64,000 nt of DNA, from assembly GCF_000374445.1 (NCBI RefSeq), contig NZ_KB894433.1, positions 1 through 64,000 of the forward strand. Reading direction: 5' to 3'. A program made the translations under genes and the position numbers. The notes below the pieces were generated by a model. It made no database searches. It worked only from the letters and a program-made list of their open reading frames with translations, and had not been told where the DNA came from. Origin of the DNA: Actinokineospora enzanensis DSM 44649 (GTDB lineage Bacteria > Actinomycetota > Actinomycetes > Mycobacteriales > Pseudonocardiaceae). Position 1 is the first letter of the stretch. Each line of letters begins with the position of its first letter. Shown piece by piece: positions 1-64,000 of this stretch.

Positions 1-216
1 CAACACCGCCGCCGCGGCCAACGCCAGCAACGACCCCACCGGATACCGCACACCCCGCCGATCCCGCGGATCAGGCACCCGAGCCAGATAATCCCGCAGG
101 TCAGCCACCCACTCCACACCCCGCCCCGGCACCACACCCAGGGCCAGACGATCGAACGCAGCAGGCATCAGGCAGGATTCCACCACGGGCACGGCTCTCC
201 AACGATCATGCGACAT
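1..216 (-). CDS. ISAs1-type transposase, N-terminal fragment (runs off left edge)
   Basis: The minus-strand frame from ATG 216 to the left edge encodes about 72 residues. It contains ARVPDPRDRRGVRYPVGSLL followed by an Ala-rich helix, which is the recognisable N-terminal domain of ISAs1-family DDE transposases. The catalytic DDE part lies outside the window, so intactness cannot be judged. GTG 186 or ATG 168 are other possible starts in the same frame. No terminal inverted repeat could be identified between 217 and 404, so the end of the element is not placed. Confidence 0.6.
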   Translation of the reverse strand, partial: MSHDRWRAVPVVESCLMPAAFDRLALGVVPGRGVEWVADLRDYLARVPDPRDRRGVRYPVGSLLALAAAAVL

Positions 217-404
217 CAGCAATCACATGATCAACGAGACCGTGCCCGACCCATACACCGGGCAACCGACTTTGCCGACCCCCTGCCCCCTGGTGGGGTG
301 GGGCTTGCTTTGTGGTGTGGTCGCTGTGGAGAGTTGCGGGAGGGGCATGTTGGGTGCGGGCGGCTGGGGGTCTGCCTTGGGGTGCGGCTGGAAAGTGGCT
401 TGGT

Positions 405-1595
405 TCAGGGCTGTGGTGGGGCTGGTGGGGGCGTGCTGGAGGTAGCTGGGGCGGCGTCGGTCTTGGTGGCTGGGCAGGGGGCGTGGGGGATGCCTTCCTC
501 GTCCAGCTTGTCCGCGATCGCCTCGCATACCGACTGGTGGTGATGAGTGCGGACCGGCTTGTCCGATGGGGCGGACTCGGCCGCGGGCTCGGAAGGTGCG
601 GGGGCGGATGTGGTGGTTGCGTCGGTCGAGGTCGTGGGGGTCGACACGGCTGAGGGGTCGGTCGAGGGGGACGGTTCGGTGGTGGGTTCCGGGGTCGGGT
701 CCGGGGTGGGGGTGGCTTCCGTCGCGGGCTCGGGTGCGGGGGGTGGGGCGGGCTGGGCCAGTGCGGGGTCGGCCGGGGGTACCGGGGGGATCGGGGTGGC
801 GCCGCCGGAGTAGGCAGTCATCCATGTGGTCACCGTGACCACGTAGTCGGCCGAGTTGTTGTAGCGGAACAGGGCGGCGCCCAGGTCGTCGGGTTTGTCG
901 AGGTCGAGGCCGCCGGAGCAGAGGTAGTGAGCGGCGGCGACGGTCGCGTCGTTGATGTTGTGCGGGTCGGTGATGCCGTCGCCGTTGCCGTCGGCGGCGT
1001 ACTTGTGCCAGGTCGACGGGATGAACTGCATGGGGCCGACGGCGCGGTCCCAGACCGGGTCGTCGTCGAGGGTGCCGTGGTCGGTGTCCGGGATGGCGGC
1101 GAAGCCGTCGGCGCCGGAGAGGACCGGGCCCAGGATGTGCGGGGACGTGTCGCCGTTCGCGGTGGCCTGGCCGCCGCGGGCGTGGCCGGATTCGACGCGG
1201 CCGATGGCGGCGAGATGGTACCAGCGCAGGTGGCAGCTCGCGCGGACGGTGTGTTCCGCGTGTTGGTACGCGGTGAGCATGTTGCGGGGGATGCCGGTGG
1301 AGGTGATCGGGGACTTCGCGGCGGGTTCCACCCTGGCCACCGGCGCGGGCGCGGGTACCTGGGTGATCGGGCCGAGCGCGGGCGCCAGGCGCAGTGACTC
1401 CGTGGTGACCGCGCCGACGCGGTCGGCCGGGGTGTGCTGAGGTGCGATGGCGGTGGGGGCGGCCGGTTCGGCTGAGGACTCCGGCACCGGGCCGGACGCC
1501 TGGGCGGCCGCGGCCGCGAGCGTCAACAGCACCAGGGCCAGGGCGGTGACCGGCCGCGCGCCCCCCGGCGCCGACCCGCGCGATGAAGTGACCAC
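405..1595 (-). CDS. Secreted lytic transglycosylase (SLT/MltB-like)
   Basis: 396 residues. An N-terminal signal peptide (hydrophobic stretch about residues 16-34) leads to a soluble-lytic-transglycosylase fold. The motif IGRVESGHA holds the likely catalytic Glu135, and VGPMQFIPSTW plus the DGNGDGITDPHNINDA segment are typical of the MltB/SLT branch found in actinomycetes. The C-terminal third is a low-complexity Pro/Thr/Glu linker ending in a short region with two cysteines. It probably cleaves peptidoglycan glycan strands outside the membrane. The start is GTG with GGGAAGC just upstream. The gene is monocistronic and divergent from the CDF exporter. Confidence 0.85.
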   Translation of the reverse strand: MVTSSRGSAPGGARPVTALALVLLTLAAAAAQASGPVPESSAEPAAPTAIAPQHTPADRVGAVTTESLRLAPALGPITQVPAPAPVARVEPAAKSPITSTGIPRNMLTAYQHAEHTVRASCHLRWYHLAAIGRVESGHARGGQATANGDTSPHILGPVLSGADGFAAIPDTDHGTLDDDPVWDRAVGPMQFIPSTWHKYAADGNGDGITDPHNINDATVAAAHYLCSGGLDLDKPDDLGAALFRYNNSADYVVTVTTWMTAYSGGATPIPPVPPADPALAQPAPPPAPEPATEATPTPDPTPEPTTEPSPSTDPSAVSTPTTSTDATTTSAPAPSEPAAESAPSDKPVRTHHHQSVCEAIADKLDEEGIPHAPCPATKTDAAPATSSTPPPAPPQP

Positions 1596-1748
1596 GCTTC
1601 CCGTTTACCAGGTCACGGACGGCGACCCTGGTCGTCGGCGTCGATGATCCCTCGTTCGAGTGGCCACGCGGACCGATCGGGTCACACCGGGTTGTACTTA
1701 TGCGCATGTGACTATACGTTGGCCCGGGGCGTCCGAAGGGAGGAACGC

Positions 1749-2663
1749 GTGGGACACGGACACGGGCACGGCCATGGGCATGCCAGCGCTTCCGGGCGTC
1801 TGGCCGGACGGCTCTGGGCCGCCTTCGGCATCGCCGCCGCCATCATGGTGGTGGAGTTCGCGGTCGGCTTCGCCACCTCCTCGCTGGCGTTGATCTCCGA
1901 CGCCGCGCACATGCTCACCGACGTCGTCGGCGTCGGCCTCGCGCTGGCCGCGATCGTGGTGGCCCGCCGGGCGCGCAGCAAGCCCGGCCGTACGTTCGGC
2001 CTCTACCGCGCCGAGGTCCTCGCCGCGCTCGCCAACGCCGTGTTGCTGTTCGGCGTCGCGGCCTATGTCGTGACCGAGGCTGTCCAGCGGTTCACCGACC
2101 CGCCGGAGGTCGCCGGGCTGCCGGTGCTGCTGGCCGCCGCCGCTGGTCTGGCCGCCAACATCGTGTCGTTCCTGCTGCTGCGTGACGGCGCCGAGGAGAG
2201 CCTGAACGTGCGCGGCGCCTACCTGGAGGTCGTCGCCGACCTGATCGGCTCGGTCGGCGTGCTGGTCAGCGCCTTGATCACGCTGACAACCGGCTGGCGC
2301 TGGGCCGACCCGGCGATCGGCGTCGCCATCGGTCTGTGGGTGCTGCCGCGCACCTGGTCGCTGGCCCGGCGGGCGCTGCGGATCCTGTTCCAGCACGCGC
2401 CCGAACGGGTCGACGTCACCGAGATGGCAGCGCGGTTGGGTGGCGTGACCGGGGTGGCCGAGGTGCACGACCTGCACGTGTGGACGTTGACCTCGGGTAT
2501 GGAGGTCGCGTCCGCGCACTTGACGATGGCAGAGCGGGCGGACCAAGGCGCGGTCTTGGACGCGGCGCGGGAACTGCTGAGTAGCGACTACGGCATCGAG
2601 CACGCCACGCTTCAGGTGGAGCATCGTGAGGCGGCGTCGAAGTGCCGGCAGCTGTCCTGGTAG
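1749..2663 (+). CDS. Cation diffusion facilitator, zinc-type exporter
   Basis: The GTG start at 1749 is preferred over the upstream in-frame ATG at 1644 because GGAGG lies just before it and the product then begins with the usual His/Gly run (GHGHGHGHGH). About 304 residues with six predicted membrane helices. The first metal site shows LISDAAHMLTD (HxxxD); the partner helix has YLEVVADLIGS, where the usual His is Glu, a variant I believe is common in actinobacterial members. A C-terminal cytoplasmic domain with HDLHVWTLTSG is typical of the ZitB/CzcD group. It likely exports Zn2+ (possibly Co2+/Cd2+) in exchange for protons. Confidence 0.88.
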   Translation: MGHGHGHGHGHASASGRLAGRLWAAFGIAAAIMVVEFAVGFATSSLALISDAAHMLTDVVGVGLALAAIVVARRARSKPGRTFGLYRAEVLAALANAVLLFGVAAYVVTEAVQRFTDPPEVAGLPVLLAAAAGLAANIVSFLLLRDGAEESLNVRGAYLEVVADLIGSVGVLVSALITLTTGWRWADPAIGVAIGLWVLPRTWSLARRALRILFQHAPERVDVTEMAARLGGVTGVAEVHDLHVWTLTSGMEVASAHLTMAERADQGAVLDAARELLSSDYGIEHATLQVEHREAASKCRQLSW

Positions 2664-2729
2664 GTCGGGACCGCAGCGGGCTGTGGCGCCCAAGTGTCGG
2701 CGGCGGCCCGCTGTCCTGGCAGGTCAGGA
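2651..2729. repeat. Two copies of a 20-bp intergenic dyad repeat
   Basis: Positions 2651-2670 and 2710-2729 match at 18 of 20 bases. Each is a dyad of the form TCCTG-N6-CAGGA, exact in the second copy and with one mismatch in the first. The first copy spans the stop codon of the CDF gene. They sit between two convergent genes, so an operator role is less likely than a dispersed repeat or a weak RNA hairpin. Confidence 0.5.
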
Positions 2730-2765
2730 TCGCTCGGCGACGGGTATTGCCTGCTGTTCCGGAGG

Positions 2766-3857
2766 TCAGAAGCGTTCGAAGCGGAATGGGGCCAGTTCGA
2801 CGTCCCGGTCCTCGCCCATGATCTCCGCGGCCACCAGGTCGGCGCCGTGCAGACACAGGGTCGCACCGCTGTGGGACACGGCGAAGTGGAAGTTCGGGAT
2901 CTTGGCTGCGCGGCCCAGCAGCGGCAGGTTGTCGCCCGGGATGGCGCGTTCGCCGACGCGGGTGTCGGTCACCGTGGCGGCGTCGAGTTCGGGGTAGAGC
3001 GCGCGGGCGGCGGTGAGCAGGTCGTTGGCCGCGCGTTCCTCGGTGCCGGGCTCGTACGCGGCGGCGTCGGTGGCCAGGGAGCGCAGGATCAGTCTGCCGT
3101 CGCCGTTCGGGCGGAGGTTGAGCGCGGGTGAGTGGATCACGTGCCGGACCGGCACGGGCGTCGGCGCGGTGCGCACCATCAGGCCGCGCGTGTTGCGCAT
3201 CGGCAGCGTCAACCCGACCAGGTCGGCGATCTGGGCCGCCCGCGGGCCCGCGCAGTCCACGACCGCGTCCGCGGGCAGCTCGCGGCCCGATGCCAGGCGT
3301 ATCGAGCGGACCTCGCCGCCGGTGACCCGGATGGCGGCCACGGCGTCGCCGACGACCAGGTCCAGGTTGGTGGAGAGCAGGTACGGGATCAGGCGGTCGG
3401 GGCGCAGCCAGCCTTCCCGCGGGTAGTACGCGATCTCGGTCTCGGGCAGGGCCGCCGGATCAAGTCCGGGTTCGCGGGCGCGCGCGTCTGCTCTGTTGAG
3501 CCAGTCGACGTCGTAGCCCCACTCCTGGAGCTCGGCGACCCTGGCCCGCAGCCGGGCGCGCGCGTCGTCGTCGGTGGCCCACTCCAGGTTGCCGGTCTCG
3601 TGGTACCAGTCGTTGTCGGGGACCTCGGCGGCGAGCTTCCGGTGCGCGGCCATGCCCGCCACATTCAGCCGGTGATATGCCCGCGGCTGTTTCCCGTTCG
3701 CATTGATCCACGAGAACGTGGCCGCCGACGTCCCGCTGCCGGGCTCACCCGCCTCCACGACGGTGACCTGCGCACCCCGGCGCGCGAGGGACCACGCGGT
3801 GGCGGCCCCGTACACCCCGGCACCCACGACGACCACATTCGCAACCACGGCCACCAC
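2766..3857 (-). CDS. FAD-dependent amine/D-amino-acid oxidase family protein
   Basis: 363 residues. The N-terminus has the Rossmann FAD fingerprint VVVVGAGVYGAATA followed by an acidic VVEAG end to the second strand, and the overall pattern is that of the DAO superfamily (glycine oxidase, sarcosine oxidase, DadA). The C-terminal HFAVSHSGATLCLHGADLV segment fits the second FAD-contact motif. The substrate cannot be read from sequence. It is the last gene of a minus-strand run, 16 bp behind the DUF305 gene, so it is probably co-transcribed with the DUF3105/DUF305 genes; why an oxidase sits there is not known. Confidence 0.82.
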   Translation of the reverse strand: MVAVVANVVVVGAGVYGAATAWSLARRGAQVTVVEAGEPGSGTSAATFSWINANGKQPRAYHRLNVAGMAAHRKLAAEVPDNDWYHETGNLEWATDDDARARLRARVAELQEWGYDVDWLNRADARAREPGLDPAALPETEIAYYPREGWLRPDRLIPYLLSTNLDLVVGDAVAAIRVTGGEVRSIRLASGRELPADAVVDCAGPRAAQIADLVGLTLPMRNTRGLMVRTAPTPVPVRHVIHSPALNLRPNGDGRLILRSLATDAAAYEPGTEERAANDLLTAARALYPELDAATVTDTRVGERAIPGDNLPLLGRAAKIPNFHFAVSHSGATLCLHGADLVAAEIMGEDRDVELAPFRFERF

Positions 3858-3873
3858 CTTGCTCGACGGTCCG

Positions 3874-4575
3874 TCAGGAAGGCAAGGGCTGGCCGCCGCG
3901 GGTGGTGAGCATCTTGGTCAGCAGGGTGACCTCGGCGGTCTGGCCCTGTTGGATCTTCTGCGCCAGGTTGCGCACGTAGTCCACCCGCGCGTGTTCGGCC
4001 GCGTAGGAGGCCATTTCCAGGCCGCCCTGGTGGTGGCGGAGCATGAGCTGCAGGAAGTAGACGTTGAACTCCTTGCCCTGCAGGCCGCGCAGCTTGGCCA
4101 GTTCGGAGTTGGTGGCCATGCCCGGCATCAGCTCCACGCCGCCCTCGGCCATGCCGTGCGAGTGGGCGGCGGCCATCCAGCGCATGTGCGGCTGGTCGGC
4201 GGGGGGCAGGTTGGGCTGGCCCCATGCGGTGAGCCAGGCGCTGAACTGGCCACTCTGGTCGAGCTGGGTGGACTCGATGTCGAAGGCCAGCTGGCGGACC
4301 TCGGCGTCGTCGCTGCGGTCCCTGGCCAGGCCCGCCATGGTGATGGCCTGCAGGTGGTGCACGCGCATGTCCTGGCAGAAGCCGACGTCGATCGAGTCCG
4401 CGCTGGGGGTCTCGTCACCGTTGCCGACCGAGGCGAGGGTGATCAGCATGCCCGCGGCGGCGCCGACGAGGAGCACGACGACTGCCGCGACCACGTAGAC
4501 CAGGGTCGAGCGGCCCGCGCCCGGCCGGGCGGGGGCATCGTCGAGTGGGGTGTCGTGCTCCTCGGGCTCAGTCAT
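3874..4575 (-). CDS. DUF305 membrane-anchored protein
   Basis: 233 residues: a short cytoplasmic N-terminus, one membrane helix (about residues 24-50) and an extracytoplasmic four-helix DUF305 domain. The paired His motifs of the family are present (MRVHHLQAI and LMLRHHQGG), with further Met and His residues (MRWMAAAHSHGM). DUF305 proteins such as CopM are linked to copper binding outside the membrane, so metal handling is a reasonable inference. It begins 10 bp after the DUF3105 gene and is followed 16 bp later by the FAD oxidase, which indicates one operon. Confidence 0.85.
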   Translation of the reverse strand: MTEPEEHDTPLDDAPARPGAGRSTLVYVVAAVVVLLVGAAAGMLITLASVGNGDETPSADSIDVGFCQDMRVHHLQAITMAGLARDRSDDAEVRQLAFDIESTQLDQSGQFSAWLTAWGQPNLPPADQPHMRWMAAAHSHGMAEGGVELMPGMATNSELAKLRGLQGKEFNVYFLQLMLRHHQGGLEMASYAAEHARVDYVRNLAQKIQQGQTAEVTLLTKMLTTRGGQPLPS

Positions 4576-4585
4576 GGCTCACCTT

Positions 4586-5455
4586 CTACTGCGAGGGCTT
4601 CGCGGCGGAGGTGGGGACCGGTGCCGTAGTCGCGGGGGCGGTGGCGGTCGGCGCCGGGGCACCCGCGGACGGGGTCATGGCGGGCGCGGACTCGGCCGTC
4701 TTGATGTTCTTGCCGTCCATGGTGACCGCGTCCGGGCCGGGCTTCTCGGCCACGAACGGCGGCGGGTTCGACGAGTCGAAGCCGGTCTGGTTGCTGTCGC
4801 AGCGGCCGCCCGGCTCCGGGGTCTGGTAGTTGTTCGCGCGCAGCGACTTGATGAACTGGTCGATGCGCTCGTCCTCGGGGTTGGCCAGCTTGAGCTGGTG
4901 GCCCCAGGACTGCAGCGAGATCGGCTGGTCCAGGCCAGGGTAGGGCGACATCACCATGTACGGGGTGCCGGTGACCTTGTCCTTGAGCTTGTCCAGCGCC
5001 GTGCCCTGCACCTTGTCCGGGTTGTAGGCGATCCAGACCGTGCCGTGCTCCAGGGTGTGCACCATGTTCTCGTTGCGCACGGCCACCGGGTAGACGACGC
5101 CGGTGCAGTCGGCCCAGACGCCGTCGTGCGGGCCGCCGAAGGGCGGGGTCTGGTCGTAGGCGACGCGCTGGGTGGAGTCGACGTGCTGGCCACCGGTGTA
5201 GGTGACCCGGACGACGCCGGGGATGTTCACCGACGGGTCTTTGTTGTCGTCGGACACGGTGTACTTGCGGGCCGCGCTCACCTGCATGAACGAGTAGGTG
5301 AACACCCCCGCGGCGACCAGCACGACCACGGTGATGCCCGCGATCAGCCCCCAGGGCGGGCCCTTCTTGGTGACCACGGACGACCGCGCGGCCTTCACCG
5401 CGCTGTTCTTGCCGCCGCCCTTGGGGCCCTTCTTCTTCGTCGTTCCGCTGGCCAT
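4586..5455 (-). CDS. DUF3105 membrane protein
   Basis: The start is placed at ATG 5455, which follows GAGGGACGGC; an upstream in-frame ATG at 5539 would add 28 unconvincing residues. The 289-residue product has a basic Lys/Gly-rich N-terminus (TTKKKGPKGGGKN), one membrane helix and an exported DUF3105 domain with the family signatures VYPVAVRNENMVHTLEHGTVWI and YMVMSPYPGL, then a Pro/Ala/Thr-rich tail. The function of DUF3105 is unknown. It is a paralogue of the next upstream gene and overlaps functionally with DUF305 in many actinomycete loci. Confidence 0.82.
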   Translation of the reverse strand: MASGTTKKKGPKGGGKNSAVKAARSSVVTKKGPPWGLIAGITVVVLVAAGVFTYSFMQVSAARKYTVSDDNKDPSVNIPGVVRVTYTGGQHVDSTQRVAYDQTPPFGGPHDGVWADCTGVVYPVAVRNENMVHTLEHGTVWIAYNPDKVQGTALDKLKDKVTGTPYMVMSPYPGLDQPISLQSWGHQLKLANPEDERIDQFIKSLRANNYQTPEPGGRCDSNQTGFDSSNPPPFVAEKPGPDAVTMDGKNIKTAESAPAMTPSAGAPAPTATAPATTAPVPTSAAKPSQ

Positions 5456-5619
5456 GCCGTCCCTCGGACCTGCGCGCTCGCGTGACATCCCCGATCGGCG
5501 CACGACCGGCGAGCCGCACCTGGTGGGTGCGGACGCCAAGTCTAGGGAACGGGTGTCTGCTGGGCGTCAACCACCGGCCCGGCGGCCGTTACCACACCCG
5601 ATCGGCGGGTGTGTGCGGA

Positions 5620-6330
5620 TCACGAATGAGCGTTCACCGGCACCCCGTCCGGCCCGGGGTCGCTCGGGTCGAACGGCGGCGGGTCGTCCTGGTCGAACTT
5701 GGTGGGGTTCGGGTCGCAGGAGGCGCCCGGCTCCGGGGTCAGGTACGGGTTGGCCCGGGTGGCGGCGATGAACTTGTCGATCCGCGGGTCGGTCACCTGG
5801 TCGACCTGGAGCTGCTTGCCCCACGACTGCACCGAGATCGGCTTGCGCTGCCCCGGGAACGGCGACATCACCGAATAGGGCTTGCCGTCGATCTTCTTGA
5901 CGAGCGTGGCGAGATCGGCGCCCTTCACCTCGTCGGGGTTGTAGGAGATCCACACCGCGCCGTGCTCCAGCGAGTGCACGAGGTTCTCGGTGCGCACCGC
6001 CTTCGGGTAGACCACGCCGTTGCACGCGGCCCAGACGTCGTCGTGCGCGCCGCCCAACGGCGGTAGGTGGTCGTAGGCGACGCGGCGGTCCGGTGGCACG
6101 TGTATGCCCGGCCGGTACTGGATCGACAGCACGCCGTCGATGTCGGTCGTCGCGTCCTTCACCGGCGGGGCCTGCGCGGGCTCGGTGGCGTCGGTCGGGC
6201 CGGACCGCGCGGCGGAGCTCGGTGCGGTCCGCTGGTCCGCCCCGACCGGGGCACCCGTCTGGGTGGTCCCGCACCCGGCGAGGAGCAGGCAGGCGGCGCC
6301 GAGCGCCAGGTGCCGCGCGTTGCGAATCAT
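5620..6330 (-). CDS. DUF3105 lipoprotein (paralogue of the adjacent gene)
   Basis: 236 residues. The N-terminus is a lipoprotein signal with lipobox LLLAGC, so the mature protein should be anchored to the outer face of the membrane. The DUF3105 domain repeats the signatures of the neighbouring gene (YPKAVRTENLVHSLEHGAVWI, YSVMSPFPG, PEPGASCDPNP). The two genes are separated by 164 bp on the same strand and look like an old tandem duplication in which one copy kept a transmembrane anchor and the other a lipid anchor. Role unknown; the DUF305 neighbour suggests metal homeostasis or redox chemistry at the cell surface. Confidence 0.82.
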   Translation of the reverse strand: MIRNARHLALGAACLLLAGCGTTQTGAPVGADQRTAPSSAARSGPTDATEPAQAPPVKDATTDIDGVLSIQYRPGIHVPPDRRVAYDHLPPLGGAHDDVWAACNGVVYPKAVRTENLVHSLEHGAVWISYNPDEVKGADLATLVKKIDGKPYSVMSPFPGQRKPISVQSWGKQLQVDQVTDPRIDKFIAATRANPYLTPEPGASCDPNPTKFDQDDPPPFDPSDPGPDGVPVNAHS

Positions 6331-6376
6331 GCGGGTGAGTGTATGGACCCGACCGGGCGCTGAGGACCCACCTACC

Positions 6377-6382
6377 TAGACT
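6377..6382 (+). promoter_or_regulatory. -10 element (TAGACT), leaderless start for the nrtL-lys-thr operon
   Basis: TAGACT ends 6 nt before the GTG at 6389, the spacing expected when transcription starts at or next to the first base of the start codon. No Shine-Dalgarno sequence is visible and no good -35 box is seen. Confidence 0.5.
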
Positions 6383-6388
6383 TACCTG

Positions 6389-7243
6389 GTGACCCCCGCC
6401 GCCCTCGCCGACCTCGTGCGCTCCGCCGCCGTGCGGGCGTTGGGCACACGTGGCCTGGACCCGGCGGTGGTCCCGGACGAGGTGGACGTGCGCCCGGCGC
6501 GACGCGCGGGGCAGGGTGACTACGCGACCTCGGTGGCGTTGCGGTTGGCCGGGCCGGTCGGTGTGGACGCCCGCGAGGTGGCGGCCTGGGTCGCCGCCGA
6601 GTTGGCGGTGTCCGATGAGGTCGTCGCCGAGGTGGCCGGGCCGGGATTTGTCAACCTCCGCCTGGTGAATTCCTCGGTGGGCGAGGTATTGCGGTCGATC
6701 CACGAGCCGGGCGGGCCGGTCGACCGGGAGCTGCCCGAGCGTGTCCGCACGCGCACGCACGGCACGGTCACGATGGCCGGGCTGGTCGAGCTGGTCGGTG
6801 CCGACGCGGCCCGCTACGCCGTCCTCTCCGGAAAGTCCACAGTGGACACGGAGGTCTGGGGGCGACATGTGGACCGCAACCCGGTCTACAACGTCCAGTA
6901 CGCACACTCGCGCGCGTTCTCCTTGGCGCGCAACGCGAACGACCTCGGCATCACACTGTCCCAACAGGACGGTACTGAACTGCTGGACCACCCGCGTGAG
7001 CTCGACCTCGTGCGGGCCCTGCGCGACTTCGCCCCCGTGGCCGACCCGCGCGCGCTCACCAGGGCCGTCGAGGACGTCGCCGAGGCGTTCCACCGGTTCA
7101 CCCACACCTGCCGCGTCCTGCCGAGCGGCGACGAGGAACCCACCCCACGGCACCACGCGCGCGTCGCGCTGTGCGTCGCCACCCGCCGGGTCCTGGCCAG
7201 CGGGCTGGGGCTGCTCGGCGTCACCGCACCGGAACGAATGTAG
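6389..7243 (+). CDS. nrtL: ArgS-related anticodon-binding protein (NrtL), truncated ArgRS paralogue
   Basis: 284 residues, about half of a normal arginyl-tRNA synthetase. Residues 1-105 match the ArgRS N-terminal Add-1 domain (GDYATSVALRLA, VAGPGFVNLRL). The C-terminal half matches the DALR anticodon-binding region (NPVYNVQYAHSRAFSLARNA, ALRDFAPVADPRALTRAVED). The Rossmann catalytic core with HIGH and KMSKS is absent, so it cannot aminoacylate alone. It may bind tRNA-Arg or regulate the operon; that is inference. It occupies the place of argS upstream of lysA in mycobacteria and is separated from lysA by 6 bp. NCBI uses the name NrtL for such proteins. Confidence 0.78.
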   Translation: MTPAALADLVRSAAVRALGTRGLDPAVVPDEVDVRPARRAGQGDYATSVALRLAGPVGVDAREVAAWVAAELAVSDEVVAEVAGPGFVNLRLVNSSVGEVLRSIHEPGGPVDRELPERVRTRTHGTVTMAGLVELVGADAARYAVLSGKSTVDTEVWGRHVDRNPVYNVQYAHSRAFSLARNANDLGITLSQQDGTELLDHPRELDLVRALRDFAPVADPRALTRAVEDVAEAFHRFTHTCRVLPSGDEEPTPRHHARVALCVATRRVLASGLGLLGVTAPERM

Positions 7244-7249
7244 GGATCG

Positions 7250-8686
7250 ATGAGGGCACACCCGGCTGGCCCGCGGCACGCGGAAGTCCTGCCGCCCAGC
7301 AACCCCGCCAACGAGCGGCCGACCAGTCCGGCCGCGCTCGACGAGCTGGTGGCCGCGGTCTGGCCGCGCAACACCGCGCGCGGCGACGACGGCGCCGTCC
7401 GGATCGCGGGCGTGGATGTCCGCGAGCTGGCCGAGACGTACGGCACGCCGCTGTTCGTGGTGGACGAGGACGACTTCCGGGCCAGATGCCGGGAGCACGC
7501 GGCCGCGTTCGGCGACCCGGCGCTGGTGCACTACGCGTCCAAGGCGTTCCTGTCCGTGGAGATCGCCCGCTGGGTGGCCGACGAGGGGCTCAGCATCGAC
7601 GTGTGCAGCGGCGGCGAGCTGGCCGTCGCGCTGCGCGCGGACTTCCCGCCCGAGCGGATCACCTTGCACGGCAACAACAAGTCCACCGCCGAGCTGGCCG
7701 AGGCGCTGGACGCGGGCGTCGGCACCATCGTGGTCGACTCGTTCCTGGAGATCGCCCGGCTGGACCACCTGGCCAGGGAGCGGGACCGGGTGGCCGACGT
7801 GCTGGTCCGGGTCACCGTGGGCGTCGAGGCGCACACGCACGAGTTCATCGCCACCGCGCACGAGGACCAGAAGTTCGGCTTCTCGCTGGCGGGCGGGGCC
7901 GCCGCGGAGGCGGCCAGGCGGGTGCTCAAGGCGGGCGGGCTGCGGCTGGTCGGCCTGCACAGCCACATCGGCTCGCAGATCTTCGACGCGGACGGCTTCG
8001 AGGTCGCCGCGCACCGGGTCATCGGCCTGCTGGCCGAACTGCACGCCGAGCACGGCGCGGCCGCGCTGGCCGCGGTGACCACCGTCGACCTGGGCGGCGG
8101 CCTGGGCATCGCCTACACCGCCCAGGACGACCCGCCGCCGCCGTCCTGGCTGGCCGAGCAGCTGCGCGCGATCATCACCAAGGAGTGCGAGCAGGCCGGG
8201 CTGCCGCTGCCGCGGCTCGCGGTGGAGCCGGGCCGGGCCATCGTCGGGCCGGGCACGGTCACCCTCTACGAGGTGGGCACGACCAAGGACGTCTCGCTCG
8301 GGCACGGCACCGGCCGCCGCTACGTCAGCGTCGACGGCGGCATGAGCGACAACATCCGCACCGCCCTCTACGACGCCGTCTACGACGTGCGCCTGGTGTC
8401 CCGGTCCAGCGGCGAGGGGGAGCGCGGCACCGAGGCCGTGCTGTCCCGCGTGGTGGGCAAACACTGTGAGTCCGGTGACGTTGTGGTGCGAGACTGCTGG
8501 CTTCCCGACAACCTTGCTCCCGGTGACCTGCTGGCGGTGGCCGCGACGGGCGCGTACTGCTACTCGATGGCGAGCAACTACAACCGGCTCCCCCGGCCCG
8601 CGGTGGTGGCGGTGCGCGAAGGCGTCGCTCGGCCGCTGCTGCGTCGGGAGACCGTGGACGACCTGTTGAGACTGGAGACCCTTTGA
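7250..8686 (+). CDS. lysA: Diaminopimelate decarboxylase
   Basis: 478 residues, normal for the family. It decarboxylates meso-diaminopimelate to L-lysine using pyridoxal phosphate. The PLP-binding lysine sits in [10 protein letters not shown]; other signatures are HSHIGSQIF, the glycine loop [19 protein letters not shown], and the active-site cysteine in [10 protein letters not shown] contributed across the dimer. It is the second gene of the lysine/threonine operon, starting 6 bp after nrtL and overlapping the start of hom by 4 bp. Confidence 0.95.
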
Positions 8687-10017
8687 CCTCGGCGGCGAGC
8701 GTGACTGCTAAACCGATCCGTGTGGCCCTGCTCGGCTGCGGGACGGTCGGCACCGAGATCGTCCGGCTGCTCACCGACCAGGCCGACGAGCTGACCGCGC
8801 GGGTCGGCGCCCCGCTGGAGCTGGCGGGCATCGCCGTGCGCAGGCCGAACAAGCACCGCCAGGTGCCCGCCGAGCTGCTCACCACCGACGCCGCGGGCCT
8901 CGTCGCGCGCGACGACGTGGACGTGGTGGTGGAGGTCATCGGCGGCATCGAGCCGACCAGGGGTTGGCTGCTGGCCGCGCTGAACGCGGGCAAGTCCGTG
9001 GTCACCGCGAACAAGGCGCTGCTGGCCGAGCACGCAGGCGAGCTGTTCGAGGCCGCCGACCGCACCGGCGCCGACCTGTACTTCGAGGCCGCGGTGGCGG
9101 GCGCGATCCCGCTGGTGCGGCCGCTGCGCGAGTCGCTGGCAGGCGACCGCATCACCCGGGTGATGGGGATCGTCAACGGCACCACCAACTTCATCCTCTC
9201 CGCGATGGACGAGACCGGCGCGGGCTACGCCGAGACGCTGGACGAGGCGTCCCGGCTGGGCTACGCGGAGGCCGACCCGACCGCGGACGTGGACGGCTTC
9301 GACGCCGCCTCCAAGGCCGCCATCCTCGCCTCGCTGGCCTTCCACACCCGGGTCACCGCCGGTGACGTGCACCGCGAGGGCATCTCCCAGGTGACCTCGG
9401 CGGACATCGCCGCCGCCCGCGTGCTCGGCCGCACCATCAAGCTGCTGGCCATCTGCGAGCGGGTGCGCGGGACCGACCCGGACACCGGCGCGGCCACCGA
9501 GGCCGTCGCGGTCCGGGTGCACCCGGCGATGATCCCGCGCACGCACCCGCTGGCCGGGGTGAACGGCGCGTTCAACGCGGTCTTCGTGGAGGCGGAGGCC
9601 GCCGGGCAGCTGATGTTCTACGGGCAGGGAGCGGGCGGTGCACCCACCGCCAGCGCCGTGCTCGGCGACCTGGTCGCGGTCGCCCGCAACCGGGTCGTCG
9701 GCGGGCGCGGGCCGCGCGAGTCGGCGTACGCCGACCTGGCGGTGCGCCCGATCGCGCAGGCCTCGACCAGGTACCACATCAGCCTGGACGTCGCGGACCG
9801 CGCGGGTGTGCTGGCGGCGGTCGCCGCCGAGTTCGCCCAGCACGAGGTCAGCATCGCTGCCGTGCGCCAGGAAGGGCGCGCCACCGATGCCAGCCTGGTG
9901 ATCGTCACCCACTCGGCGCCGGACGCCGCCTTGCGGTCCACTGTGGACAAGCTGGCCGGGCTGCAGTTCGTGCACGAGGTGGTCAGCGTCATGCGGGTCG
10001 AAGGCGAGGATTCATGA
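8683..10017 (+). CDS. hom: Homoserine dehydrogenase
   Basis: 444 residues. It reduces aspartate semialdehyde to homoserine with NAD(P)H. The nucleotide-binding motif is [10 protein letters not shown], the catalytic core includes [11 protein letters not shown] and [19 protein letters not shown], and the last 80 residues form an ACT domain ([21 protein letters not shown]) expected to mediate threonine feedback. The TTG start at 8683 overlaps the lysA stop (TTGA) and has GGAG 7 nt upstream; GTG 8701 is an alternative start without a good ribosome site. Confidence 0.94.
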
Positions 10018-11090
10018 CCATCCCCACCGAGGTGCGGCCGGGCTGGCCGGGCATCATCCAGGCCTACCGGGAGCGGATCGCGGTGCCCGACGGCGCCGAG
10101 GTGATCACCCTGGGCGAGGGCAACACGCCGCTGCTCCCGGCCCCGTACCTGTCCGAGGTCACCGGCTGCACGGTGTACCTGAAGGTCGAGGGCCACAACC
10201 CCACCGGGTCCTTCAAGGACCGCGGCATGACCGTGGCGATGACGCACGCGCGGGCCAACGGCCTGGAGGCGGTCATCTGCGCCTCCACCGGCAACACCTC
10301 CGCCTCCGCGTCCGCCTACGCCGCGCGCGCCGGGCTCACCTCCGCGGTCCTGGTGCCGCGCGGCAAGATCGCGCTCGGCAAGCTGGCCCAGGCGGTCGCC
10401 TACGGCGCGCGGATCCTGCAGATCGACGGGAACTTCGACGACTGCCTGGAACTGGCCCAGAAGACCGCGGCGGAGTACCCGATCGGCCTGGTCAACTCGG
10501 TCAACCCGGTGCGGCTGGTCGGGCAGAAGACGGCCGCCTGGGAGATCTGCGACGTGCTCGGCCGGGCGCCGGATATCCACTGCCTGCCGGTCGGCAACGC
10601 GGGCAACATCACCGCGTACTGGCGCGGCTACAACGACTACCTCGCCGACGGCCTGATCGAGCGGACCCCGCGCATGTTCGGCTTCCAGGCCGCGGGCGCG
10701 GCGCCGATCGTGCTGGGCGAGCCGGTCGCGAACCCGGAGACCATCGCCACCGCGATCCGGGTGGGCAGCCCGGCTTCCTGGACCGGCGCGGTCACCGCGC
10801 GCGACGAGTCCGGCGGCCTGATCGCCGCGGTCACCGACGAGCAGATCCTGGACGCCTACCGGCTGCTGCCCGTGCGCGAGGGGGTCTTCGTCGAGCCGGG
10901 CTCGGCGGCGAGCATCGCGGGCCTGCTGGACACGGCGGCGGACGGGCGGCTGCCGCGCGGGTCCGTGGTCGTCTGCACGGTCACCGGGCACGGCCTCAAG
11001 GACCCGGACACCGCGCTGCGCGAGGTGGTCGAGGTCGAACCGGTGCCGGTGGACGCCGGGGCGGTCATCTCGGCCCTGCAGCTGCGGTGA
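10014..11090 (+). CDS. thrC: Threonine synthase
   Basis: 358 residues, the short actinobacterial type. It converts O-phosphohomoserine to threonine with PLP, bound through the lysine in [11 protein letters not shown]. The phosphate-binding loop [11 protein letters not shown] and the glycine-rich [16 protein letters not shown] loop are also clear. Starts at ATG 10014 overlapping the hom stop (ATGA) and ends overlapping thrB by 4 bp, so the three threonine genes are translationally coupled. Confidence 0.95.
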
Positions 11091-11986
11091 GCGGGGGCGT
11101 CCGGGTACGCGTGCCCGCCTCCTCGGCGAACCTCGGCGCGGGGTTCGACGCGCTCGGCTTGGCGTTGGCGCTGCACGACGTGCTTGAGGTGCGGCGCGCG
11201 CCGTCCGGGCTGACCGTGCGGGTCACCGGCGAGGGCGCGGGCGAGGTGCCGCTGGACGGCACGCACCTGGTCGTGCGTGCCCTGCGGGCGGCCTGCGAGC
11301 GGCTCGGCCACGACCCCGGCGGGCTGGAACTGACCTGCGCCAACGCCATCCCACACGCGCGCGGCCTCGGCTCGTCGGCGGCCGCGATCGTCGCCGGGAT
11401 CGCGGCCGGGTACGGGCTCGCGGGCGTCGCGCTGACCGGTTCGGCGCTCGACGACGCGCTGCACCTGGCCGCCGAGTTCGAGGGGCACGCGGACAACGTC
11501 GCCGCGAGCCTGCTCGGCGGCGCGGTCATCGCGTGGCTGGACGGCGACCGGTTCCGGGCCGCGCGGGTGGAGCCGCACGCCGACCTGCGGCCGGTCGCGA
11601 TCATCCCGGGCGAGCAGTCCGCGACCCACGTGACCAGGGGGTTGCTGCCCGCGGTCGTGCCGCACGGGGACGCCGCGTTCGCCGCCGGGCGGGCCGCGCT
11701 GGCCGTGCACGCCATCGCCGAGCGCCCGGACCTGCTGCTGCCCGCCACCGCGGACACACTGCACCAGGACTACCGGGAGAAGGCGTGGCCGGAGTCGCTG
11801 CGGGTGGTCCGGGAGCTGCGCGCGCACGGCATCGCGGCCGCGATCTCCGGGGCCGGACCCACCGTGCTCGCCCTCGCGGCGACCGGCGCGGACCCGGTCT
11901 CGGCTACCCCGGTCGACCTCACCGGCTTCACTGTGCGGCCGATCGCGGTGGACCGACCGGGGGTACGGGTAGACCCGCTCGACTGA
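11087..11986 (+). CDS. thrB: Homoserine kinase
   Basis: 299 residues of the GHMP kinase superfamily. It phosphorylates homoserine for ThrC. Motif 1 is [20 protein letters not shown], the ATP-binding loop is [16 protein letters not shown], and the C-terminal GHMP motif [15 protein letters not shown] is present. GTG start overlaps the thrC stop (GTGA). It is the last gene of the operon; a 441-bp gap to rho follows. Confidence 0.94.
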
Positions 11987-12427
11987 ACGGGAATACCGGT
12001 CGTGACGCGGACGTTCTGCCATTCGGGGCACCCGAGTGACTCAGATCACCGCGCCACGCCGGGAAACCGGGGCGACGCGCTGTGAGCCGGTTGTTGCACC
12101 TTGAGTGACTGCCGTCTACCCTCGGGGGCGTTCAGTCACCGCGCGCACGGGCGCCCGGTGTCGTTCCCGGGGAACTCTTTCCGGGTCGCATCATCTGCCG
12201 GGGTATCGGCTCAGTCCTAGCCAAGGTCCGAGTCGGCGCTCCCAGGTACCCGATGACCGTGGTGACCAGATGCTCCCTGTCGGCGATCTCGTCGTCCGGC
12301 CGGCCCGCCTCGCGGCCCGGCGGGCGCCGCGGTGCGCACAGGGAACGCAGATACGCCGTCTCGCATTCCGACGGACGGCGGTCCGCTGGTCCACGTAGGA
12401 GGCGGGGACCGGTCAGGAAGGACATGT
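11987..12427 (+). other. 441-bp gene-free region: thrB 3' end and long rho leader
   Basis: No convincing coding sequence is seen on either strand. It contains a predicted sigma-A promoter at 12094-12122 and then about 300 nt of transcribed leader before the rho start. A weak imperfect stem around 12054-12080 could end the thr operon. A long leader is expected for a rho gene that represses itself by early termination, but no specific structure is proven here. Confidence 0.5.
12094..12122 (+). promoter_or_regulatory. Predicted rho promoter
   Basis: TTGCAC (12094-12099) is followed after exactly 17 bp by TACCCT (12117-12122), a fair match to the actinobacterial housekeeping consensus TTGACA-N17-TANNNT. 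Transcription would start near 12129, giving a leader of about 300 nt. Confidence 0.55.
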
Positions 12428-14533
12428 GTGAGCAATACCGATCTACTGAGCGGCGAGGCCGACGCGCCCGCCGCCAAGGCCGCGGCGAACGGCGGCGCCC
12501 CGCGGCGCCGTGCGGGCCTGTCCGGCATGGTCCTGGCCGAACTGCGCCAGCTCGCGGGTGAGCTGGGGATCACCGGCACCACGGGGATGCGCAAGGGCGA
12601 CCTGATCGAGGCCATCAAGCAGCGGCAGGGCGGTGGCTCGGGCGGGGCCACCGCGCAGCAGCTGCCGCTCAACGGCACCGACGCCCCCGCGCGCCCCAAG
12701 CGCGAGCGCGCGCCCAAGGCCGCGGCCGAGACGGCCGCCGAGCCGGAGGCGGAGGCACCGCAGGGCGGCCGGGACGGCAGGCGTCGTCGCGCGGCCCGGC
12801 CCGCGGGCAGCCCCGAGGCCGCGACCACCGGGTCCGTCGGATCCGCTGGGTCCGCGGGAACCTCGACACCGGCCGCGACCAGCGCGCCGACCGGGGCGGC
12901 ACCCACGTCCGCATCCTCCGCGCCGACGGCACCGGCCACCGAGCAGCCCGCCGAGGGCACGCGCCCGGCCCGCTCCGACGACCGCCAGAACGACCGGCGT
13001 GACCGCGGCGACCGGCCGGACCGGGGCGACCGCAGGCGTGACCGCGGCGACCGCCCGGACCGGGGCGACCGCGGCGACCGGCAGGACCGGGGAGACCGTG
13101 GCGACCGGGGTGACCGCCAGGACCGGGGTGACCGCGGCGATCGCCAGGACCGTGGCGACCGGGGAGACCGGGGCGACCGTCAGGATCGCGGTGACCGGGG
13201 CGACCGGCAGGACCGGCACGACAACCGGCAGCAGGTGCGCCAGCAGGAGAACAACCGCTCCGCCGGGCCGGACGACGACGATGACGACGACGAGCGCGGC
13301 GGCCGCCGCGGTCGCCGGTTCCGCGACCGCCGCAGGCGCGGCGGCCGCACCGAGGGCGGCACCGGCCAGAACGACACCGAGGTGCGCGAGGACGACGTCC
13401 TGCTGCCCGTCGCCGGTGTGCTCGACGTGCTGGAGAACTACGCCTTCGTGCGCACCTCCGGCTACCTGGCGGGCCCGAACGACGTGTACGTGTCGCTGTC
13501 GCTGGTCCGCAAGTACGGCCTGCGCCGCGGCGACGCGATCACCGGCCTGGTGCGCCAGCCGCGCGAGGGCGAGCAGCAGCGGCAGAAGTTCAACCCGCTG
13601 GTCCGGGTGGAGACGATCAACGGCCTGGAGCCGGACGCGGCGCGCAACCGCCCCGAGTTCACCAAGCTGACGCCGCTCTACCCGAACGAGCGGCTGCGCC
13701 TGGAGACCGAGTCGCACATCCTCACCACTCGCGTCATCGACCTGGTGATGCCGGTTGGCAAGGGGCAGCGCGCGCTCATCGTGTCCCCGCCCAAGGCGGG
13801 CAAGACCTCGGTGCTGCAGGCGATCGCGAACGCGATCACCACCAACAACCCCGAGGTCTACCTCATGGTGGTGCTCGTCGACGAGCGCCCGGAAGAGGTC
13901 ACCGACATGCAGCGGTCGGTGAAGGGCGAGGTCATCGCCTCCACCTTCGACCGCCCGCCGGGCGACCACACCACGGTCGCCGAGCTGTCCATCGAGCGCG
14001 CCAAGCGCCTGGTGGAGATGGGCCACGACGTGGTCGTGCTGCTGGACTCGATCACCCGCCTGGGCCGCGCGTACAACCTCGCGGCCCCGGCCTCCGGACG
14101 CATCCTGTCCGGTGGTGTCGACTCCACGGCGCTGTTCCCGCCCAAGCGGTTCCTCGGCGCGGCACGCAACATCGAGGGTGGCGGCTCGCTGACCATCTTC
14201 GCCACCGCGCTGGTGGAGACCGGGTCGGCCGGTGACACGGTGATCTTCGAGGAGTTCAAGGGCACCGGCAACGCCGAGCTCAAGCTGGACCGCAAGATCG
14301 CCGACAAGCGGATCTTCCCCGCGGTGGACGTCGACCCGTCCGGTACCCGCAAGGAGGAGCTGCTGCTCTCGCCGGACGAGATGGCGATCACCGTCAAGCT
14401 CCGCCGGGTGCTGCACGCGCTCGACAGCCAGGCCGCCATCGAGCTGCTGCTCGACCGGCTGCGCAAGTCCCGCACCAACATCGAGTTCCTGATGCAGGTC
14501 GCCAAGACCACGCCTGCCGGGAACGACGACTAG
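12428..14533 (+). CDS. rho: Transcription termination factor Rho with long RGD-repeat insertion
   Basis: The GTG start at 12428 is supported by AGGAAGGA upstream. The product is 701 residues, far longer than the about 420 of E. coli Rho. A SAP-like Rho N-terminal helix bundle ([16 protein letters not shown]) is followed by a long Ala/Pro region, a repeated DRGDR tract, an Asp run and an Arg-rich patch. Then come the RNA-binding cold-shock domain ([19 protein letters not shown]) and the hexameric ATPase with Walker [10 protein letters not shown] and Walker [13 protein letters not shown]. The basic, disordered insertion is typical of high-GC actinobacteria and adds RNA affinity; it may also promote condensates. 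Confidence 0.96.
12990..13220 (+). repeat. Degenerate tandem repeat encoding Rho DRGDR tract
   Basis: Near-repeats built on gaccg-ggg-gaccgc units follow each other in frame and encode alternating Asp-Arg-Gly-Asp-Arg and Gln-Asp-Arg-Gly. The units are short and of variable phase, so slippage can change copy number without breaking the frame. It lies inside rho and has no CRISPR character. Confidence 0.75.
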
Positions 14534-14940
14534 TCGGTCGTCGGGTTCGACCCACCGAGTCCCCGCGCGCCCCACCGGGCCCGCGGGGACTCGGTCGTTC
14601 CGGCCACCGCCAGCAGCACCGCCACCGGGACACCGACGGTGAGCGCCCAGGACGTCGGCACGGCCACCGGGCCCACCAGCAGCCCGGCCGCGAACCAGGC
14701 CACCGGGTACGGCAGCGCCAGCGCGGCGCGCAGCCAGCCGGACGGCCAGCCCACCTTCGGCACCAGTCCCGCGGTCACCGCGGCGGCCGCGCCGAACTGC
14801 CCGACGCACAGCGTGACCTGCCAGGACGCGGCCAGCAGCAGCCCGCCCAGCGCGGTCAGGCCGAGCACGGCGGCGGTGAACAGCACCGGCGCGGCCAGCC
14901 AGACCGACACCGGCAGCGGGTAGCCCTCGGCGCGGCGCAC
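14530..14940 (-). CDS. Small four-helix membrane protein, unknown function
   Basis: 136 residues from GTG 14940; a longer frame upstream is rich in Arg/Pro and unlikely to be translated. Four hydrophobic segments are visible (around VWLAAPVLFTAAVLGL, VTLCVGQFGAAAAVTAG, AALALPYPVAWFAAGLLVG and ALTVGVPVAVLLAVAG). No family is recognised. It is convergent with rho, the two stop codons overlapping by a few bases, and the rho terminator hairpin lies within its 3' end. Confidence 0.5.
   Translation of the reverse strand: MRRAEGYPLPVSVWLAAPVLFTAAVLGLTALGGLLLAASWQVTLCVGQFGAAAAVTAGLVPKVGWPSGWLRAALALPYPVAWFAAGLLVGPVAVPTSWALTVGVPVAVLLAVAGTTESPRARWGARGLGGSNPTTD
14555..14594 (+). terminator. Hairpin after rho
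   Basis: Perfect 13-bp arms (14555-14567 and 14582-14594, starting CCGAGTCCCC) around a 14-nt loop. There is no T-tract, as is usual for actinobacterial terminators. It lies 21 bp after the rho stop codon and would act on the convergent gene too. Confidence 0.7.
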
Positions 14941-15194
14941 GCCGTCCAGTCTGCGGACATCTCGACGGCGCGGCAGACTACGTTCGGTGAGCGGCCACGC
15001 ACCCGCGGTCGGAGGTCGTTCCCGGTCGGTGAACGGTCGGGTGCGGCCGTTCGGGTTCGGGGAATAGCCCGGTCGCGCCCCGCGTTGCAGCTCACGCCAG
15101 CCCGTCTGGCACACTGTCAGGTCGAGTCCGGCTCCGGTTCACCCTGATCTGTTTCGGGGACCCGGCGGCCACCAGAGGAGAGGCGACCAGTTCC

Positions 15195-15416
15195 GTGAAG
15201 AACGGCATTCACCCCGAGTACGTCACCACCAGCGTGACGTGCGGCTGCGGCAACACCTTCACCACTCGCAGCACCAAGACTTCCGGCAGCATCTTCGTCG
15301 AGGTCTGCTCCGCCTGCCACCCGTTCTACACCGGCAAGCAGAAGATCCTCGACACCGGCGGCCGGGTCGCGCGCTTCGAGGCCCGCTACGGCAAGCGGAC
15401 CAAGACCGCGAAGTAG
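15195..15416 (+). CDS. rpmE: 50S ribosomal protein L31, zinc-containing type
   Basis: 73 residues. The zinc-binding cysteines of the C+ form are kept: CGCGNTF and [10 protein letters not shown]. This is the housekeeping L31 that is exchanged for a cysteine-free paralogue under zinc limitation in many actinobacteria. GTG start preceded by GAGGAGAGG. Located between rho and prfA as in mycobacteria, with its own terminator. Confidence 0.96.
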
Positions 15417-15424
15417 CTCCGCAG

Positions 15425-15460
15425 ACGGCGCCCGCCCGGGTCATTCGGGGCGGGCGCCGT
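15425..15460 (+). terminator. Terminator hairpin after rpmE
   Basis: 13-bp arms 15425-15437 (ACGGCGCCCGCCC) and 15448-15460 separated by 10 nt, 8 bp behind the rpmE stop. GC-rich and without a strong T-tract. Confidence 0.75.
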
Positions 15461-15553
15461 TCGCATGTCCCGCCCAGGCCCGCTCTGTCTTTGACCCGCC
15501 CCTCCCGCCTAGCCTTTTGACCCACCCTCCCGCCCAAGTCCCCAGGGGATCCC

Positions 15554-16630
15554 GTGGAATCGACCTCGCTCGCCGAACAGCTCGCCGAGTACGCCGAGCT
15601 GGAGGTCGCGCTCGCCGATCCGAGCGTGCACGCCGACCAGGACCGCGCCCGCAAGCTGGGCCGTCGCTACGCCCAGCTGACGCCGGTGGTGAAGGCCGCC
15701 CGCGAGCTGGAGTCCGTGCGCAACGACCTGGAGGCGGCGCGCGAGCTGGCAGGCGAGGACGCCGCGTTCGCCGCGGAGGCCGACGAGCTGGCGTCCCGCA
15801 TCCCGCGGCTGGAGACCAAGCTGACCGAGCTGCTGCTCCCGCGCGACCCGCACGACGGCGCGGACGTGCTGATGGAGGTCAAGTCCGGCGAGGGCGGCGA
15901 GGAGTCGGCCCTGTTCGCGGGTGACCTGCTGCGCATGTACCTGCGCTACGCGGAGCGGCACGGCTGGAAGGCCGAGGTGCTCGACGGCACCGAGTCCGAC
16001 CTGGGCGGCTACAAGGACGTCACGGTCGCCATCAAGAGCAAGGGCACCGACCCCGACGGCGTCTGGTCCCGGCTGAAGTTCGAGGGCGGCGTGCACCGCG
16101 TCCAGCGCGTCCCGGTGACCGAGTCGCAGGGCCGCATCCACACCTCGGCGGCCGGGGTGCTGGTCGTGCCGGAGGTGGAGGACACAGCCGATATCGAGGA
16201 GATCCCGGACAAGGACCTGCGCATCGACGTGTACCGCTCGTCGGGCAAGGGCGGCCAGAGCGTGAACACGACGGACTCGGCGGTCCGCATCACCCACCTG
16301 CCCACCGGCATCGTGGTCTCCTGCCAGAACGAGCGCTCCCAGCTGCAGAACAAGGCCCGCGCCATGCAGGTGCTGCGGGCCAGGCTGGTCGCCGCCGCGG
16401 AGGAGGAGGCGGCCAAGCAGGCCTCCGACGCCCGCCGCAGCCAGGTGCGCACCGTCGACCGGTCCGAGCGGGTCCGGACGTACAACTTCCCGGAGAACCG
16501 CATCTCCGACCACCGGGTCGGCTACAAGGCGCACAACCTGGAGGCGGTGCTCGACGGCGACCTCGACGCGGTCCTCGACGCCCTGGCGGAGGCGGACCGC
16601 ACCGAGCGGCTGGCCGGTTCCGCGGGTTAA
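15554..16630 (+). CDS. prfA: Peptide chain release factor 1
   Basis: 358 residues, standard length. It recognises UAA and UAG and hydrolyses peptidyl-tRNA. The universal GGQ motif is present in [17 protein letters not shown]; its Gln is the target of the methyltransferase encoded next door. The PxT-type tripeptide region and the C-terminal [16 protein letters not shown] segment are typical. GTG start with AGGGGAT upstream. The stop codon abuts the prmC frame, so the two are co-transcribed. Confidence 0.96.
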
Positions 16631-17506
16631 GTGGTGCCCATGAGCAGGCAGCCTCTCCGCTTGGCCATCCTGGAAGCCGAACGCGTCCTCACCGCCGCCG
16701 GTGTGGACTCACCCCGCGTCGACGCGGAGCTGTTGGCCGCGCACGTGCTCGGGGTGTCGCGGGGCAAGCTGCCGATGGTGCCGCTGGTGGACCCGCCGGT
16801 GGTCGACGCCATCGGCAAGCTGGTGACCCGCCGCGCGCGCCGGGAGCCGTTGCAGCACCTGATCGGGACGGCCGTCATGGGGGGCGTGACCGTGTCGGTC
16901 GGGCCGGGGGTGTTCGTGCCCCGGCCGGAGACCGAGCTGTTGTTCGCCTGGGGGCTGACGGCCCTGAATGGGGTTTCGAACCCTGTCGTGGTCGATCTGT
17001 GCACCGGTTCCGGCGCATTGGCCCTGGCGATCGCCAATGCGCGGCCGGACGCGGTCGTGCACGCGGTGGACTTCGATTCCTCGGCATTGGCATGGGCCCG
17101 GCGGAATGCCGATGCCTGCGCGGCGGCGGGGGATACGCCCATCCTGCTGCACTCGGCCGATGTGACCCGGCCGGATTTCGGGGTGGAGCTGGAAGCGCGG
17201 GTGGATTTGGTGGTCTGCAATCCGCCTTATGTGCCGGAAGGGACCGAGGTGCCACCGGAGGTGGCCGACCACGACCCGTTCCACGCCGTGTTCTCGGGCG
17301 CCGACGGCCTCGTCGTGATCCGCGCCGTCATCTCGGCCGCCGCTCGACTGCTTCGTCCCGGCGGCGCGGTGGCCATCGAACACGATGACACACATGGGGA
17401 ATCCGTCCCGGCCCTGCTCGCGGCGCGCCGGGTTCTGTCTACTGTGGAGGATCACGCCGACCTGGCCGGACGACCCAGGTTCGCCACCGCCCGACGCGCC
17501 GGATGA
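16631..17506 (+). CDS. prmC: Release factor glutamine N5-methyltransferase
   Basis: About 291 residues from GTG 16631, which immediately follows the prfA stop; ATG 16640 is an equally possible start. It methylates the GGQ glutamine of RF1/RF2 with S-adenosylmethionine. The SAM motif is VVDLCTGSGALALAIA, and the catalytic NPPY sits in LVVCNPPYVPEG. In mycobacteria the next gene is the Sua5 homologue; here nearly 3.9 kb of unrelated genes lie between them. Confidence 0.94.
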   Translation: MVPMSRQPLRLAILEAERVLTAAGVDSPRVDAELLAAHVLGVSRGKLPMVPLVDPPVVDAIGKLVTRRARREPLQHLIGTAVMGGVTVSVGPGVFVPRPETELLFAWGLTALNGVSNPVVVDLCTGSGALALAIANARPDAVVHAVDFDSSALAWARRNADACAAAGDTPILLHSADVTRPDFGVELEARVDLVVCNPPYVPEGTEVPPEVADHDPFHAVFSGADGLVVIRAVISAAARLLRPGGAVAIEHDDTHGESVPALLAARRVLSTVEDHADLAGRPRFATARRAG

Positions 17507-17523
17507 TCTGAACGATTGGGCGG

Positions 17524-18630
17524 TCATTCGATCAGTGTCGGGCTCCCCCATGTCAGCTCTGGAGTTCTCCCCCCTGTCTCCATGTGATCTCCGGGAGTCT
17601 CTGGGCTCCAGGCTATCAACTTCAGGTGGTGTACATCCGTTACATCGTGCCGGATCCAGACCGGCATGCCTGCTCGTACAATGTGCTTGACTTGCGGCGT
17701 GTTGTCCAGAAAAACCTGAAAGATGCCCGACTGGTCGCCGCTCGATGCGATATCATGGATTCCAATAACGGATTCGAACCTGCGATAGCTTCGGTTGAGT
17801 GCGTATTCGATATTTCCGGTCGGTGAGCTGGCGAAGAGACCGGGGCGACATGCGATGCTGTTCTTGTGGCGTAGCCCTCTGATGTCTGCGGTGGTGAATC
17901 GGATATCGTAGCTTTTGCGTACCGGCTCCAGTGACGCGGTCAAGGATCGAGTATGGGCCGGTGTGGCGTTGGAGTTGCCCATAAGAGCGGCGAGAATCTC
18001 TCCGATGCCTTTAGGTGTAATCCTGTCGATCTCATATATGGTATTTGAATGTGTCACGCAAAAGGCGGGAATCTCGCTTGGGCCGCTATTAGGTAGAATA
18101 ACGGACAGAATTCCTGGGGTTGCCGATGCCTGCTTGCTCTCGATGCTTTTTTGTAGCACGGCGGACTCGAATCTGCTGCTATGCAGCATGCCCGGTGGGC
18201 CGATTTTGCGCACCCGCTCGGTGTGCGCCGGTGATGCGATGAAAAGAACGAAGTCTGCCTGATTCATCTGTGTCACGGACCAAGTTTCCCAGTTTTGCCG
18301 CACTCCGGTTGCCCACTGGTCGAAGTGGACGGTAAGGTCCGTGTTGGCCTGCAGGATCTCGGCGAACTTGCTAACGTTCCCGAGGTGCTCGGCGGATTCA
18401 TGGGCGTAGCAAATGAACACCCTGAGAGGGTGCTCGGTCACTGCTTCAGGCAGGTGTCGATCATCGGAATTCGGTGTGGGCGGCGCTGGTTCCGACGAGG
18501 CTTGCGCTAACGTCAGTGCGTCTTTCTCCCATACAGTATCAACCGGCCAGTTGGCGACCGCGCTACGGAGCCTTTCGAGGGCGCTTGGCAATTTGTGCGG
18601 CTGTGGTTCATCGGCGTTCTTGCTGCTCAT
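17524..18630 (-). CDS. SEFIR-domain protein with C-terminal NPCBM-like domain
   Basis: 368 residues. Residues about 67-215 form a SEFIR (TIR-like) domain: LRVFICYAHESAEH, the VHFDQW strand end, and QMNQADFVLFIASPAHTERV are characteristic. Residues about 240-345 resemble the NPCBM/NEW2 carbohydrate-binding fold (SYRRFESVIGIHDIASSGDQ, IFQVFLDN, DVHHLKLIAW). There is no signal peptide or membrane helix, so the sugar-binding-like domain is probably intracellular. Bacterial SEFIR proteins are linked to signalling and conflict systems. It is the last gene of a three-gene minus-strand operon with the sigma factor; GAGAAGAG precedes its ATG. Confidence 0.75.
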   Translation of the reverse strand: MSSKNADEPQPHKLPSALERLRSAVANWPVDTVWEKDALTLAQASSEPAPPTPNSDDRHLPEAVTEHPLRVFICYAHESAEHLGNVSKFAEILQANTDLTVHFDQWATGVRQNWETWSVTQMNQADFVLFIASPAHTERVRKIGPPGMLHSSRFESAVLQKSIESKQASATPGILSVILPNSGPSEIPAFCVTHSNTIYEIDRITPKGIGEILAALMGNSNATPAHTRSLTASLEPVRKSYDIRFTTADIRGLRHKNSIACRPGLFASSPTGNIEYALNRSYRRFESVIGIHDIASSGDQSGIFQVFLDNTPQVKHIVRAGMPVWIRHDVTDVHHLKLIAWSPETPGDHMETGGRTPELTWGSPTLIE

Positions 18631-18665
18631 GCTCTTCTCTCCTTTCGTCGAGCAGACTGGGATAC

Positions 18666-19244
18666 CTACCGCCCGCTGTCCTCGAAGTATCTTTCCACCG
18701 CGCGTTGCGCTCGATTGATATAGGTTGATACGTGCTTGCTCTCGCAGTCGAGGATGTCGGCGATGTCAGATGGGGGCAGACCAAGGAAGTGCCGCATTAG
18801 GTAGGCTAGGCGATGTTTTTCGGGAAGGCTCGACAAGAAGCCGATAGCTTCGCTTAGCAGGGCCGCATTCTCGGGCGTGGTGCCGGGCGAGACCGCAGCC
18901 CTGTGTTGCGTCGCCAGATCATCGAATGATCCGCTGGGTATCATGCATGTTCTGGATCGCTTGCGGATCCGGTCCAGTGCGCTGTTCATTGCGATCTTTA
19001 CGAACCACGAGTCCGTCGATTCCGACTGTCGTATTCGGTCGATTGATTTGGCGGCCTTGATGAGCGAGTCCTGTAGGGCGTCTTGGGCGTCCTGTTGGGA
19101 TTCGAGCATGATGACTAGCGTCCCTAGAATCCTGCGCTTGTTTCGCTGGTACAGCCGCTCGACCCGATCCCAATCAGATGATGGGCACATGTTCGGATCG
19201 TCACACCCTGTCCTGTCGGGCGAACCTGACGCCCTTGGGTTCAC
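18666..19244 (-). CDS. ECF-like sigma-70 family factor
   Basis: 192 residues. Region 2 is recognisable (VERLYQRNKRRILGTLVIML, DAQDALQDSLIKAAKSI, STDSWFVKIAMNSALDRIRKR) and region 4 has the helix-turn-helix LPEKHRLAYLMRHFLGLPPSDIADIL. It should direct RNA polymerase to a small regulon. No canonical anti-sigma factor is adjacent; instead the gene overlaps the stop of an 80-residue protein upstream by ATGA and is followed 35 bp later by the SEFIR protein. Base composition is AT-richer than its neighbours. Confidence 0.83.
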   Translation of the reverse strand: MNPRASGSPDRTGCDDPNMCPSSDWDRVERLYQRNKRRILGTLVIMLESQQDAQDALQDSLIKAAKSIDRIRQSESTDSWFVKIAMNSALDRIRKRSRTCMIPSGSFDDLATQHRAAVSPGTTPENAALLSEAIGFLSSLPEKHRLAYLMRHFLGLPPSDIADILDCESKHVSTYINRAQRAVERYFEDSGR

Positions 19245-19483
19245 TCATGGCGTCCCTTCGCCTTGTGTGCGCCCTTGGCAACCTCTCTGATGGTCCTTGT
19301 TCCATCGAACTCGACCAGTCGGTGGCTTGGCGGCAGGGTGATCCACACGAGAATCCAGCCGACTTGTCGCACGACGTTCGTTGACACCTTGGCGATTCGT
19401 TGGCAGATGTGTGAAGGTTCGACTGGGATCATCGCACCAACGAAGGTGCTCCCTGCGATCGTCGCCAGGGCGGTCCACTCCAT
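19241..19483 (-). CDS. Small 80-residue protein, first gene of the sigma/SEFIR operon
   Basis: 80 residues from ATG 19483, preceded by GGGAGAGG at good spacing. The N-terminal half is hydrophobic (TALATIAGSTFVGAMIP) and a second apolar stretch (VVRQVGWILVWITLP) could be a membrane helix; the C-terminus is basic. No family is recognised. Its stop overlaps the sigma-factor ATG (ATGA), implying translational coupling, so it could be a partner or small anti-sigma-type regulator; that is only inference. Confidence 0.6.
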   Translation of the reverse strand: MEWTALATIAGSTFVGAMIPVEPSHICQRIAKVSTNVVRQVGWILVWITLPPSHRLVEFDGTRTIREVAKGAHKAKGRHE

Positions 19484-19608
19484 GTCGTCAGCCTCTCCCG
19501 AGTGTCGTCTGCAAGTAAGACGTTTCGGATGGGGCAGACACCACAGCGCGCCGAGAACCAGTTCTGCGGGCGATCGAACGTGGCTGACCGTAGGTGGCCA
19601 AGGGATGG

Positions 19609-20271
19609 CTACGGCGTGGCGTTGTCGATCATGGTCTGGTAGATGGTCTCGGTTTCCGGCCAGCTGTCCACGGTGGAGCTGGCGTAGACGAAATACTCGA
19701 CGCCGTCGATTCGCCAATACATCGAGTGGGCGTGCCGCCGTCCGGCCGGGGAGTCGTGTTCGAACTCCCAATCCAGTGCCTGCACCCCGTGGTACGTCGT
19801 CGTCCCCAGGCTCTGCCGGGTGAAGTTCGGGTGCGCGGACGCGTAGGTCCGCTCGTACTCCACGTGCGACTCCACCAGGCCCGCCGCGGGCATGGCGGCG
19901 CCGCCGTAGCGGACGTACCGGTTCGGGTCGGCCGGGTCGGTGGCCTGCATCGCGCCGGGGCCGGACGAGCGCTTCACGGTCCATCCCGCCGGGATCGTCG
20001 TGATGAGACCGCCGGGTCCGGCGACCCGCTGGTACCCCTCCGGGACCGCGGGCATGGCCACCCTGGACGGGTGCGGGCTGGTGCTCGGGGCGGACCCGAT
20101 GCTCGGCGCGGGCGGGTCCTCGTAGACGTAGGTGGGGGCCGGGCGGGCCTGCGGATCGGCTTCCTTGGGCGCCAGCAACAGCACCGTGCCGACCGCCGCG
20201 CTCACCGCGGCATAGGCGACGACCAGGGACGACGCCAGCCAGCGGGAGGTGAGCTGGCGCCGGGGGAACAC
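19609..20271 (-). CDS. Membrane-anchored protein of unknown function
   Basis: About 220 residues using GTG 20271; the frame stays open upstream to 20511, but the predicted promoter on this strand (20331-20359) argues for a start downstream of it. One N-terminal membrane helix (SLVVAYAAVSAAVGTVLLLA) is followed by a Pro-rich stretch and a globular exported domain with several Trp and Tyr residues (GYQRVAGPGGLITTIPAGW, HAHSMYWRIDGVEYFVYASS). The pattern resembles the exported sensor-like domains found beside serine/threonine kinases in actinomycetes, but no family can be named with confidence. Confidence 0.6.
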   Translation of the reverse strand: MFPRRQLTSRWLASSLVVAYAAVSAAVGTVLLLAPKEADPQARPAPTYVYEDPPAPSIGSAPSTSPHPSRVAMPAVPEGYQRVAGPGGLITTIPAGWTVKRSSGPGAMQATDPADPNRYVRYGGAAMPAAGLVESHVEYERTYASAHPNFTRQSLGTTTYHGVQALDWEFEHDSPAGRRHAHSMYWRIDGVEYFVYASSTVDSWPETETIYQTMIDNATP

Positions 20272-20330
20272 CTGGGGCGAGCGGCTGGTCGTGGCTACTC
20301 CTCGGCCGGTCCGGTCGGTATGGCGTACCG

Positions 20331-20359
20331 AGGGTAGCGTGCGGACCTGGGTGATCCAA
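20331..20359 (-). promoter_or_regulatory. Predicted promoter for the 20271-19609 gene
   Basis: On the minus strand TTGGAT (20359-20354) and TACCCT (20336-20331) are exactly 17 bp apart. A GAGGAG sequence follows at about 20303-20308, but no standard start codon lies at the right distance from it, so the true start remains unsettled. Confidence 0.5.
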
Positions 20360-20403
20360 TGCTTCGGACATGGCAGGACGTCACCGCCAAGTGGCGCTTG
20401 GCG

Positions 20404-21177
20404 ATGACCGACGACGGCGACGGCCCGACCGCGGCCAGGGAGTTCTTCGCGGCCGGGCGTGCCGCGTTGCTCGCCGGGCGGCTGGACGAGGCGGCCGCCG
20501 GGTTCGAGCATGCCGCTTCCTTACGCACCCATCCGCACGACCAGGTGGGCCTCGGCGACGTCCTGCTCGCGCGGGGACGCAAGCGCGCGGCGGCCGCGCA
20601 CTACCTGACCGCGACCCGGCTCGACCCCGACAACGTGCTCGCCGTGCTCGGGCTGTCGCAGCTCAAGGTCGCGGGTGACAACGCCGAGGCGGCCGTGCGC
20701 GACCTGGAGCGGCGCTACGGCGGGACCGACGACCCGGTGCTGCGCTACTACCTCGCCAGCACCTGGTGCTCGGTCGGCGACCAGACCCGTGCCAGCACCG
20801 ACGACGAGGTCCTGGTCATCACCAGCGAGTACCAGCTGCGCGTGTGTGAGCACGCCGCCCACCGCATCCTCGCCCTCGGCGTGCACGACCCCGAACTGCG
20901 CCGCGGCGCCGAACGCCTGCTCGCCGAGGTGGACGCGGGCCGCCGGTGGCAGTGGCGGCCGGAGGGGATCGCGGTCAGCCTCGCCGTGCTCGCGGTGTCG
21001 CTCGGGCTGATCCTGGTCGCCGTCGGCGGGGTCACCGGCAGCCCGGCGGTGGTGGTCGCGGGCATCGCGCTCGGCAGCGCCCTGCTCTACCTGATCGTCG
21101 TCCGCTTCCGTCGCCAGGCCTGGCAGACCAGAGCCGACTCCCTGGCCCCCCGGATCACGAAAACGGGTGCCGTCTAG
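20404..21177 (+). CDS. TPR-containing protein with C-terminal membrane anchor
   Basis: 257 residues from ATG 20404 (ATG 20359 is an alternative adding 15). Residues 10-110 show tetratricopeptide-like helix pairs ([39 protein letters not shown]). Two adjacent membrane helices close to the C-terminus (IAVSLAVLAVSLGLILVAVGG and VVVAGIALGSALLYLIVV) anchor the protein with the TPR domain in the cytoplasm. Homologues are common in Pseudonocardiaceae, but the role is unknown. Divergent from the 19609-20271 gene. Confidence 0.65.
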   Translation: MTDDGDGPTAAREFFAAGRAALLAGRLDEAAAGFEHAASLRTHPHDQVGLGDVLLARGRKRAAAAHYLTATRLDPDNVLAVLGLSQLKVAGDNAEAAVRDLERRYGGTDDPVLRYYLASTWCSVGDQTRASTDDEVLVITSEYQLRVCEHAAHRILALGVHDPELRRGAERLLAEVDAGRRWQWRPEGIAVSLAVLAVSLGLILVAVGGVTGSPAVVVAGIALGSALLYLIVVRFRRQAWQTRADSLAPRITKTGAV

Positions 21178-21339
21178 GCGAGCAAGGGGCGGGTGGGGGT
21201 TGAGCTGCTCGACCGCAGGCAGCCCATCGGACTTACTCGTCTTGGGCCATCGTCCTGAGCCGTGTGGGGGAGTGACCGGAAGGCCCGAATCGCTGTGATC
21301 CTCTGTAGAGGCGCGTGCCGGAACGCGCAACGCTCCCGC

Positions 21340-21345
21340 TAGGCT
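21340..21345 (+). promoter_or_regulatory. -10 element (TAGGCT), leaderless start for sua5
   Basis: TAGGCT ends 7 nt before the GTG at 21353 and no ribosome-binding site is present. This gives sua5 its own promoter, which would be needed after separation from prmC. Confidence 0.5.
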
Positions 21346-21352
21346 CGTATAG

Positions 21353-22000
21353 GTGACGGTCTACGACTGTGGTGAGTCCGGTCCGCGCGAGGACGGCTTG
21401 GCGGCCGCGGCGGGCGCGGTCCGGTCGGGCAGGCTCGTGGTGATCCCGACCGACACCGTGTACGGCATCGGCTGCGACGCCTTCTCCAGCACCGCGGTCG
21501 CCGCGCTGCTGGCGGCCAAGAACCGCGGCCCGGACATGCCGGTGGGTGTGCTGGTCGGCTCCTGGTCGACCATCGACGGCCTGGTGCTGTCCGTGCCGCA
21601 CACCGCGCGCACGCTGGTGCAGGCGTTCTGGCCGGGAGACCTCTCGATCGTGCTGCCGCACGCGCCGTCGTTGAACTGGGACCTCGGCCGCACCGGCGGG
21701 ACCGTCATGCTGCGGATGCCGCTGCACCCGGTGGCCATCGAGCTGCTGCGCGAGACCGGGCCGATGGCCGTGTCCAGCGCGAACCGCTCCGGGCAGCCGC
21801 CCGCGTCGAACGCCCAGGAGGCGGTCGAGCAGTTCGGCGACCTGGTGCAGGTGTACCTCGACGGCGGGCCGTCCGGGGACCCCGTGCCGTCCACCATCGT
21901 CGACCTCACCGGGAACGAGCCGCTGGTGCTGCGCGAGGGCGCGGTGAGCATGGCCGCGCTCCGCGAGGCGCTCGGCACGGAAATCCGCGCCGCCCGCTAG
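21353..22000 (+). CDS. L-threonylcarbamoyladenylate synthase (Sua5/YrdC/YwlC type)
   Basis: 215 residues, single YrdC domain. It makes threonylcarbamoyl-AMP from threonine, bicarbonate and ATP for the universal t6A37 tRNA modification. Motifs include LVVIPTDTVYGIGCDAFS, AAKNRGPDMPVGVLVG and MAVSSANRSGQPPA. It is followed by wecA after 90 bp, the usual order. Confidence 0.92.
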   Translation: MTVYDCGESGPREDGLAAAAGAVRSGRLVVIPTDTVYGIGCDAFSSTAVAALLAAKNRGPDMPVGVLVGSWSTIDGLVLSVPHTARTLVQAFWPGDLSIVLPHAPSLNWDLGRTGGTVMLRMPLHPVAIELLRETGPMAVSSANRSGQPPASNAQEAVEQFGDLVQVYLDGGPSGDPVPSTIVDLTGNEPLVLREGAVSMAALREALGTEIRAAR

Positions 22001-22090
22001 TCCACGAACCGAACCCACGCAGGAGATGCGACCCGTCGTGCTCACCCCGTCCTCGGCCACCGCCCATACCCGCGCGAGGAGCGCGCGGGC

Positions 22091-23245
22091 GTGACACCTC
22101 CGAGCGATATCGCTCCCGCGGGCCTGCCGGTCCGCGAGTACCTCCTGGTCGCCCTGGTCACCGCCGTCCTGACGCTGCTGTTCACCGGCCCGGTCCGGGT
22201 GTTCGCCATCCGCATCGGCGCGGTCGCCTACCCACGCCAGCGGGACGTGCACGTGGTGCCCATGCCGCGGCTGGGCGGTCTGGCCATGTACCTCGGCGTG
22301 TGCGGCGGGATACTGCTGGCCCACCAGCTCCCGGTGCTGCGCCGCGCCTTCGACTACTCGTTCGACCCGACCGCCGTGCTCATCGGCGGCGGCATCATCG
22401 TCGCGATCGGCATGCTCGACGACCGGTTCGAGCTGGACTCGCTGACCAAGCTGGCCGGGCAGATCATGTGCGCGGGCATCCTGGTCCTCTACGGCATCCG
22501 CTGGTTCGTGCTGTGGGTGCCGTGGGGCGGCGACGCTGGCGTGTTCGGCTCGGTGCTGATCCTGGACCAGAACCAGGGCAGCCTGCTGGCCATCCTGCTG
22601 GCCGTGATGATGATCAACGCGATCAACTTCGTGGACGGCCTGGACGGCCTGGCCGCGGGCGTCGGCCTGATCGCGGCGGCGGCCACCTGCGCGTTCTCGC
22701 TGCACCTGCTGGAACAGTCCGGCGGCGACGTGAACACCTACTCGCCCGCATTGATCGGCGCCACCCTGGCGGGCGCCTGCCTGGGCTTCCTGCCGCACAA
22801 CTTCCAGCCTGCGCGCATCTTCATGGGCGACTCGGGTTCCATGCTGATCGGCCTCATGCTGGCCGCGGGCAGCACCACCGCGTCCGGGAGGGCGAACCCG
22901 TCGCTGTGGGGCGCCACGGACACGATCGCGATCTTCTCGCCGCTGCTGATCGTGGCCGCCGTGCTGTTCATCCCGGCGCTGGACCTGATCCTGGCGGTCG
23001 TGCGGCGCACCGCCCGCGGCGTCAGCCCGTTCTCCGCCGACAAGATGCACCTGCACCACCGGCTCCTGCAGATCGGCCATTCCCAGCGCCGCGCGGTGCT
23101 GTTGATCTACTTGTGGGCCGGTCTGCTCGCCTTCGGCGCGGTCGCGCTTACCCTCTACGACGCGGCCGCGGTGATCTGGACGTTCGGTATCGGTGTCCTG
23201 GTCGCGGTGATCATCTCGGCTATCCCTAGACTCAGGTCCCGATGA
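22091..23245 (+). CDS. wecA: MraY-family UDP-GlcNAc:undecaprenyl-phosphate GlcNAc-1-phosphate transferase
   Basis: 384 residues, about eleven membrane helices. It starts lipid-linked assembly of the arabinogalactan linker or other wall polymers by transferring GlcNAc-1-P to a polyprenyl phosphate. Family signatures are IGMLDDRFELD, NAINFVDGLDGLAAG, ARIFMGDSGSML and the cytoplasmic MHLHHRLLQIGHSQ loop with the HxxHR-like motif. Equivalent to Rv1302 (rfe) by position and sequence type. GTG start; the end overlaps the next gene by 4 bp. Confidence 0.9.
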   Translation: MTPPSDIAPAGLPVREYLLVALVTAVLTLLFTGPVRVFAIRIGAVAYPRQRDVHVVPMPRLGGLAMYLGVCGGILLAHQLPVLRRAFDYSFDPTAVLIGGGIIVAIGMLDDRFELDSLTKLAGQIMCAGILVLYGIRWFVLWVPWGGDAGVFGSVLILDQNQGSLLAILLAVMMINAINFVDGLDGLAAGVGLIAAAATCAFSLHLLEQSGGDVNTYSPALIGATLAGACLGFLPHNFQPARIFMGDSGSMLIGLMLAAGSTTASGRANPSLWGATDTIAIFSPLLIVAAVLFIPALDLILAVVRRTARGVSPFSADKMHLHHRLLQIGHSQRRAVLLIYLWAGLLAFGAVALTLYDAAAVIWTFGIGVLVAVIISAIPRLRSR

Positions 23246-23808
23246 GCGAGCAGACGCCTACCCCGCACAGCACCGCCGACCCCGGGTCGGACGCCGAGGA
23301 CACGGCGCCCGCGACACCGGCGGACGCCGACTTGGAGCTGGACACCCTGCCCGCCCCGAGCAGCGTCGAGGAAGCGCAGCTGATGCTCGCCGACACGATG
23401 TACCGGGCGGCGCGCTGGCCGGTGCTCGGCGCGTTGGTGCTCGGTCTCCTCGTCTGGGTGATCCTGGGCGGGTTCCCCGGCCTGTGGAGCTCGGCGATCG
23501 GCGGCGCGGTGGCCACCGCCTCCGGGTACGCGACCATCATGCTCATGCGCCGGACCGTGAAGCTGGACGCGCGGATGCTCATGGTCGCGGCGCTGGGCGG
23601 GTTCGTCGCCAAGATGTTCGTGTTGCTGATCACCCTCGTGCTGCTGCGTGCGGTCCCCGGGGTGCACGTCTACGCGTTGGCGACCACCATGTTGGCGGTG
23701 GTGCTGGCGAACGCGGCCGCGGAGACGGTGGTGTTCAAGCGGACCAGGATCGCCACTTTGATCCTCCCGGCACAGCCCGACGGTGAGCCGAGCACTACCG
23801 AGAACTGA
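23242..23808 (+). CDS. atpI: AtpI-like membrane protein
   Basis: 188 residues. A disordered acidic N-terminus of about 45 residues precedes four membrane helices (WPVLGALVLGLLVWVILGG, IGGAVATASGYATIMLM, MLMVAALGGFVAKMFVLLITLVLLRAV, ATTMLAVVLANAAAETVVF). Position directly before atpB and this topology fit the ATP synthase protein I family, thought to assist c-ring assembly. ATG overlaps the wecA stop. Confidence 0.75.
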   Translation: MSEQTPTPHSTADPGSDAEDTAPATPADADLELDTLPAPSSVEEAQLMLADTMYRAARWPVLGALVLGLLVWVILGGFPGLWSSAIGGAVATASGYATIMLMRRTVKLDARMLMVAALGGFVAKMFVLLITLVLLRAVPGVHVYALATTMLAVVLANAAAETVVFKRTRIATLILPAQPDGEPSTTEN

Positions 23809-24023
23809 AAGCAGTACGCCTGTACGGCCCTTGGATGTGGGCTGATATGGTGCGCACGAACGCCAGCGGCGGCTTACGCGAGCCTCACCCGATCGAGGGA
23901 ATCCAGGCAGCGGGCAGCCGCTGCGGAGTACCCCATGTGCGTCAGGTACGTTACGTCCTGATCGTGACGATTCCCCCGGCGGAGGATCCGACGCCGGCCG
24001 GGAGAACCGGAAGGAGCCCTCCT

Positions 24024-24806
24024 GTGGGCAGGCTTGTGCTGGCGGAAGAAGGTACCTTCACCCCGCCAGGTCCCAAGGACTTCGACTTTCCGCCCATCTT
24101 CGGCGACGTCACCAAGCCGATGGTGCTGATCGTCCTCTCGGTCGTCATCATCGCCGCGTTCTTCCTGCTCGCCAGTCGCAAACTCGCGATCGTGCCGGGC
24201 AAGTTCCAGTTCCTCGCCGAGGGTGTCTACGACTTCAGCCGCAACGGCATCGCGCGGGAGCAGATCGGCTCCAAGGAGTTCAAGCCGTTCATCCCGCTCA
24301 TTCTCACGCTGTTCACCTTCACGTTGGTCAACAACGTGTTCGGGCTGATCCCGATCATCCAGTTCCCGACGTTCTCGCACATCGGGTTCCCACTGGCCCT
24401 ATCGATCCTGGTGGTCTTCCCGGTCTACCACATCGTGGGCATCCGGAAGTTCGGCATCGGCAAGTACCTCAAGAAGTCGGTGATGCCCCCCGGCATCCCG
24501 AAGCTGGTGTACTTCCTGTACACGCCGATCGAGGTCTTCCTCAAGTTCTTCATGGACCCGATCACCCTGGCCATCCGGGTGTTCGCGGCCATGTTCGCGG
24601 GTCACCTGATCCTGCTGGTGTTCACCATCGGTGGTGAGTACCTGCTGACCGAGGCGAGCGGCGCGCTGAAGCCGGTGTCCCTGGTCGCCTTCCTGATGGC
24701 CATCGCCATGACCTTCCTGGAAGCGCTGATCCAGGTGCTGCAGGCCTACATCTTCGCGCTGCTGTCCGCCATGTACATCGGCATGGCACTCGCGGAAGAC
24801 CACTGA
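24024..24806 (+). CDS. atpB: F1Fo ATP synthase subunit a
   Basis: 260 residues from GTG 24024, chosen because AAGGAG lies 7 nt upstream; a 63-residue upstream extension has no such site. Subunit a forms the proton half-channels against the c-ring. The essential arginine is in [20 protein letters not shown], and the C-terminal helix [20 protein letters not shown] is conserved. It opens the atpBEFHAGD run; a promoter probably lies in 23809-24023 but none is convincing. Confidence 0.95.
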
Positions 24807-24864
24807 GTTTCACCAAACCCCGGCCCGTCCGATGGGACGGGACGAGTTCGAAAGGGATACGCAA

Positions 24865-25119
24865 GTGAGCGCTGCTCTCGTTCTCGCCCAGGCCGCCCCC
24901 GCCAGCCTGAACAACGGTCTGGCCATGATCGGCTACGGCCTCGGTGCCATCGGCCCCGGTATCGGTGTCGGTCTGATCTTCGCCGCCGTCATCAGCGGCA
25001 CCGCCCGCCAGCCGGAGGCCGAGGGCAAGCTGCGCGGCCTGGGCTTCCAGACCTTCGTGCTGACCGAGGTGCTCGCCCTGATCGGTCTGGTCCTCTTCTT
25101 CATCGCCTCCGGCAGCTGA
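24865..25119 (+). CDS. atpE: F1Fo ATP synthase subunit c
   Basis: 84 residues from GTG 24865 with AAAGGGAT upstream. Two-helix hairpin: the first helix has the glycine-rich packing motif [12 protein letters not shown], the second carries the ion-binding carboxylate Glu68 in [13 protein letters not shown]. The polar loop is [10 protein letters not shown]. Glu with no extra sodium-ligand pattern suggests proton coupling. This is the subunit targeted by diarylquinolines in mycobacteria. Confidence 0.96.
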
Positions 25120-25155
25120 TCGGTCGATCCGCTGATCGAGTCCTAGGGAGACGCC

Positions 25156-25710
25156 GTGGTGCTGTCGTCGCTACACAACCTCGCGGCCGGTGACGGTCCG
25201 AGTCCGGTCATGCCGCACATCTCCGAGGTCATCCTCGGGCTGGTCGCGTTCGGGCTGCTGTTGTTCGTCCTCGCCAAGTTCGTGACGCCCCGGTTCGAGG
25301 CGCTCTACGCCGAGCGCACCGCCAAGATCGAGGGTGGCATCGAGAAGGCGGAGGCCGCGCAGAAGGAGGCCGAGGCCGCGCTGCAGCAGTACCAGGCGCA
25401 GCTGGCCGAGGCGCGGGCCGAGTCCGCGCGCATCCGTGACGACGCGCGCGCCGAGGCCGAGCAGATCAAGGACGAGCTGCGCGCCCAGGCACAGGAGGAG
25501 GCCGCGCGGATCGTCGCGCAGGGCGAGGCCCAGCTCTCCGCCCAGCGCGCGCAGATCGTCGCCGAGCTGCGGGCCGAGCTCGGCCGCAACGCCGTCGAGC
25601 TGGCCAGCCGGATCGTCGGCGAGTCGCTTGAGGACGAGGCGCGTCGGCGCGGCACCGTGGACCGGTTCCTGGCGGAGCTCGACGCGGTCTCCGCTCCCGC
25701 GAAGAGCTAG
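25156..25710 (+). CDS. atpF: F1Fo ATP synthase subunit b
   Basis: 184 residues, GTG start with TAGGGAG upstream. One N-terminal membrane helix (VILGLVAFGLLLFVLAKFV) is followed by a long charged coiled coil rich in Ala/Glu/Arg that forms the peripheral stalk. It lies between atpE and atpH with short spacers. Confidence 0.94.
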   Translation: MVLSSLHNLAAGDGPSPVMPHISEVILGLVAFGLLLFVLAKFVTPRFEALYAERTAKIEGGIEKAEAAQKEAEAALQQYQAQLAEARAESARIRDDARAEAEQIKDELRAQAQEEAARIVAQGEAQLSAQRAQIVAELRAELGRNAVELASRIVGESLEDEARRRGTVDRFLAELDAVSAPAKS

Positions 25711-25719
25711 GGGAACGCG

Positions 25720-26562
25720 ATGACCGCAACCTCCGCGACAGCCAGCCTGCACGCCGCCAGCCGTGAGGCGCTGGCGGCGGTCGAGCTGACGCTGCTCGAC
25801 GTGCTGGAGGCCGCGCCAGCGAGCGCGGCGACCATCGGCGAGGAACTGTTCGCCGTGGTCGGCCTGCTCGACCGGGAGATCGGCCTGCGCCGCACGCTGG
25901 CCGACGCCTCCACCGACCCGGCCGCCCGCGAGCGGCTGGTCACCGACCTGCTCACCGGCAAGATCGCGGCGGGCACGCTCACCGTGCTCACCACCGCGGC
26001 GGGTGCCAGGTGGTCCAGCCCGCGCGAGCTGCTCGACGGCCTGGAGTCGCTGGCCGTGACCGCGCTGCTGGTCGGCGCCGAGCGGGCGGGCAGGCTGGAC
26101 ACGGTCGAGGACGAGCTGTTCCGGCTCGGGCGGATCATCGCCGACCAGACCGAGCTGGAGCAGGTCCTTGCCGATCGCAACGCCCCCACCGAGGGCAAGC
26201 TCGTGCTGGTTCGCGAGCTGATCGGCGGCAAGGTCGACCCGACCTCCGCCGCCCTGGTGGAGAACCTGGTCGCGCACCCGCGTGGGCGCCAGGTCGTCGC
26301 CGGGCTGGAGGCGCTGGCGGCCGAGGCGGCCAAGCGCCGCGAGCGGTCGGTGGCGCACGTGATCTCCGCTGGCCCGTTGTCGGCCGAGCAGCAGGACCGG
26401 CTCGCCGGTGCGCTGCAGCGGATCTACTCGCGGCCGATCGCGCTGCACCTGGAGATCGACCCGGGACTGGGCGGCGGCCTGGTCGTCAAGGTCGGCGACG
26501 AGGTCATCGACGGCAGCACCACCGGACGGCTGGACGCCCTGCGGCGCCGCTTCGCCGGCTGA
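25720..26562 (+). CDS. atpH: F1Fo ATP synthase subunit delta
   Basis: 280 residues, longer than the about 180 of E. coli because actinobacterial delta carries an N-terminal extension. The C-terminal signature [25 protein letters not shown] is clear. It joins the peripheral stalk to the top of F1. It follows atpF by 9 bp. Unlike in mycobacteria it is not fused to a b-type subunit. Confidence 0.94.
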
Positions 26563-26604
26563 CCCCCTAACTTTTCCGAGCAACGAAGTGAGAGCAGGAA
26601 CGAC

Positions 26605-28245
26605 ATGGCGGAGCTGACGATCTCGTCGGACGAGATCCGCAGTGCGATCGAAAACTACGTCTCCAGCTACTCCCCGGACGTCAACCGGGAAGAGGTCGGA
26701 ACGGTTTCCGACACCGGCGACGGCATCGCCCACGTGGAGGGCCTGCCCTCGGCCATGGCCAACGAGCTGCTGGAGTTCCCCGGCGGCATCGTGGGCGTGG
26801 CGCTGAACCTGGACGCCCGCGAGATCGGTGTCGCCATCCTCGGCGACTACGACAAGATCGAGGAGGGCCAGGAGGTCAAGCGGACCGGCAAGGTCCTCTC
26901 GGTGCCGGTCGGCGACGCGTTCCTGGGCCGGGTCATCGACCCGCTGGGCGCGCCGATCGACGGCCTCGGCGAGATCCCGGCCGAGCAGGAGCGCGTGCTG
27001 GAGCTGCAGGCCGCGACCGTGGTGCAGCGGCAGCCGGTCGGCGAGCCGCTGCAGACCGGCATCAAGGCCATCGACTCGATGACCCCGATCGGCCGCGGCC
27101 AGCGCCAGCTGATCATCGGTGACCGCAAGACCGGCAAGACCACGGTCTGCGTCGACACCATCATCAACCAGAAGAAGGCCTGGGAGTCCGGCGACCCGAA
27201 GCAGCAGGTGCGCTGCATCTACGTCGCGGTCGGCCAGAAGGGCTCCACCATCGCGGGCGTCAAGGCCGCGCTGGAGGAGGCGGGCGCGCTGGAGTACACC
27301 ACCATCGTCGCCGCCCCCGCGTCCGACTCGGCGGGCTTCAAGTGGCTGGCCCCCTACACCGGCTCCGCGCTCGGCCAGCACTGGATGTACCAGGGCAAGC
27401 ACGTCCTGATCATCTTCGACGACCTGACCAAGCAGGCGGAGGCCTACCGCGCCATCTCGCTGCTGCTGCGCCGCCCGCCGGGCCGCGAGGCCTACCCGGG
27501 CGACGTCTTCTACTTGCACTCGCGCCTGCTGGAGCGTTGCGCCAAGCTGTCCGAGGACCTGGGCGGCGGCTCGATGACCGGTCTGCCGATCATCGAGACC
27601 AAGGCGAACGACATCTCCGCCTACATCCCCACGAACGTCATCTCCATCACCGACGGCCAGTGCTTCCTGGAGTCGGACCTGTTCAACTCCGGCCAGCGCC
27701 CGGCGGTCAACGTCGGTACCTCGGTCTCCCGCGTCGGCACCGCCGCGCAGACCAAGGCGATGAAGTCGGTCGCCTCGACGCTGCGCCTGGAGCTGGCCCA
27801 GTACCGCGAGCTGGAGGCGTTCGCCGCCTTCGCCTCCGACCTGGACGCCACCTCGAAGGCCCAGCTGGAGCGCGGCACCCGGATGATGGAGCTGCTCAAG
27901 CAGGGCCAGTACTCCCCGGTGGCGGTCGAGGAGCAGGTCGTCTCGATCTGGCTCGGCACCCGCGGCTACCTCGACGACATCGCCGTCTCCGACGTGCGCC
28001 GGTTCGAGGCCGAGCTGATGGACAACCTGCGGCATCGCCACTCCGGCGTGCTGGAGGAGATCCGGGTGTCCCGGGCGCTGTCCGACGACAACACCGAGCG
28101 CCTCAAGCAGGCGGTGGAGTCGTTCAAGCAGGCCTTCGCCGCGGGCAGGCCGGGCGCCGTGGTCGAGTCCGCCGCGGACGCCCTCGCAGCCGACCAGGTG
28201 GGCCAGGAGACCGTCAAGGTCAACAAGCCCGCGCCGACGGCGTAG
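26605..28245 (+). CDS. atpA: F1Fo ATP synthase subunit alpha
   Basis: 546 residues, normal for actinobacteria. Non-catalytic nucleotide-binding subunit with P-loop [10 protein letters not shown] and the family signature [13 protein letters not shown]. The C-terminus has an additional charged stretch past the core, as in mycobacterial alpha where it limits ATP hydrolysis; whether it does so here is inference. Confidence 0.96.
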
Positions 28246-28255
28246 GCGGTCCGCC

Positions 28256-30621
<2,366 letters not shown>

Positions 30622-30638
30622 GCGCCGTCCGAACGCGA

Positions 30639-30677
30639 CCGGGGCCGATGTCCATTGTGGACATCGGCCCCGGTTTT
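30639..30677 (+). terminator. Strong intrinsic terminator between atpD and atpC
   Basis: Perfect 16-bp arms (30639-30654 and 30658-30673) with a 3-nt loop, followed by TTTT. This is the strongest terminator in the window and would stop atp operon transcription before atpC. It may also serve the convergent 32092-30692 gene. Confidence 0.88.
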
Positions 30678-30691
30678 CCGTTCTTCGTGGC

Positions 30692-32092
30692 TCAGCGCAG
30701 GGTGACCATCTGGGGTGCCTGGCCGGGCTCGGTCACCTCGACCTGGGTGGCGGTGGCCGGGAGGATCGCGCCGTCCTTGCCCGCGTCGGTCCACGCGCCG
30801 TCCACTGTGGATCGGTAGCGCAGCTGCGCGCCCAGTGCGGCCACCAGCCGCCCCTTGCCGTCCGGCAGCAGGACCGACACCGGCAGCACGGCCTTCGCGT
30901 CGAGCGGTCCGCAGAAGAGCCACCGTTCCGGCCCCAGGCCCCGCACGCCGAGGTAGAGCCGGGGACCGCCCGCGAAGTCCGGTGCGTACTCGACCGCGAT
31001 CACGCTGCCGCCGCCGGGCACGTCGGCGATCAGCCGGAACCCCGGCATGGACATCGGCTCGATCGGGTCGGTGAAACCCGCCTGGGCCAGCTCGGTGATG
31101 AGCCCGAGACCGGCCACCTCCTCGCTCGCCTGGCTGCCGCCCAGCCGGATCGGGTCGTCGGTGGGCCAACCCGTCAGCGCGGGTGCCGGGAAGTCGCGTT
31201 GCAGGCGGGGGTGTCCGGCAGGCCCGCTCGCCTCGGTGACATGGATGTTGCGCATGTCCGCGGCTCCGGGCCGATACGCGACCCGCACGTCGCCGGGGAC
31301 GACCGGGCCGCCCATGGTGCCGAACCAGGCTCCGTCGTACTCGGTCATGCCGGTCCAGCCGCGCGCGGTCGTGCCGTCCGGGCCGACCGACAGCCGTGTC
31401 GACATGCTGAGCGGCAGGGTATTGACGGTCAGCAGGAACCGGTCGCCCTCACCGAAGAGGAACGCGGGGCCGTCCTGGTCGCCGCCGGGAGCGACGCGGA
31501 GGCCGATCAGCGCGGGCCGGTCGCCCAGCACGAGGCCGACCAGGACCCCGCGCGCCTCCTCGTAGACGTGCTTCAGATCCGTGGCGGGCGACCCGTTCGT
31601 CCCGCCGGTCACCAGGATCCGCGCGCCATCGTCTCCGGTGATCGCGGAGCTGGTGACCTGCCAGGCCACCACGGCCGCCCGGCCCGCCGGGGTGGTGCCC
31701 GCCCAGTAGACGTGCGGTGCGCCGACCCGGGCCGCGTCGGGCACGGTCGCGGGCAGCCCCGCCCGGAACGCCGCCTCCGCCGCGCCCAGGTAGGCCTGGT
31801 CGCCTGCCAGGTCGCCCCGGGTGGCGGCGGACACCATCGGGATCGACCGGTCGTTGCCCGACGCGTCGCTCGGCGCACTGGCCACGGGCGCGTCGCCGCG
31901 CAGCGCGGTGCTCACCGAGATGCCGGTGGCCGCCACCACGGCGGCCAGGGTGCCGCTGAGCGCGGCACGGCGGCGGAACCGCCTGCGCCGCCCGCCGCGC
32001 AGCACGTCCGGGGCGAACCCGGTACGCGGCTCGATGTCCTCGGTCGCCGCCCGCAGCACGCGGGACAGCTCTGTCGTCTCTGTCGTCTCCAA
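30692..32092 (-). CDS. Single-pass membrane protein paired with a SigE-family sigma factor
   Basis: 466 residues. A cytoplasmic N-terminus of about 40 residues (TTELSRVLRAATEDIEPRTG, then a basic RRRRFRRR stretch) precedes one membrane helix (ALSGTLAAVVAATGISVSTAL) and a large exported domain of about 400 residues with no family I recognise. Genes of this shape commonly follow SigE-family sigma genes in Pseudonocardiales. It starts 4 bp after the sigma stop, so the pair is co-transcribed; an anti-sigma role is plausible but no zinc-finger anti-sigma motif is visible. Confidence 0.7.
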   Translation of the reverse strand: METTETTELSRVLRAATEDIEPRTGFAPDVLRGGRRRRFRRRAALSGTLAAVVAATGISVSTALRGDAPVASAPSDASGNDRSIPMVSAATRGDLAGDQAYLGAAEAAFRAGLPATVPDAARVGAPHVYWAGTTPAGRAAVVAWQVTSSAITGDDGARILVTGGTNGSPATDLKHVYEEARGVLVGLVLGDRPALIGLRVAPGGDQDGPAFLFGEGDRFLLTVNTLPLSMSTRLSVGPDGTTARGWTGMTEYDGAWFGTMGGPVVPGDVRVAYRPGAADMRNIHVTEASGPAGHPRLQRDFPAPALTGWPTDDPIRLGGSQASEEVAGLGLITELAQAGFTDPIEPMSMPGFRLIADVPGGGSVIAVEYAPDFAGGPRLYLGVRGLGPERWLFCGPLDAKAVLPVSVLLPDGKGRLVAALGAQLRYRSTVDGAWTDAGKDGAILPATATQVEVTEPGQAPQMVTLR

Positions 32093-32096
32093 GTCC

Positions 32097-32606
32097 TCAT
32101 CCCCTCGTCAGGTCGGGCGCGGCCAGCAGGCCGCGCAGGCGCTCCACGCCGCGGGCGGTCTGGCTCTTGACGGTGCCGGTCGAGATACCCAGCGCCGCGG
32201 CCGTGTCGGCCTCGGACAGGTCGTCGAAGAAGCGCAGGACCAGCACCGCGCGCATCCGCGCGGGCAGCGTGCCCAGCGCCCTGGTCACCTCGTCCCGGTC
32301 GACCACACCGCCCTCGTGGCCGCCGACGCCCGGCTCGGCCACCGCGTCCATCGGCGTCTCGGTCACCCGGCGGGACCGGGTACGCCACCGGTTGGCCGAG
32401 GCGTTGGCCAGGGCCGACCGGACATACGGCTCCAGGTCGCCGCGCACCCGCCCGCGCCGGGCGTACACGCGTTCCAGCACGTCCTGGAGCAGGTCCTCGG
32501 CCGCGGCCCGGTCGCCCGCGCAGAGCAGGTACGCGGTACGCAGCAGCGCCGTGGACCGGTGCGCCACGAAGTCGGCGAACTCGCTGTCGGGATCGATCGC
32601 GCTCAC
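32097..32606 (-). CDS. SigE-family RNA polymerase sigma factor (ECF type)
   Basis: 169 residues from GTG 32606, preceded by CAGGGGG; the longer open frame upstream overlaps the atpC promoter and is not credible. Region 2: FADFVAHRSTALLRTAYLLCAGDRAAAEDLLQDVLERVY; region 4: LPARMRAVLVLRFFDDLSEADTAAALGISTGTVKSQ. This is the short SigE-family ECF factor abundant in actinomycetes. Upstream, GGGAAC and GTC spaced 16 bp on the same strand (about 32640 to 32615) could be an autoregulatory promoter. Confidence 0.86.
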   Translation of the reverse strand: MSAIDPDSEFADFVAHRSTALLRTAYLLCAGDRAAAEDLLQDVLERVYARRGRVRGDLEPYVRSALANASANRWRTRSRRVTETPMDAVAEPGVGGHEGGVVDRDEVTRALGTLPARMRAVLVLRFFDDLSEADTAAALGISTGTVKSQTARGVERLRGLLAAPDLTRG

Positions 32607-32687
32607 CCCCTGTGTCCGACTCGGTGTCGGTCGGTCGTTCCCCCGGACTGACACCGGCCTGGCTGGGGAGGTTGTCAGTGCTCCGAT

Positions 32688-32693
32688 TAGACT
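32688..32693 (+). promoter_or_regulatory. Candidate -10 element for atpC
   Basis: TAGACT at 32688-32693 would give a leader of about 25 nt before the atpC GTG. A separate promoter is required because of the terminator behind atpD. No clear -35 box. Confidence 0.4.
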
Positions 32694-32724
32694 GGCGGGG
32701 AACCGCGAGACTTGAGGAGATACC

Positions 32725-33090
32725 GTGGCTGAGATGTCGGTCCAGCTGGTCGCCGTGGAACGACGCCTGTGGTCGGGCACCGGCAGCTTCGTCGTCGCGC
32801 AGACCACCGAGGGCGAGATCGGCATCCTGCCCGGTCATGAGCCGGTGCTCGGCCAGTTGGTCGAGGGCGGTGTGGTGAAGATTCGCACCACCGACGGCGA
32901 GACGGTCACCGCCGCGGTCTTCGGCGGCTTCCTCTCGGTCACCGCCGACGCGGTGAGCATCCTGGCCGAGTCGGCCGAGCTGTCCACCGAGATCGACGTG
33001 GCGCAGGCCCGCTCGGACCTGCAGCACGCCGACACCGAGGAGCGCACGCGGGCCGCGGCCCGGCTCCGGGCGGTCGGGCAGACGGCCTGA
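32725..33090 (+). CDS. atpC: F1Fo ATP synthase subunit epsilon
   Basis: 121 residues, GTG start with TTGAGGAGAT upstream. The N-terminal beta-sandwich is recognisable ([39 protein letters not shown]) and a short C-terminal helical part follows. It belongs to the rotor with gamma. It is displaced about 2.1 kb from atpD by the inserted sigma pair, yet its downstream DUF2550 neighbour is the usual one. Confidence 0.93.
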
Positions 33091-33119
33091 CGCGGGCCTG
33101 AGCGGCAGGGGAGCGGCCA

Positions 33120-33554
33120 GTGGACATCAGCTTGATGGTCGTGGCGCTCCTCGCCGCCGTCCTGGTCATCCTCCTGCTGCTGGTGACCCGCCGCGTCCGG
33201 CTGCTGCGCTCCGGCGGCATCCACGTCGCCCTGCGCACCCGCGTCGACCAGTCCGGCAAGGGCTGGCACTGGGGCGTCGGCCGCTACCAGGGTGACGAGT
33301 TCGCCTGGTTCCGGGCGCTGAGCCTGCGCGCGGGCCCCGACCGGGTACTGCACCGGGACGGCCTGGAGATCGCCTCCCGCCGCGAGCCGGAGCACGCCGA
33401 GGAGCCCAACCTGCCGCACGGCTCCCGGGTCCTGCGCTTCGAGCAGGCTGGGGTACCCGCGATCGAGATGGCCATGGGGCCGGACGCGCTCACCGGGTTT
33501 CTCTCCTGGATGGAGAGCGCGCCCCCCGGCAAGCGCCTGCCCTGGGCCTCCTGA
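33120..33554 (+). CDS. DUF2550 membrane protein
   Basis: 144 residues. One N-terminal membrane helix (LMVVALLAAVLVILLLLV) followed by a small cytoplasmic domain with the family features GGIHVALRTR, GRYQGDEFAWFRALSL and SRREPEHAEE. DUF2550 genes sit immediately after atpC in mycobacteria (Rv1312c region) and other actinobacteria; function unknown. GTG start 29 bp behind atpC, same operon. Confidence 0.82.
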   Translation: MDISLMVVALLAAVLVILLLLVTRRVRLLRSGGIHVALRTRVDQSGKGWHWGVGRYQGDEFAWFRALSLRAGPDRVLHRDGLEIASRREPEHAEEPNLPHGSRVLRFEQAGVPAIEMAMGPDALTGFLSWMESAPPGKRLPWAS

Positions 33555-33558
33555 CCCG

Positions 33559-34134
33559 CTAAGCGTTCGAGCCACCCGGCTGCCACAGCACGTCACCATC
33601 CGGGTTCGCCACTCGGGACAGCACGAACAGCAGGTCCGAGAGCCGGTTCAGGTACTTCACCGCCACCGCGTTGGTGGTGTCCGGTTCGGCCTCCACCAGC
33701 GCCCAGCCGCCCCGCTCCGCCCGCCTGCACACCGTGCGTGCCACATGCAGACAGGCCGCGCCGGGGGTGCCGCCGGGCAGGATGAACGAGGTCAGCTTGC
33801 CGACCCGCTCGTTGAACCCGTCGATCGCGCCCTCCAACCGGGTCACGTAGTCCTCGGTGATCCGCAGCGGCGGGTAGGGCGGGTCCGGCACGATCGGTGT
33901 GCACAGGTCGGCGCCCACGTCGAACAGGTCGTTCTGCACCGACCGCAGCACGTCGGCGATGTCATCGGGCAGCGCGCCCAGGGCCAGCGCGACGCCGATC
34001 GCGGAGTTCGCCTCGTCCACGTCGGCGTAGGCGGCCAGCCGGGGCGAGGTCTTGGGGACGCGGGAGCCGTCGCCGAGGGCGGTCAGGCCGCCGTCGCCGA
34101 CCCGGGTGTACACGCGGTTGATTCGCACGGACAT
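33559..34134 (-). CDS. Cob(I)alamin adenosyltransferase, PduO type
   Basis: 191 residues. It transfers adenosyl from ATP to cob(I)alamin to make adenosylcobalamin. Motifs: TRVGDGGLTALGDGSRVPK (ATP site), LTSFILPGGTPGAACLHVARTVCRRAER, and LNRLSDLLFVLSR. Its coenzyme product is needed by the mutase at 38.6 kb. On the minus strand TACCCT (34147-34142) ends 7 nt before the ATG, suggesting a leaderless message. Divergent from murA, convergent with the DUF2550 gene. Confidence 0.93.
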   Translation of the reverse strand: MSVRINRVYTRVGDGGLTALGDGSRVPKTSPRLAAYADVDEANSAIGVALALGALPDDIADVLRSVQNDLFDVGADLCTPIVPDPPYPPLRITEDYVTRLEGAIDGFNERVGKLTSFILPGGTPGAACLHVARTVCRRAERGGWALVEAEPDTTNAVAVKYLNRLSDLLFVLSRVANPDGDVLWQPGGSNA

Positions 34135-34208
34135 GCCGCCAAGGGTAGCGATCGGCGGCGGTGCCCCCGGCCACCCGACAGCCGGACCGGGCGGGCATCA
34201 TTGCCCCC

Positions 34209-35483
34209 GTGACAGAGCACTTCCAGGTTCGCGGCGGGGCCCGGCTCGTCGGCGAGGTCGAGGTCGTCGGCGCCAAGAACAGCGTGCTCAAGCTGATGGC
34301 GGCGGCACTGCTGGCCGAGGGCACCACCACGCTCACCAACTGCCCGGAGATCCTCGACGTCCCGCTGATGGCCGACGTGCTGCGCAGCCTGGGCTGCGCG
34401 GTCGACATCGACGGCGACACGGTCGTGATCACCACGCCCGCCCGGCCGGAGCACCGCGCCGACTCGGCGTCCATGGGCAAGCTGCGCGCCTCGGTGTGCG
34501 TGCTCGGCCCGCTGGTCGGTCGGCTGAAGAAGGCGGTCGTCGCGCTGCCCGGCGGCGACGCGATCGGCTCCCGGCCGCTGGACATGCACCAGAACGGCCT
34601 GCGACAGCTGGGCGCGACCAGCGAGATCGAGCACGGCTGCGTGGTCGCCCAGGCGGAGAACCTGCGCGGCGCGCAGATCTGGCTGGACTTCCCCAGCGTG
34701 GGCGCCACCGAGAACATCCTGATGGCCGCCGTGCTGGCGGAGGGCACCACGGTGATCGACAACGCCGCGCGCGAGCCGGAGATCGTCGACCTGTGCGTGA
34801 TGCTGCAGCAGATGGGCGCCAAGATCGAGGGCGCCGGGACCTCCACGCTCACCGTGCACGGCGTCGGCTCGCTCGCACCGACCGAGCACCGCGTGGTCGG
34901 CGACCGGATCGTCGGTGCCACCTGGGCCTTCGCCGCCGCGATGACCCGCGGCGACATCACCGTGAAGGGCGTCGACCCGCACAACCTGGACCTGGTGCTG
35001 GAGAAGCTGCGGATGGCGGGCGCCGAGGTCGGCACGTTCGCCGACGGGTTCCGCGTGGTGCAGCACGACCGGCCGCGCGCGGTCGACTTCGTGACCCTGC
35101 CCTACCCGGGGTTCGCCACCGACCTGCAGCCGTTCGCGATCGCGCTGACCGCGGTGGCCGACGGCACCTCGATGATCACCGAGAACCTGTTCGAGGCCCG
35201 GTTCCGGTTCGTCGAGGAGATGATCCGGCTGGGCGCGGACGCGCGCACCGACGGCCACCACGCGGTGGTGCGCGGGGTGCCGAGGCTGTCCAGCGCGCCG
35301 GTGTGGGCCTCGGACATCCGCGCGGGCGTCGGCCTGGTGCTGGCCGGGCTGTGCGCGGACGGGGTCACCGAGGTGTGGGACGTGTTCCACATCGACCGCG
35401 GGTACCCGAAGTTCGTGGAGAACATGCAACGGCTCGGGGCCGACGTGCGCCGGGTCGACGCGGAACCTGAGCGTGCCTCTTAA
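34209..35483 (+). CDS. murA: UDP-N-acetylglucosamine 1-carboxyvinyltransferase with Asp at the fosfomycin site
   Basis: 424 residues from GTG 34209 (the frame is open from 34161 but the first residues there are not MurA-like). It catalyses the first committed step of peptidoglycan synthesis. The catalytic loop reads [18 protein letters not shown], with Asp117 in place of the usual Cys; this substitution in M. tuberculosis MurA gives intrinsic fosfomycin resistance. The [19 protein letters not shown]-terminal lysine motif is intact. Confidence 0.95.
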
Positions 35484-35522
35484 AGGCGTTACCACCTGCC
35501 GGATTCGCTCGGTTTCGGCTGC

Positions 35523-35548
35523 TATGGGTGACTGACCGCTCACCCATA
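35523..35548. other. Inverted repeat after murA
   Basis: TATGGGTGA (35523-35531) and its complement at 35540-35548 flank 8 nt. It lies 40 bp after the murA stop and more than 100 bp before ggt, so it could be a weak terminator or an operator for ggt. Confidence 0.4.
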
Positions 35549-35679
35549 CGGCGCAATCCGTGCCCGTTCGCCGCCTGCTGACGCGGTCCGATTGGCGGTC
35601 GCCGCGCCTGATCGGGCCGAGTACAACGGGACCACCTGTCGTGACCTAGTGCGGTCGTGACCGAGTGGAAGAGGGCGTG

Positions 35680-37491
35680 ATGCGTGTTCGGCGCAAGGTA
35701 GGTGTGTGCTCGGCTTCCGTAGTTGGTGTGACAGTGGTCGCCCTGACCGCGGCAGTTTTGTCTCCGCCGGTGGCGTCTGCCTCCCCGACGCTGCCCAAGG
35801 TGCCGGTGGCGCAGGGCTACGGCGGCGCGGTCGTGTCCGACACGGTGGAGTCCACCCAGGCGGGCCTGGACGTGCTGCGCCGCGGCGGAACGGCGGCCGA
35901 CGCGGCGGTCGCGGTCGCGGCCACCCTCGGCGTCACCGACCCCAATGTGGCGGGCCTGGGCGCGGGCGGCTACTTCCTGTACTACGACGCCAGGTCCGGC
36001 AAGGTCTACACACTCGACGGCCGGGAGACCGCGCCCGCGAAGGCCGACCAGAACCTGTTCGTCAACCCGGCCACGGGCCAGCCGTACGCGTTCGCGGACG
36101 CGGTGACCAGCGGCCTGTCCGTTGGCGTCCCGGGCAACCTGGCGACGTGGCAGCGGGCGTTGGACCGGTGGGGCAAGTTCGACATGTCGGACGTGCTGCA
36201 GCCCGCGATCCGGGTGGCGGAACAGGGTTTCCCGATGTTGCCCGCGATCCACGACCAGATCGTGCTGAACCAGGCCAGGTTCAAGCAGTTCAGCTCCACG
36301 TCCGCGCTGTTCCTGCCGGGCGGCCAGGCACCGGCGGTCGGCACGAACTTCCGCAACCCGGACCTGGCGAAGACGTATCGCGAGATCGCCCGCCACGGCA
36401 CCCGCGCCTTCTACGGCGGCCCGATCGGCCGAGACCTGGCCGACGCGGTCCAGCACCTGCCGCTCGCGCCGGACGCCACCGTCAAGCCGCCCAACGGCAC
36501 CCTCTCGGTGAACGACCTGCGCGCGTACCGGGCACTCGACCAGGCACCCACGCACATCAGCTACCACGGCGCGGACATCTACGGCATGGCCCCGTCCTCC
36601 AGCGGTGGTACCACGGTCGGTGAGTCGCTGAACATCCTGGACAAGTTCGATATCGGCAACCGCGACCGCACCCAGGCACTGCACTACTACCTGGAAGCCT
36701 CGAAACTCGCCTACGCCGACCGCGGCCGCTACGTGGGCGACCCCCGGTTCGTGAACGTCCCGACCGACGCCCTGCTGTCGAAGTCCTACGCAGAGGTTCG
36801 CGGCTGCAACATCGACCCGATCCGTGCCCGGCCCGCGCCGGTCGCCCCGGGTAACCCGCTGTCGCCCGGCCCGTGCATGCCGCCGCCGCCGTCGGTGGCC
36901 GCCGCGCCGGACACCGAGGTCCACACGAACCACTTCGTGGTCGCGGACTCGCGCGGGAACGTGGTGTCGTACACGAACACACTGGAACAGTTCGGCGGCA
37001 GCGGGATCGTGGTGCCCGGCCGCGGTTTCCTGCTGAACAACGAACTGACCGACTTCAACTTCACCCCGACCCAGGGCACGGCACCCGACCCGAACCTGCC
37101 CGCCGCGGGCAAGCGCCCCCGCTCCAGCATGTCCCCGACCATCGTGCTGCGCGACGGCAAACCGTGGCTGGCGGTCGGCTCCCCGGGCGGCTCCACGATC
37201 ATCACCACGGTCCTGCAAATCCTGATCAACCGCATCGACTTCAAACAATCACTGCCCGACGCACTGGCCGCCCCACGTGCCAGCCAGCGCAACACCCCGA
37301 CGGTGACCGCCGAACCGGCCTTCATCACGGCCAACCCCGGCCTGGCGGGTTACGGCCACACCTTCACCCCCCAGGACGAGATCGGCGTGGCGGCCGCCCT
37401 GGAGTTCCTGGACCACGGCCAAATCCTCGCCGTCGGCGAACGAACCCGCCGCACGGGCACCTCAGCGGGCGTCGTCCACCCGTCGCACTGA
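35680..37491 (+). CDS. ggt: Gamma-glutamyltransferase, secreted
   Basis: 603 residues from ATG 35680 (GAAGAGGG upstream); a GTG at 35665 would add five residues. Signal peptide about residues 1-35. It cleaves gamma-glutamyl bonds of glutathione and relatives outside the membrane after autoprocessing. The nucleophile threonine is the T of VHTNHFVVADSRGN, followed by the expected GSGIVVPGRGFLLNNELTDF and, near the C-terminus, VGSPGGSTIITTVLQ. The N-terminal GGTAADAAVAVAATLGVTDP and GLGAGGYFLYYDA segments are classical. A strong terminator follows. Confidence 0.93.
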   Translation: MRVRRKVGVCSASVVGVTVVALTAAVLSPPVASASPTLPKVPVAQGYGGAVVSDTVESTQAGLDVLRRGGTAADAAVAVAATLGVTDPNVAGLGAGGYFLYYDARSGKVYTLDGRETAPAKADQNLFVNPATGQPYAFADAVTSGLSVGVPGNLATWQRALDRWGKFDMSDVLQPAIRVAEQGFPMLPAIHDQIVLNQARFKQFSSTSALFLPGGQAPAVGTNFRNPDLAKTYREIARHGTRAFYGGPIGRDLADAVQHLPLAPDATVKPPNGTLSVNDLRAYRALDQAPTHISYHGADIYGMAPSSSGGTTVGESLNILDKFDIGNRDRTQALHYYLEASKLAYADRGRYVGDPRFVNVPTDALLSKSYAEVRGCNIDPIRARPAPVAPGNPLSPGPCMPPPPSVAAAPDTEVHTNHFVVADSRGNVVSYTNTLEQFGGSGIVVPGRGFLLNNELTDFNFTPTQGTAPDPNLPAAGKRPRSSMSPTIVLRDGKPWLAVGSPGGSTIITTVLQILINRIDFKQSLPDALAAPRASQRNTPTVTAEPAFITANPGLAGYGHTFTPQDEIGVAAALEFLDHGQILAVGERTRRTGTSAGVVHPSH

Positions 37492-37496
37492 CTGTC

Positions 37497-37534
37497 GGGC
37501 CGCCCGAGCCTTTCCGGCTCGGGCGGCCCTTTTT
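37497..37534 (+). terminator. Intrinsic terminator after ggt
   Basis: 14-bp arms (37497-37510 and 37516-37529), 5-nt loop, then five T residues. It starts 5 bp behind the ggt stop. Confidence 0.88.
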
Positions 37535-37560
37535 GTCCTCCGCAGTGTCTGAGCGGGCAC

Positions 37561-38202
37561 TTAACCGTGCAAGGCAGCATCCACACCATGTTCACGCGGG
37601 CCGAGGAAATGCGGATCCGGCCGCACCACCGCGTCGAACACCGCCTTGATGCCCGCAGGCACCTCCCGCACCCAATACTTCCCGGCCTCCCCACCAGGAA
37701 CCGGCGCCACCACCCCCACCGCCGCGATTCCCGCGTTTCGGCACAGGAAAACCGCGCGCCGGACATGGAAATCCTGCGTCACGACCAACGCCGAATCGAC
37801 ACCGAAGATCTCGCGGGCACGAACACACGAGTCGTACGTGTCAAAACCGGCGTAGTCGGCCACCACCTTGGACGCCGGAATACCCCGCGCGACCAACCAC
37901 GTGGTCATCGCCGCGACCTCGTTGTACTGCACCGTGCCGTTGTCCCCGGAAACCAGCAGCGCCCGCACCCGCCCGGACCGATACAACTCCCACGCCGCCT
38001 CCAACCGGGCCTCCAGATAGGGCTTGGGCGTCCCGTCGTCCTTCAGGCCCGCGCCCAGGATGAGGGCGACGGGGGCCGATGGAGCGTCGGCGGCGTGGAA
38101 GACCGGGCCGGTGTTCAGGCGGATCCACAGGATGGGGCCGAACAGCACCAGCAGCAGCCCGGCCGCGAGCAGCGCCCACCTCTTCCGCACGAGCGCGATC
38201 AT
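37561..38202 (-). CDS. YdcF/SanA-family (DUF218) membrane protein
   Basis: 213 residues with one N-terminal membrane helix (WALLAAGLLLVLFGPILWI). The exported DUF218 domain shows ALILGAGLKDDGTPKPYLEARLEAA, LLVSGDNGTVQYNEVAAM, DYAGFDTYDSCVRAREIFG and VVTQDFHVRRAVFLCRNAG, the pattern of SanA/vancomycin-sensitivity proteins. The role in envelope maintenance is known for E. coli SanA; the chemistry is not. It starts 7 bp after the upstream minus-strand gene, forming a two-gene unit. Confidence 0.86.
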   Translation of the reverse strand: MIALVRKRWALLAAGLLLVLFGPILWIRLNTGPVFHAADAPSAPVALILGAGLKDDGTPKPYLEARLEAAWELYRSGRVRALLVSGDNGTVQYNEVAAMTTWLVARGIPASKVVADYAGFDTYDSCVRAREIFGVDSALVVTQDFHVRRAVFLCRNAGIAAVGVVAPVPGGEAGKYWVREVPAGIKAVFDAVVRPDPHFLGPREHGVDAALHG

Positions 38203-38209
38203 GCCCGAG

Positions 38210-38500
38210 TCAGTCGTCCAGCAGGGCCGCGATGGCGGTTTTCTCGTCGGCGGGGAAGACCAGGATCCGCAGCCCGTCGCCGTCCGCGGACGGGACCGTC
38301 GTGGCTCGGATGCCCGCGCCGCGGAGGCGGTCCTCGACGAACCGGGCGGCGGTGCGGCTGGGGACCTTGGCGACCTCGCGGAGCAGCCCGTAGTCGCGTT
38401 TCTCGTCGGTCGCGAACGCCCAGCGCAGGACCAGGCCCAGGACGCCGATGACGAGCAGGGCGACCAGCAGCAGGTAGGGGGCGGGCAGGTCCACGGTCAC
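38210..38500 (-). CDS. Small single-pass membrane protein
   Basis: 96 residues, GTG start. One membrane helix (YLLLVALLVIGVLGLVLRWAF) then a cytoplasmic segment of about 65 residues with a ferredoxin-like pattern (FVEDRLRGAGIRATTVPSADGDGLRILVFPADEKTAI). Small proteins of this kind are common in Pseudonocardiales; no function is known. Divergent from the mutase gene. Confidence 0.65.
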   Translation of the reverse strand: MTVDLPAPYLLLVALLVIGVLGLVLRWAFATDEKRDYGLLREVAKVPSRTAARFVEDRLRGAGIRATTVPSADGDGLRILVFPADEKTAIAALLDD

Positions 38501-38588
38501 ATCATGCCCGTGTGAGCGAGGCCACGGGCGCGGAACCTGTTACCGGCCAGTAAGCTCCCTCGAAAGGGACGTTAACGGAGGTTCACCG

Positions 38589-40610
38589 GTGCCGTACCCC
38601 ACTGACCGTGAGCGCGACCGCCCGTGGGTCATGCGCACCTACGCCGGCCATTCCTCCGCCGCGAAGTCCAACGAGCTGTACCGGCGCAACCTCGCCAAGG
38701 GCCAGACCGGCCTGTCGGTCGCGTTCGACCTGCCCACCCAGACCGGCTACGACCCCGACCACGAGCTGGCGCGCGGCGAGGTCGGCAAGGTCGGTGTGCC
38801 CGTCAGCCACGTCGGCGACATGCGCGCGCTGTTCGACGGCATCCCGCTGGGCGGCGCCAACACCTCGATGACGATCAACGCGACCGCCATGTGGCTGTTC
38901 GCCCTCTATGTCACCGTCGCGCAGGAGCAGGCCGAGGCGGAGGGCGCGGACTGGCACGAGGTGGTCGCGCGGCTTACCGGCACCACGCAGAACGACATCA
39001 TCAAGGAATATCTCTCCCGCGGCACCTACGTTTTCCCGCCCGGCCCGAGCCTGCGGCTGATCACCGACATGGTCGCCTTCGCCGTGGCGAACGTGCCGCG
39101 CTGGAATCCCATCAACATCTGCAGCTACCACCTCCAGGAGGTCGGCGCGACGCCGGTCCAGGAAGTGGCGTACTCGATGTGCACGGCCATCGCCGTGCTC
39201 GACGCAGTCCGGGATTCCGGGCAGATTCCGGCTGAGTCGTTCGGTGAGGTCGTCGGGCGCATCTCGTTCTTCGTCAACGCGGGCGTGCGGTTCGTCGAGG
39301 AGATGTGCAAGATGCGCGCCTTCACCGAGCTGTGGGACGAGATCTGCCGCGATCGTTACGGCATCACCGATCCCAAGCAGCGCCGGTTCCGCTACGGCGT
39401 GCAGGTGAACTCGCTCGGGCTCACCGAGGCGCAGCCCGAGAACAACGTGCAGCGGATCGTGCTGGAAATGCTCGCGGTGTCGTTGTCCCGTAAGGCACGC
39501 GCCCGCGCGATCCAGCTTCCCGCGTGGAACGAGGCACTGGGACTGCCGCGGCCGTGGGACCAGCAATGGGCGTTGCGGATGCAGCAGGTTCTCGCCTATG
39601 AGACGGATCTGTTGGAATACGATGACATCTTCGACGGTTCCCCGGTGATTAAGTCCAAAGTGGACGAGATCCTGACCGGCGCGCGCGCGGAGATCGACCG
39701 CGTGCAGGCGATGGGCGGCGCGGTCGCGGCTGTGGAGAGCGGCTACATGAAGACGCGGATGGTCGCGTCGTTGGCCGAGCGGCGCAGGCGGATCGAGGCG
39801 GGCGCGGAGGTGATCGTCGGGGTGAACAGGTTCGACACCACCGAGCCCAGCCCGTTGCAGGCCGAGGGCGCCAAGGCGATCGAGACCGTCGACCCGGTGG
39901 CCGAGCTGGCCGCGGTCGAGGCGATCACCGCGTGGCGGGCCGGGCGGGACGACGCCGCGGCAGGCGAGTCGCTGGACGCGCTGCGGGCGGCGGCCAAGAC
40001 CGACGTGAACCTCATGCGGGCCACGATGACCTGCGCCCGCGCGGGCGTGACCACCGGCGAGTGGGCGGCTGCCCTGCGCGAGGTGTTCGGCGAGTACCGG
40101 GCGCCCACGGGCGTGTCGGGCGCGTCCGCGGCGGGCGAGGCCGGGACCGAGCTGGCGAAGGTGCGCGAATGGGTGGCGTCGACCGGGACCGAGCTGGGCG
40201 AACGGCTGCGGATGCTGGTGGGCAAGCCCGGTCTGGACGGGCATTCCAACGGCGCAGAGCAGATCGCGGTGCGGGCGCGGGACACCGGCTTCGAGGTCGT
40301 CTACCAGGGCATTCGGCTGACGGCCGAGCAGATCGTGGCCGCGGCGGTGCAGGAGGGCGTGCACGTGGTCGGCTTGTCGATCCTGTCCGGCTCGCACCTG
40401 GCGGCGGTGCCTGCCGTGGTCGACGGGCTGCGCGCGGCCGGGGCGGGCGACATCCCGGTGGTGGTCGGCGGCATCATCCCGCCGGAGGACGCGAAGACCC
40501 TCGCCGCGCGGGGCGTGGCGCGGGTCTTCACCCCGAAGGACTACGAGCTGACCCAGATCATGGCGGAGATCGTGCAGGTCATCCGTGTCGCTCGCGGACT
40601 GTCTGTTTAG
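38589..40610 (+). CDS. meaA: Adenosylcobalamin-dependent ethylmalonyl-CoA mutase (MeaA/Ecm-like)
   Basis: 673 residues, single chain with an N-terminal TIM-barrel acyl-CoA domain and a C-terminal B12 domain. The barrel shows GQTGLSVAFDLPTQTGYDPD and GGANTSMTINATA. The cobalamin motif DxHxxG is GLDGHSNG with Asp550 and axial-ligand His552, followed by GLSILSGSH and VVVGGIIPPEDAKTL. Length, GQTGLS start and single-subunit form fit ethylmalonyl-CoA mutase of the ethylmalonyl-CoA pathway rather than the two-subunit methylmalonyl-CoA mutase. GTG start behind ACGGAGG. The adenosyltransferase gene is 4.5 kb away. Confidence 0.88.
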   Translation: MPYPTDRERDRPWVMRTYAGHSSAAKSNELYRRNLAKGQTGLSVAFDLPTQTGYDPDHELARGEVGKVGVPVSHVGDMRALFDGIPLGGANTSMTINATAMWLFALYVTVAQEQAEAEGADWHEVVARLTGTTQNDIIKEYLSRGTYVFPPGPSLRLITDMVAFAVANVPRWNPINICSYHLQEVGATPVQEVAYSMCTAIAVLDAVRDSGQIPAESFGEVVGRISFFVNAGVRFVEEMCKMRAFTELWDEICRDRYGITDPKQRRFRYGVQVNSLGLTEAQPENNVQRIVLEMLAVSLSRKARARAIQLPAWNEALGLPRPWDQQWALRMQQVLAYETDLLEYDDIFDGSPVIKSKVDEILTGARAEIDRVQAMGGAVAAVESGYMKTRMVASLAERRRRIEAGAEVIVGVNRFDTTEPSPLQAEGAKAIETVDPVAELAAVEAITAWRAGRDDAAAGESLDALRAAAKTDVNLMRATMTCARAGVTTGEWAAALREVFGEYRAPTGVSGASAAGEAGTELAKVREWVASTGTELGERLRMLVGKPGLDGHSNGAEQIAVRARDTGFEVVYQGIRLTAEQIVAAAVQEGVHVVGLSILSGSHLAAVPAVVDGLRAAGAGDIPVVVGGIIPPEDAKTLAARGVARVFTPKDYELTQIMAEIVQVIRVARGLSV

Positions 40611-40624
40611 GACTGTCTCTTTAG
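40594..40624. repeat. Short tandem duplication at convergent gene ends
   Basis: GGACTGTCTGTTTAG is followed directly by GGACTGTCTCTTTAG. The first copy supplies the TAG stop of the mutase; the second supplies, on the other strand, the TAA stop of the isochorismatase-like gene. Confidence 0.55.
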
Positions 40625-41178
40625 GGCAATAGCGAGAGGACGTCCGCAGTGGACGACACGGTGGCGAACCCGCCGCCGTGCAGGTTGACCGCGGTCGCCC
40701 GGGACAGCTCGTCCGCGGTCAGCTCGACGCCGCCGGGACCGGTCAGGCCGAAGGTGTAGGTCGCGTCGAGCGGCACGTGCACCTCGTAGCCGAGGTTGCC
40801 GCCGACACGCGCGGTCGTCTCCACGCACATGTTCGTCTGGATGCCCGCCAGCACGATCCGCGAGATCCCGCGTGCCCCGAGCCACGCGTGCAGGTCGACG
40901 GCACCGTGGAACGCCGAGTTGACGTGCTTGGTGAACATCAGGTCGGGCCGCGCGCCGTCCAGCTCCGCCTTGAACCCGGCCCCCGGCGTGCCCTGCGCCA
41001 GCGGCGAGTCCGGGATCAGCGAGTCGTGTCGGACCAGCACCAGCGGCTCACCGGCCGTCTGCCACGCGTCCAGCAGGGTCTTGATGTTGGTCTCCGCGTC
41101 CGGGTTGTTGCGCGTGCCGCAACGCGGGTCGTCGAAGCCGCGCTGCACGTCGATGAGGATCAATGCCGTCTGTGCCAT
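40621..41178 (-). CDS. Isochorismatase-family cysteine hydrolase
   Basis: 185 residues from ATG 41178 (TGGGGGC upstream). The catalytic triad of the family is complete: Asp10 in ALILIDVQRGF, Lys84 in MFTKHVNSAF and Cys118 in AGIQTNMCVETTAR. Members hydrolyse isochorismate, nicotinamide, N-carbamoyl compounds and similar amides; the substrate is not evident. It is transcribed divergently from an AraC/DJ-1-type regulator, a frequent pairing, so it is probably that regulator's target. Confidence 0.88.
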   Translation of the reverse strand: MAQTALILIDVQRGFDDPRCGTRNNPDAETNIKTLLDAWQTAGEPLVLVRHDSLIPDSPLAQGTPGAGFKAELDGARPDLMFTKHVNSAFHGAVDLHAWLGARGISRIVLAGIQTNMCVETTARVGGNLGYEVHVPLDATYTFGLTGPGGVELTADELSRATAVNLHGGGFATVSSTADVLSLLP

Positions 41179-41234
41179 GCCCCCAGCGTGTCGCGGCCGG
41201 GCGCGCGGGGGGAGATGCGGAAAAGGCGCGTTGC

Positions 41235-41240
41235 GATACT
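41235..41240 (+). promoter_or_regulatory. -10 element (GATACT), probable leaderless start of the AraC gene
   Basis: GATACT ends 8 nt before ATG 41249; no ribosome-binding site is present in between. Confidence 0.45.
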
Positions 41241-41248
41241 TTCCTGCC

Positions 41249-42193
41249 ATGCGCATCATCGGCGTCCTGCTGCTGCCCGACACCCGGATGTTCGACTTCG
41301 CCGTGGTCAACGAGGTGTGGTCGAACGACGGCCGGGACGTCGGCCCGTTCGAGATCCGCCTGTGCGGCCCCGGACGGCGGAAGGTCACCCTGCACCCGGC
41401 CGGGCAGGTCGTACCCACCCACGGGCTGGCCGGCCTTACCGGCTGCGACCTGGTCATCGTCCTGGGCCGCGAGACTCCGCTGGCCGACGTCCCCCACTCG
41501 GTACGCCACGCACTCCGCGAGGTCCACGCCGCGGGCGTCACCGTCGCCGCCCTCTGCTCCGGCGCCTTCACCCTCGCCGCCGCCGGGCTGCTGTCCGGCC
41601 GCCGCGCCACCACCCACTGGGCCCTGCTGGACGCCCTGGCCAAGGTGTGCCCGGACGCCGTGATCGAACGCGACGTCCTGTTCACCGAGCAAGACGGTCT
41701 GCTCACGTCGGCAGGCTGCGTCGCGGGCCTGGACCTATGCCTCCATCTGGTCCGCCGCTCGCTGGGCCCACACCTGGCCACCACCATGGCCCGCCACCTC
41801 GTCACACCCCCGATCCGCGAGGGCGGCCAGGCGCAGTACGTCGAAACCCCGCTCCCGACCCGCCCATCCCGCGGCGACATAGCCTCCACAATGGACTGGG
41901 TGATGGCCCGCCTTGCCGACCCGGTCGGCGTCCCCGACCTGGCGCTGAAGGCCGCCATGAGCCCCCGGGCCTTCCACCGAGCCTTCGTCGCCGCCGTCGG
42001 CGACACCCCTGGCCGGTGGCTGTTGCTGCAACGCCTCCGCCACGCGCAGCTGCTCCTGGAGACGACGGACCTGTCGGTGGACCGGGTGGCGAGCCGCAGC
42101 GGCCTCGGCACAGCGGCGAACCTGCGCCGCCGCATGCGCGTGGAGTTCGGCACCAGCCCGTCGACCTACCGCCGCACTTTCGCGACGGTGTGA
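41249..42193 (+). CDS. AraC-family regulator with N-terminal DJ-1/PfpI-like domain (GlxA type)
   Basis: 314 residues from ATG 41249. The N-terminal 180 residues form a glutamine-amidotransferase-like (DJ-1/PfpI) fold used for ligand sensing, including AALCSGAFTLAAAGLLSGRRATTHW and LFTEQDGLLTSAGCVAGLDLCLH. The C-terminal 100 residues hold two helix-turn-helix motifs (DLALKAAMSPRAFHRAF and VDRVASRSGLGTAANLRRRM). It probably regulates the divergent isochorismatase-like hydrolase, 70 bp away. Confidence 0.88.
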   Translation: MRIIGVLLLPDTRMFDFAVVNEVWSNDGRDVGPFEIRLCGPGRRKVTLHPAGQVVPTHGLAGLTGCDLVIVLGRETPLADVPHSVRHALREVHAAGVTVAALCSGAFTLAAAGLLSGRRATTHWALLDALAKVCPDAVIERDVLFTEQDGLLTSAGCVAGLDLCLHLVRRSLGPHLATTMARHLVTPPIREGGQAQYVETPLPTRPSRGDIASTMDWVMARLADPVGVPDLALKAAMSPRAFHRAFVAAVGDTPGRWLLLQRLRHAQLLLETTDLSVDRVASRSGLGTAANLRRRMRVEFGTSPSTYRRTFATV

Positions 42194-42194
42194 G

Positions 42195-42226
42195 GGTTTG
42201 GGCCGCTCGATCGAGCGGCCCAAACC
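42195..42226. terminator. Bidirectional terminator palindrome
   Basis: A perfect 32-bp palindrome (arms 42195-42210 and 42211-42226) directly behind the AraC stop and just before the end of the convergent DUF397 gene. Folded, the central bases form the loop. Confidence 0.8.
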
Positions 42227-42233
42227 GGCAGGG

Positions 42234-42410
42234 TCAGCCGGCCTTGACCGACCGGACGAACGTGGTGAAGGTTCGGCCGTCAAGGATCAGACGGCCGCCT
42301 GCACGGTTCTTGGTGTCGCGGACCAAGGTCTGCTCCCGCGTGTGACCGATCTCCACGCAGTCGTTGTTGGGGGCGCTGAAGCTGCTAACGCGCCAGGCGA
42401 TGTGCTGCAT
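42234..42410 (-). CDS. DUF397 protein, copy 3 of the tandem set
   Basis: 58 residues from ATG 42410. DUF397 features: WRVSSFSAPNNDCVEIG, LVRDTKNRAGGRL and a C-terminal TFTTFVRSVKAG. DUF397 proteins pair with XRE/DUF5753 regulators; BldB-interacting relatives act in development and secondary metabolism in Streptomyces. Last of three consecutive copies, 5 bp after copy 2. Confidence 0.85.
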   Translation of the reverse strand: MQHIAWRVSSFSAPNNDCVEIGHTREQTLVRDTKNRAGGRLILDGRTFTTFVRSVKAG

Positions 42411-42415
42411 GGGAA

Positions 42416-42592
42416 CTAGCCCTCCTTGATCGACCGGATGAGCGCGGCGAAGGTCCGGGCGTCGAACGCCAGGCGATCGCCCACGCGGTTTTTGGTGTCG
42501 CGGATCAGGGTCTGCTGCAGTGCCTGGCCAACCTCGACGCAATCGTTGTTGGGCACGCTAAAGGTGCTGACCCGCCACGAGATGTGCTGCAT
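42416..42592 (-). CDS. DUF397 protein, copy 2 of the tandem set
   Basis: 58 residues from ATG 42592. Shows WRVSTFSVPNNDCVEVGQAL, IRDTKNRVGDRLAFD and TFAALIRSIKEG. It begins right at the end of copy 1 (the stop of copy 1 starts at the base next to this ATG). It has diverged most in the middle (VGDRLAFDARTFAALI). Confidence 0.85.
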   Translation of the reverse strand: MQHISWRVSTFSVPNNDCVEVGQALQQTLIRDTKNRVGDRLAFDARTFAALIRSIKEG

Positions 42593-42772
42593 TCAGCCCT
42601 CCTTGATCGACCGGACGAACGTGGTGAAGGTCCGGGCGTCGAGGGCCAGGCGGCCGCCTGCGCGGTTTTTGGTGTCGCGGATCAGGGCCTGCTGCAGTGC
42701 CCGGCCAACCTCGATGCAATCGTTGTTGGGGGCGCAGAACGAACTGACGCGCCACGTCACCTGGTTGTTCAT
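42593..42772 (-). CDS. DUF397 protein, copy 1 of the tandem set
   Basis: 59 residues from ATG 42772, overlapping the stop of the DUF5753 regulator (ATGA), hence translationally coupled. Shows VTWRVSSFCAPNNDCIEVGR, LIRDTKNRAGGRLALD and TFTTFVRSIKEG. The three copies are similar at the DNA level with a period of about 178 bp, so they arose by recent tandem duplication. Confidence 0.87.
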   Translation of the reverse strand: MNNQVTWRVSSFCAPNNDCIEVGRALQQALIRDTKNRAGGRLALDARTFTTFVRSIKEG

Positions 42773-43635
42773 CGTCCCTGCTCCAATCGCTTCGCCCGGT
42801 TGTCGATGAGTGCCGCAGTCTCTTCCACTGACAGCGCGAGTGACCGGGAGTGCTCGAACATCTCGTCAAACTTGGTTACATCGTCCGGTTTCTCTACCCA
42901 TTCGCCGCCATCCGGGTATTCGAGGTACACCGCGTCGGCTTCGTCGTCCGGGTCGTCGAATCCGAGGATCGTGACCGCACCGGTCATCAGGCCGTAAGCG
43001 CCGGTGGCGAACGGGATCGCCTGTATGGTCACGTTGGGTCGCTCAGCGAGCGCCAGCAGGTAGCGAAGTTGCTCGGCCATCACAGCGGGCCCGCCGATCG
43101 TGCGACGGATGACGGCCTCGTCGAGAAGCGCGGTAAACTGCAACGCGTTTGGCCCATTCAGCCGCTTCTTGCGGTGTTCCATCGACGCGGCGTCGCGTTC
43201 GGCGTCGATGGGCGATGCGATGAACCTGCCCGCCGCGCGGTACATCGCCGCACGGTAATCGGAGGTTTGTAGCGGTCCCGGAAGTACGATCAGATACAGC
43301 GACCTGGCTGAGGCTGCTTCGCTCCAGGCTTTCACGAAAGCTCGATACCGGGGTGGCATCGCTGTCGAGTGTTCGAGCGGCGGAGCTTCCTGCTTGGCCT
43401 CTTCCCAGAGATCTTCGGCGAGCCGCCGTTGTTCTGCGTTGGCCCGGTAGAAGCCGAGCATCGCGGTCAGGGCCGAGTAGTCGCAAAGACTGTGCCCGTT
43501 CTCAATCCGTGACACGGTCGACGGTGTCTTACGTAGCAGCTTCGCGACTGCCTCGGGCTTGAGCCCGGCGTGGCCCCTCAGCTCGGCCAGGAACCTGCCG
43601 AGCTTGCGCTTCCGGCGTGTCTGAACGCTGGGCAC
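42769..43635 (-). CDS. XRE-type helix-turn-helix regulator with DUF5753 domain
   Basis: 288 residues, GTG start. N-terminal XRE helix-turn-helix (LGRFLAELRGHAGLKPEAVAKLLRKTPSTVSRIENG) and a C-terminal DUF5753 domain (LPGPLQTSDYRAAMYRAAGRF, LDEAVIRRTIGGPAVMAEQL, ANVTIQAIPFATGAYGLMTG-like). It is the first gene of the operon with three DUF397 proteins, and diverges from the small gene at 43866. The intergenic palindrome at 43723-43739 is a likely operator. Confidence 0.88.
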   Translation of the reverse strand: MPSVQTRRKRKLGRFLAELRGHAGLKPEAVAKLLRKTPSTVSRIENGHSLCDYSALTAMLGFYRANAEQRRLAEDLWEEAKQEAPPLEHSTAMPPRYRAFVKAWSEAASARSLYLIVLPGPLQTSDYRAAMYRAAGRFIASPIDAERDAASMEHRKKRLNGPNALQFTALLDEAVIRRTIGGPAVMAEQLRYLLALAERPNVTIQAIPFATGAYGLMTGAVTILGFDDPDDEADAVYLEYPDGGEWVEKPDDVTKFDEMFEHSRSLALSVEETAALIDNRAKRLEQGR

Positions 43636-43710
43636 CCACTGCTCCTCAAACCGCGTGTGTAACTTGTATTTGCAACCTTACCGCCTGTGTGTGCACGCAG
43701 GTCACTCGAT

Positions 43711-43739
43711 AGGTGCAATGCGAAGGTGCAATGCACCTT
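43711..43739. promoter_or_regulatory. Candidate XRE operator: repeat plus 17-bp palindrome
   Basis: AAGGTGCA-A-TGCACCTT (43723-43739) is a perfect palindrome. The half-site AGGTGCAATGC also occurs at 43711-43721, and a relative (GCAACCTT) at about 43671-43678. It lies between the divergent DUF5753 regulator and the 43866 gene, the expected place for autoregulation. Confidence 0.6.
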
Positions 43740-43865
43740 GGTACCGTCTACCCGCTGGCGGGGCAGCTGTCCAGCCACCGGGTCAGTCGTCCCGGTCCGG
43801 TGGTCGGCTCTCTTCCTGCTGTCCCGTCAGCCCTCAACAGCATCAACGCAATGGAGCGATGAGCC

Positions 43866-44081
43866 ATGAACAAGTTCTGGGGCCAGGGGTTCTCCGCCGA
43901 CCTCGCGGTCACGGTCGACTTCTGCCCGATCACCTACACCGTCTCCGCCGGTGCCATCGATCTGGAGTTCAACGACGGCGACGACCTCACGATCACCCTG
44001 ACCCCGGAGGGGCTGGACAACCTGATCGAGCGGGCGGTCGCCGCTCGCACCGAGTACCGGAGGCAGTCGACGGATGCCTGA
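43866..44081 (+). CDS. Small acidic protein divergent from the DUF5753/DUF397 operon
   Basis: 71 residues from ATG 43866 (GGAGCGATGAG upstream). Predicted mostly beta strand followed by a helix (DLTITLTPEGLDNLIERAVAAR). No named family is recognised. Its divergent position and the shared palindromic operator suggest it belongs to the same regulatory module. Confidence 0.65.
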   Translation: MNKFWGQGFSADLAVTVDFCPITYTVSAGAIDLEFNDGDDLTITLTPEGLDNLIERAVAARTEYRRQSTDA

Positions 44082-44154
44082 GGTGTGCCGGACATCGTGG
44101 ACAGTCTGCGGCCTGGCTCCGATCTGGCCGGAGGGTGCGGAGCGGGAGCGCTAG
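44074..44154 (+). CDS. Possible 26-residue peptide
   Basis: ATG 44074 overlaps the end of the preceding gene and has CGGAGG 11 nt upstream. It encodes 26 residues with two Cys and three Trp (VCRTSWTVCGLAPIWPEG) and ends at TAG 44154, overlapping the end of the convergent crotonase gene. Coding status is uncertain; the Cys spacing could be chance. Confidence 0.3.
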   Translation: MPEVCRTSWTVCGLAPIWPEGAERER

Positions 44155-44924
44155 TCCGGCCACTGCGGGGCGCGCTTCTCCAGGAACGCGGCCATGCCCT
44201 CCCGTGCCGCAGGCAACTGGGAAGCGGCGGTCATCACCTCGATGGCCATCGCATAAGCGTCCGATTCCGGGCGGTCCAGCTGGGCGTAGATGGTCTGCTT
44301 GCCCAGCGCCTTGGAAGACACGCTGCCCCGCGTCGCGCGGTGCAGGAGGTTCTCGACCTCCACGTCCAGATCCGCGTCAGGCACCGCCCGGTTGATCAAG
44401 CCCCAGCTTTCGGCCGTCGAAGCATCGATGGCGTCACCGGTCAGCGCCAGTTCCATCAGACGTTTGCGGCCCACGTTCCTGGCCACCGGCACCGCGGGCG
44501 TGTGACAGAACCACCCGCCCTTCCCGCCGGGCAAAGCGAATCCCGCCGACGAAGCCGCCACAGCCAGGTCGCACGTAGCGACCAACTGACACCCGGCAGC
44601 GGTAGCCAACCCGTGCACGCGAGCGATCACCACCTGCGGTACCGACTCGATGGTCCGCATCAGCTCCGTGCACAGCCGCAACAACCCGCGCACGCCCAGC
44701 AGGTCCCGTCCGGCCACGTCGGCGAAGTCGTGGCCCGCGCTGAAGACCGGGCCGTTGGCCGCAAGGATGATACCCCGCGCGTCCGAGGTGCCGACCACGC
44801 AGAACGCGGCCAGGAGTTCGGCCAGGTGTTCGGCGGACAGGGCGTTGCGGCGGTCCGGGCGGTTCATCGTGATCCGGACCGTGTCCGCCTCGCGGGTGAC
44901 CAGGATGTGCTGGTAGTCGGCCAT
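44151..44924 (-). CDS. Crotonase-fold protein, ECHDC3-like
   Basis: 257 residues. Oxyanion-hole motifs of the crotonase family are present (FSAGHDFADVAG and HGLATAAGCQLVATCDLAVA). The segment KGGWFCHTPAVPVARNVGRKRLMELALTG resembles the ECHDC3 subgroup and lacks the usual second catalytic glutamate, so hydration of enoyl-CoA is doubtful. Natural substrate unknown. TACGGT (44936-44931, minus strand) ends 6 nt before the ATG, implying a leaderless message. Confidence 0.85.
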   Translation of the reverse strand: MADYQHILVTREADTVRITMNRPDRRNALSAEHLAELLAAFCVVGTSDARGIILAANGPVFSAGHDFADVAGRDLLGVRGLLRLCTELMRTIESVPQVVIARVHGLATAAGCQLVATCDLAVAASSAGFALPGGKGGWFCHTPAVPVARNVGRKRLMELALTGDAIDASTAESWGLINRAVPDADLDVEVENLLHRATRGSVSSKALGKQTIYAQLDRPESDAYAMAIEVMTAASQLPAAREGMAAFLEKRAPQWPD

Positions 44925-44941
44925 ACCCCGACCGTAGCGAC

Positions 44942-45592
44942 CTACTGGCCGGAAGGCGCGCTCCCCGGCGGAACCGTCACGGTGATCTCCGCGCCGAGGC
45001 GGGCCCCGCGCAGGTCCAGGGTGTCGCCGCTCCAGAAGCGGCCCGGGTCGTAGGCGTTCGGGCGGTCACCGGCAGGCAGCAGGCCCATCGCCTCGTACGT
45101 GGTGGCGACGACCTCCGCGCAGTACGCGTTCTCCAGTTCGGCGGGGCGGGGTTTCTGCCAGCGCAGCCGGGGAACGCGGCCGCGGGCCCAGCGTGCGGCC
45201 AGTTTGGCCGTGGAAGGGAACGGGGTGCCGTCGAGGCGGGCGATGGTGCGCAGGATGGCGTCCTCCTGCTCCCGCGTCACCGGGTCCGCCAGTTGGCGCA
45301 GCCACGCGCGTTGGCCGTACCGGGTCGCCCAGACGACCACCGCGTCGTGCAGGTCGTGCAGCTGTACTCCGCGCTGGTGGGTGCCGCTCCACCGGTCGGG
45401 CAACGACCGTCCCAGTTCCGCGTGCCACATCAGCGGCGGCATGTCGTCCAGGACCACCGCCATGCCCACGTGGTTGACGGGTGCGTTGGTCAGCGTCTGG
45501 ATCGCGCGGTCGGCGGGGGTGCGGCCGCGGAACAGCCACAGGTCGCCGGTGCGGGTCAGGTGGACGGCCTCGTCGAGCCCGATGGTCGCCAT
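44942..45592 (-). CDS. YiiX/YaeF-like permuted papain-type peptidase
   Basis: 216 residues from ATG 45592; the frame extends upstream but crosses the divergent gene. The pattern of permuted NlpC/P60-like enzymes is present: LWLFRGRTPADRAIQTLTNAPVNHVGMAV with the catalytic His early, and AYCAEVVATTYEAMGLL with the Cys late. Such proteins are thought to hydrolyse amide or lipid-linked bonds. No signal peptide. Its start is 24 bp from a divergent small gene with overlapping -10 elements. Confidence 0.72.
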   Translation of the reverse strand: MATIGLDEAVHLTRTGDLWLFRGRTPADRAIQTLTNAPVNHVGMAVVLDDMPPLMWHAELGRSLPDRWSGTHQRGVQLHDLHDAVVVWATRYGQRAWLRQLADPVTREQEDAILRTIARLDGTPFPSTAKLAARWARGRVPRLRWQKPRPAELENAYCAEVVATTYEAMGLLPAGDRPNAYDPGRFWSGDTLDLRGARLGAEITVTVPPGSAPSGQ

Positions 45593-45600
45593 GACCGGAG

Positions 45601-45610
45601 ACACTAACCT
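45601..45610. promoter_or_regulatory. Overlapping divergent -10 elements in a 24-bp gap
   Basis: The minus-strand -10 TAGTGT (45606-45601) and the plus-strand -10 TAACCT (45605-45610) share their TA step. They end 8 nt and 6 nt from the start codons at 45592 (minus) and 45617 (plus). Both transcripts would be leaderless, and the two promoters cannot be opened independently. Confidence 0.6.
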
Positions 45611-45616
45611 GGCCGG

Positions 45617-45769
45617 GTGCGACGTCTGTGGAAGTTCCTTGGCCTGGCGGGTGTGGTCGGCGTGGCGGCGACGGGTGTGGTGGTCGCTCGCGCGGAACGC
45701 CGCAGGCGGGCCTACACACCGGACGAGATCCGCGACCAGCTGCGGAAGCGGGTCCAGGGCGCGGAATAG
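45617..45769 (+). CDS. 50-residue membrane peptide
   Basis: GTG 45617 to TAG 45769. A hydrophobic helix (LGLAGVVGVAATGVVVARA) is followed by RRRRAYTPDEIRDQLRKRV, an amphipathic basic tail. This short pattern recurs in Pseudonocardiales as small hypothetical proteins. Supported by its own -10 element and by a terminator hairpin immediately after the stop. Confidence 0.65.
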   Translation: MRRLWKFLGLAGVVGVAATGVVVARAERRRRAYTPDEIRDQLRKRVQGAE

Positions 45770-45805
45770 CGAACGGCCCCGCGTCCGGGTGCGCGGGGCC
45801 GTTCG
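45770..45805 (+). terminator. Terminator hairpin after the 50-residue peptide gene
   Basis: Perfect 14-bp arms (45770-45783 and 45792-45805) with an 8-nt loop, starting at the base after the stop codon. Confidence 0.78.
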
Positions 45806-45871
45806 AGTTGGACCTGACCGGTGGTGGGTGGCGGATACCCTCGTCCCGCCACCCATGACCGGGCGCCTCCC

Positions 45872-47407
45872 TTACGGCAGGGTGTCCAGGTGCGGCGCCA
45901 CCGTGTTGGCGAACGCGTACCCGTTGGAGGCGTCCCAGTTGATCGACCAGGTCATCGCGCCCCGGATGGCCGGGTAGGTCGTCGAGGGCTTGAACGAACC
46001 GCAGTTGCTGCCCTTGGCCAGGCAGTCCAGCGCGGCGTTGACGTTGGCCGGGCTCTGGTAGCCGCCGCCCGCGCCGGACGGCGAGGCGGGCAGGCCGAGG
46101 CCGACCTGGTCGGCGCGCAGGCCGCCCTGCAGCTGGATGCAGGCCAGCGCGGTCATGAAGTTGACCGTGCCCTGCGAGTACACGCCCTGGTCGCAGCCCA
46201 GCATCGTGCCGGAGTTGTAGTACTGCATGTTCCAGATGGTCAGGATGTCCTTGACCGCCAGCGCCAGCTGGAAGTACGGCTGCTGGGTGGACTGGCCGTC
46301 GATGGTCTGCGGGGCCATGGTGATGACCTTGCCGCCGTTGGCGTAGATCGTCCGCAGCGCCTGCGCCATGTAGGTCGGGCTGACGCCGTTCTCCAGGTCG
46401 ATGTCGACGCCGTCGAAGCCGTAGTCGCGGATCAGCGTGGTCACGCTGTTGGCGAACGCGGACGCCGAGGCCGAGTCACCGGCCCAGATGGTGCCCTTCT
46501 CGCCGCCGACCGAGATGATGACCTTCTGGCCGCGTGCCTGCACGGTCTTGATGTCGGCCTTGAAGTCGGCCACGGTGTAGCCGCCGAGCTGGCTGGACAG
46601 GCCGGGGTCGAGGTTGAACTCCACCGCGCCGCGGGTGGCGCCCACCGCGTCGGCGAACGCGACCGCGATGATGTCGTAGGTGGCGGGCACCTGCGACAGC
46701 TTGAGGGCCTTGGCGCCGTTGTAGAAGTTCTGCCAGTAGCCGGTCAGCACGTGCTTGGGCAGCGGGCCGCCCGGGTTCTGCGGCGTGGTGGTGGTCGTCG
46801 TGGTGACCGGCGGCGTGGTCGTCGTCGTGGTGCTGTTCGGCGGCGTCGTCGTGGTCGTGGTGGTGCTGTTGGGCGGGATGGTGGTCGTGGTGGTGGTGGT
46901 CGGCGGGGTGCCGGGGCCGTCCAGGCTCACGTCGTCGGCCAGGTAGGCGGGCTGGCCGTACCAGCCGTGCGTGTAGATGGTGACCGAGCGGGTGTTCGCG
47001 CCGGTGGTGAAGCTGGTGGACAGCTGCACCCAGGAGCCGCCGCTGGGGTTCCAGGTGCTGACGTCGGTGGTGCCGGTGCCGGTCGCGCCCAGGTACACGT
47101 ACGCGCCCTTGACCCAGGCGGACAGGGTGTACTTCGAGCTGGGGTTGACGGTGACGGTCTGCGAGCAGCGCGCGTTGTCGGAGCCCGCCGGTGCGGCGGT
47201 CAGGGCGTAGGTGCCGCCGTGCTTGTCACTGTTGGTGACGCTGCCGCCGCTGGTGCAGGTCCAGCCGGACAGCGCGCCGGACTCGAAGCCGGGGTTGGTG
47301 ACCAGGTTGGCCGCCACCGCGTTGCCGGAGAACGCCAATACGAGACCGGCGGTCACGGTCAGGGCGGACAGCAGGGCGACGATCGCACGCTTCGCGTGGG
47401 ACGTCAT
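45872..47407 (-). CDS. Secreted GH18 chitinase with N-terminal carbohydrate-binding module
   Basis: 511 residues from ATG 47407 (GGAGGCAGCC upstream). Signal peptide about residues 1-33, then a CBM of the jelly-roll type (NLVTNPGFESGALSGW, WVQLSTSFTTGANTRSVTIY), a Thr/Pro linker and a GH18 catalytic barrel. The catalytic motif DGxDxDxE is FDGVDIDLENG with acid/base Glu339. Other family points: VIISVGGEKGTIW and MTWSINWDASNGYAF. It hydrolyses extracellular chitin. A DasR-type operator lies in its promoter. Confidence 0.94.
   Translation of the reverse strand: MTSHAKRAIVALLSALTVTAGLVLAFSGNAVAANLVTNPGFESGALSGWTCTSGGSVTNSDKHGGTYALTAAPAGSDNARCSQTVTVNPSSKYTLSAWVKGAYVYLGATGTGTTDVSTWNPSGGSWVQLSTSFTTGANTRSVTIYTHGWYGQPAYLADDVSLDGPGTPPTTTTTTTIPPNSTTTTTTTPPNSTTTTTTPPVTTTTTTTPQNPGGPLPKHVLTGYWQNFYNGAKALKLSQVPATYDIIAVAFADAVGATRGAVEFNLDPGLSSQLGGYTVADFKADIKTVQARGQKVIISVGGEKGTIWAGDSASASAFANSVTTLIRDYGFDGVDIDLENGVSPTYMAQALRTIYANGGKVITMAPQTIDGQSTQQPYFQLALAVKDILTIWNMQYYNSGTMLGCDQGVYSQGTVNFMTALACIQLQGGLRADQVGLGLPASPSGAGGGYQSPANVNAALDCLAKGSNCGSFKPSTTYPAIRGAMTWSINWDASNGYAFANTVAPHLDTLP
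46775..46915 (-). repeat. Thr-rich linker repeat in chitinase
   Basis: Low-complexity tract of ACC/ACG codons interrupted by PPNST units, encoding the flexible linker between the binding module and the catalytic domain. Confidence 0.8.
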
Positions 47408-47457
47408 GGCTGCCTCCAAAGGGGCATGTGCAGGTGCAGGGTGATCGAGACCACCTC

Positions 47458-47487
47458 AAAATGGACTAGACCAATAGCCCCTGTCAA
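47458..47487 (-). promoter_or_regulatory. Chitinase promoter with DasR-type operator (dre)
   Basis: On the minus strand ATTGGTCTAGTCCATT (47475-47460) closely matches the Streptomyces DasR consensus ACTGGTCTAGACCACT. It lies between TTGACA (47487-47482) and a CATTTT -10 (47463-47458) spaced 18 bp, exactly where a repressor would block polymerase. DasR responds to glucosamine-6-phosphate and related metabolites in Streptomyces. Confidence 0.72.
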
Positions 47488-47603
47488 CCCCCGCGTCGGC
47501 AAGCGGTTACCGGGTCGACGCGTGCCGTGTCCGGGTCGCGTCGCGGTGTCGTGCACAGCCCGTGTTCGTACCGCGTATGCCCGTTATCCGCCGGTGTACC
47601 GGT

Positions 47604-48224
47604 TCAGACCTTGCGCCGGTCCCGAATAGTCCACAAAGGACCTACCAGGAACCAGATGCCGACCACCCAGGCCAACCGGGGCAGCCAACCCGCCCAGAGC
47701 GCCTCGGTGCGTGCCGGTTCACCGACCACAAAGGACAATGTGAGCAGCACGACGACGGCGATCCCACATGCCACCAGGCACTTGCGCCACTCCCGCCACT
47801 CATGCCGCGCCCGCTCCGGCCCGCGCCTGGGCGGTCGCCACGGCTCCGGGCCGTCGGCGAACCGGTGCGCCACCCAGGCGTCCGCCTTCCGGATCATGCT
47901 CGGTCCGAACGCGACACTGAACCCGAGATAGGTCGCCCCCAGTCCGTGCGCGAACGCCGCCTCGGCGCCGCGGGCGATGTCCACCACCGCCGCGACCAGT
48001 AGGACCACGTCCAGCACCGGCGTCCCGGCCAGCAGCACGGTGCTGGTCCGGCGCAGTCTCAGCAGGTAGCGCGTGAGCAGGCCGCCGCCGAGCAGCACCC
48101 AGAAACCGATCTCGCAGGCGGCGATCAGCGTGACCATCGGATTGCCGAAGAATGTCCCCACGAACCCCAGCCTGACGCTCCTATCAGGCACGACGCGTCG
48201 GCGGGATGGCGCACGGCTGGTCAT
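47604..48224 (-). CDS. Polytopic membrane protein of unknown function
   Basis: 206 residues from ATG 48224. About five membrane helices (MVTLIAACEIGFWVLLGGGLL, STVLLAGTPVLDVVLLVAAVV, FAHGLGATYLGFSVAFG, CLVACGIAVVVLLTLSFVVG, LPRLAWVVGIWFLVGPLW) with a basic, Trp-rich loop between helices 3 and 4. No family is recognised. It is divergent from a histidine kinase, 46 bp apart, and could be its regulated partner. Confidence 0.68.
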   Translation of the reverse strand: MTSRAPSRRRVVPDRSVRLGFVGTFFGNPMVTLIAACEIGFWVLLGGGLLTRYLLRLRRTSTVLLAGTPVLDVVLLVAAVVDIARGAEAAFAHGLGATYLGFSVAFGPSMIRKADAWVAHRFADGPEPWRPPRRGPERARHEWREWRKCLVACGIAVVVLLTLSFVVGEPARTEALWAGWLPRLAWVVGIWFLVGPLWTIRDRRKV

Positions 48225-48270
48225 CACTTCGACGGACGCCGCGCGGCGGCGGGTGTGTTGTGATGGCCGG

Positions 48271-49428
48271 GTGGACGACCGGTGGCGGCTGTGGCGCAGG
48301 CCCGTGTGGCATACCGGGCTCAGCGTCGTTCTCGGCACCATCCTCATCCTGACCGACTTCCCGCTGGTCACCCGGGACGCCGTGCTGCCCGGCCCGGTCT
48401 GGGCGCGGCTGCCGGTGATCTACGCGCTGGCCGCGTTGCAGCTGCTGCGGGACCGCAGGCCGGTACTGGCATTGGTGCTGGGGTTGCCACTGGGCGGGCT
48501 CGACCTGGCCATGGGGCTCTCGTTGCCGGGGGCGCTGCTCCTCGGCGACCTCGTGTACTCGTCCGTGCTGCACGGCTCGCGTCGGGCCAGCCGGGTCATC
48601 CTGGGCGTCGCCCTCGGGTTCATGGCGGTCATGGCGCTGGTGTCGGTCGTCGAGGGCGACACGCTGCGCGAGTCGCTGCTGATCGTGCTGGGTCTGGTGC
48701 CGCTGCCGGTGATCCCGGTGTGGTGGGCGCTCAACGTCCGGCAGCAGCGCGAGGTCGCCGAGGCCGAGCGGGCGCGGGCCGACCAGCTCGCCCACATCGC
48801 CGAGCTGGACCGGGTCGCCGCCGTGCACGCCGAGCGCTCCAGCATGGCGCGCGACCTGCACGACGTGATCGCCGGGCATGTGTCCGCGATCGCCATCCAG
48901 ACCGAGGCGCTGTTGACCATGCACCCGGACGCCGACCCGGAACGCACGCGATTGGTCCTCCGGTCCGTCCGGGACAACAGCCTCGCCTCCCTGCACGAGA
49001 TGCGCGCGATGATCGGACTGCTTCGCTCCGACCGCCCCGACGGAATGATGGCGCCCGCCGGCCTGCGCGACCTGGACCGTCTGGTCGACTCGGCGCGCGC
49101 GGCGGGGGTGCATGTAGAGGTGAACGCGGTAGATGTCGCGGAACTACCTGCTGCGGTAGACCTGTCCGCGTATCGGATCGTGCAGGAGGCGTTGACCAAC
49201 GCGCTCAAGCACGCGCCGGGCGCCCACGTCGGTGTCGAGCTGCGTCGATCGGGGGAGGTCCTGCTCATCGAGGTGATCAGCGACGCGCCCGCGGGACCGC
49301 CGAACCCGGCAGGCATCGGCCTGATCGGCATGGTCGAGCGCGCCGAGGCCATCGACGGCAAGCTGTCCGCGGGACCGTGCCCGCGCGGTTGGTGCGTGCG
49401 CGCCGAGCTGCCCCTGGAGGAACCGTGA
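48271..49428 (+). CDS. Histidine kinase, NarL/DesK type
   Basis: 385 residues from GTG 48271. About five N-terminal membrane helices, then HisKA_3 with the phosphorylated His in SSMARDLHDVIAGHVSAI and an HATPase domain (IVQEALTNALKHAPGAHV, GIGLIGMVERAEAIDG). No large exported sensor domain, so the signal is probably sensed in or near the membrane. TGTGAT ends 6 nt before the GTG, so the message may be leaderless. Overlaps its regulator by 4 bp. Confidence 0.92.
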   Translation: MDDRWRLWRRPVWHTGLSVVLGTILILTDFPLVTRDAVLPGPVWARLPVIYALAALQLLRDRRPVLALVLGLPLGGLDLAMGLSLPGALLLGDLVYSSVLHGSRRASRVILGVALGFMAVMALVSVVEGDTLRESLLIVLGLVPLPVIPVWWALNVRQQREVAEAERARADQLAHIAELDRVAAVHAERSSMARDLHDVIAGHVSAIAIQTEALLTMHPDADPERTRLVLRSVRDNSLASLHEMRAMIGLLRSDRPDGMMAPAGLRDLDRLVDSARAAGVHVEVNAVDVAELPAAVDLSAYRIVQEALTNALKHAPGAHVGVELRRSGEVLLIEVISDAPAGPPNPAGIGLIGMVERAEAIDGKLSAGPCPRGWCVRAELPLEEP

Positions 49429-50063
49429 CGATCCGCGTGCTGCTGGCCGACGACCACGCCGCCATCCGCTCTGGCCTGGCGATGATCCTCGACGGCGCCC
49501 CGGACATCGAGGTCATCGCCGAGGCCGCCGACGGCGCGGCGGCCGTGCGCAAGGCGACCGCGCTGAAGCCGGACGTGGTGCTGATGGATGTCCGCATGCC
49601 GGAGATGGACGGGATCGCGGCCACGCGCGAGCTGGTCGGCGCCGGGGTGTGCCCGGTGCTGGTGCTCACGACCTTCGACATGGACTCCTATGTCTATGGT
49701 GCGTTGCGCGCCGGGGCGTCCGGGTTCCTGCTGAAGTCGGTGGACGCGCCGCGACTGACCGAGTCGGTGCGCGTCGTGGCGGCCGGGGACGCGGTGATCG
49801 AACCGAGCGTCACGCGCCGATTGATCCGAGCGTTCGCGGAGAACGAGCCGCGCACGCCGCCGCCCGAGCTGGAGCAATTGACCGACCGCGAGCGGGACGT
49901 ATTGGTGTGCGTGGGGGAGGGGCTGTCGAACCAGCAGATCGCGCGGCGGCTGGGGATCGGGGAGGCGACGGTGAAGACGCATGTGTCGCGGGTGTTGACC
50001 AAACTTGATCTGAGGTCACGGGTGCAAGCCGCGGTGTTGGCCCAGGAAGTCGGGCTGACCTGA
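49425..50063 (+). CDS. NarL/LuxR-type response regulator
   Basis: 212 residues, GTG start overlapping the kinase stop (GTGA). Receiver domain with acidic pocket LLADDHAAIRSG and phospho-acceptor Asp in DVVLMDVRMPEMDG; switch Thr in VLVLTTFD; Lys in FLLKSVDAP. C-terminal LuxR helix-turn-helix: LTDRERDVLVCVGEGLSNQQIARRLGIGEATVKTHVSRVLTKL. Confidence 0.94.
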   Translation: MTIRVLLADDHAAIRSGLAMILDGAPDIEVIAEAADGAAAVRKATALKPDVVLMDVRMPEMDGIAATRELVGAGVCPVLVLTTFDMDSYVYGALRAGASGFLLKSVDAPRLTESVRVVAAGDAVIEPSVTRRLIRAFAENEPRTPPPELEQLTDRERDVLVCVGEGLSNQQIARRLGIGEATVKTHVSRVLTKLDLRSRVQAAVLAQEVGLT

Positions 50064-50084
50064 TTCCCCGGACCACGGGGGCGC

Positions 50085-50615
50085 CTAGCCGCGTTCGTGA
50101 AGGAGTAGCTGGGTGTAGGCGGCGACGGACTGGGCGTCGGTGATCCGACCGTCGCGGATCATTGCCTCGAACTCGGCGCGGGTGAACCAGGCCGCGCGCA
50201 TGTCCTGCTCCTCCAGCTCGCGCTCGGCCGCGCCCTCGACCAGGTCGGTGGCGAGGAAGACGTGCCCGCGCTGGCTCGACATGCCAGGGGCGACGTCAAG
50301 GCCGCCGATGCGGACGACCGCGCCCGCCCGCAGCCCGGTCTCCTCCCGCAGCTCACGCGCGGCCAGTTCGGTGGGTTCCAGCTCGGCCCGGTCGGGCGCG
50401 GTGCCCTGCGGGAACTCCCACCGGCGCTCGCCGAGCGAGTACCGGTACTGCTCGACCAACATCATCCGATCCCCGTCGAGGGCGATGACCAGCGCGTAGT
50501 CGGGCTTGTCCACCACGCCGTAGATGCCCGGACTGCCATCGGCCCGCTTGATCCGATCCTCCCGAACGGTCATCCACGCATTCGCGTACACCTGGGTCGA
50601 GTCAATGGTCTGCAC
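50085..50615 (-). CDS. Nudix hydrolase
   Basis: 176 residues, GTG start. The Nudix box is present in a slightly extended form, FPQGTAPDRAELEPTELAARELREETGL, with the catalytic REXXEE core intact. The upstream YGVVDKPDYALVIALDGDRMMLVEQYRYSLGERRWEF segment is typical of ADP-ribose pyrophosphatase-like members. Likely hydrolyses ADP-ribose or another nucleoside diphosphate derivative. Confidence 0.88.
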   Translation of the reverse strand: MQTIDSTQVYANAWMTVREDRIKRADGSPGIYGVVDKPDYALVIALDGDRMMLVEQYRYSLGERRWEFPQGTAPDRAELEPTELAARELREETGLRAGAVVRIGGLDVAPGMSSQRGHVFLATDLVEGAAERELEEQDMRAAWFTRAEFEAMIRDGRITDAQSVAAYTQLLLHERG

Positions 50616-50718
50616 GCCCCGATCCTGCCCGCCCTCGCCACCGGCTGTCGGACCAGGGACGTCGGTGCGATGTGCCCGCTGGACGAGGGGGTGGGCGGTG
50701 GGCGGATTCGAGCACCGT

Positions 50719-50724
50719 TAGCCT
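50719..50724 (+). promoter_or_regulatory. -10 element (TAGCCT), leaderless start of nucS
   Basis: TAGCCT ends 6 nt before GTG 50731 with no ribosome-binding site in between. Confidence 0.5.
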
Positions 50725-50730
50725 GCTCGG

Positions 50731-51390
50731 GTGCGTCTAGTGATCGCTCGCTGTCAGGTCGACTACGCCGGACGGCTCACCGCCCATCTCCCGATGGCCA
50801 ACCGCCTGCTGCTCGTGAAGGCCGACGGCTCGCTCTCGGTGCACTCCGACGACCGGGCGTACAAGCCGCTCAACTGGATGACCCCGCCGTGCTGGCTCAC
50901 CGAGGAGCCGGGCGTGTGGACCGTGCAGAACAAGGCGGGCGAGAAACTGGTCATCACGCTGGCGGAGGTCATGCACGACTCCGCGCACGAGCTCGGCCTC
51001 GAACCCGGCCTGGTCAAGGACGGCGTCGAGGCCCACCTCCAGGAACTCCTCGCCGAGCACATCACCACCCTCGGCGACGGCTACACCCTCGTCCGCCGCG
51101 AGTTCCCCACCGCCATCGGCCCGGTCGACATCATGTGCCGCGACGCGGGCGGCGCCTCCGTCGCCGTGGAGATCAAACGCCGCGGCGAGATCGACGGCGT
51201 CGAACAGCTCACCCGCTATCTCGAACTCCTCAACCGCGACCCCCTCCTCGCCCCCGTCCAGGGCGTCTTCGCGGCCCAGCTGATCAAACCCCAGGCCCGC
51301 GTCCTGGCCGAGGACCGCGGCATCCGCTGCGTGACCCTCGACTACAACGCCCTCCGCGGCATCGAATCCGACGAGTTCCGCCTCTTCTAG
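50731..51390 (+). CDS. nucS: Endonuclease NucS, mismatch-specific
   Basis: 219 residues. NucS/EndoMS is the mismatch-repair nuclease of actinobacteria and archaea that lack MutS/MutL; it cuts both strands at G-T, G-G and T-T mispairs. The catalytic RecB-like motif is [38 protein letters not shown], and the N-terminal DNA-binding beta domain begins [16 protein letters not shown]. In mycobacteria nucS lies a few genes behind murA, consistent with this region. Confidence 0.95.
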
Positions 51391-51536
51391 CCGTCCGATT
51401 GCACACCGGACCGCGAAAAGTCGACCGGGTTGTAGGCATGGGGCCGTGTTATTGATAAGTTGGCCTGCTACCGGACAAAAGGTGGACATCTCCGTCGATC
51501 GCTCGATCGGGTAAGAGATCGCCATCGTTCGGCGGA

Positions 51537-51566
51537 TTGAGCGGCGTTCCCGCTACGCTGTACGAT
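51537..51566 (+). promoter_or_regulatory. Predicted promoter for the DUF6879 module
   Basis: TTGAGC (51537-51542) and TACGAT (51561-51566) are 18 bp apart, with transcription expected near 51573, about 50 nt before the start at 51624. Confidence 0.55.
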
Positions 51567-51623
51567 AGTCGGGCGGCTTTATCTTCGTCGCACCTGATTT
51601 CGTGCGAAAGGTGGTGCTTTCCC

Positions 51624-51845
51624 ATGAAGCTGACAATGCTGAGCAAAGACCAGAACTCGGGCGGAAATGGTTGCCCCTCCGTGTATCTCGGTGACACCGG
51701 TGAATTGGTCGTACAGGGCGTCAGCGTGGATTCGGCGACACAGTCGGAATTGGTGAACGTGTTGCCAGGTGAAGGCGCAGTCCGGATTTCGGCAGAGGTG
51801 GTCCTGGACGCGGCCGACCGTTATCGGGAGCGTAGGGGATTCTAG
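51624..51845 (+). CDS. Small partner protein of DUF6879
   Basis: 73 residues from ATG 51624 (GAAAGGTGG upstream). Shows NGCPSVYLGDTGELVVQGVSV and a C-terminal EGAVRISAEVVLDAADRYR. Proteins of this form commonly precede DUF6879 genes in actinomycetes, often with a DUF397 or XRE gene nearby. Function unknown. Its stop abuts the next start. Confidence 0.72.
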   Translation: MKLTMLSKDQNSGGNGCPSVYLGDTGELVVQGVSVDSATQSELVNVLPGEGAVRISAEVVLDAADRYRERRGF

Positions 51846-52421
51846 GTGTCCGCCGTTTTCACTTCGTTGGATGATCCCGAGTTCAACCGGTTGTTCCGCG
51901 ACTTCCGGTACACGGTGTTCCGCCTGGAGGCGTTGCAGCACTACCAGGTGAGCTACGAGAAGGACGAGTTCACCCGGTTCCGCGCGGGCGAGGCCAGGGG
52001 CGAGTTTCCCGGGATCGAGTCGTGGATCTCCGAGACCGTGGCGCCCGCGCGGCGGGCGGGCAAGCACATGCACCGGGTACACGTGGTTCGGGAGCCGCTC
52101 TCGGACTACGTGCGCTTCGAATGCGCCTGGGCCTACGAGCACACCGTGGCCGCGGGTGAGGATGTGCGGATCATCGCCGTGGGACCGGACTCACCATGGC
52201 CGGACGACCTGCCCCGGTCCGAGTTCTGGCTGTTCGACTCGTCGCTGCTGGTGAACATGGACTACGCGGAGGACGGGACGTTCCGCGCCGCCGAGATCAT
52301 CGATGACGCGACCGCCGTGGTGCGGGCGAACCGGTGGCGCGACGCCGCGGTGCGGCTGGCCGTTCCGTACCGCCGGTTCGCCGACCGCTACGACCCGCTG
52401 TTCACCACGAAGACGAGCTGA
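51846..52421 (+). CDS. DUF6879 family protein
   Basis: 191 residues, GTG start immediately after the preceding stop. Family features: FRYTVFRLEALQHYQVSYEKDEF, HRVHVVREPLSDYVRFECAWAYEHTV, ARE-like IIAVGPDSPWPDDLPRSEFWLFDSS. DUF6879 proteins are widespread in Streptomyces and Pseudonocardiales regulatory modules but uncharacterised. It is followed 18 bp later by the NB-ARC protein, so co-transcription of the three genes is likely. Confidence 0.82.
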   Translation: MSAVFTSLDDPEFNRLFRDFRYTVFRLEALQHYQVSYEKDEFTRFRAGEARGEFPGIESWISETVAPARRAGKHMHRVHVVREPLSDYVRFECAWAYEHTVAAGEDVRIIAVGPDSPWPDDLPRSEFWLFDSSLLVNMDYAEDGTFRAAEIIDDATAVVRANRWRDAAVRLAVPYRRFADRYDPLFTTKTS

Positions 52422-52439
52422 GTCGGCGCGGAGCACGGT

Positions 52440-54584
52440 GTGCCCACCGAGGACCGAGACCAGGACGCTCACTCCGGCGAGGTGAGCAACACCAACACCG
52501 GGGACGCCGAGACCGCCATCCAGGTGGGCTCGGTGACCGGTGGGTTCCACGTGCACGGCACCGCCGCTGTCGGGTCCGTGCCGCGGCAGCTGCCGGGCCC
52601 GCCGGCGGGGTTTGTCGACCGCGAGGAAGCACTGCGGGTGCTCGACGAATGCCTTTCGCCCGCCGCGCCCATGGGCGTTGCCGCGATCATCGGGGCACCG
52701 GGAGCCGGGAAGACCGCGCTCGCACTGTTCTGGGCGCACGCGTGCCGGGCCCGGTTCCCCGGCGGGGACCTCTACATCGACATGCGCGGCTACGGTCCGA
52801 ACACCCCGTTGACCGACGAACAGGCCCTCGATGTCTTCCTGCGGGCCCTCGGTGTCGCGCCGGAGGCGCTCCCGCGCCAGGTGGACGAGAAGGCCGCGCT
52901 CTACCGCTCCGCGCTCGCCGAGCGCAGGCTCCTGGTGGTCATCGACAACGCCGTCTCGGTACGGCAGGTCCGCAGGCTGTTACCGGGGGCGAGCGGATGT
53001 CTGGCGCTGGTGACCAGCCGTACCACCATGCCCGGCCTGGTGGCGAGGGAAGGAGCGAGACGGGTGAGCGTGGACGTGCTCTCCCCCGAGGACGCGGTGC
53101 GACTGCTCGCGGAGATCGTCGGCGACGACCGGATCGAGGCGGACGAGGAATCCGCGCGGCACATCGCGCGCTCATGCGGTCACCTCCCGCTGGCGTTGCG
53201 CATCGTGGCCGAGCGGGCCGCCGATCGACCGCACCTGCGCATGGCCGATCTCGCCGCCCAGCTGGTGGGCGAGCGTGACCGGCTGGACGCGCTCGCCCTC
53301 GCCGAGGACGAGCTGACCGACGTGCGCGCGGTGTTCTCCTGGTCCTACCGCGCGCTCGGCTCGGGGCAACAGGCCACGTTCCGCGCGCTCGGACTGCATC
53401 CCGGCTCGGGGTTCTCCGCTGCCTCCGTCGCCGCCTTGGTCGGCCTTGAGCCGGAGCAGGTCGCGGAACAGCTGCACGGTCTGGTCGCCGTCCACCTGCT
53501 CCAGGAGATCGGGCCGGACCGCTACCAGTTGCACGACCTGCTCCGCGCCTACTCGCGCGAGCGCTGTGAGCGAGAGGACGCCCAGCGCGCCCGGACGGAG
53601 TCGGTGCGCCGGGTGCTCGCCTGGTACCTGTGGGCCGCCGACGCCGGGCGGGTGGTGATCTTCCCCCATTCGCACGCGGTCGCCCTGCCGCCGCGGCCTG
53701 CGACGCCCATCCCGGAGTTCGGCACGCCCGCCGCGGCGACCGGCTGGTTCGAGGCCGAGCGGTTCACCCTGCTGGCCGCCATCGAGATGGCGATGGACCT
53801 CGGTCTCTACGACCTGGCTTGGAAGCTGCCGGTCGTGCTGGACGGCATGTTCGAGATCAGTGCCTACTGGAGCGACTGGCAGGCCATCCACCAGGTGGGC
53901 CTCGCCGCCGCGCGCGCCCTGCCGGAGCCGCTCGGGATGTCGGCCAACCTGCTCGGCCTCGGGGATTTCCATTGGCGGTTCGGCGAGTTCACCGCCGCGG
54001 TGCGGGCCTATGCCGAGTGCGGGGAGCTGGCCGAGCGGATCGGCCACCTCTGGCTGATCGGGTTCGCGGCCCGCGGGCTCGGCCTTGCCCACGAGGGCCT
54101 GGGCGATCTTGACCGGGCCATGGCGGACTACCGGAAGGCGTTGGCGGTGTTCGATGCGGGTGGGCTGCGCCGCGGCTCCGGCATGTCCTTGCTCAGCATG
54201 GGAAAGGTGTTCCGCGCGCTGGGCGAGCCGACCGAGGCAGTCGAGCACTGTGAGCGGGCGGTCGCGGTGTTCACCGAGATCGGCGACCGGTGGAGCCGGG
54301 CGTGGGGAGCCGTGCCGCTCACCCAGGTCTACCGGGACCTCGGCCGGTTCGACGAGGCCGTCGCCGCGGCCGGGGCGGCGCTGGCGATCTTCGACGAGTT
54401 CGCCGACCAGCGCAGCGTGGCGACCGTGCTGATGGAGCTGGGCGAGGTCCACGCGGCCGGTGGGGACCGGTCGGCGGCGCTGACCGCGTGGCGGTCGGCT
54501 GCCGAGCTGTTCGAGTCGCTCGGTGACCCCGGGGCGGCCGCCGTGCGCGACCGGATCACTCGGCTGGAGCCTGATGGTGGCTGA
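52440..54584 (+). CDS. NLR-like NB-ARC/TPR ATPase with N-terminal RHIM-like motif
   Basis: 714 residues, GTG start. Residues 17-40 read NTNTGDAETAIQVGSVTGGF then HVHG, containing the (I/V)Q(V/I/L)G core of RHIM-like amyloid motifs (bacterial BASS3 type). An NB-ARC STAND ATPase follows: Walker A GAPGAGKT (residues 85-92), Walker B RRLLVVIDN (about 162-170), GHLPLALRI motif. A winged helix comes next and at least five TPRs fill residues 480-710. There is no AfsR-type DNA-binding domain, so it is not a SARP. Such proteins resemble NLR immune receptors and likely signal to a partner with a matching motif. Confidence 0.85.
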   Translation: MPTEDRDQDAHSGEVSNTNTGDAETAIQVGSVTGGFHVHGTAAVGSVPRQLPGPPAGFVDREEALRVLDECLSPAAPMGVAAIIGAPGAGKTALALFWAHACRARFPGGDLYIDMRGYGPNTPLTDEQALDVFLRALGVAPEALPRQVDEKAALYRSALAERRLLVVIDNAVSVRQVRRLLPGASGCLALVTSRTTMPGLVAREGARRVSVDVLSPEDAVRLLAEIVGDDRIEADEESARHIARSCGHLPLALRIVAERAADRPHLRMADLAAQLVGERDRLDALALAEDELTDVRAVFSWSYRALGSGQQATFRALGLHPGSGFSAASVAALVGLEPEQVAEQLHGLVAVHLLQEIGPDRYQLHDLLRAYSRERCEREDAQRARTESVRRVLAWYLWAADAGRVVIFPHSHAVALPPRPATPIPEFGTPAAATGWFEAERFTLLAAIEMAMDLGLYDLAWKLPVVLDGMFEISAYWSDWQAIHQVGLAAARALPEPLGMSANLLGLGDFHWRFGEFTAAVRAYAECGELAERIGHLWLIGFAARGLGLAHEGLGDLDRAMADYRKALAVFDAGGLRRGSGMSLLSMGKVFRALGEPTEAVEHCERAVAVFTEIGDRWSRAWGAVPLTQVYRDLGRFDEAVAAAGAALAIFDEFADQRSVATVLMELGEVHAAGGDRSAALTAWRSAAELFESLGDPGAAAVRDRITRLEPDGG

Positions 54585-54682
54585 GTCCGTGGTCGTCGAG
54601 CTCGGCGGCGGTGATCTCCCTGAGCCGGGATCCTGACGGTCGGCGTACCGAAAAGCGATCGTTCGTGCGGTATGGCGGCGGC

Positions 54683-54688
54683 TAGTCT
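54683..54688 (+). promoter_or_regulatory. Candidate -10 element for MFS gene
   Basis: TAGTCT about 46 nt before ATG 54735. No -35 box is clear. Confidence 0.35.
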
Positions 54689-54734
54689 GCGGGCGTACGT
54701 GCCCACCCCGGGCCACCTGCATGGAGAGGCCCGC

Positions 54735-55943
54735 ATGGCACTGCCGCTCGCCGCGTCGCCGCGGTTGTGGACGTCGGATTTCGGCTTGTATTTCACCGCG
54801 CGGATCGTGTCCATGGTGGGGGACGCGATGATGCCGGTGGCGATGTCGGTCGGGGTGCTCGGGCTCGGCTACGGCGTGAGCGGGGTCGGGTTCGCCATGG
54901 GCGCGTGGATGGGCGCGTTCGCGTTGTTCGTGGTGTTCGGTGGGGTGTTCGCGGATCGGTTTCACCCGTTGCCGCAGATGATCGGCGCGGATGCGGCGCG
55001 GTGTGTGTTGCAGGCCGGGCTCGCGGTGTATCTCTGGCTGGGGCATCCGTCGTTGTGGTTCATCGTGGTGGTGGCGGTGTTGACCGGGATCGGGACCGCG
55101 ATGTTCCAGCCCGGTCTGACCAGTCTGGTGCCGCAGGTGGCCGCCGATCCGCAGCAGGCCAATGGGGTGTTGCGGGTCAGTCAGGGGATCGCCACGATGC
55201 TCGGGCCCGCGCTCGCCGGGTTCCTGGTCGCCACCACCTCGGCGGCGTGGGCGTTCGGGGTGGACGCGGCCACGTTCGGGGTGAGCGGGGTGTGTCTGAT
55301 GCTGTTGCGTGTTCCCCGCTTCGAGACCGACCGCACCGCGTCGACGTGGGAGAACCTGCGGGCGGGGTGGTGGGAGTTCCGGTCCCGGTCCTGGTTGTGG
55401 GCGGTGATCCTGATCTGGTGGTTCCTCGGCGTCCTGGTCTGGGGGCCGCTCACCCCGCTGAGCGCGTCGTCGATCATCGACGCGCATGGCAAGGCCGCGT
55501 TCGGTTACGCGGAAGCCGCGTTCGGTGCGGGCAGTGTGCTCGGCGGGCTCATCGCCATCCGGCTGCGGCCCGCGCGGCCGCTGTTCGGCGGTGGTATCGC
55601 GATGTTCCTGTTCCCGCTCATGCCGTTGATGGCCGCGCTCGTCCCGGCCGTCCCGCTGATCTACCTGGGTTACGCCATCAGTGGCGTCGGTTGGGCCTTC
55701 TGGAGCGTGCAGTGGTCGACCACCGTGCAGACCCAGATCCCCGAGGACCGGCTGAACCGGGTCGCCGCCTACGAGGTCGCCGGTTCGATCCTCGCCGTGC
55801 CGTTCGGCCAGGCCATCGCGGGTCCGGCGAGTGTGTTGTTCGGCGTGCACCCGCTGCTCCTGGTCGCCGCCGGGACGAGCGTGGCGTGTGCCGCCGCGCT
55901 GGTCATCATCCCGCCCATCCGGCGGCTGACCCGGGTTTCCTAG
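54735..55943 (+). CDS. MFS transporter (drug-efflux-like)
   Basis: 402 residues from ATG 54735 (GGAGAGGCCCGC upstream); an earlier ATG at 54672 lies at the promoter. Twelve predicted membrane helices in two halves. The DFGLYFTARIVSMVGDAMMPVAMSVGVLGLGYGVSGVGFAMGAW and VVFGGVFADRFHPLPQMIGADAARC segments are typical of the MFS subfamily around macrolide/lincosamide-type efflux pumps. Substrate unknown. Transcribed in the same direction as the NLR-like gene but with its own likely promoter. Confidence 0.88.
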   Translation: MALPLAASPRLWTSDFGLYFTARIVSMVGDAMMPVAMSVGVLGLGYGVSGVGFAMGAWMGAFALFVVFGGVFADRFHPLPQMIGADAARCVLQAGLAVYLWLGHPSLWFIVVVAVLTGIGTAMFQPGLTSLVPQVAADPQQANGVLRVSQGIATMLGPALAGFLVATTSAAWAFGVDAATFGVSGVCLMLLRVPRFETDRTASTWENLRAGWWEFRSRSWLWAVILIWWFLGVLVWGPLTPLSASSIIDAHGKAAFGYAEAAFGAGSVLGGLIAIRLRPARPLFGGGIAMFLFPLMPLMAALVPAVPLIYLGYAISGVGWAFWSVQWSTTVQTQIPEDRLNRVAAYEVAGSILAVPFGQAIAGPASVLFGVHPLLLVAAGTSVACAAALVIIPPIRRLTRVS

Positions 55944-56461
55944 CGATTTCCGGACGTGCGCCGGGAATGTGTACCTTTACCTGTGGCTTTGGTATTCTGG
56001 CGACAGCGGGCACAATAGCGGGAATCAGTCACCACATCGGGGCGACTGAGAAGATCCACTGCACGTGCATTTGCACGTGCAGTTTGGCGTGAGACTTATT
56101 CGGTTCGCCATCGGCGGAACTCGGCCGATCCTGTGCGCGGTCCGCTGTTCGATGGGAATATGGCAGCGGATGTAACGGGACGTCGGGTGTACGCGAACCT
56201 GGCACCATGGTGCGGTGTGAATCCGGGCCGTGTTCGACGCCGGGATCGACTACCTGCTGACGGGGGCGGTGGCCGTATGCACGTGCGGGACGAGAGCCGA
56301 CGACATCGACCGGGCGCGACCGACGATCACCCGGGCGCCGGGTCGTCGACGCGGCCGAATGCAGTAGGGTCGGGCCCCGGAACTCGCCCGTCCGCCCGGT
56401 CCGGGTGGCCATCCGTGGAGAGGACTTCTTCGGTGTCTGCCCCCGTCTGGAGCCCGGTGTC
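55944..56461. other. 518-bp region without a convincing gene
   Basis: Contains a perfect palindrome at 56058-56083 and AT-richer sequence than its surroundings. Short frames exist, for example GTG 56229 to TAG about 56369 encoding 46 residues (VFDAGIDYLLTGAVAVCTCG), and a 10-residue frame (GTG about 56431) with GGAGAGG upstream that overlaps the next gene by ATGA and could be a leader peptide. None can be called with confidence; the region looks like a decayed intergenic interval. Confidence 0.45.
56058..56083. repeat. 26-bp perfect palindrome with two CACGTG cores
   Basis: Arms ACTGCACGTGCA (56058-56069) and its complement (56072-56083) flank TT. Each arm contains a CACGTG hexamer. It lies 115 bp after the MFS stop with no T-tract; it may be a terminator hairpin or a binding site. 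Confidence 0.7.
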
Positions 56462-56809
56462 ATGAGGGGCGCCCATCTGGTGCGAACCGTGGTGTCGGTT
56501 TTCTACTGCCTGACCGCCGGATTGGTCGCGGTCGCGCTCGCGTTGCTCGCGCACGCCTGGTTCGGGTGGCGGGATTGGGTTTTTCCGATTTGCGCGGGCG
56601 TCGTGGTGGCGGTCGTGTTCGGACTGGCGGGCAGGCGATTCATCGACTGGTTGGTCCCCACTCCGCCGCGGTCATCCGCCGATGTCGGACTTCCGCTTCC
56701 GGGCGGACCGGTTGACCAACAGTCCCACGCCCCCGGTGGCCACACCGGTACCGGCCATCCAGCCCCACCATGGAATATCGCTTACAGCCACAATAACCAC
56801 GACGGCTAG
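56462..56809 (+). CDS. Small two-helix membrane protein
   Basis: 115 residues from ATG 56462 (TGGAGC upstream). Two membrane helices (VVSVFYCLTAGLVAVALALLAHAWFG and VFPICAGVVVAVVFGLAG) and a Pro/Gly/His-rich tail of low credibility that lies antisense to the interrupted gene below. The true C-terminus is uncertain. No family is recognised. Confidence 0.5.
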   Translation: MRGAHLVRTVVSVFYCLTAGLVAVALALLAHAWFGWRDWVFPICAGVVVAVVFGLAGRRFIDWLVPTPPRSSADVGLPLPGGPVDQQSHAPGGHTGTGHPAPPWNIAYSHNNHDG

Positions 56810-57152
56810 TGGTGCGACTCAGAACGTCGGCCGTGTATCGGCGGGTCCACGGCGGGGCTGGCGGGGCCGCCGGGGCGGCCTCGTACTGGATGTACTTGGT
56901 CGTTTCGGCGGTGCCGTCAGGCACGTCGTGGGCGGGTCGAGACATGGTCGACGTTCTGGGTCGCACCACTAGCACCGGCAGGGACATCCCGATGACGATC
57001 ACGATTAATCGGGCCGTCCGCTTGCCCGTGGTCATGGTCCACCGGAGGAAGTCGAGGACCTCCCGGAGCGCGGTCCGCGCGGGTGCGGGCGCGGGTGCGC
57101 GCTCGTCCGGCGCGGCGGGCCGCGGCGGCGAGGTGTCAGCCTGGTCGCTCAT
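56672..57152 (-). pseudogene. Small membrane-protein gene interrupted by a MITE
   Basis: ATG 57152 has AGGAGT upstream and the frame encodes a Pro-rich N-terminus, FLRWTMTTGKRTARL and the start of a membrane helix (IVIVIGMSLPVL), then enters the insertion at 56968. Removing the 159-bp element and one CTAG copy (163 bp) rejoins the reading frame exactly, giving a 105-residue protein with two membrane helices (the second part AVVVIVAVSDIPWWGWMAG) and a basic end RSARKRKSDIGG, closing at TGA 56674-56672. As it stands the insertion shifts the frame, so the gene is broken. Confidence 0.82.
56806..56972. mobile_element. 159-bp MITE with 20-bp inverted repeats and CTAG target duplication
   Basis: Element 56810-56968. 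Terminal inverted repeats 56810-56829 (TGGTGCGACTCAGAACGTCG) and 56949-56968 match at 19 of 20 bases. Both ends are flanked by CTAG (56806-56809 and 56969-56972), a 4-bp target-site duplication. It has no coding capacity, so it depends on a transposase elsewhere; IS701- and IS5-type elements make YTAR duplications, but the family is an inference. Confidence 0.85.
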
Positions 57153-57194
57153 CACTGACTCCTGATCAGAGCTGGCTATGCACGGGTCCTGGGG

Positions 57195-58127
57195 TCACGC
57201 GCCGGTGAGCCGGGCGAGCTCGGCCGCGACCAGCCGGGCACTGGCCGCGGCGGGCAGGGCCAGGTCGGCGAGCGCGTCGAAGGTGCCGATGTAGTCGGTG
57301 ATCAGCGCCTTGTTGGGGTCGGTGTCGTCGCGCACCAGCGTGCTGTGCACCGGGTCGTCGATGAAGACGATGGTGTTCGACGGTTGCGTGTCGTCTCCCG
57401 CCTGGTCGAGGTCGAAGACGGCGAAGGACTCGCGCAGGCCCGCGTGCGCGCCCGCGGTGAACTCGACGACCCGGATCTCCACCCGGTCCGCGGTGACCAG
57501 GTCGTCGAGGTGTCGCAGCTGGTCGGCCAGCACCCCGGGGCCGCCCACCTGCCTGCGCAGCGCCACCTCGTCCAGGATCACGGTGTAGCGGGGCGACCGG
57601 TCGCCGTGCAGCAGCTGCCTGCGTCGCTGCCGGGCCTTGATCAACCGTTCCGCGTCGTCGTCGGTGGTGTTGGTGAGCGCGCGCAGGCCGCGGGCGTAGT
57701 CGTCGGTCTGCAGCAGGCCGGGCAGCAGCGTGTTGCTGACCTGGCGGATTCGCGTCGCCGCCCCCTCCAGCGACAACAATGTCCAGAAATGCGGTTGCAT
57801 CAGGCCCTTGAACTCGCTTTGCCAGGACGGCCCCCGACTGTCCTTGGCCAGCGCGACCAGAACGCGCACCTCGTCTTCGTCGATTATCCGGTATTCGCTC
57901 AGCAGGGCCCGCACATCGGAGGTGGAGAACCGCACCGACCCGTTCTCCATCCGGATCACCTTGCTCAGCGACCAGTCCATCGCGTCGGCTGCCTGCTTCT
58001 GGGTGAGGCCGCGCGCGCCCCGCAGCCTGCGCAGCGCCGCGCCGAGGCGCAACCGCTGGACGGCAGGGTCGGGCTGGTCTGCCACGGCAGCCTCCGAGCT
58101 GGGGAAGTGGGAGTCGACATGTGTCAC
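57195..58127 (-). CDS. XRE-type regulator with DUF5753 domain
   Basis: 310 residues. N-terminal helix-turn-helix LGAALRRLRGARGLTQKQAADAMDWSLSKVIRMENG; C-terminal DUF5753 (LPGLLQTDDYARGLRALTNT, LDEVALRRQVGGPGVLADQLRHL, VVEFTAGAHAGLRESFAVF). Second such regulator in the window. It is divergent from a DUF397 gene at 58353, the usual partner. A CGCGAT-N7-ATCGCG dyad (58140-58158) directly upstream could be its operator. Confidence 0.88.
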   Translation of the reverse strand: MTHVDSHFPSSEAAVADQPDPAVQRLRLGAALRRLRGARGLTQKQAADAMDWSLSKVIRMENGSVRFSTSDVRALLSEYRIIDEDEVRVLVALAKDSRGPSWQSEFKGLMQPHFWTLLSLEGAATRIRQVSNTLLPGLLQTDDYARGLRALTNTTDDDAERLIKARQRRRQLLHGDRSPRYTVILDEVALRRQVGGPGVLADQLRHLDDLVTADRVEIRVVEFTAGAHAGLRESFAVFDLDQAGDDTQPSNTIVFIDDPVHSTLVRDDTDPNKALITDYIGTFDALADLALPAAASARLVAAELARLTGA

Positions 58128-58352
58128 GCTACGCCCGCCCGCGATTCGCCATATCGCGGGACGACATGTGGCTTCAACGTATCACGTGGACACCGGGTTC
58201 CCGCTCGGTCGTGCGGCGTACCCGGTCCGTGCCGGACCGCACGGTCGTTATCGCCGGTGTGCGCGAACATCGCCACCCGGCCGGCGGATTGATGCCGCCC
58301 GCGCGCCCGGAATACTTGATGCGCCGTTTGTTCGGGCCAGCCTGGAGGATTC

Positions 58353-58553
58353 ATGTCGACCGTGGCGACCGTCTGGCGCAAAAGCACCCGCAGCGACACC
58401 GTGCTCAATTGTGTGGAGCTGACCTGGACCGTACGCGGTCTGGCCGTGCGGGATTCGAAGAATCCTGGACAGATAATGGACATATCCGCGCGGTCCGTGT
58501 CCGGCTTTCTCGCCTTCGCCGCGGCGGGCGGCCGGGCGCGCCCGGCGGACTGA
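58353..58553 (+). CDS. DUF397 protein
   Basis: 66 residues from ATG 58353 (CTGGAGGATTC upstream). DUF397 pattern: ATVWRKSTRSDTVLNCVELT, GLAVRDSKNPG and a C-terminal SVSGFLAFA. Divergent from the DUF5753 regulator; the pair is the standard XRE/DUF397 arrangement. More distant from the three copies at 42 kb than those are from each other. Confidence 0.85.
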   Translation: MSTVATVWRKSTRSDTVLNCVELTWTVRGLAVRDSKNPGQIMDISARSVSGFLAFAAAGGRARPAD

Positions 58554-58560
58554 CCGCGCC

Positions 58561-58595
58561 GCGATCCGGACAATGCCCCCGATCCGCCGGATCGC
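58561..58595 (+). terminator. Possible terminator after DUF397 gene
   Basis: 9-bp arms GCGATCCGG (58561-58569) and its complement (58587-58595) with a 17-nt loop, 8 bp after the stop. Confidence 0.45.
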
Positions 58596-58728
58596 GACGA
58601 AACGTTCACCGATCGCCCGGTGACCATCCGGGACGTGCGAGGCGCGTGGCCGAGTTCGTCATGCGCCCACCCGTTCGTGGGTGGATGCTGTGCCGGTGAT
58701 CACTGCGAGGTGAACGGCGGGTGAGGAC

Positions 58729-60417
58729 ATGCACCTTCTGGCGGGCGCCGATCTCCGGTTGGACGCGGCGCCGATCGACTACATCCTGTTGGCCATCTAC
58801 TTCGTCATGGTGTTGGGAATCGGCGCGCTGGCCCGCCGGTCGGTGTCGAGCAGTCTCGACTTCTTCCTGTCCGGCCGGTCCCTGCCCGCCTGGGTGACCG
58901 GCCTGGCGTTCATCTCCGCGAACCTCGGCGCGGTCGAGATCTTCGGGATGACCGCCAACGGCGCCGCCTACGGGCTGCCGACCATGCACTACTACTGGAT
59001 CGGCGCCATCCCGGCGATGGTGTTCCTCGGCCTGGTGATGATGCCGTTCTACTACGGCTCCAAGGTCCGCAGCGTGCCCGAGTTCCTGCTGCGCCGGTTC
59101 GGCTCGTTCGCGCACCTGGTCAACGGGCTCAGCTTCGCCGCCGCCCAGGTGCTGATCGCCGGGGTGAACCTGTTCGCCCTGGCCACCGTGGTCAACCTGC
59201 TGCTGGGCTGGCCGCTGTGGCTGAGCGTGGTGGTGGCCGCGGCGATCGTGCTGGCCTACACCTCGCTGGGCGGGCTGTCCGCGGCGGTCTACAACGAGGT
59301 GATGCAGTTCTTCGTGATCGTGGCGATGCTGCTGCCGCTCACCTTCGTCGGTCTGCACAAGGTCGGCGGCTGGCAGGGCCTGGTCGACAAGATCACCGCG
59401 GCCGACCCGGCGGGCGCTGCCGCGCAGCTGTCGTCGTGGCCGGGCACCAACATCACCGGCATCGGCAACGCCACGCTGTCCGTGCTGGGCATCGTGTTCG
59501 GGCTCGGGTTCGTGCTCTCCTTCGGCTACTGGACCACGAACTTCGCCGAGGTGCAGCGGGCCATGTCGGCCAAGAGCATGTCCGCTGCCCGGCGCACGCC
59601 GCTGATCGGCGCCTACCCGAAGACCTTCATCGCGCTGATCATCATCATCCCGGGGATGATCGCCGCCGTGCTGGTCCCGGAGCTGGCGGCGGCCAAGGCG
59701 GGCGTGCAGAACGGCGTCACCTACAACAACGCCATCCTGCTGCTGATCCGCGACCTGCTGCCCAACGGCATGCTCGGCATCGCGATCACCGGGCTGCTGG
59801 CCGCGTTCATGGCGGGCATGGCCGCCAACGTCAGCTCGTTCAACACCGTGTTCACCTACGACATCTGGCAGGCCTACATCCGCAAGGACAAGCCGGACGA
59901 CTACTACCTGCGGGTCGGCAGGCTGGTGACGGTGGTCGGCTGCCTGGTGGCGATCGGCACCGCGTTCATCGCCAGCAGCTTCAACAACATCATGGATTAC
60001 CTGCAGACGCTGTTCGGCTTCTTCAACGCGCCGCTGTTCGCCACATTCATCCTCGGCATGTTCTGGAAGCGGATGACCCCGCTGGCCGGTGGGCTCGGCC
60101 TGATCGCGGGCACCGGCACGGCGATCACCGTCGACGTGCTCAACCGCCAGCACGTGCTGAACCTGGCCGGGCAGGGCGCCAGCTTCGTCGCCGCCAGCGC
60201 CGCGTTCGTGGTGGACATCGTGCTCAGCGTGGCGGTCTCACTGGCCACCCGGCCCAAGCCGGACAGCGAACTGGTCGGCCTGGTGTGGTCGCTCACCCCG
60301 CGCGACCGGCTGCGGCACGACGACACCGGGGAGAACGCGGGCTGGTACCGCAAACCGGCCGTGCTCGCGGGCGGCGTGCTCGCGGTGACCCTGGTCCTCA
60401 ACATCGTGTTCTGGTGA
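58729..60417 (+). CDS. Sodium:solute symporter (SSS family)
   Basis: 562 residues, about 13-14 membrane helices. SSS features: IDYILLAIYFVMVLGIGALARR, SLDFFLSGRSLPAWVTGLAFISANLGAVE, PMHYYWIG-like THYYW, AVYNEVMQFFVIVAMLLPLTFVGL and ALITGLLAAFMAGMAANVSSFNTVF. It probably takes up a sugar, acid or polyol with Na+. It is followed 10 bp later by a two-helix small protein, and the dihydroxyacetone kinase operon lies 1.4 kb downstream, but substrate remains open. Confidence 0.88.
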   Translation: MHLLAGADLRLDAAPIDYILLAIYFVMVLGIGALARRSVSSSLDFFLSGRSLPAWVTGLAFISANLGAVEIFGMTANGAAYGLPTMHYYWIGAIPAMVFLGLVMMPFYYGSKVRSVPEFLLRRFGSFAHLVNGLSFAAAQVLIAGVNLFALATVVNLLLGWPLWLSVVVAAAIVLAYTSLGGLSAAVYNEVMQFFVIVAMLLPLTFVGLHKVGGWQGLVDKITAADPAGAAAQLSSWPGTNITGIGNATLSVLGIVFGLGFVLSFGYWTTNFAEVQRAMSAKSMSAARRTPLIGAYPKTFIALIIIIPGMIAAVLVPELAAAKAGVQNGVTYNNAILLLIRDLLPNGMLGIAITGLLAAFMAGMAANVSSFNTVFTYDIWQAYIRKDKPDDYYLRVGRLVTVVGCLVAIGTAFIASSFNNIMDYLQTLFGFFNAPLFATFILGMFWKRMTPLAGGLGLIAGTGTAITVDVLNRQHVLNLAGQGASFVAASAAFVVDIVLSVAVSLATRPKPDSELVGLVWSLTPRDRLRHDDTGENAGWYRKPAVLAGGVLAVTLVLNIVFW

Positions 60418-60427
60418 GGTGGTCTCG

Positions 60428-60682
60428 ATGAGCGAGCCGACGAAGCGCGCGGGCCTGTTCGACCTGCGCGGTGTGCTGGCCGTGCTGTTCGCCGTGTACG
60501 GGCTGGTGCTGACCGTGATGGGCATCGCCGCCACGTCCCAGGCGGACCTGGACAAGGCGGGCGGGATCAACGTCAACCTGTGGATGGGCATCGGCATGCT
60601 GGTCGTGGCGGTGCTGTTCGCACTCTGGGTGCGGCTGCGACCGCTCACCGTGCCCGAGCGGCCGGAGTCGGCGGAGCAGTAG
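60428..60682 (+). CDS. Small two-helix membrane protein, symporter partner
   Basis: 84 residues from ATG 60428 (GAGGTGG upstream). Two membrane helices (FDLRGVLAVLFAVYGLVLTVMGI and MGIGMLVVAVLFALWVRL). Begins 10 bp after the symporter stop, so co-transcribed. Proteins of this type regularly accompany actinobacterial SSS symporters; the role is unknown. Confidence 0.72.
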   Translation: MSEPTKRAGLFDLRGVLAVLFAVYGLVLTVMGIAATSQADLDKAGGINVNLWMGIGMLVVAVLFALWVRLRPLTVPERPESAEQ

Positions 60683-60716
60683 CGGGGATCGGCCACCGCG
60701 CGCCCGGCCGAGTGGT

Positions 60717-60722
60717 TACCGT
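60717..60722 (+). promoter_or_regulatory. -10 element (TACCGT), leaderless start of DUF3558 gene
   Basis: TACCGT ends 6 nt before GTG 60729; no Shine-Dalgarno sequence is present. Confidence 0.45.
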
Positions 60723-60728
60723 TTGGCC

Positions 60729-61715
60729 GTGCGCGCGCGACGACTGATGGCGGCCTGCCTGGCCGCGGCCCTGCTGGCGGGCTGCGGCGTGGACCAGGCC
60801 AAGTGGACCTCCCCGCGGAGCACGGTGCCCGCCGGGTCCGGCCTGGGCGGGACGACCAGCGGCGCGCCCGCCCCGGTCGGCGAGGTCTTCGCCTGGGAGA
60901 ACCTGCGCCGCGTCGACCCGTGCGGCCTGATGGACGACGCCGCGCTGACCCCGCTGGGCAAGCCCGCCGAGAGCCGCCTGCGGGACTACTCACAGTGCTC
61001 CAACTACATGAAGGACACCCAGGGCAAGGAGCTCAACCTGACCCTGTCCATCGGCGAGAGCACGCCGGTCAAACCCGAGGGCGGCAAGACGGTCGGTGGG
61101 CTGCCGCTGGCCCAGTCCGAGTTGGACGACCACACGGCGTGCTTCGTCACCGCGGTCACCGACGACGTCGCGAACCGGGGCATCACCGTGCAGTCCGGCG
61201 CCAGCGACCCCGGGGACCTGTGCACCCCGGCGCGGAAGCTGCTGGAATCCGCGGTCGACCGGGTCAAACGCGACGCGCCCAAACTCGACCTGGCCAAGAA
61301 CACCCTGGTCGACGAGGACCCGTGCACCCTGTTCTCCTCGACCGTCCTGTCCACAGTCGTCGGCGACGCGCCCCGGCAGCGTGCCTCCGGCCTGCACACC
61401 TGCGTCTGGAACGGCGACGGCGTGGCGTTCACCCTGGGCTTCCGGCTCGGCACCAAGCCGGACGACCTCGCCGATGTCGCCAAGACGACACCGGTCAACC
61501 TGGGCAACGGCGTCACCGCGCAGCAGAAGCTGGAGAACACCTCGGGGGTGCGGTGCCGGGTGGAGTGGTCACACGTGTCCCTGCCGGGCGACGGCGAACG
61601 GGGCGAGGTGGTGAGTCTCGACTTCAGCCGGTACGACTCGAAGTCGGGCGAGGACGCCTGCGACAAGACCCAGGTTGTCGCCAAGGCCCTCATTCCCCGC
61701 CTGCCCAAGTCGTAG
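60729..61715 (+). CDS. DUF3558 lipoprotein
   Basis: 328 residues from GTG 60729. Lipoprotein signal with lipobox LLAGC. The body contains two DUF3558-like halves, each with a D-P-C motif (RRVDPCGLMDD and VDEDPCTLFSS) and paired cysteines (YSQCSNYM, LHTCVWNGD). DUF3558 lipoproteins are abundant in Pseudonocardiales and Mycobacterium; function unknown. Confidence 0.85.
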   Translation: MRARRLMAACLAAALLAGCGVDQAKWTSPRSTVPAGSGLGGTTSGAPAPVGEVFAWENLRRVDPCGLMDDAALTPLGKPAESRLRDYSQCSNYMKDTQGKELNLTLSIGESTPVKPEGGKTVGGLPLAQSELDDHTACFVTAVTDDVANRGITVQSGASDPGDLCTPARKLLESAVDRVKRDAPKLDLAKNTLVDEDPCTLFSSTVLSTVVGDAPRQRASGLHTCVWNGDGVAFTLGFRLGTKPDDLADVAKTTPVNLGNGVTAQQKLENTSGVRCRVEWSHVSLPGDGERGEVVSLDFSRYDSKSGEDACDKTQVVAKALIPRLPKS

Positions 61716-61796
61716 CGCTTCCCGGCCCGACGGGTACTGGTCGTTCGGGGGCGGGCGGGTGTAGGAACGGAGGCGGTCCCCGACGCTGGAGGCGTG

Positions 61797-62798
61797 ATGA
61801 AGAAGATCATCAATGAGCCCGCCGACGTGGTGGTGGAGGCGTTGCGCGGGCTGGGGCTCGCGCACGCGGACCTCCTCCGGGTCGGGTTCGACCCGGAGGT
61901 GGTGGTCCGGGTGGACGCGCCCCGGCCGGGCAAGGTGGCCGTGGTGTCCGGGGGTGGGTCCGGGCATGAGCCGTTGCACGGTGGGTTCGTCGGCCGCGGC
62001 ATGCTCGACGCGGCCTGTCCCGGGGCGGTGTTCACCTCGCCGACGCCCGACCAGATCCAGGCCGCTGTGTCCCAAGTAGATGGTGGCGCGGGCGTCCTGC
62101 TGCTGGTCAAGAACTACACCGGCGACATCCTCAACTTCGAGACCGCCGCCGAGCTCCTCGCCGCCGAGGGCGTGGACGTACGCACCGTCGTCATCGACGA
62201 CGATGTCGCGGTCCAGGACTCCCTCTACACCGCGGGCCGACGCGGGGTCGGCGGCACGGTGCTGGTGGAGAAGATCGTCGGCGCGGCGGCCGAGGAAGGC
62301 GCCGGTCTGGACGTCTGTGAACGACTGGCCCGGGTGGTGGTGGCGAACACCCGCTCCATGGGTATGGCGTTGACCGCGCCGACCGTGCCGCACGTGGGCG
62401 ACCCGAGCTTCACACTCGGCGCGGACGAGATGGAGGTGGGTATCGGCATCCACGGCGAACCCGGCCGCCGCCGCGAACCACTCGCGGACGCCACCGGCAT
62501 CGTCGCGGGCCTGCTCGACCCAATCCTGTCGGACCTGCCCTTCACTGTCGAAGACCGTATTCTGTTGTTCACCAATTCGATGGGCGGCACCCCCTTGCTG
62601 GAGTTGTACTTGGCCCATGGTATCGCCGAGGAAGCCTTGGCACGCAAGGGAATTCGCGTAGAGCGAAAGCTGGTCGGCCCGTACGTCACCAGCCTGGAGA
62701 TGCAGGGCATGAGCCTCACCCTGCTCCGCCTCGACGACGAGCTCGTGCGCCTCTGGGATGCCCCGGTACACACACCCGCCCTCCGGTGGGGCGCGTGA
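61797..62798 (+). CDS. dhaK: Dihydroxyacetone kinase subunit DhaK
   Basis: 333 residues from ATG 61797 with TGGAGGC upstream (GTG 61794 also possible). DhaK binds dihydroxyacetone covalently through a histidine, here His219 in [13 protein letters not shown]. The N-terminal [18 protein letters not shown] and [17 protein letters not shown] motifs are typical. First gene of dhaKLM; overlaps dhaL by 4 bp. Confidence 0.94.
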
Positions 62799-63415
62799 CC
62801 ATGCCCTGCGACGCGAAGTCCGTGGCCGCCGCCGTCCTGTCCGCCGCCGACACAATTACCGCCCACCGCGACGAACTGGTCCGCCTCGACCAGGCCGTCG
62901 GCGACGGAGACCATGGCGAGAACCTCAACCGCGGCTTCGGTTTCGTCCGTGCCGCACTGGAAAAGTCCATACCGGACACCCCAGGCGCCGTCCTCAAACT
63001 CGTCGCCACCACTCTCATCGCCAAGGTCGGCGGCGCTGCGGGCCCTCTCTACGGCACCGCTTTCCTGCGCGCCGCCACCGCTCTCGGCGACGCCTCCGAG
63101 CTGACCGCCGACTTGTTGGTGGCGGCTCTCCGCGCGGCGTTGTCGGGTGTCGTCGCCCGAGGCAAGGCCGAACCCGGCGACAAGACCATGGTCGACGCGT
63201 TGACGCCCGCCGCCGATGCCACCGGCACCACGATCGCGGACATCCTCACCGCGGCCGCTGCCGCCGCCCAAGCGGGCGCCGACTCGACCGTGCCACTGGT
63301 CGCGCGCAAGGGCCGTGCGTCCTACCTGGGCGAACGCAGCGCGGGCCACCTGGACCCCGGCGCCCGCTCGACCGCGTTGCTACTGAACGCTTTCGCGAAG
63401 GCGGCGAACACATGA
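62795..63415 (+). CDS. dhaL: Dihydroxyacetone kinase subunit DhaL
   Basis: 206 residues from GTG 62795, overlapping the dhaK stop (GTGA); ATG 62801 is an alternative. DhaL carries tightly bound ADP that is phosphorylated by DhaM. The Mg-ADP aspartates lie in [17 protein letters not shown], and [11 protein letters not shown] plus [20 protein letters not shown] are conserved. Overlaps dhaM by 4 bp. Confidence 0.94.
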
Positions 63416-64000
63416 GGGTCGGTCTGGTCGTGGTCTCACACAGCGCGAAACTCGCGGAGGGCGTCGCCGAACTGGCCGCGCAGATGGCCCCCGATGTGGT
63501 GATCGTTCCCGCTGGTGGCCTGGACGGCACCCTCGGCACCGACTACGACGCCGTCACCACCGCGATCTCCAGCGCCCAGCGCGGCGCGGGCGTCGCCCTT
63601 CTCTACGACCTGGGTTCCGCGAAGATGACCGCCGACCTGGCCGTCGAGACTCTCGGTGATCCGAGCACAGCCGCTGTCGTTGATGCGCCGTTGGTGGAGG
63701 GCGCGGTTGCTGCTGCTGTGGCTGCGCAGGCGGGTGGGTCGTTGGACTATGTCATCTCTGCGGCCGCGTCGGCACTCGCGCTTGAGGTCGACGATGGGGA
63801 GCTGAACGGCACGGAGTTCGTTCTCACCAACGAGCTGGGTCTGCATGCTCGCCCGGCCAGTGCGGTGGTCCGTGCTCTCACTGGTCTCGATGCGGACGTC
63901 GCGGTGACGTATGCGGGGAAAACGGCGGACGCCCGCAGCGTTCTCAACCTTCTCGCGCTAGGTGTACCTGCCGGCGGCCGCATACAGGTAGCTGCCACTG
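63412..64000 (+). CDS. dhaM: PTS-dependent dihydroxyacetone kinase phosphotransferase DhaM (partial, runs off right edge)
   Basis: ATG 63412; 196 residues to the edge. An EIIA-mannose-type domain (residues 1-135) with its phospho-His in VGLVVVSHSAKLAEG is followed by an HPr-like domain with the phospho-His in NELGLHARPASAVVRAL. The frame is still open at 64000, so the end of the HPr domain and any EI-like domain are not visible. It passes phosphate from PTS EI/HPr to DhaL-ADP, marking the PTS-type kinase rather than the ATP-dependent fused form. Confidence 0.93.
   Translation, partial: MRVGLVVVSHSAKLAEGVAELAAQMAPDVVIVPAGGLDGTLGTDYDAVTTAISSAQRGAGVALLYDLGSAKMTADLAVETLGDPSTAAVVDAPLVEGAVAAAVAAQAGGSLDYVISAAASALALEVDDGELNGTEFVLTNELGLHARPASAVVRALTGLDADVAVTYAGKTADARSVLNLLALGVPAGGRIQVAAT

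Follow-up and report, generated by a model that had tools for sequence, protein, structure and literature searches.

A low-GC cassette with an ECF-type sigma factor gene and a SEFIR-NPCBM gene beside prmC in Actinokineospora enzanensis

Results

Three tightly spaced open reading frames beside prmC

The window, that is the whole stretch of 64,000 nucleotides analysed from Actinokineospora enzanensis DSM 44649, carries three tightly spaced open reading frames, all on the minus strand, for an 80-residue product, an ECF-type sigma factor and a protein with a SEFIR and an NPCBM domain (Table 1). The first-pass annotation had described three coupled genes at this place, and the open reading frames bear it out: the first two overlap, and the sigma factor gene is followed after a gap of 35 bases, with a strong ribosome-binding site inside it, by the SEFIR-NPCBM gene. 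We infer that the three are co-transcribed. A promoter search of the stretch that covered sigma-70-type promoters, ECF promoters being outside its scope, gave no match.

Table 1. Coordinates of the cassette, its parts and its flanks in the window
Feature	Position	Strand	Remarks
SEFIR-NPCBM gene	17524..18630	-	368 aa; PF08357, PF13676 and PF08305 over cut-offs
NPCBM (CBM51-like) domain, about residues 222-367	17530..17967	-	PF08305; Foldseek 2vmg
SEFIR domain, about residues 70-217	17980..18423	-	Glu155 kept; Pfam, model, alignment
N-terminal tail, residues 1-69	18424..18630	-	Alignment with 16 relatives; mostly low model confidence
AAAGGAG, likely ribosome-binding site for the SEFIR-NPCBM gene	18639..18645	-	Read from sequence
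ECF-type sigma factor gene	18666..19244	-	192 aa, GTG start; PF04542, PF08281
80-codon open reading frame	19241..19483	-	80 aa product; 4-base overlap with sigma start
Foreign insert	17507..19608		GC drop; flanks are prmC (16631-17506, +) and the 220 aa gene (19609-20271, -)

The cassette is AT-richer than its surroundings, as had been noted. GC content is 0.56-0.59 across positions 17500-19499 (500-base windows) in a chromosome background of about 70%; the immediately adjoining 500-base windows are at 0.70 and 0.67, and two windows on each side span 0.67-0.74. Elsewhere between 10 and 28 kb the values are 0.67-0.80, with the exception of 24.0-25.0 kb at 0.61-0.63. Codon-position GC is alike in the three cassette open reading frames (0.71, 0.69 and 0.65 at third positions) and differs from that of four host genes, whose third-position values are 0.85 for prmC, 0.94 for the 220 aa gene, 0.94 for the TPR-like gene and 0.98 for sua5. 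Because low GC and similar codon-position GC are common to all three open reading frames, they probably derive from a lower-GC source and were probably acquired jointly. Repeats flanking the insert amount to weak imperfect pairs at most. As vehicles, a plasmid was rejected, with one distant match to the SEFIR part and seven weak ECF matches among plasmids, as was a phage, with no match to the SEFIR-NPCBM protein among phages.

prmC is present in all 16 genomes of the genus. Twelve of the 16 prmC stretches were compared, 11 of them long enough, with genes in the relatives called by our own script. The order in all 11 Actinokineospora relatives is prmC, a convergent gene of the 220 aa type, a TPR-like gene and sua5, with extra genes and partial second copies between prmC and sua5 in L200. 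The 220 aa gene is conserved in the genus without a Pfam match, and is termed lipoprotein-like here. Its junction with prmC measures 81 bases in L198, 142 bases in L202 and 217 bases in L204, whereas the two genes overlap slightly in L201 and L205. In L203 the junction holds 0.5 kb with one small predicted open reading frame, and in L206 it extends over 1.1 kb in which no gene is predicted. Four of the 11 genomes (L197, L199, L200 and L207) carry other cargo at this place, an open reading frame of 556-588 aa with a small second one; the stretch L197:5500-7625 and the like places of the other three are alternative contents of the prmC site. The large cargo open reading frames of L197 and L207 have no Pfam match, and the small one of L197 is DUF5955. 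Given that its contents differ across the genus, the prmC junction is an insertion site with variable contents, of which the window cassette is one example. The first-pass annotation had also taken the interrupted prmC-sua5 linkage to indicate transfer. This we reject, as two genes lie between prmC and sua5 in 11/11 relatives and non-adjacency is normal in the genus. The foreign part is just the segment between prmC and the lipoprotein-like gene, at about 17507-19608. Horizontal acquisition as such is upheld by the low GC, the codon-position GC and the variable insertion site.

The 80-codon open reading frame and the sigma factor

The 80-codon open reading frame has no Pfam match and no relative in the 296 other genomes of the family, being present in one of 297, its own. 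When the bases of the stretch were shuffled 2000 times, 100 of the shuffled versions contained an ATG open reading frame of at least this length, but the codon-position GC of the actual frame (0.59/0.49/0.71) resembles that of both cassette neighbours. It presumably makes a protein. The product had been called hydrophobic, which holds in a mild form (GRAVY 0.05, best 19-residue mean 1.42, pI 10). A clear membrane helix is lacking, and a role as membrane anchor is unsupported.

The sigma factor matches Sigma70_r2 (PF04542) with 50 bits against a cut-off of 24, Sigma70_r4_2 (PF08281) with 33.6 against 25.7 and TIGR02937 with 68.5 against 42.9. It has regions 2 and 4 only and is therefore of the ECF type. 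Neither of the two other cassette open reading frames contains an anti-sigma domain recognised by Pfam or TIGR-type models, in line with the earlier description of an ECF sigma factor without a classical anti-sigma gene; the 80 aa product may be an unrecognised anti-sigma factor. In searches that scored the top 8 to 22 candidates of each genome, three relatives of the sigma factor lie under E 1e-20 in the 297 family genomes, all at about 35% identity, and none besides itself in 394 class genomes. The gene downstream of these relatives is a non-SEFIR gene in two cases and lies beyond the contig end in the third. A second ECF-type sigma gene of the window (32097-32825, minus strand) belongs to another lineage.

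A predicted cytosolic protein with SEFIR and CBM51-like folds

Both domains assigned to the 368 aa protein score over their Pfam cut-offs, SEFIR (PF08357) with 49.6 bits against 23 and NPCBM (PF08305) with 29.1 against 23.9 at residues 265-340; TIR_2 (PF13676) is over its cut-off as well. No 19-residue stretch has a mean hydropathy above 1.8, hence no membrane helix is predicted and the protein is predicted to be cytosolic. An AlphaFold2 model built from a 39-row alignment (the window protein and 38 of the 42 full-length loci described below) has a mean pLDDT of 78.7 and a pTM of 0.56, with residues 27-64 below a pLDDT of 50. Foldseek places the C-terminal part on the CBM51 structure 2vmg (E 8.7e-9, probability 1.00) and the SEFIR part on 9ot1 chain E (1.6e-4) and 5y8e (7.4e-4), so that the predicted structure agrees with the domain assignment. 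The family profile in turn matches the prokaryotic SEFIR structures 5y8f (1.2e-12) and 5y8e (1.5e-12), and in this profile search Glu155 of the family aligns onto a Glu of 5y8e/5y8f. Glu155 is invariant in 39/39 rows together with Asp104, Trp106, Arg111, Trp117 and Ser133-Pro134, and by analogy with TIR enzymes it is a putative catalytic residue.

The N-terminal tail is missing from the 16 aligned relatives, one of which has a short tail. Residues 1-67 have no credible relative in 100 genomes; five weak matches besides its own (E 0.003-0.01) occur there in unrelated-looking settings, and the tail was rejected as a common module. The PADLOC bSEFIR profile PDLC03957 matches the protein with 47.1 bits over profile positions 36-111 of 412. 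bSEFIR proteins are reportedly anti-phage proteins, as Millman et al. are said to have found in 2022; the SEFIR domain is common to them and the window protein, the rest of which is NPCBM.

The window protein differs from the other 38 rows at 24 of the 75 columns in which their conservation reaches at least 90%, and departs at 6 of the 29 columns that are invariant in them; the changed columns include four residues just before Glu155. Because of these changes and a long branch in the tree (below), the protein could be decaying or retargeted. That three intact open reading frames persist with ordered codon-position GC, that 51 of the 75 conserved and 23 of the 29 invariant columns are kept, Glu155 included, and that the predicted model retains both folds, speaks against a remnant of a once-working SEFIR-NPCBM gene that is diverging without function. 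The branch and the altered columns are what one would expect of such a remnant, and we regard it as quite improbable.

SEFIR-NPCBM genes of the family and their neighbourhoods

A match to the SEFIR-NPCBM protein or a part of it is found in 32 of 150 related genomes, including 15 of the 16 of the genus (G011 has none). Genome contigs were also scanned with an alignment of 17 rows; the best 80 matches correspond to 78 loci, 42 of them with a full-length SEFIR-NPCBM gene. Eleven of these 42 stand alone; the other 31 (L070-L095, L097, L100, L102, L106 and L113) face an operon, complete or in part, for a TIR protein, a KGGVGR ATPase, a protein of about 208 aa and one of about 1020 aa. L083 has the last two operon members only, and L084 lacks one and L113 two, on short stretches. 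The operon members were annotated on one representative, L033: the TIR protein is over the cut-offs of PF13676 and PF01582 and below that of the FxsC model, the KGGVGR ATPase matches NF047398 with 144 bits against a cut-off of 90, the protein of about 208 aa has no match, and the large protein is over the cut-offs for HerA/DUF87 and AAA_22. A second set of 20 stretches, from which four with the NPCBM part only were left out, contains 16 with a full-length SEFIR-NPCBM gene, all 16 with the operon or part of it as judged from position and first residues. Nine of the 16 duplicate loci of the 78-locus scan. Without counting the window, there are thus 49 distinct loci: 38 operon-linked, among them a second copy in the window's own genome (L041:8689-15781, G000 contig C4), and 11 stand-alone. 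The five-gene neighbourhood of SEFIR-NPCBM gene, TIR gene, KGGVGR ATPase gene, gene of about 208 aa and HerA-like gene looks like an undescribed conflict system.

In a 44-row tree, a branch (100/98) sets the 32 operon-linked genes apart from the rest. The window gene falls among the stand-alone genes (98/91) with a branch length of 1.66; its exact place is unsure because of this long branch and its unusual composition. The window protein is thus of the same family as the operon-linked proteins, to which it is 27-36% identical, but belongs to another clade than these, and their operon includes no sigma factor gene. Two SEFIR-NPCBM genes, in L060 and L064, adjoin kinase-PASTA-NPCBM or DUF1707-NPCBM genes. 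The former (L060:9033-10772, Amycolatopsis) encodes a protein kinase, PASTA and NPCBM parts beside a stand-alone SEFIR-NPCBM gene, and L061 and L109 have a similar neighbour.

At none of the 49 other distinct SEFIR-NPCBM loci does an iterated ECF profile find a sigma gene that adjoins the SEFIR-NPCBM gene in the same direction, and the same-direction pairing is seen in this one genome only. The first-pass annotation presented the three genes as a system; its observation is sound, but a conserved three-gene system is unsupported, as the SEFIR-NPCBM homologues occur without the sigma gene and the 80-codon open reading frame in a single genome. Given 49 loci without a co-directional sigma gene, the sigma factor may be a chance neighbour. 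The sigma factor gene and the SEFIR-NPCBM gene may then be unrelated genes at one insertion site, the sigma factor serving elsewhere and the SEFIR-NPCBM protein working alone; we consider this possible, though doubtful. The grouping of the window gene with the 11 stand-alone genes fits it, as does a prmC site that, judging from the different cargo in 4 of 11 Actinokineospora genomes, collects genes, whereas the common direction, the 35-base gap with its strong ribosome-binding site, the upstream start-stop overlap and a composition that matches across all three open reading frames argue against it.

Sigma factor genes at SEFIR or NPCBM genes elsewhere

A different ECF gene is convergent to the SEFIR-NPCBM gene at three of the 49 loci (L043, L070 and L088), and in L111 and L113 an ECF gene touches a SEFIR-only gene. 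These five are mutually 50-82% identical and form one lineage, which we take to be SigD-like. Compared with the window sigma factor by blastp, L088 alone of the five matches, at 24% identity. The SigD-like protein of L113 is matched in 44 of 249 genomes. Among the matches listed, 8 of 30 SigD-like loci have a SEFIR gene within 1.5 kb, a SEFIR-NPCBM gene in L167-L170 and a SEFIR gene in L179, L184, L187 and L193; the other 22 have none. Adding L070, L088 and L113 and merging duplicates (L043 is L169, L111 is L193) brings to 11 the number of genomes in which a SigD-like gene and a SEFIR or SEFIR-NPCBM gene are convergent. All 11 genes fall on one side of a branch (93/87), from which the SEFIR link perhaps arose once in this lineage. 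Each of the eight genomes with a SEFIR-linked SigD-like gene that were searched whole has a second SigD-like match elsewhere. Over the 78 loci, a SEFIR gene is the touching neighbour of 4 of 8 sigma-like matches against 153 of 932 other genes, events that are not independent; it is suggestive that sigma-like genes adjoin SEFIR genes above the rate of other genes. The sigma-like matches of L095, L099, L100 and L120 lie away from SEFIR genes.

NPCBM domains are matched in 86 of 325 class genomes, and 20 of the places listed were examined for sigma domains. Three of them (L239-L241), from one Streptomyces-like genus, encode an ECF sigma factor with a C-terminal NPCBM in a single chain; in the predicted genes of the other 17 the ECF profile finds no sigma domain. 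A hydrophobic stretch near residues 325-355 in the three proteins, and zf-HC2 just over its cut-off in L241 only, suggest that the ECF and NPCBM parts are separated by an anti-sigma segment and a membrane helix. An ECF protein of Streptomyces venezuelae with r2, r4 and NPCBM is likewise entered in a table of PMC11256431. An ECF sigma factor and an NPCBM domain can thus be linked, there across a membrane within one chain. The window shares with L239-L241 the link of ECF sigma factor to NPCBM, but theirs is one polypeptide with a predicted membrane helix and without SEFIR, and their sigma parts are not closely related to the cassette sigma factor (best blastp E 0.005).

Such proteins, that table entry, the SigD-like genes convergent to SEFIR genes in 11 genomes, the extra N-terminal tail of the window protein and a sigma gene beside which no anti-sigma domain is recognised would all suit a switch from receptor to transcription. 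Here ligand-bound SEFIR-NPCBM protein would free or activate the sigma factor; its SEFIR domain would serve for docking rather than catalysis, and the protein as a whole would stand in for the missing anti-sigma factor. Yet the kept Glu155 points to an enzyme, the relatives do without a sigma partner, the NPCBM of the Streptomyces-like proteins is predicted beyond the membrane helix whereas the window protein is predicted to be cytosolic, and the SigD-like genes, being convergent and of a different ECF lineage, are no operon partners. We think such a switch unlikely. A direct link from receptor to sigma factor, drawn from one genome, is possible. Its boldest form is a long shot: a cytosolic lectin-SEFIR receptor that directly controls an ECF sigma factor, in a bacterial parallel to signalling by the IL-17 receptor. 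SEFIR loci would then have recruited ECF sigma factors at least twice, once in the window lineage and once in the SigD-like lineage (Amycolatopsis and kin).

Discussion

SEFIR belongs with TIR to the STIR clan (PMC13142454), and according to a review the NAD level of infected cells is lowered by SEFIR proteins (PMC11084316). NPCBM domains fused to TIR and to kinases were proposed in 2021 to be intracellular invader sensors of multicellular actinobacteria (Kaur 2021, PMC8195603). The statement that no system of such composition has been described therefore holds in part: the pairing with a sigma factor was not found in the papers searched, but an NPCBM-TIR sensor had been described. The cassette resembles those systems in the intracellular fusion of NPCBM to an effector of the TIR superfamily in actinobacteria, and a kinase-NPCBM gene adjoins one relative of the window protein (L060). 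It is unlike them in that AP-ATPase-TPR and caspase are missing from the locus and an ECF sigma factor is there instead, its neighbours outside the three open reading frames being prmC and the 220 aa gene. The same paper reports ECF sigma genes beside EACC2-caspase systems, with a proposed transcriptional output. An ECF sigma factor would partner a suicide-type module in both; the EACC2 systems use caspase and TPR proteins, the window cassette a SEFIR-NPCBM protein. The word SEFIR is absent from the available text of Kaur 2021 (PMC8195603), and that of Kaur 2020 (PMC7159879) contains none of sigma, ECF, SEFIR and NPCBM. No paper on SEFIR together with NPCBM was found, a weak negative given that most subscription papers were outside the search, and in a search of the same reach none on KGGVGR.

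We favour, with a probability of slightly under one half, the reading that the cassette is a horizontally acquired SEFIR-NPCBM sensor-effector suicide module whose ECF sigma factor drives its own operon. It would be a conflict module, probably directed against phages. In its favour are the two domains with their predicted folds and the kept Glu155, the TIR, KGGVGR ATPase, HerA-like or NPCBM-fusion genes beside the relatives, the NAD effect reported for SEFIR proteins, the sensor role proposed by Kaur 2021, the composition common to the three open reading frames and the variable insertion site; the lack of a co-directional sigma gene at the 49 other loci and the divergence of the window protein count against it. 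The CBM51-like NPCBM domain would bind a ligand related to infection, be it a glycan, a glycosylated component or a nucleotide sugar, upon which the SEFIR domains would assemble. Once assembled, SEFIR would damage the cell. Cleavage of NAD through Glu155 is the most likely means, and the cell would stop growing or die. The ECF sigma factor would most likely raise the expression of its own operon, so that the module could be kept low and induced under stress; in this capacity it would control the module instead of acting as the sensor's output.

If the sigma factor serves the module, the cassette would be an example of suicide-type immunity controlled by a dedicated sigma factor, and it would allow the idea that bacterial SEFIR proteins have a transcriptional output to be tested. 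The recurrent five-gene neighbourhood of the SEFIR-NPCBM family deserves study more than the single cassette of the window.
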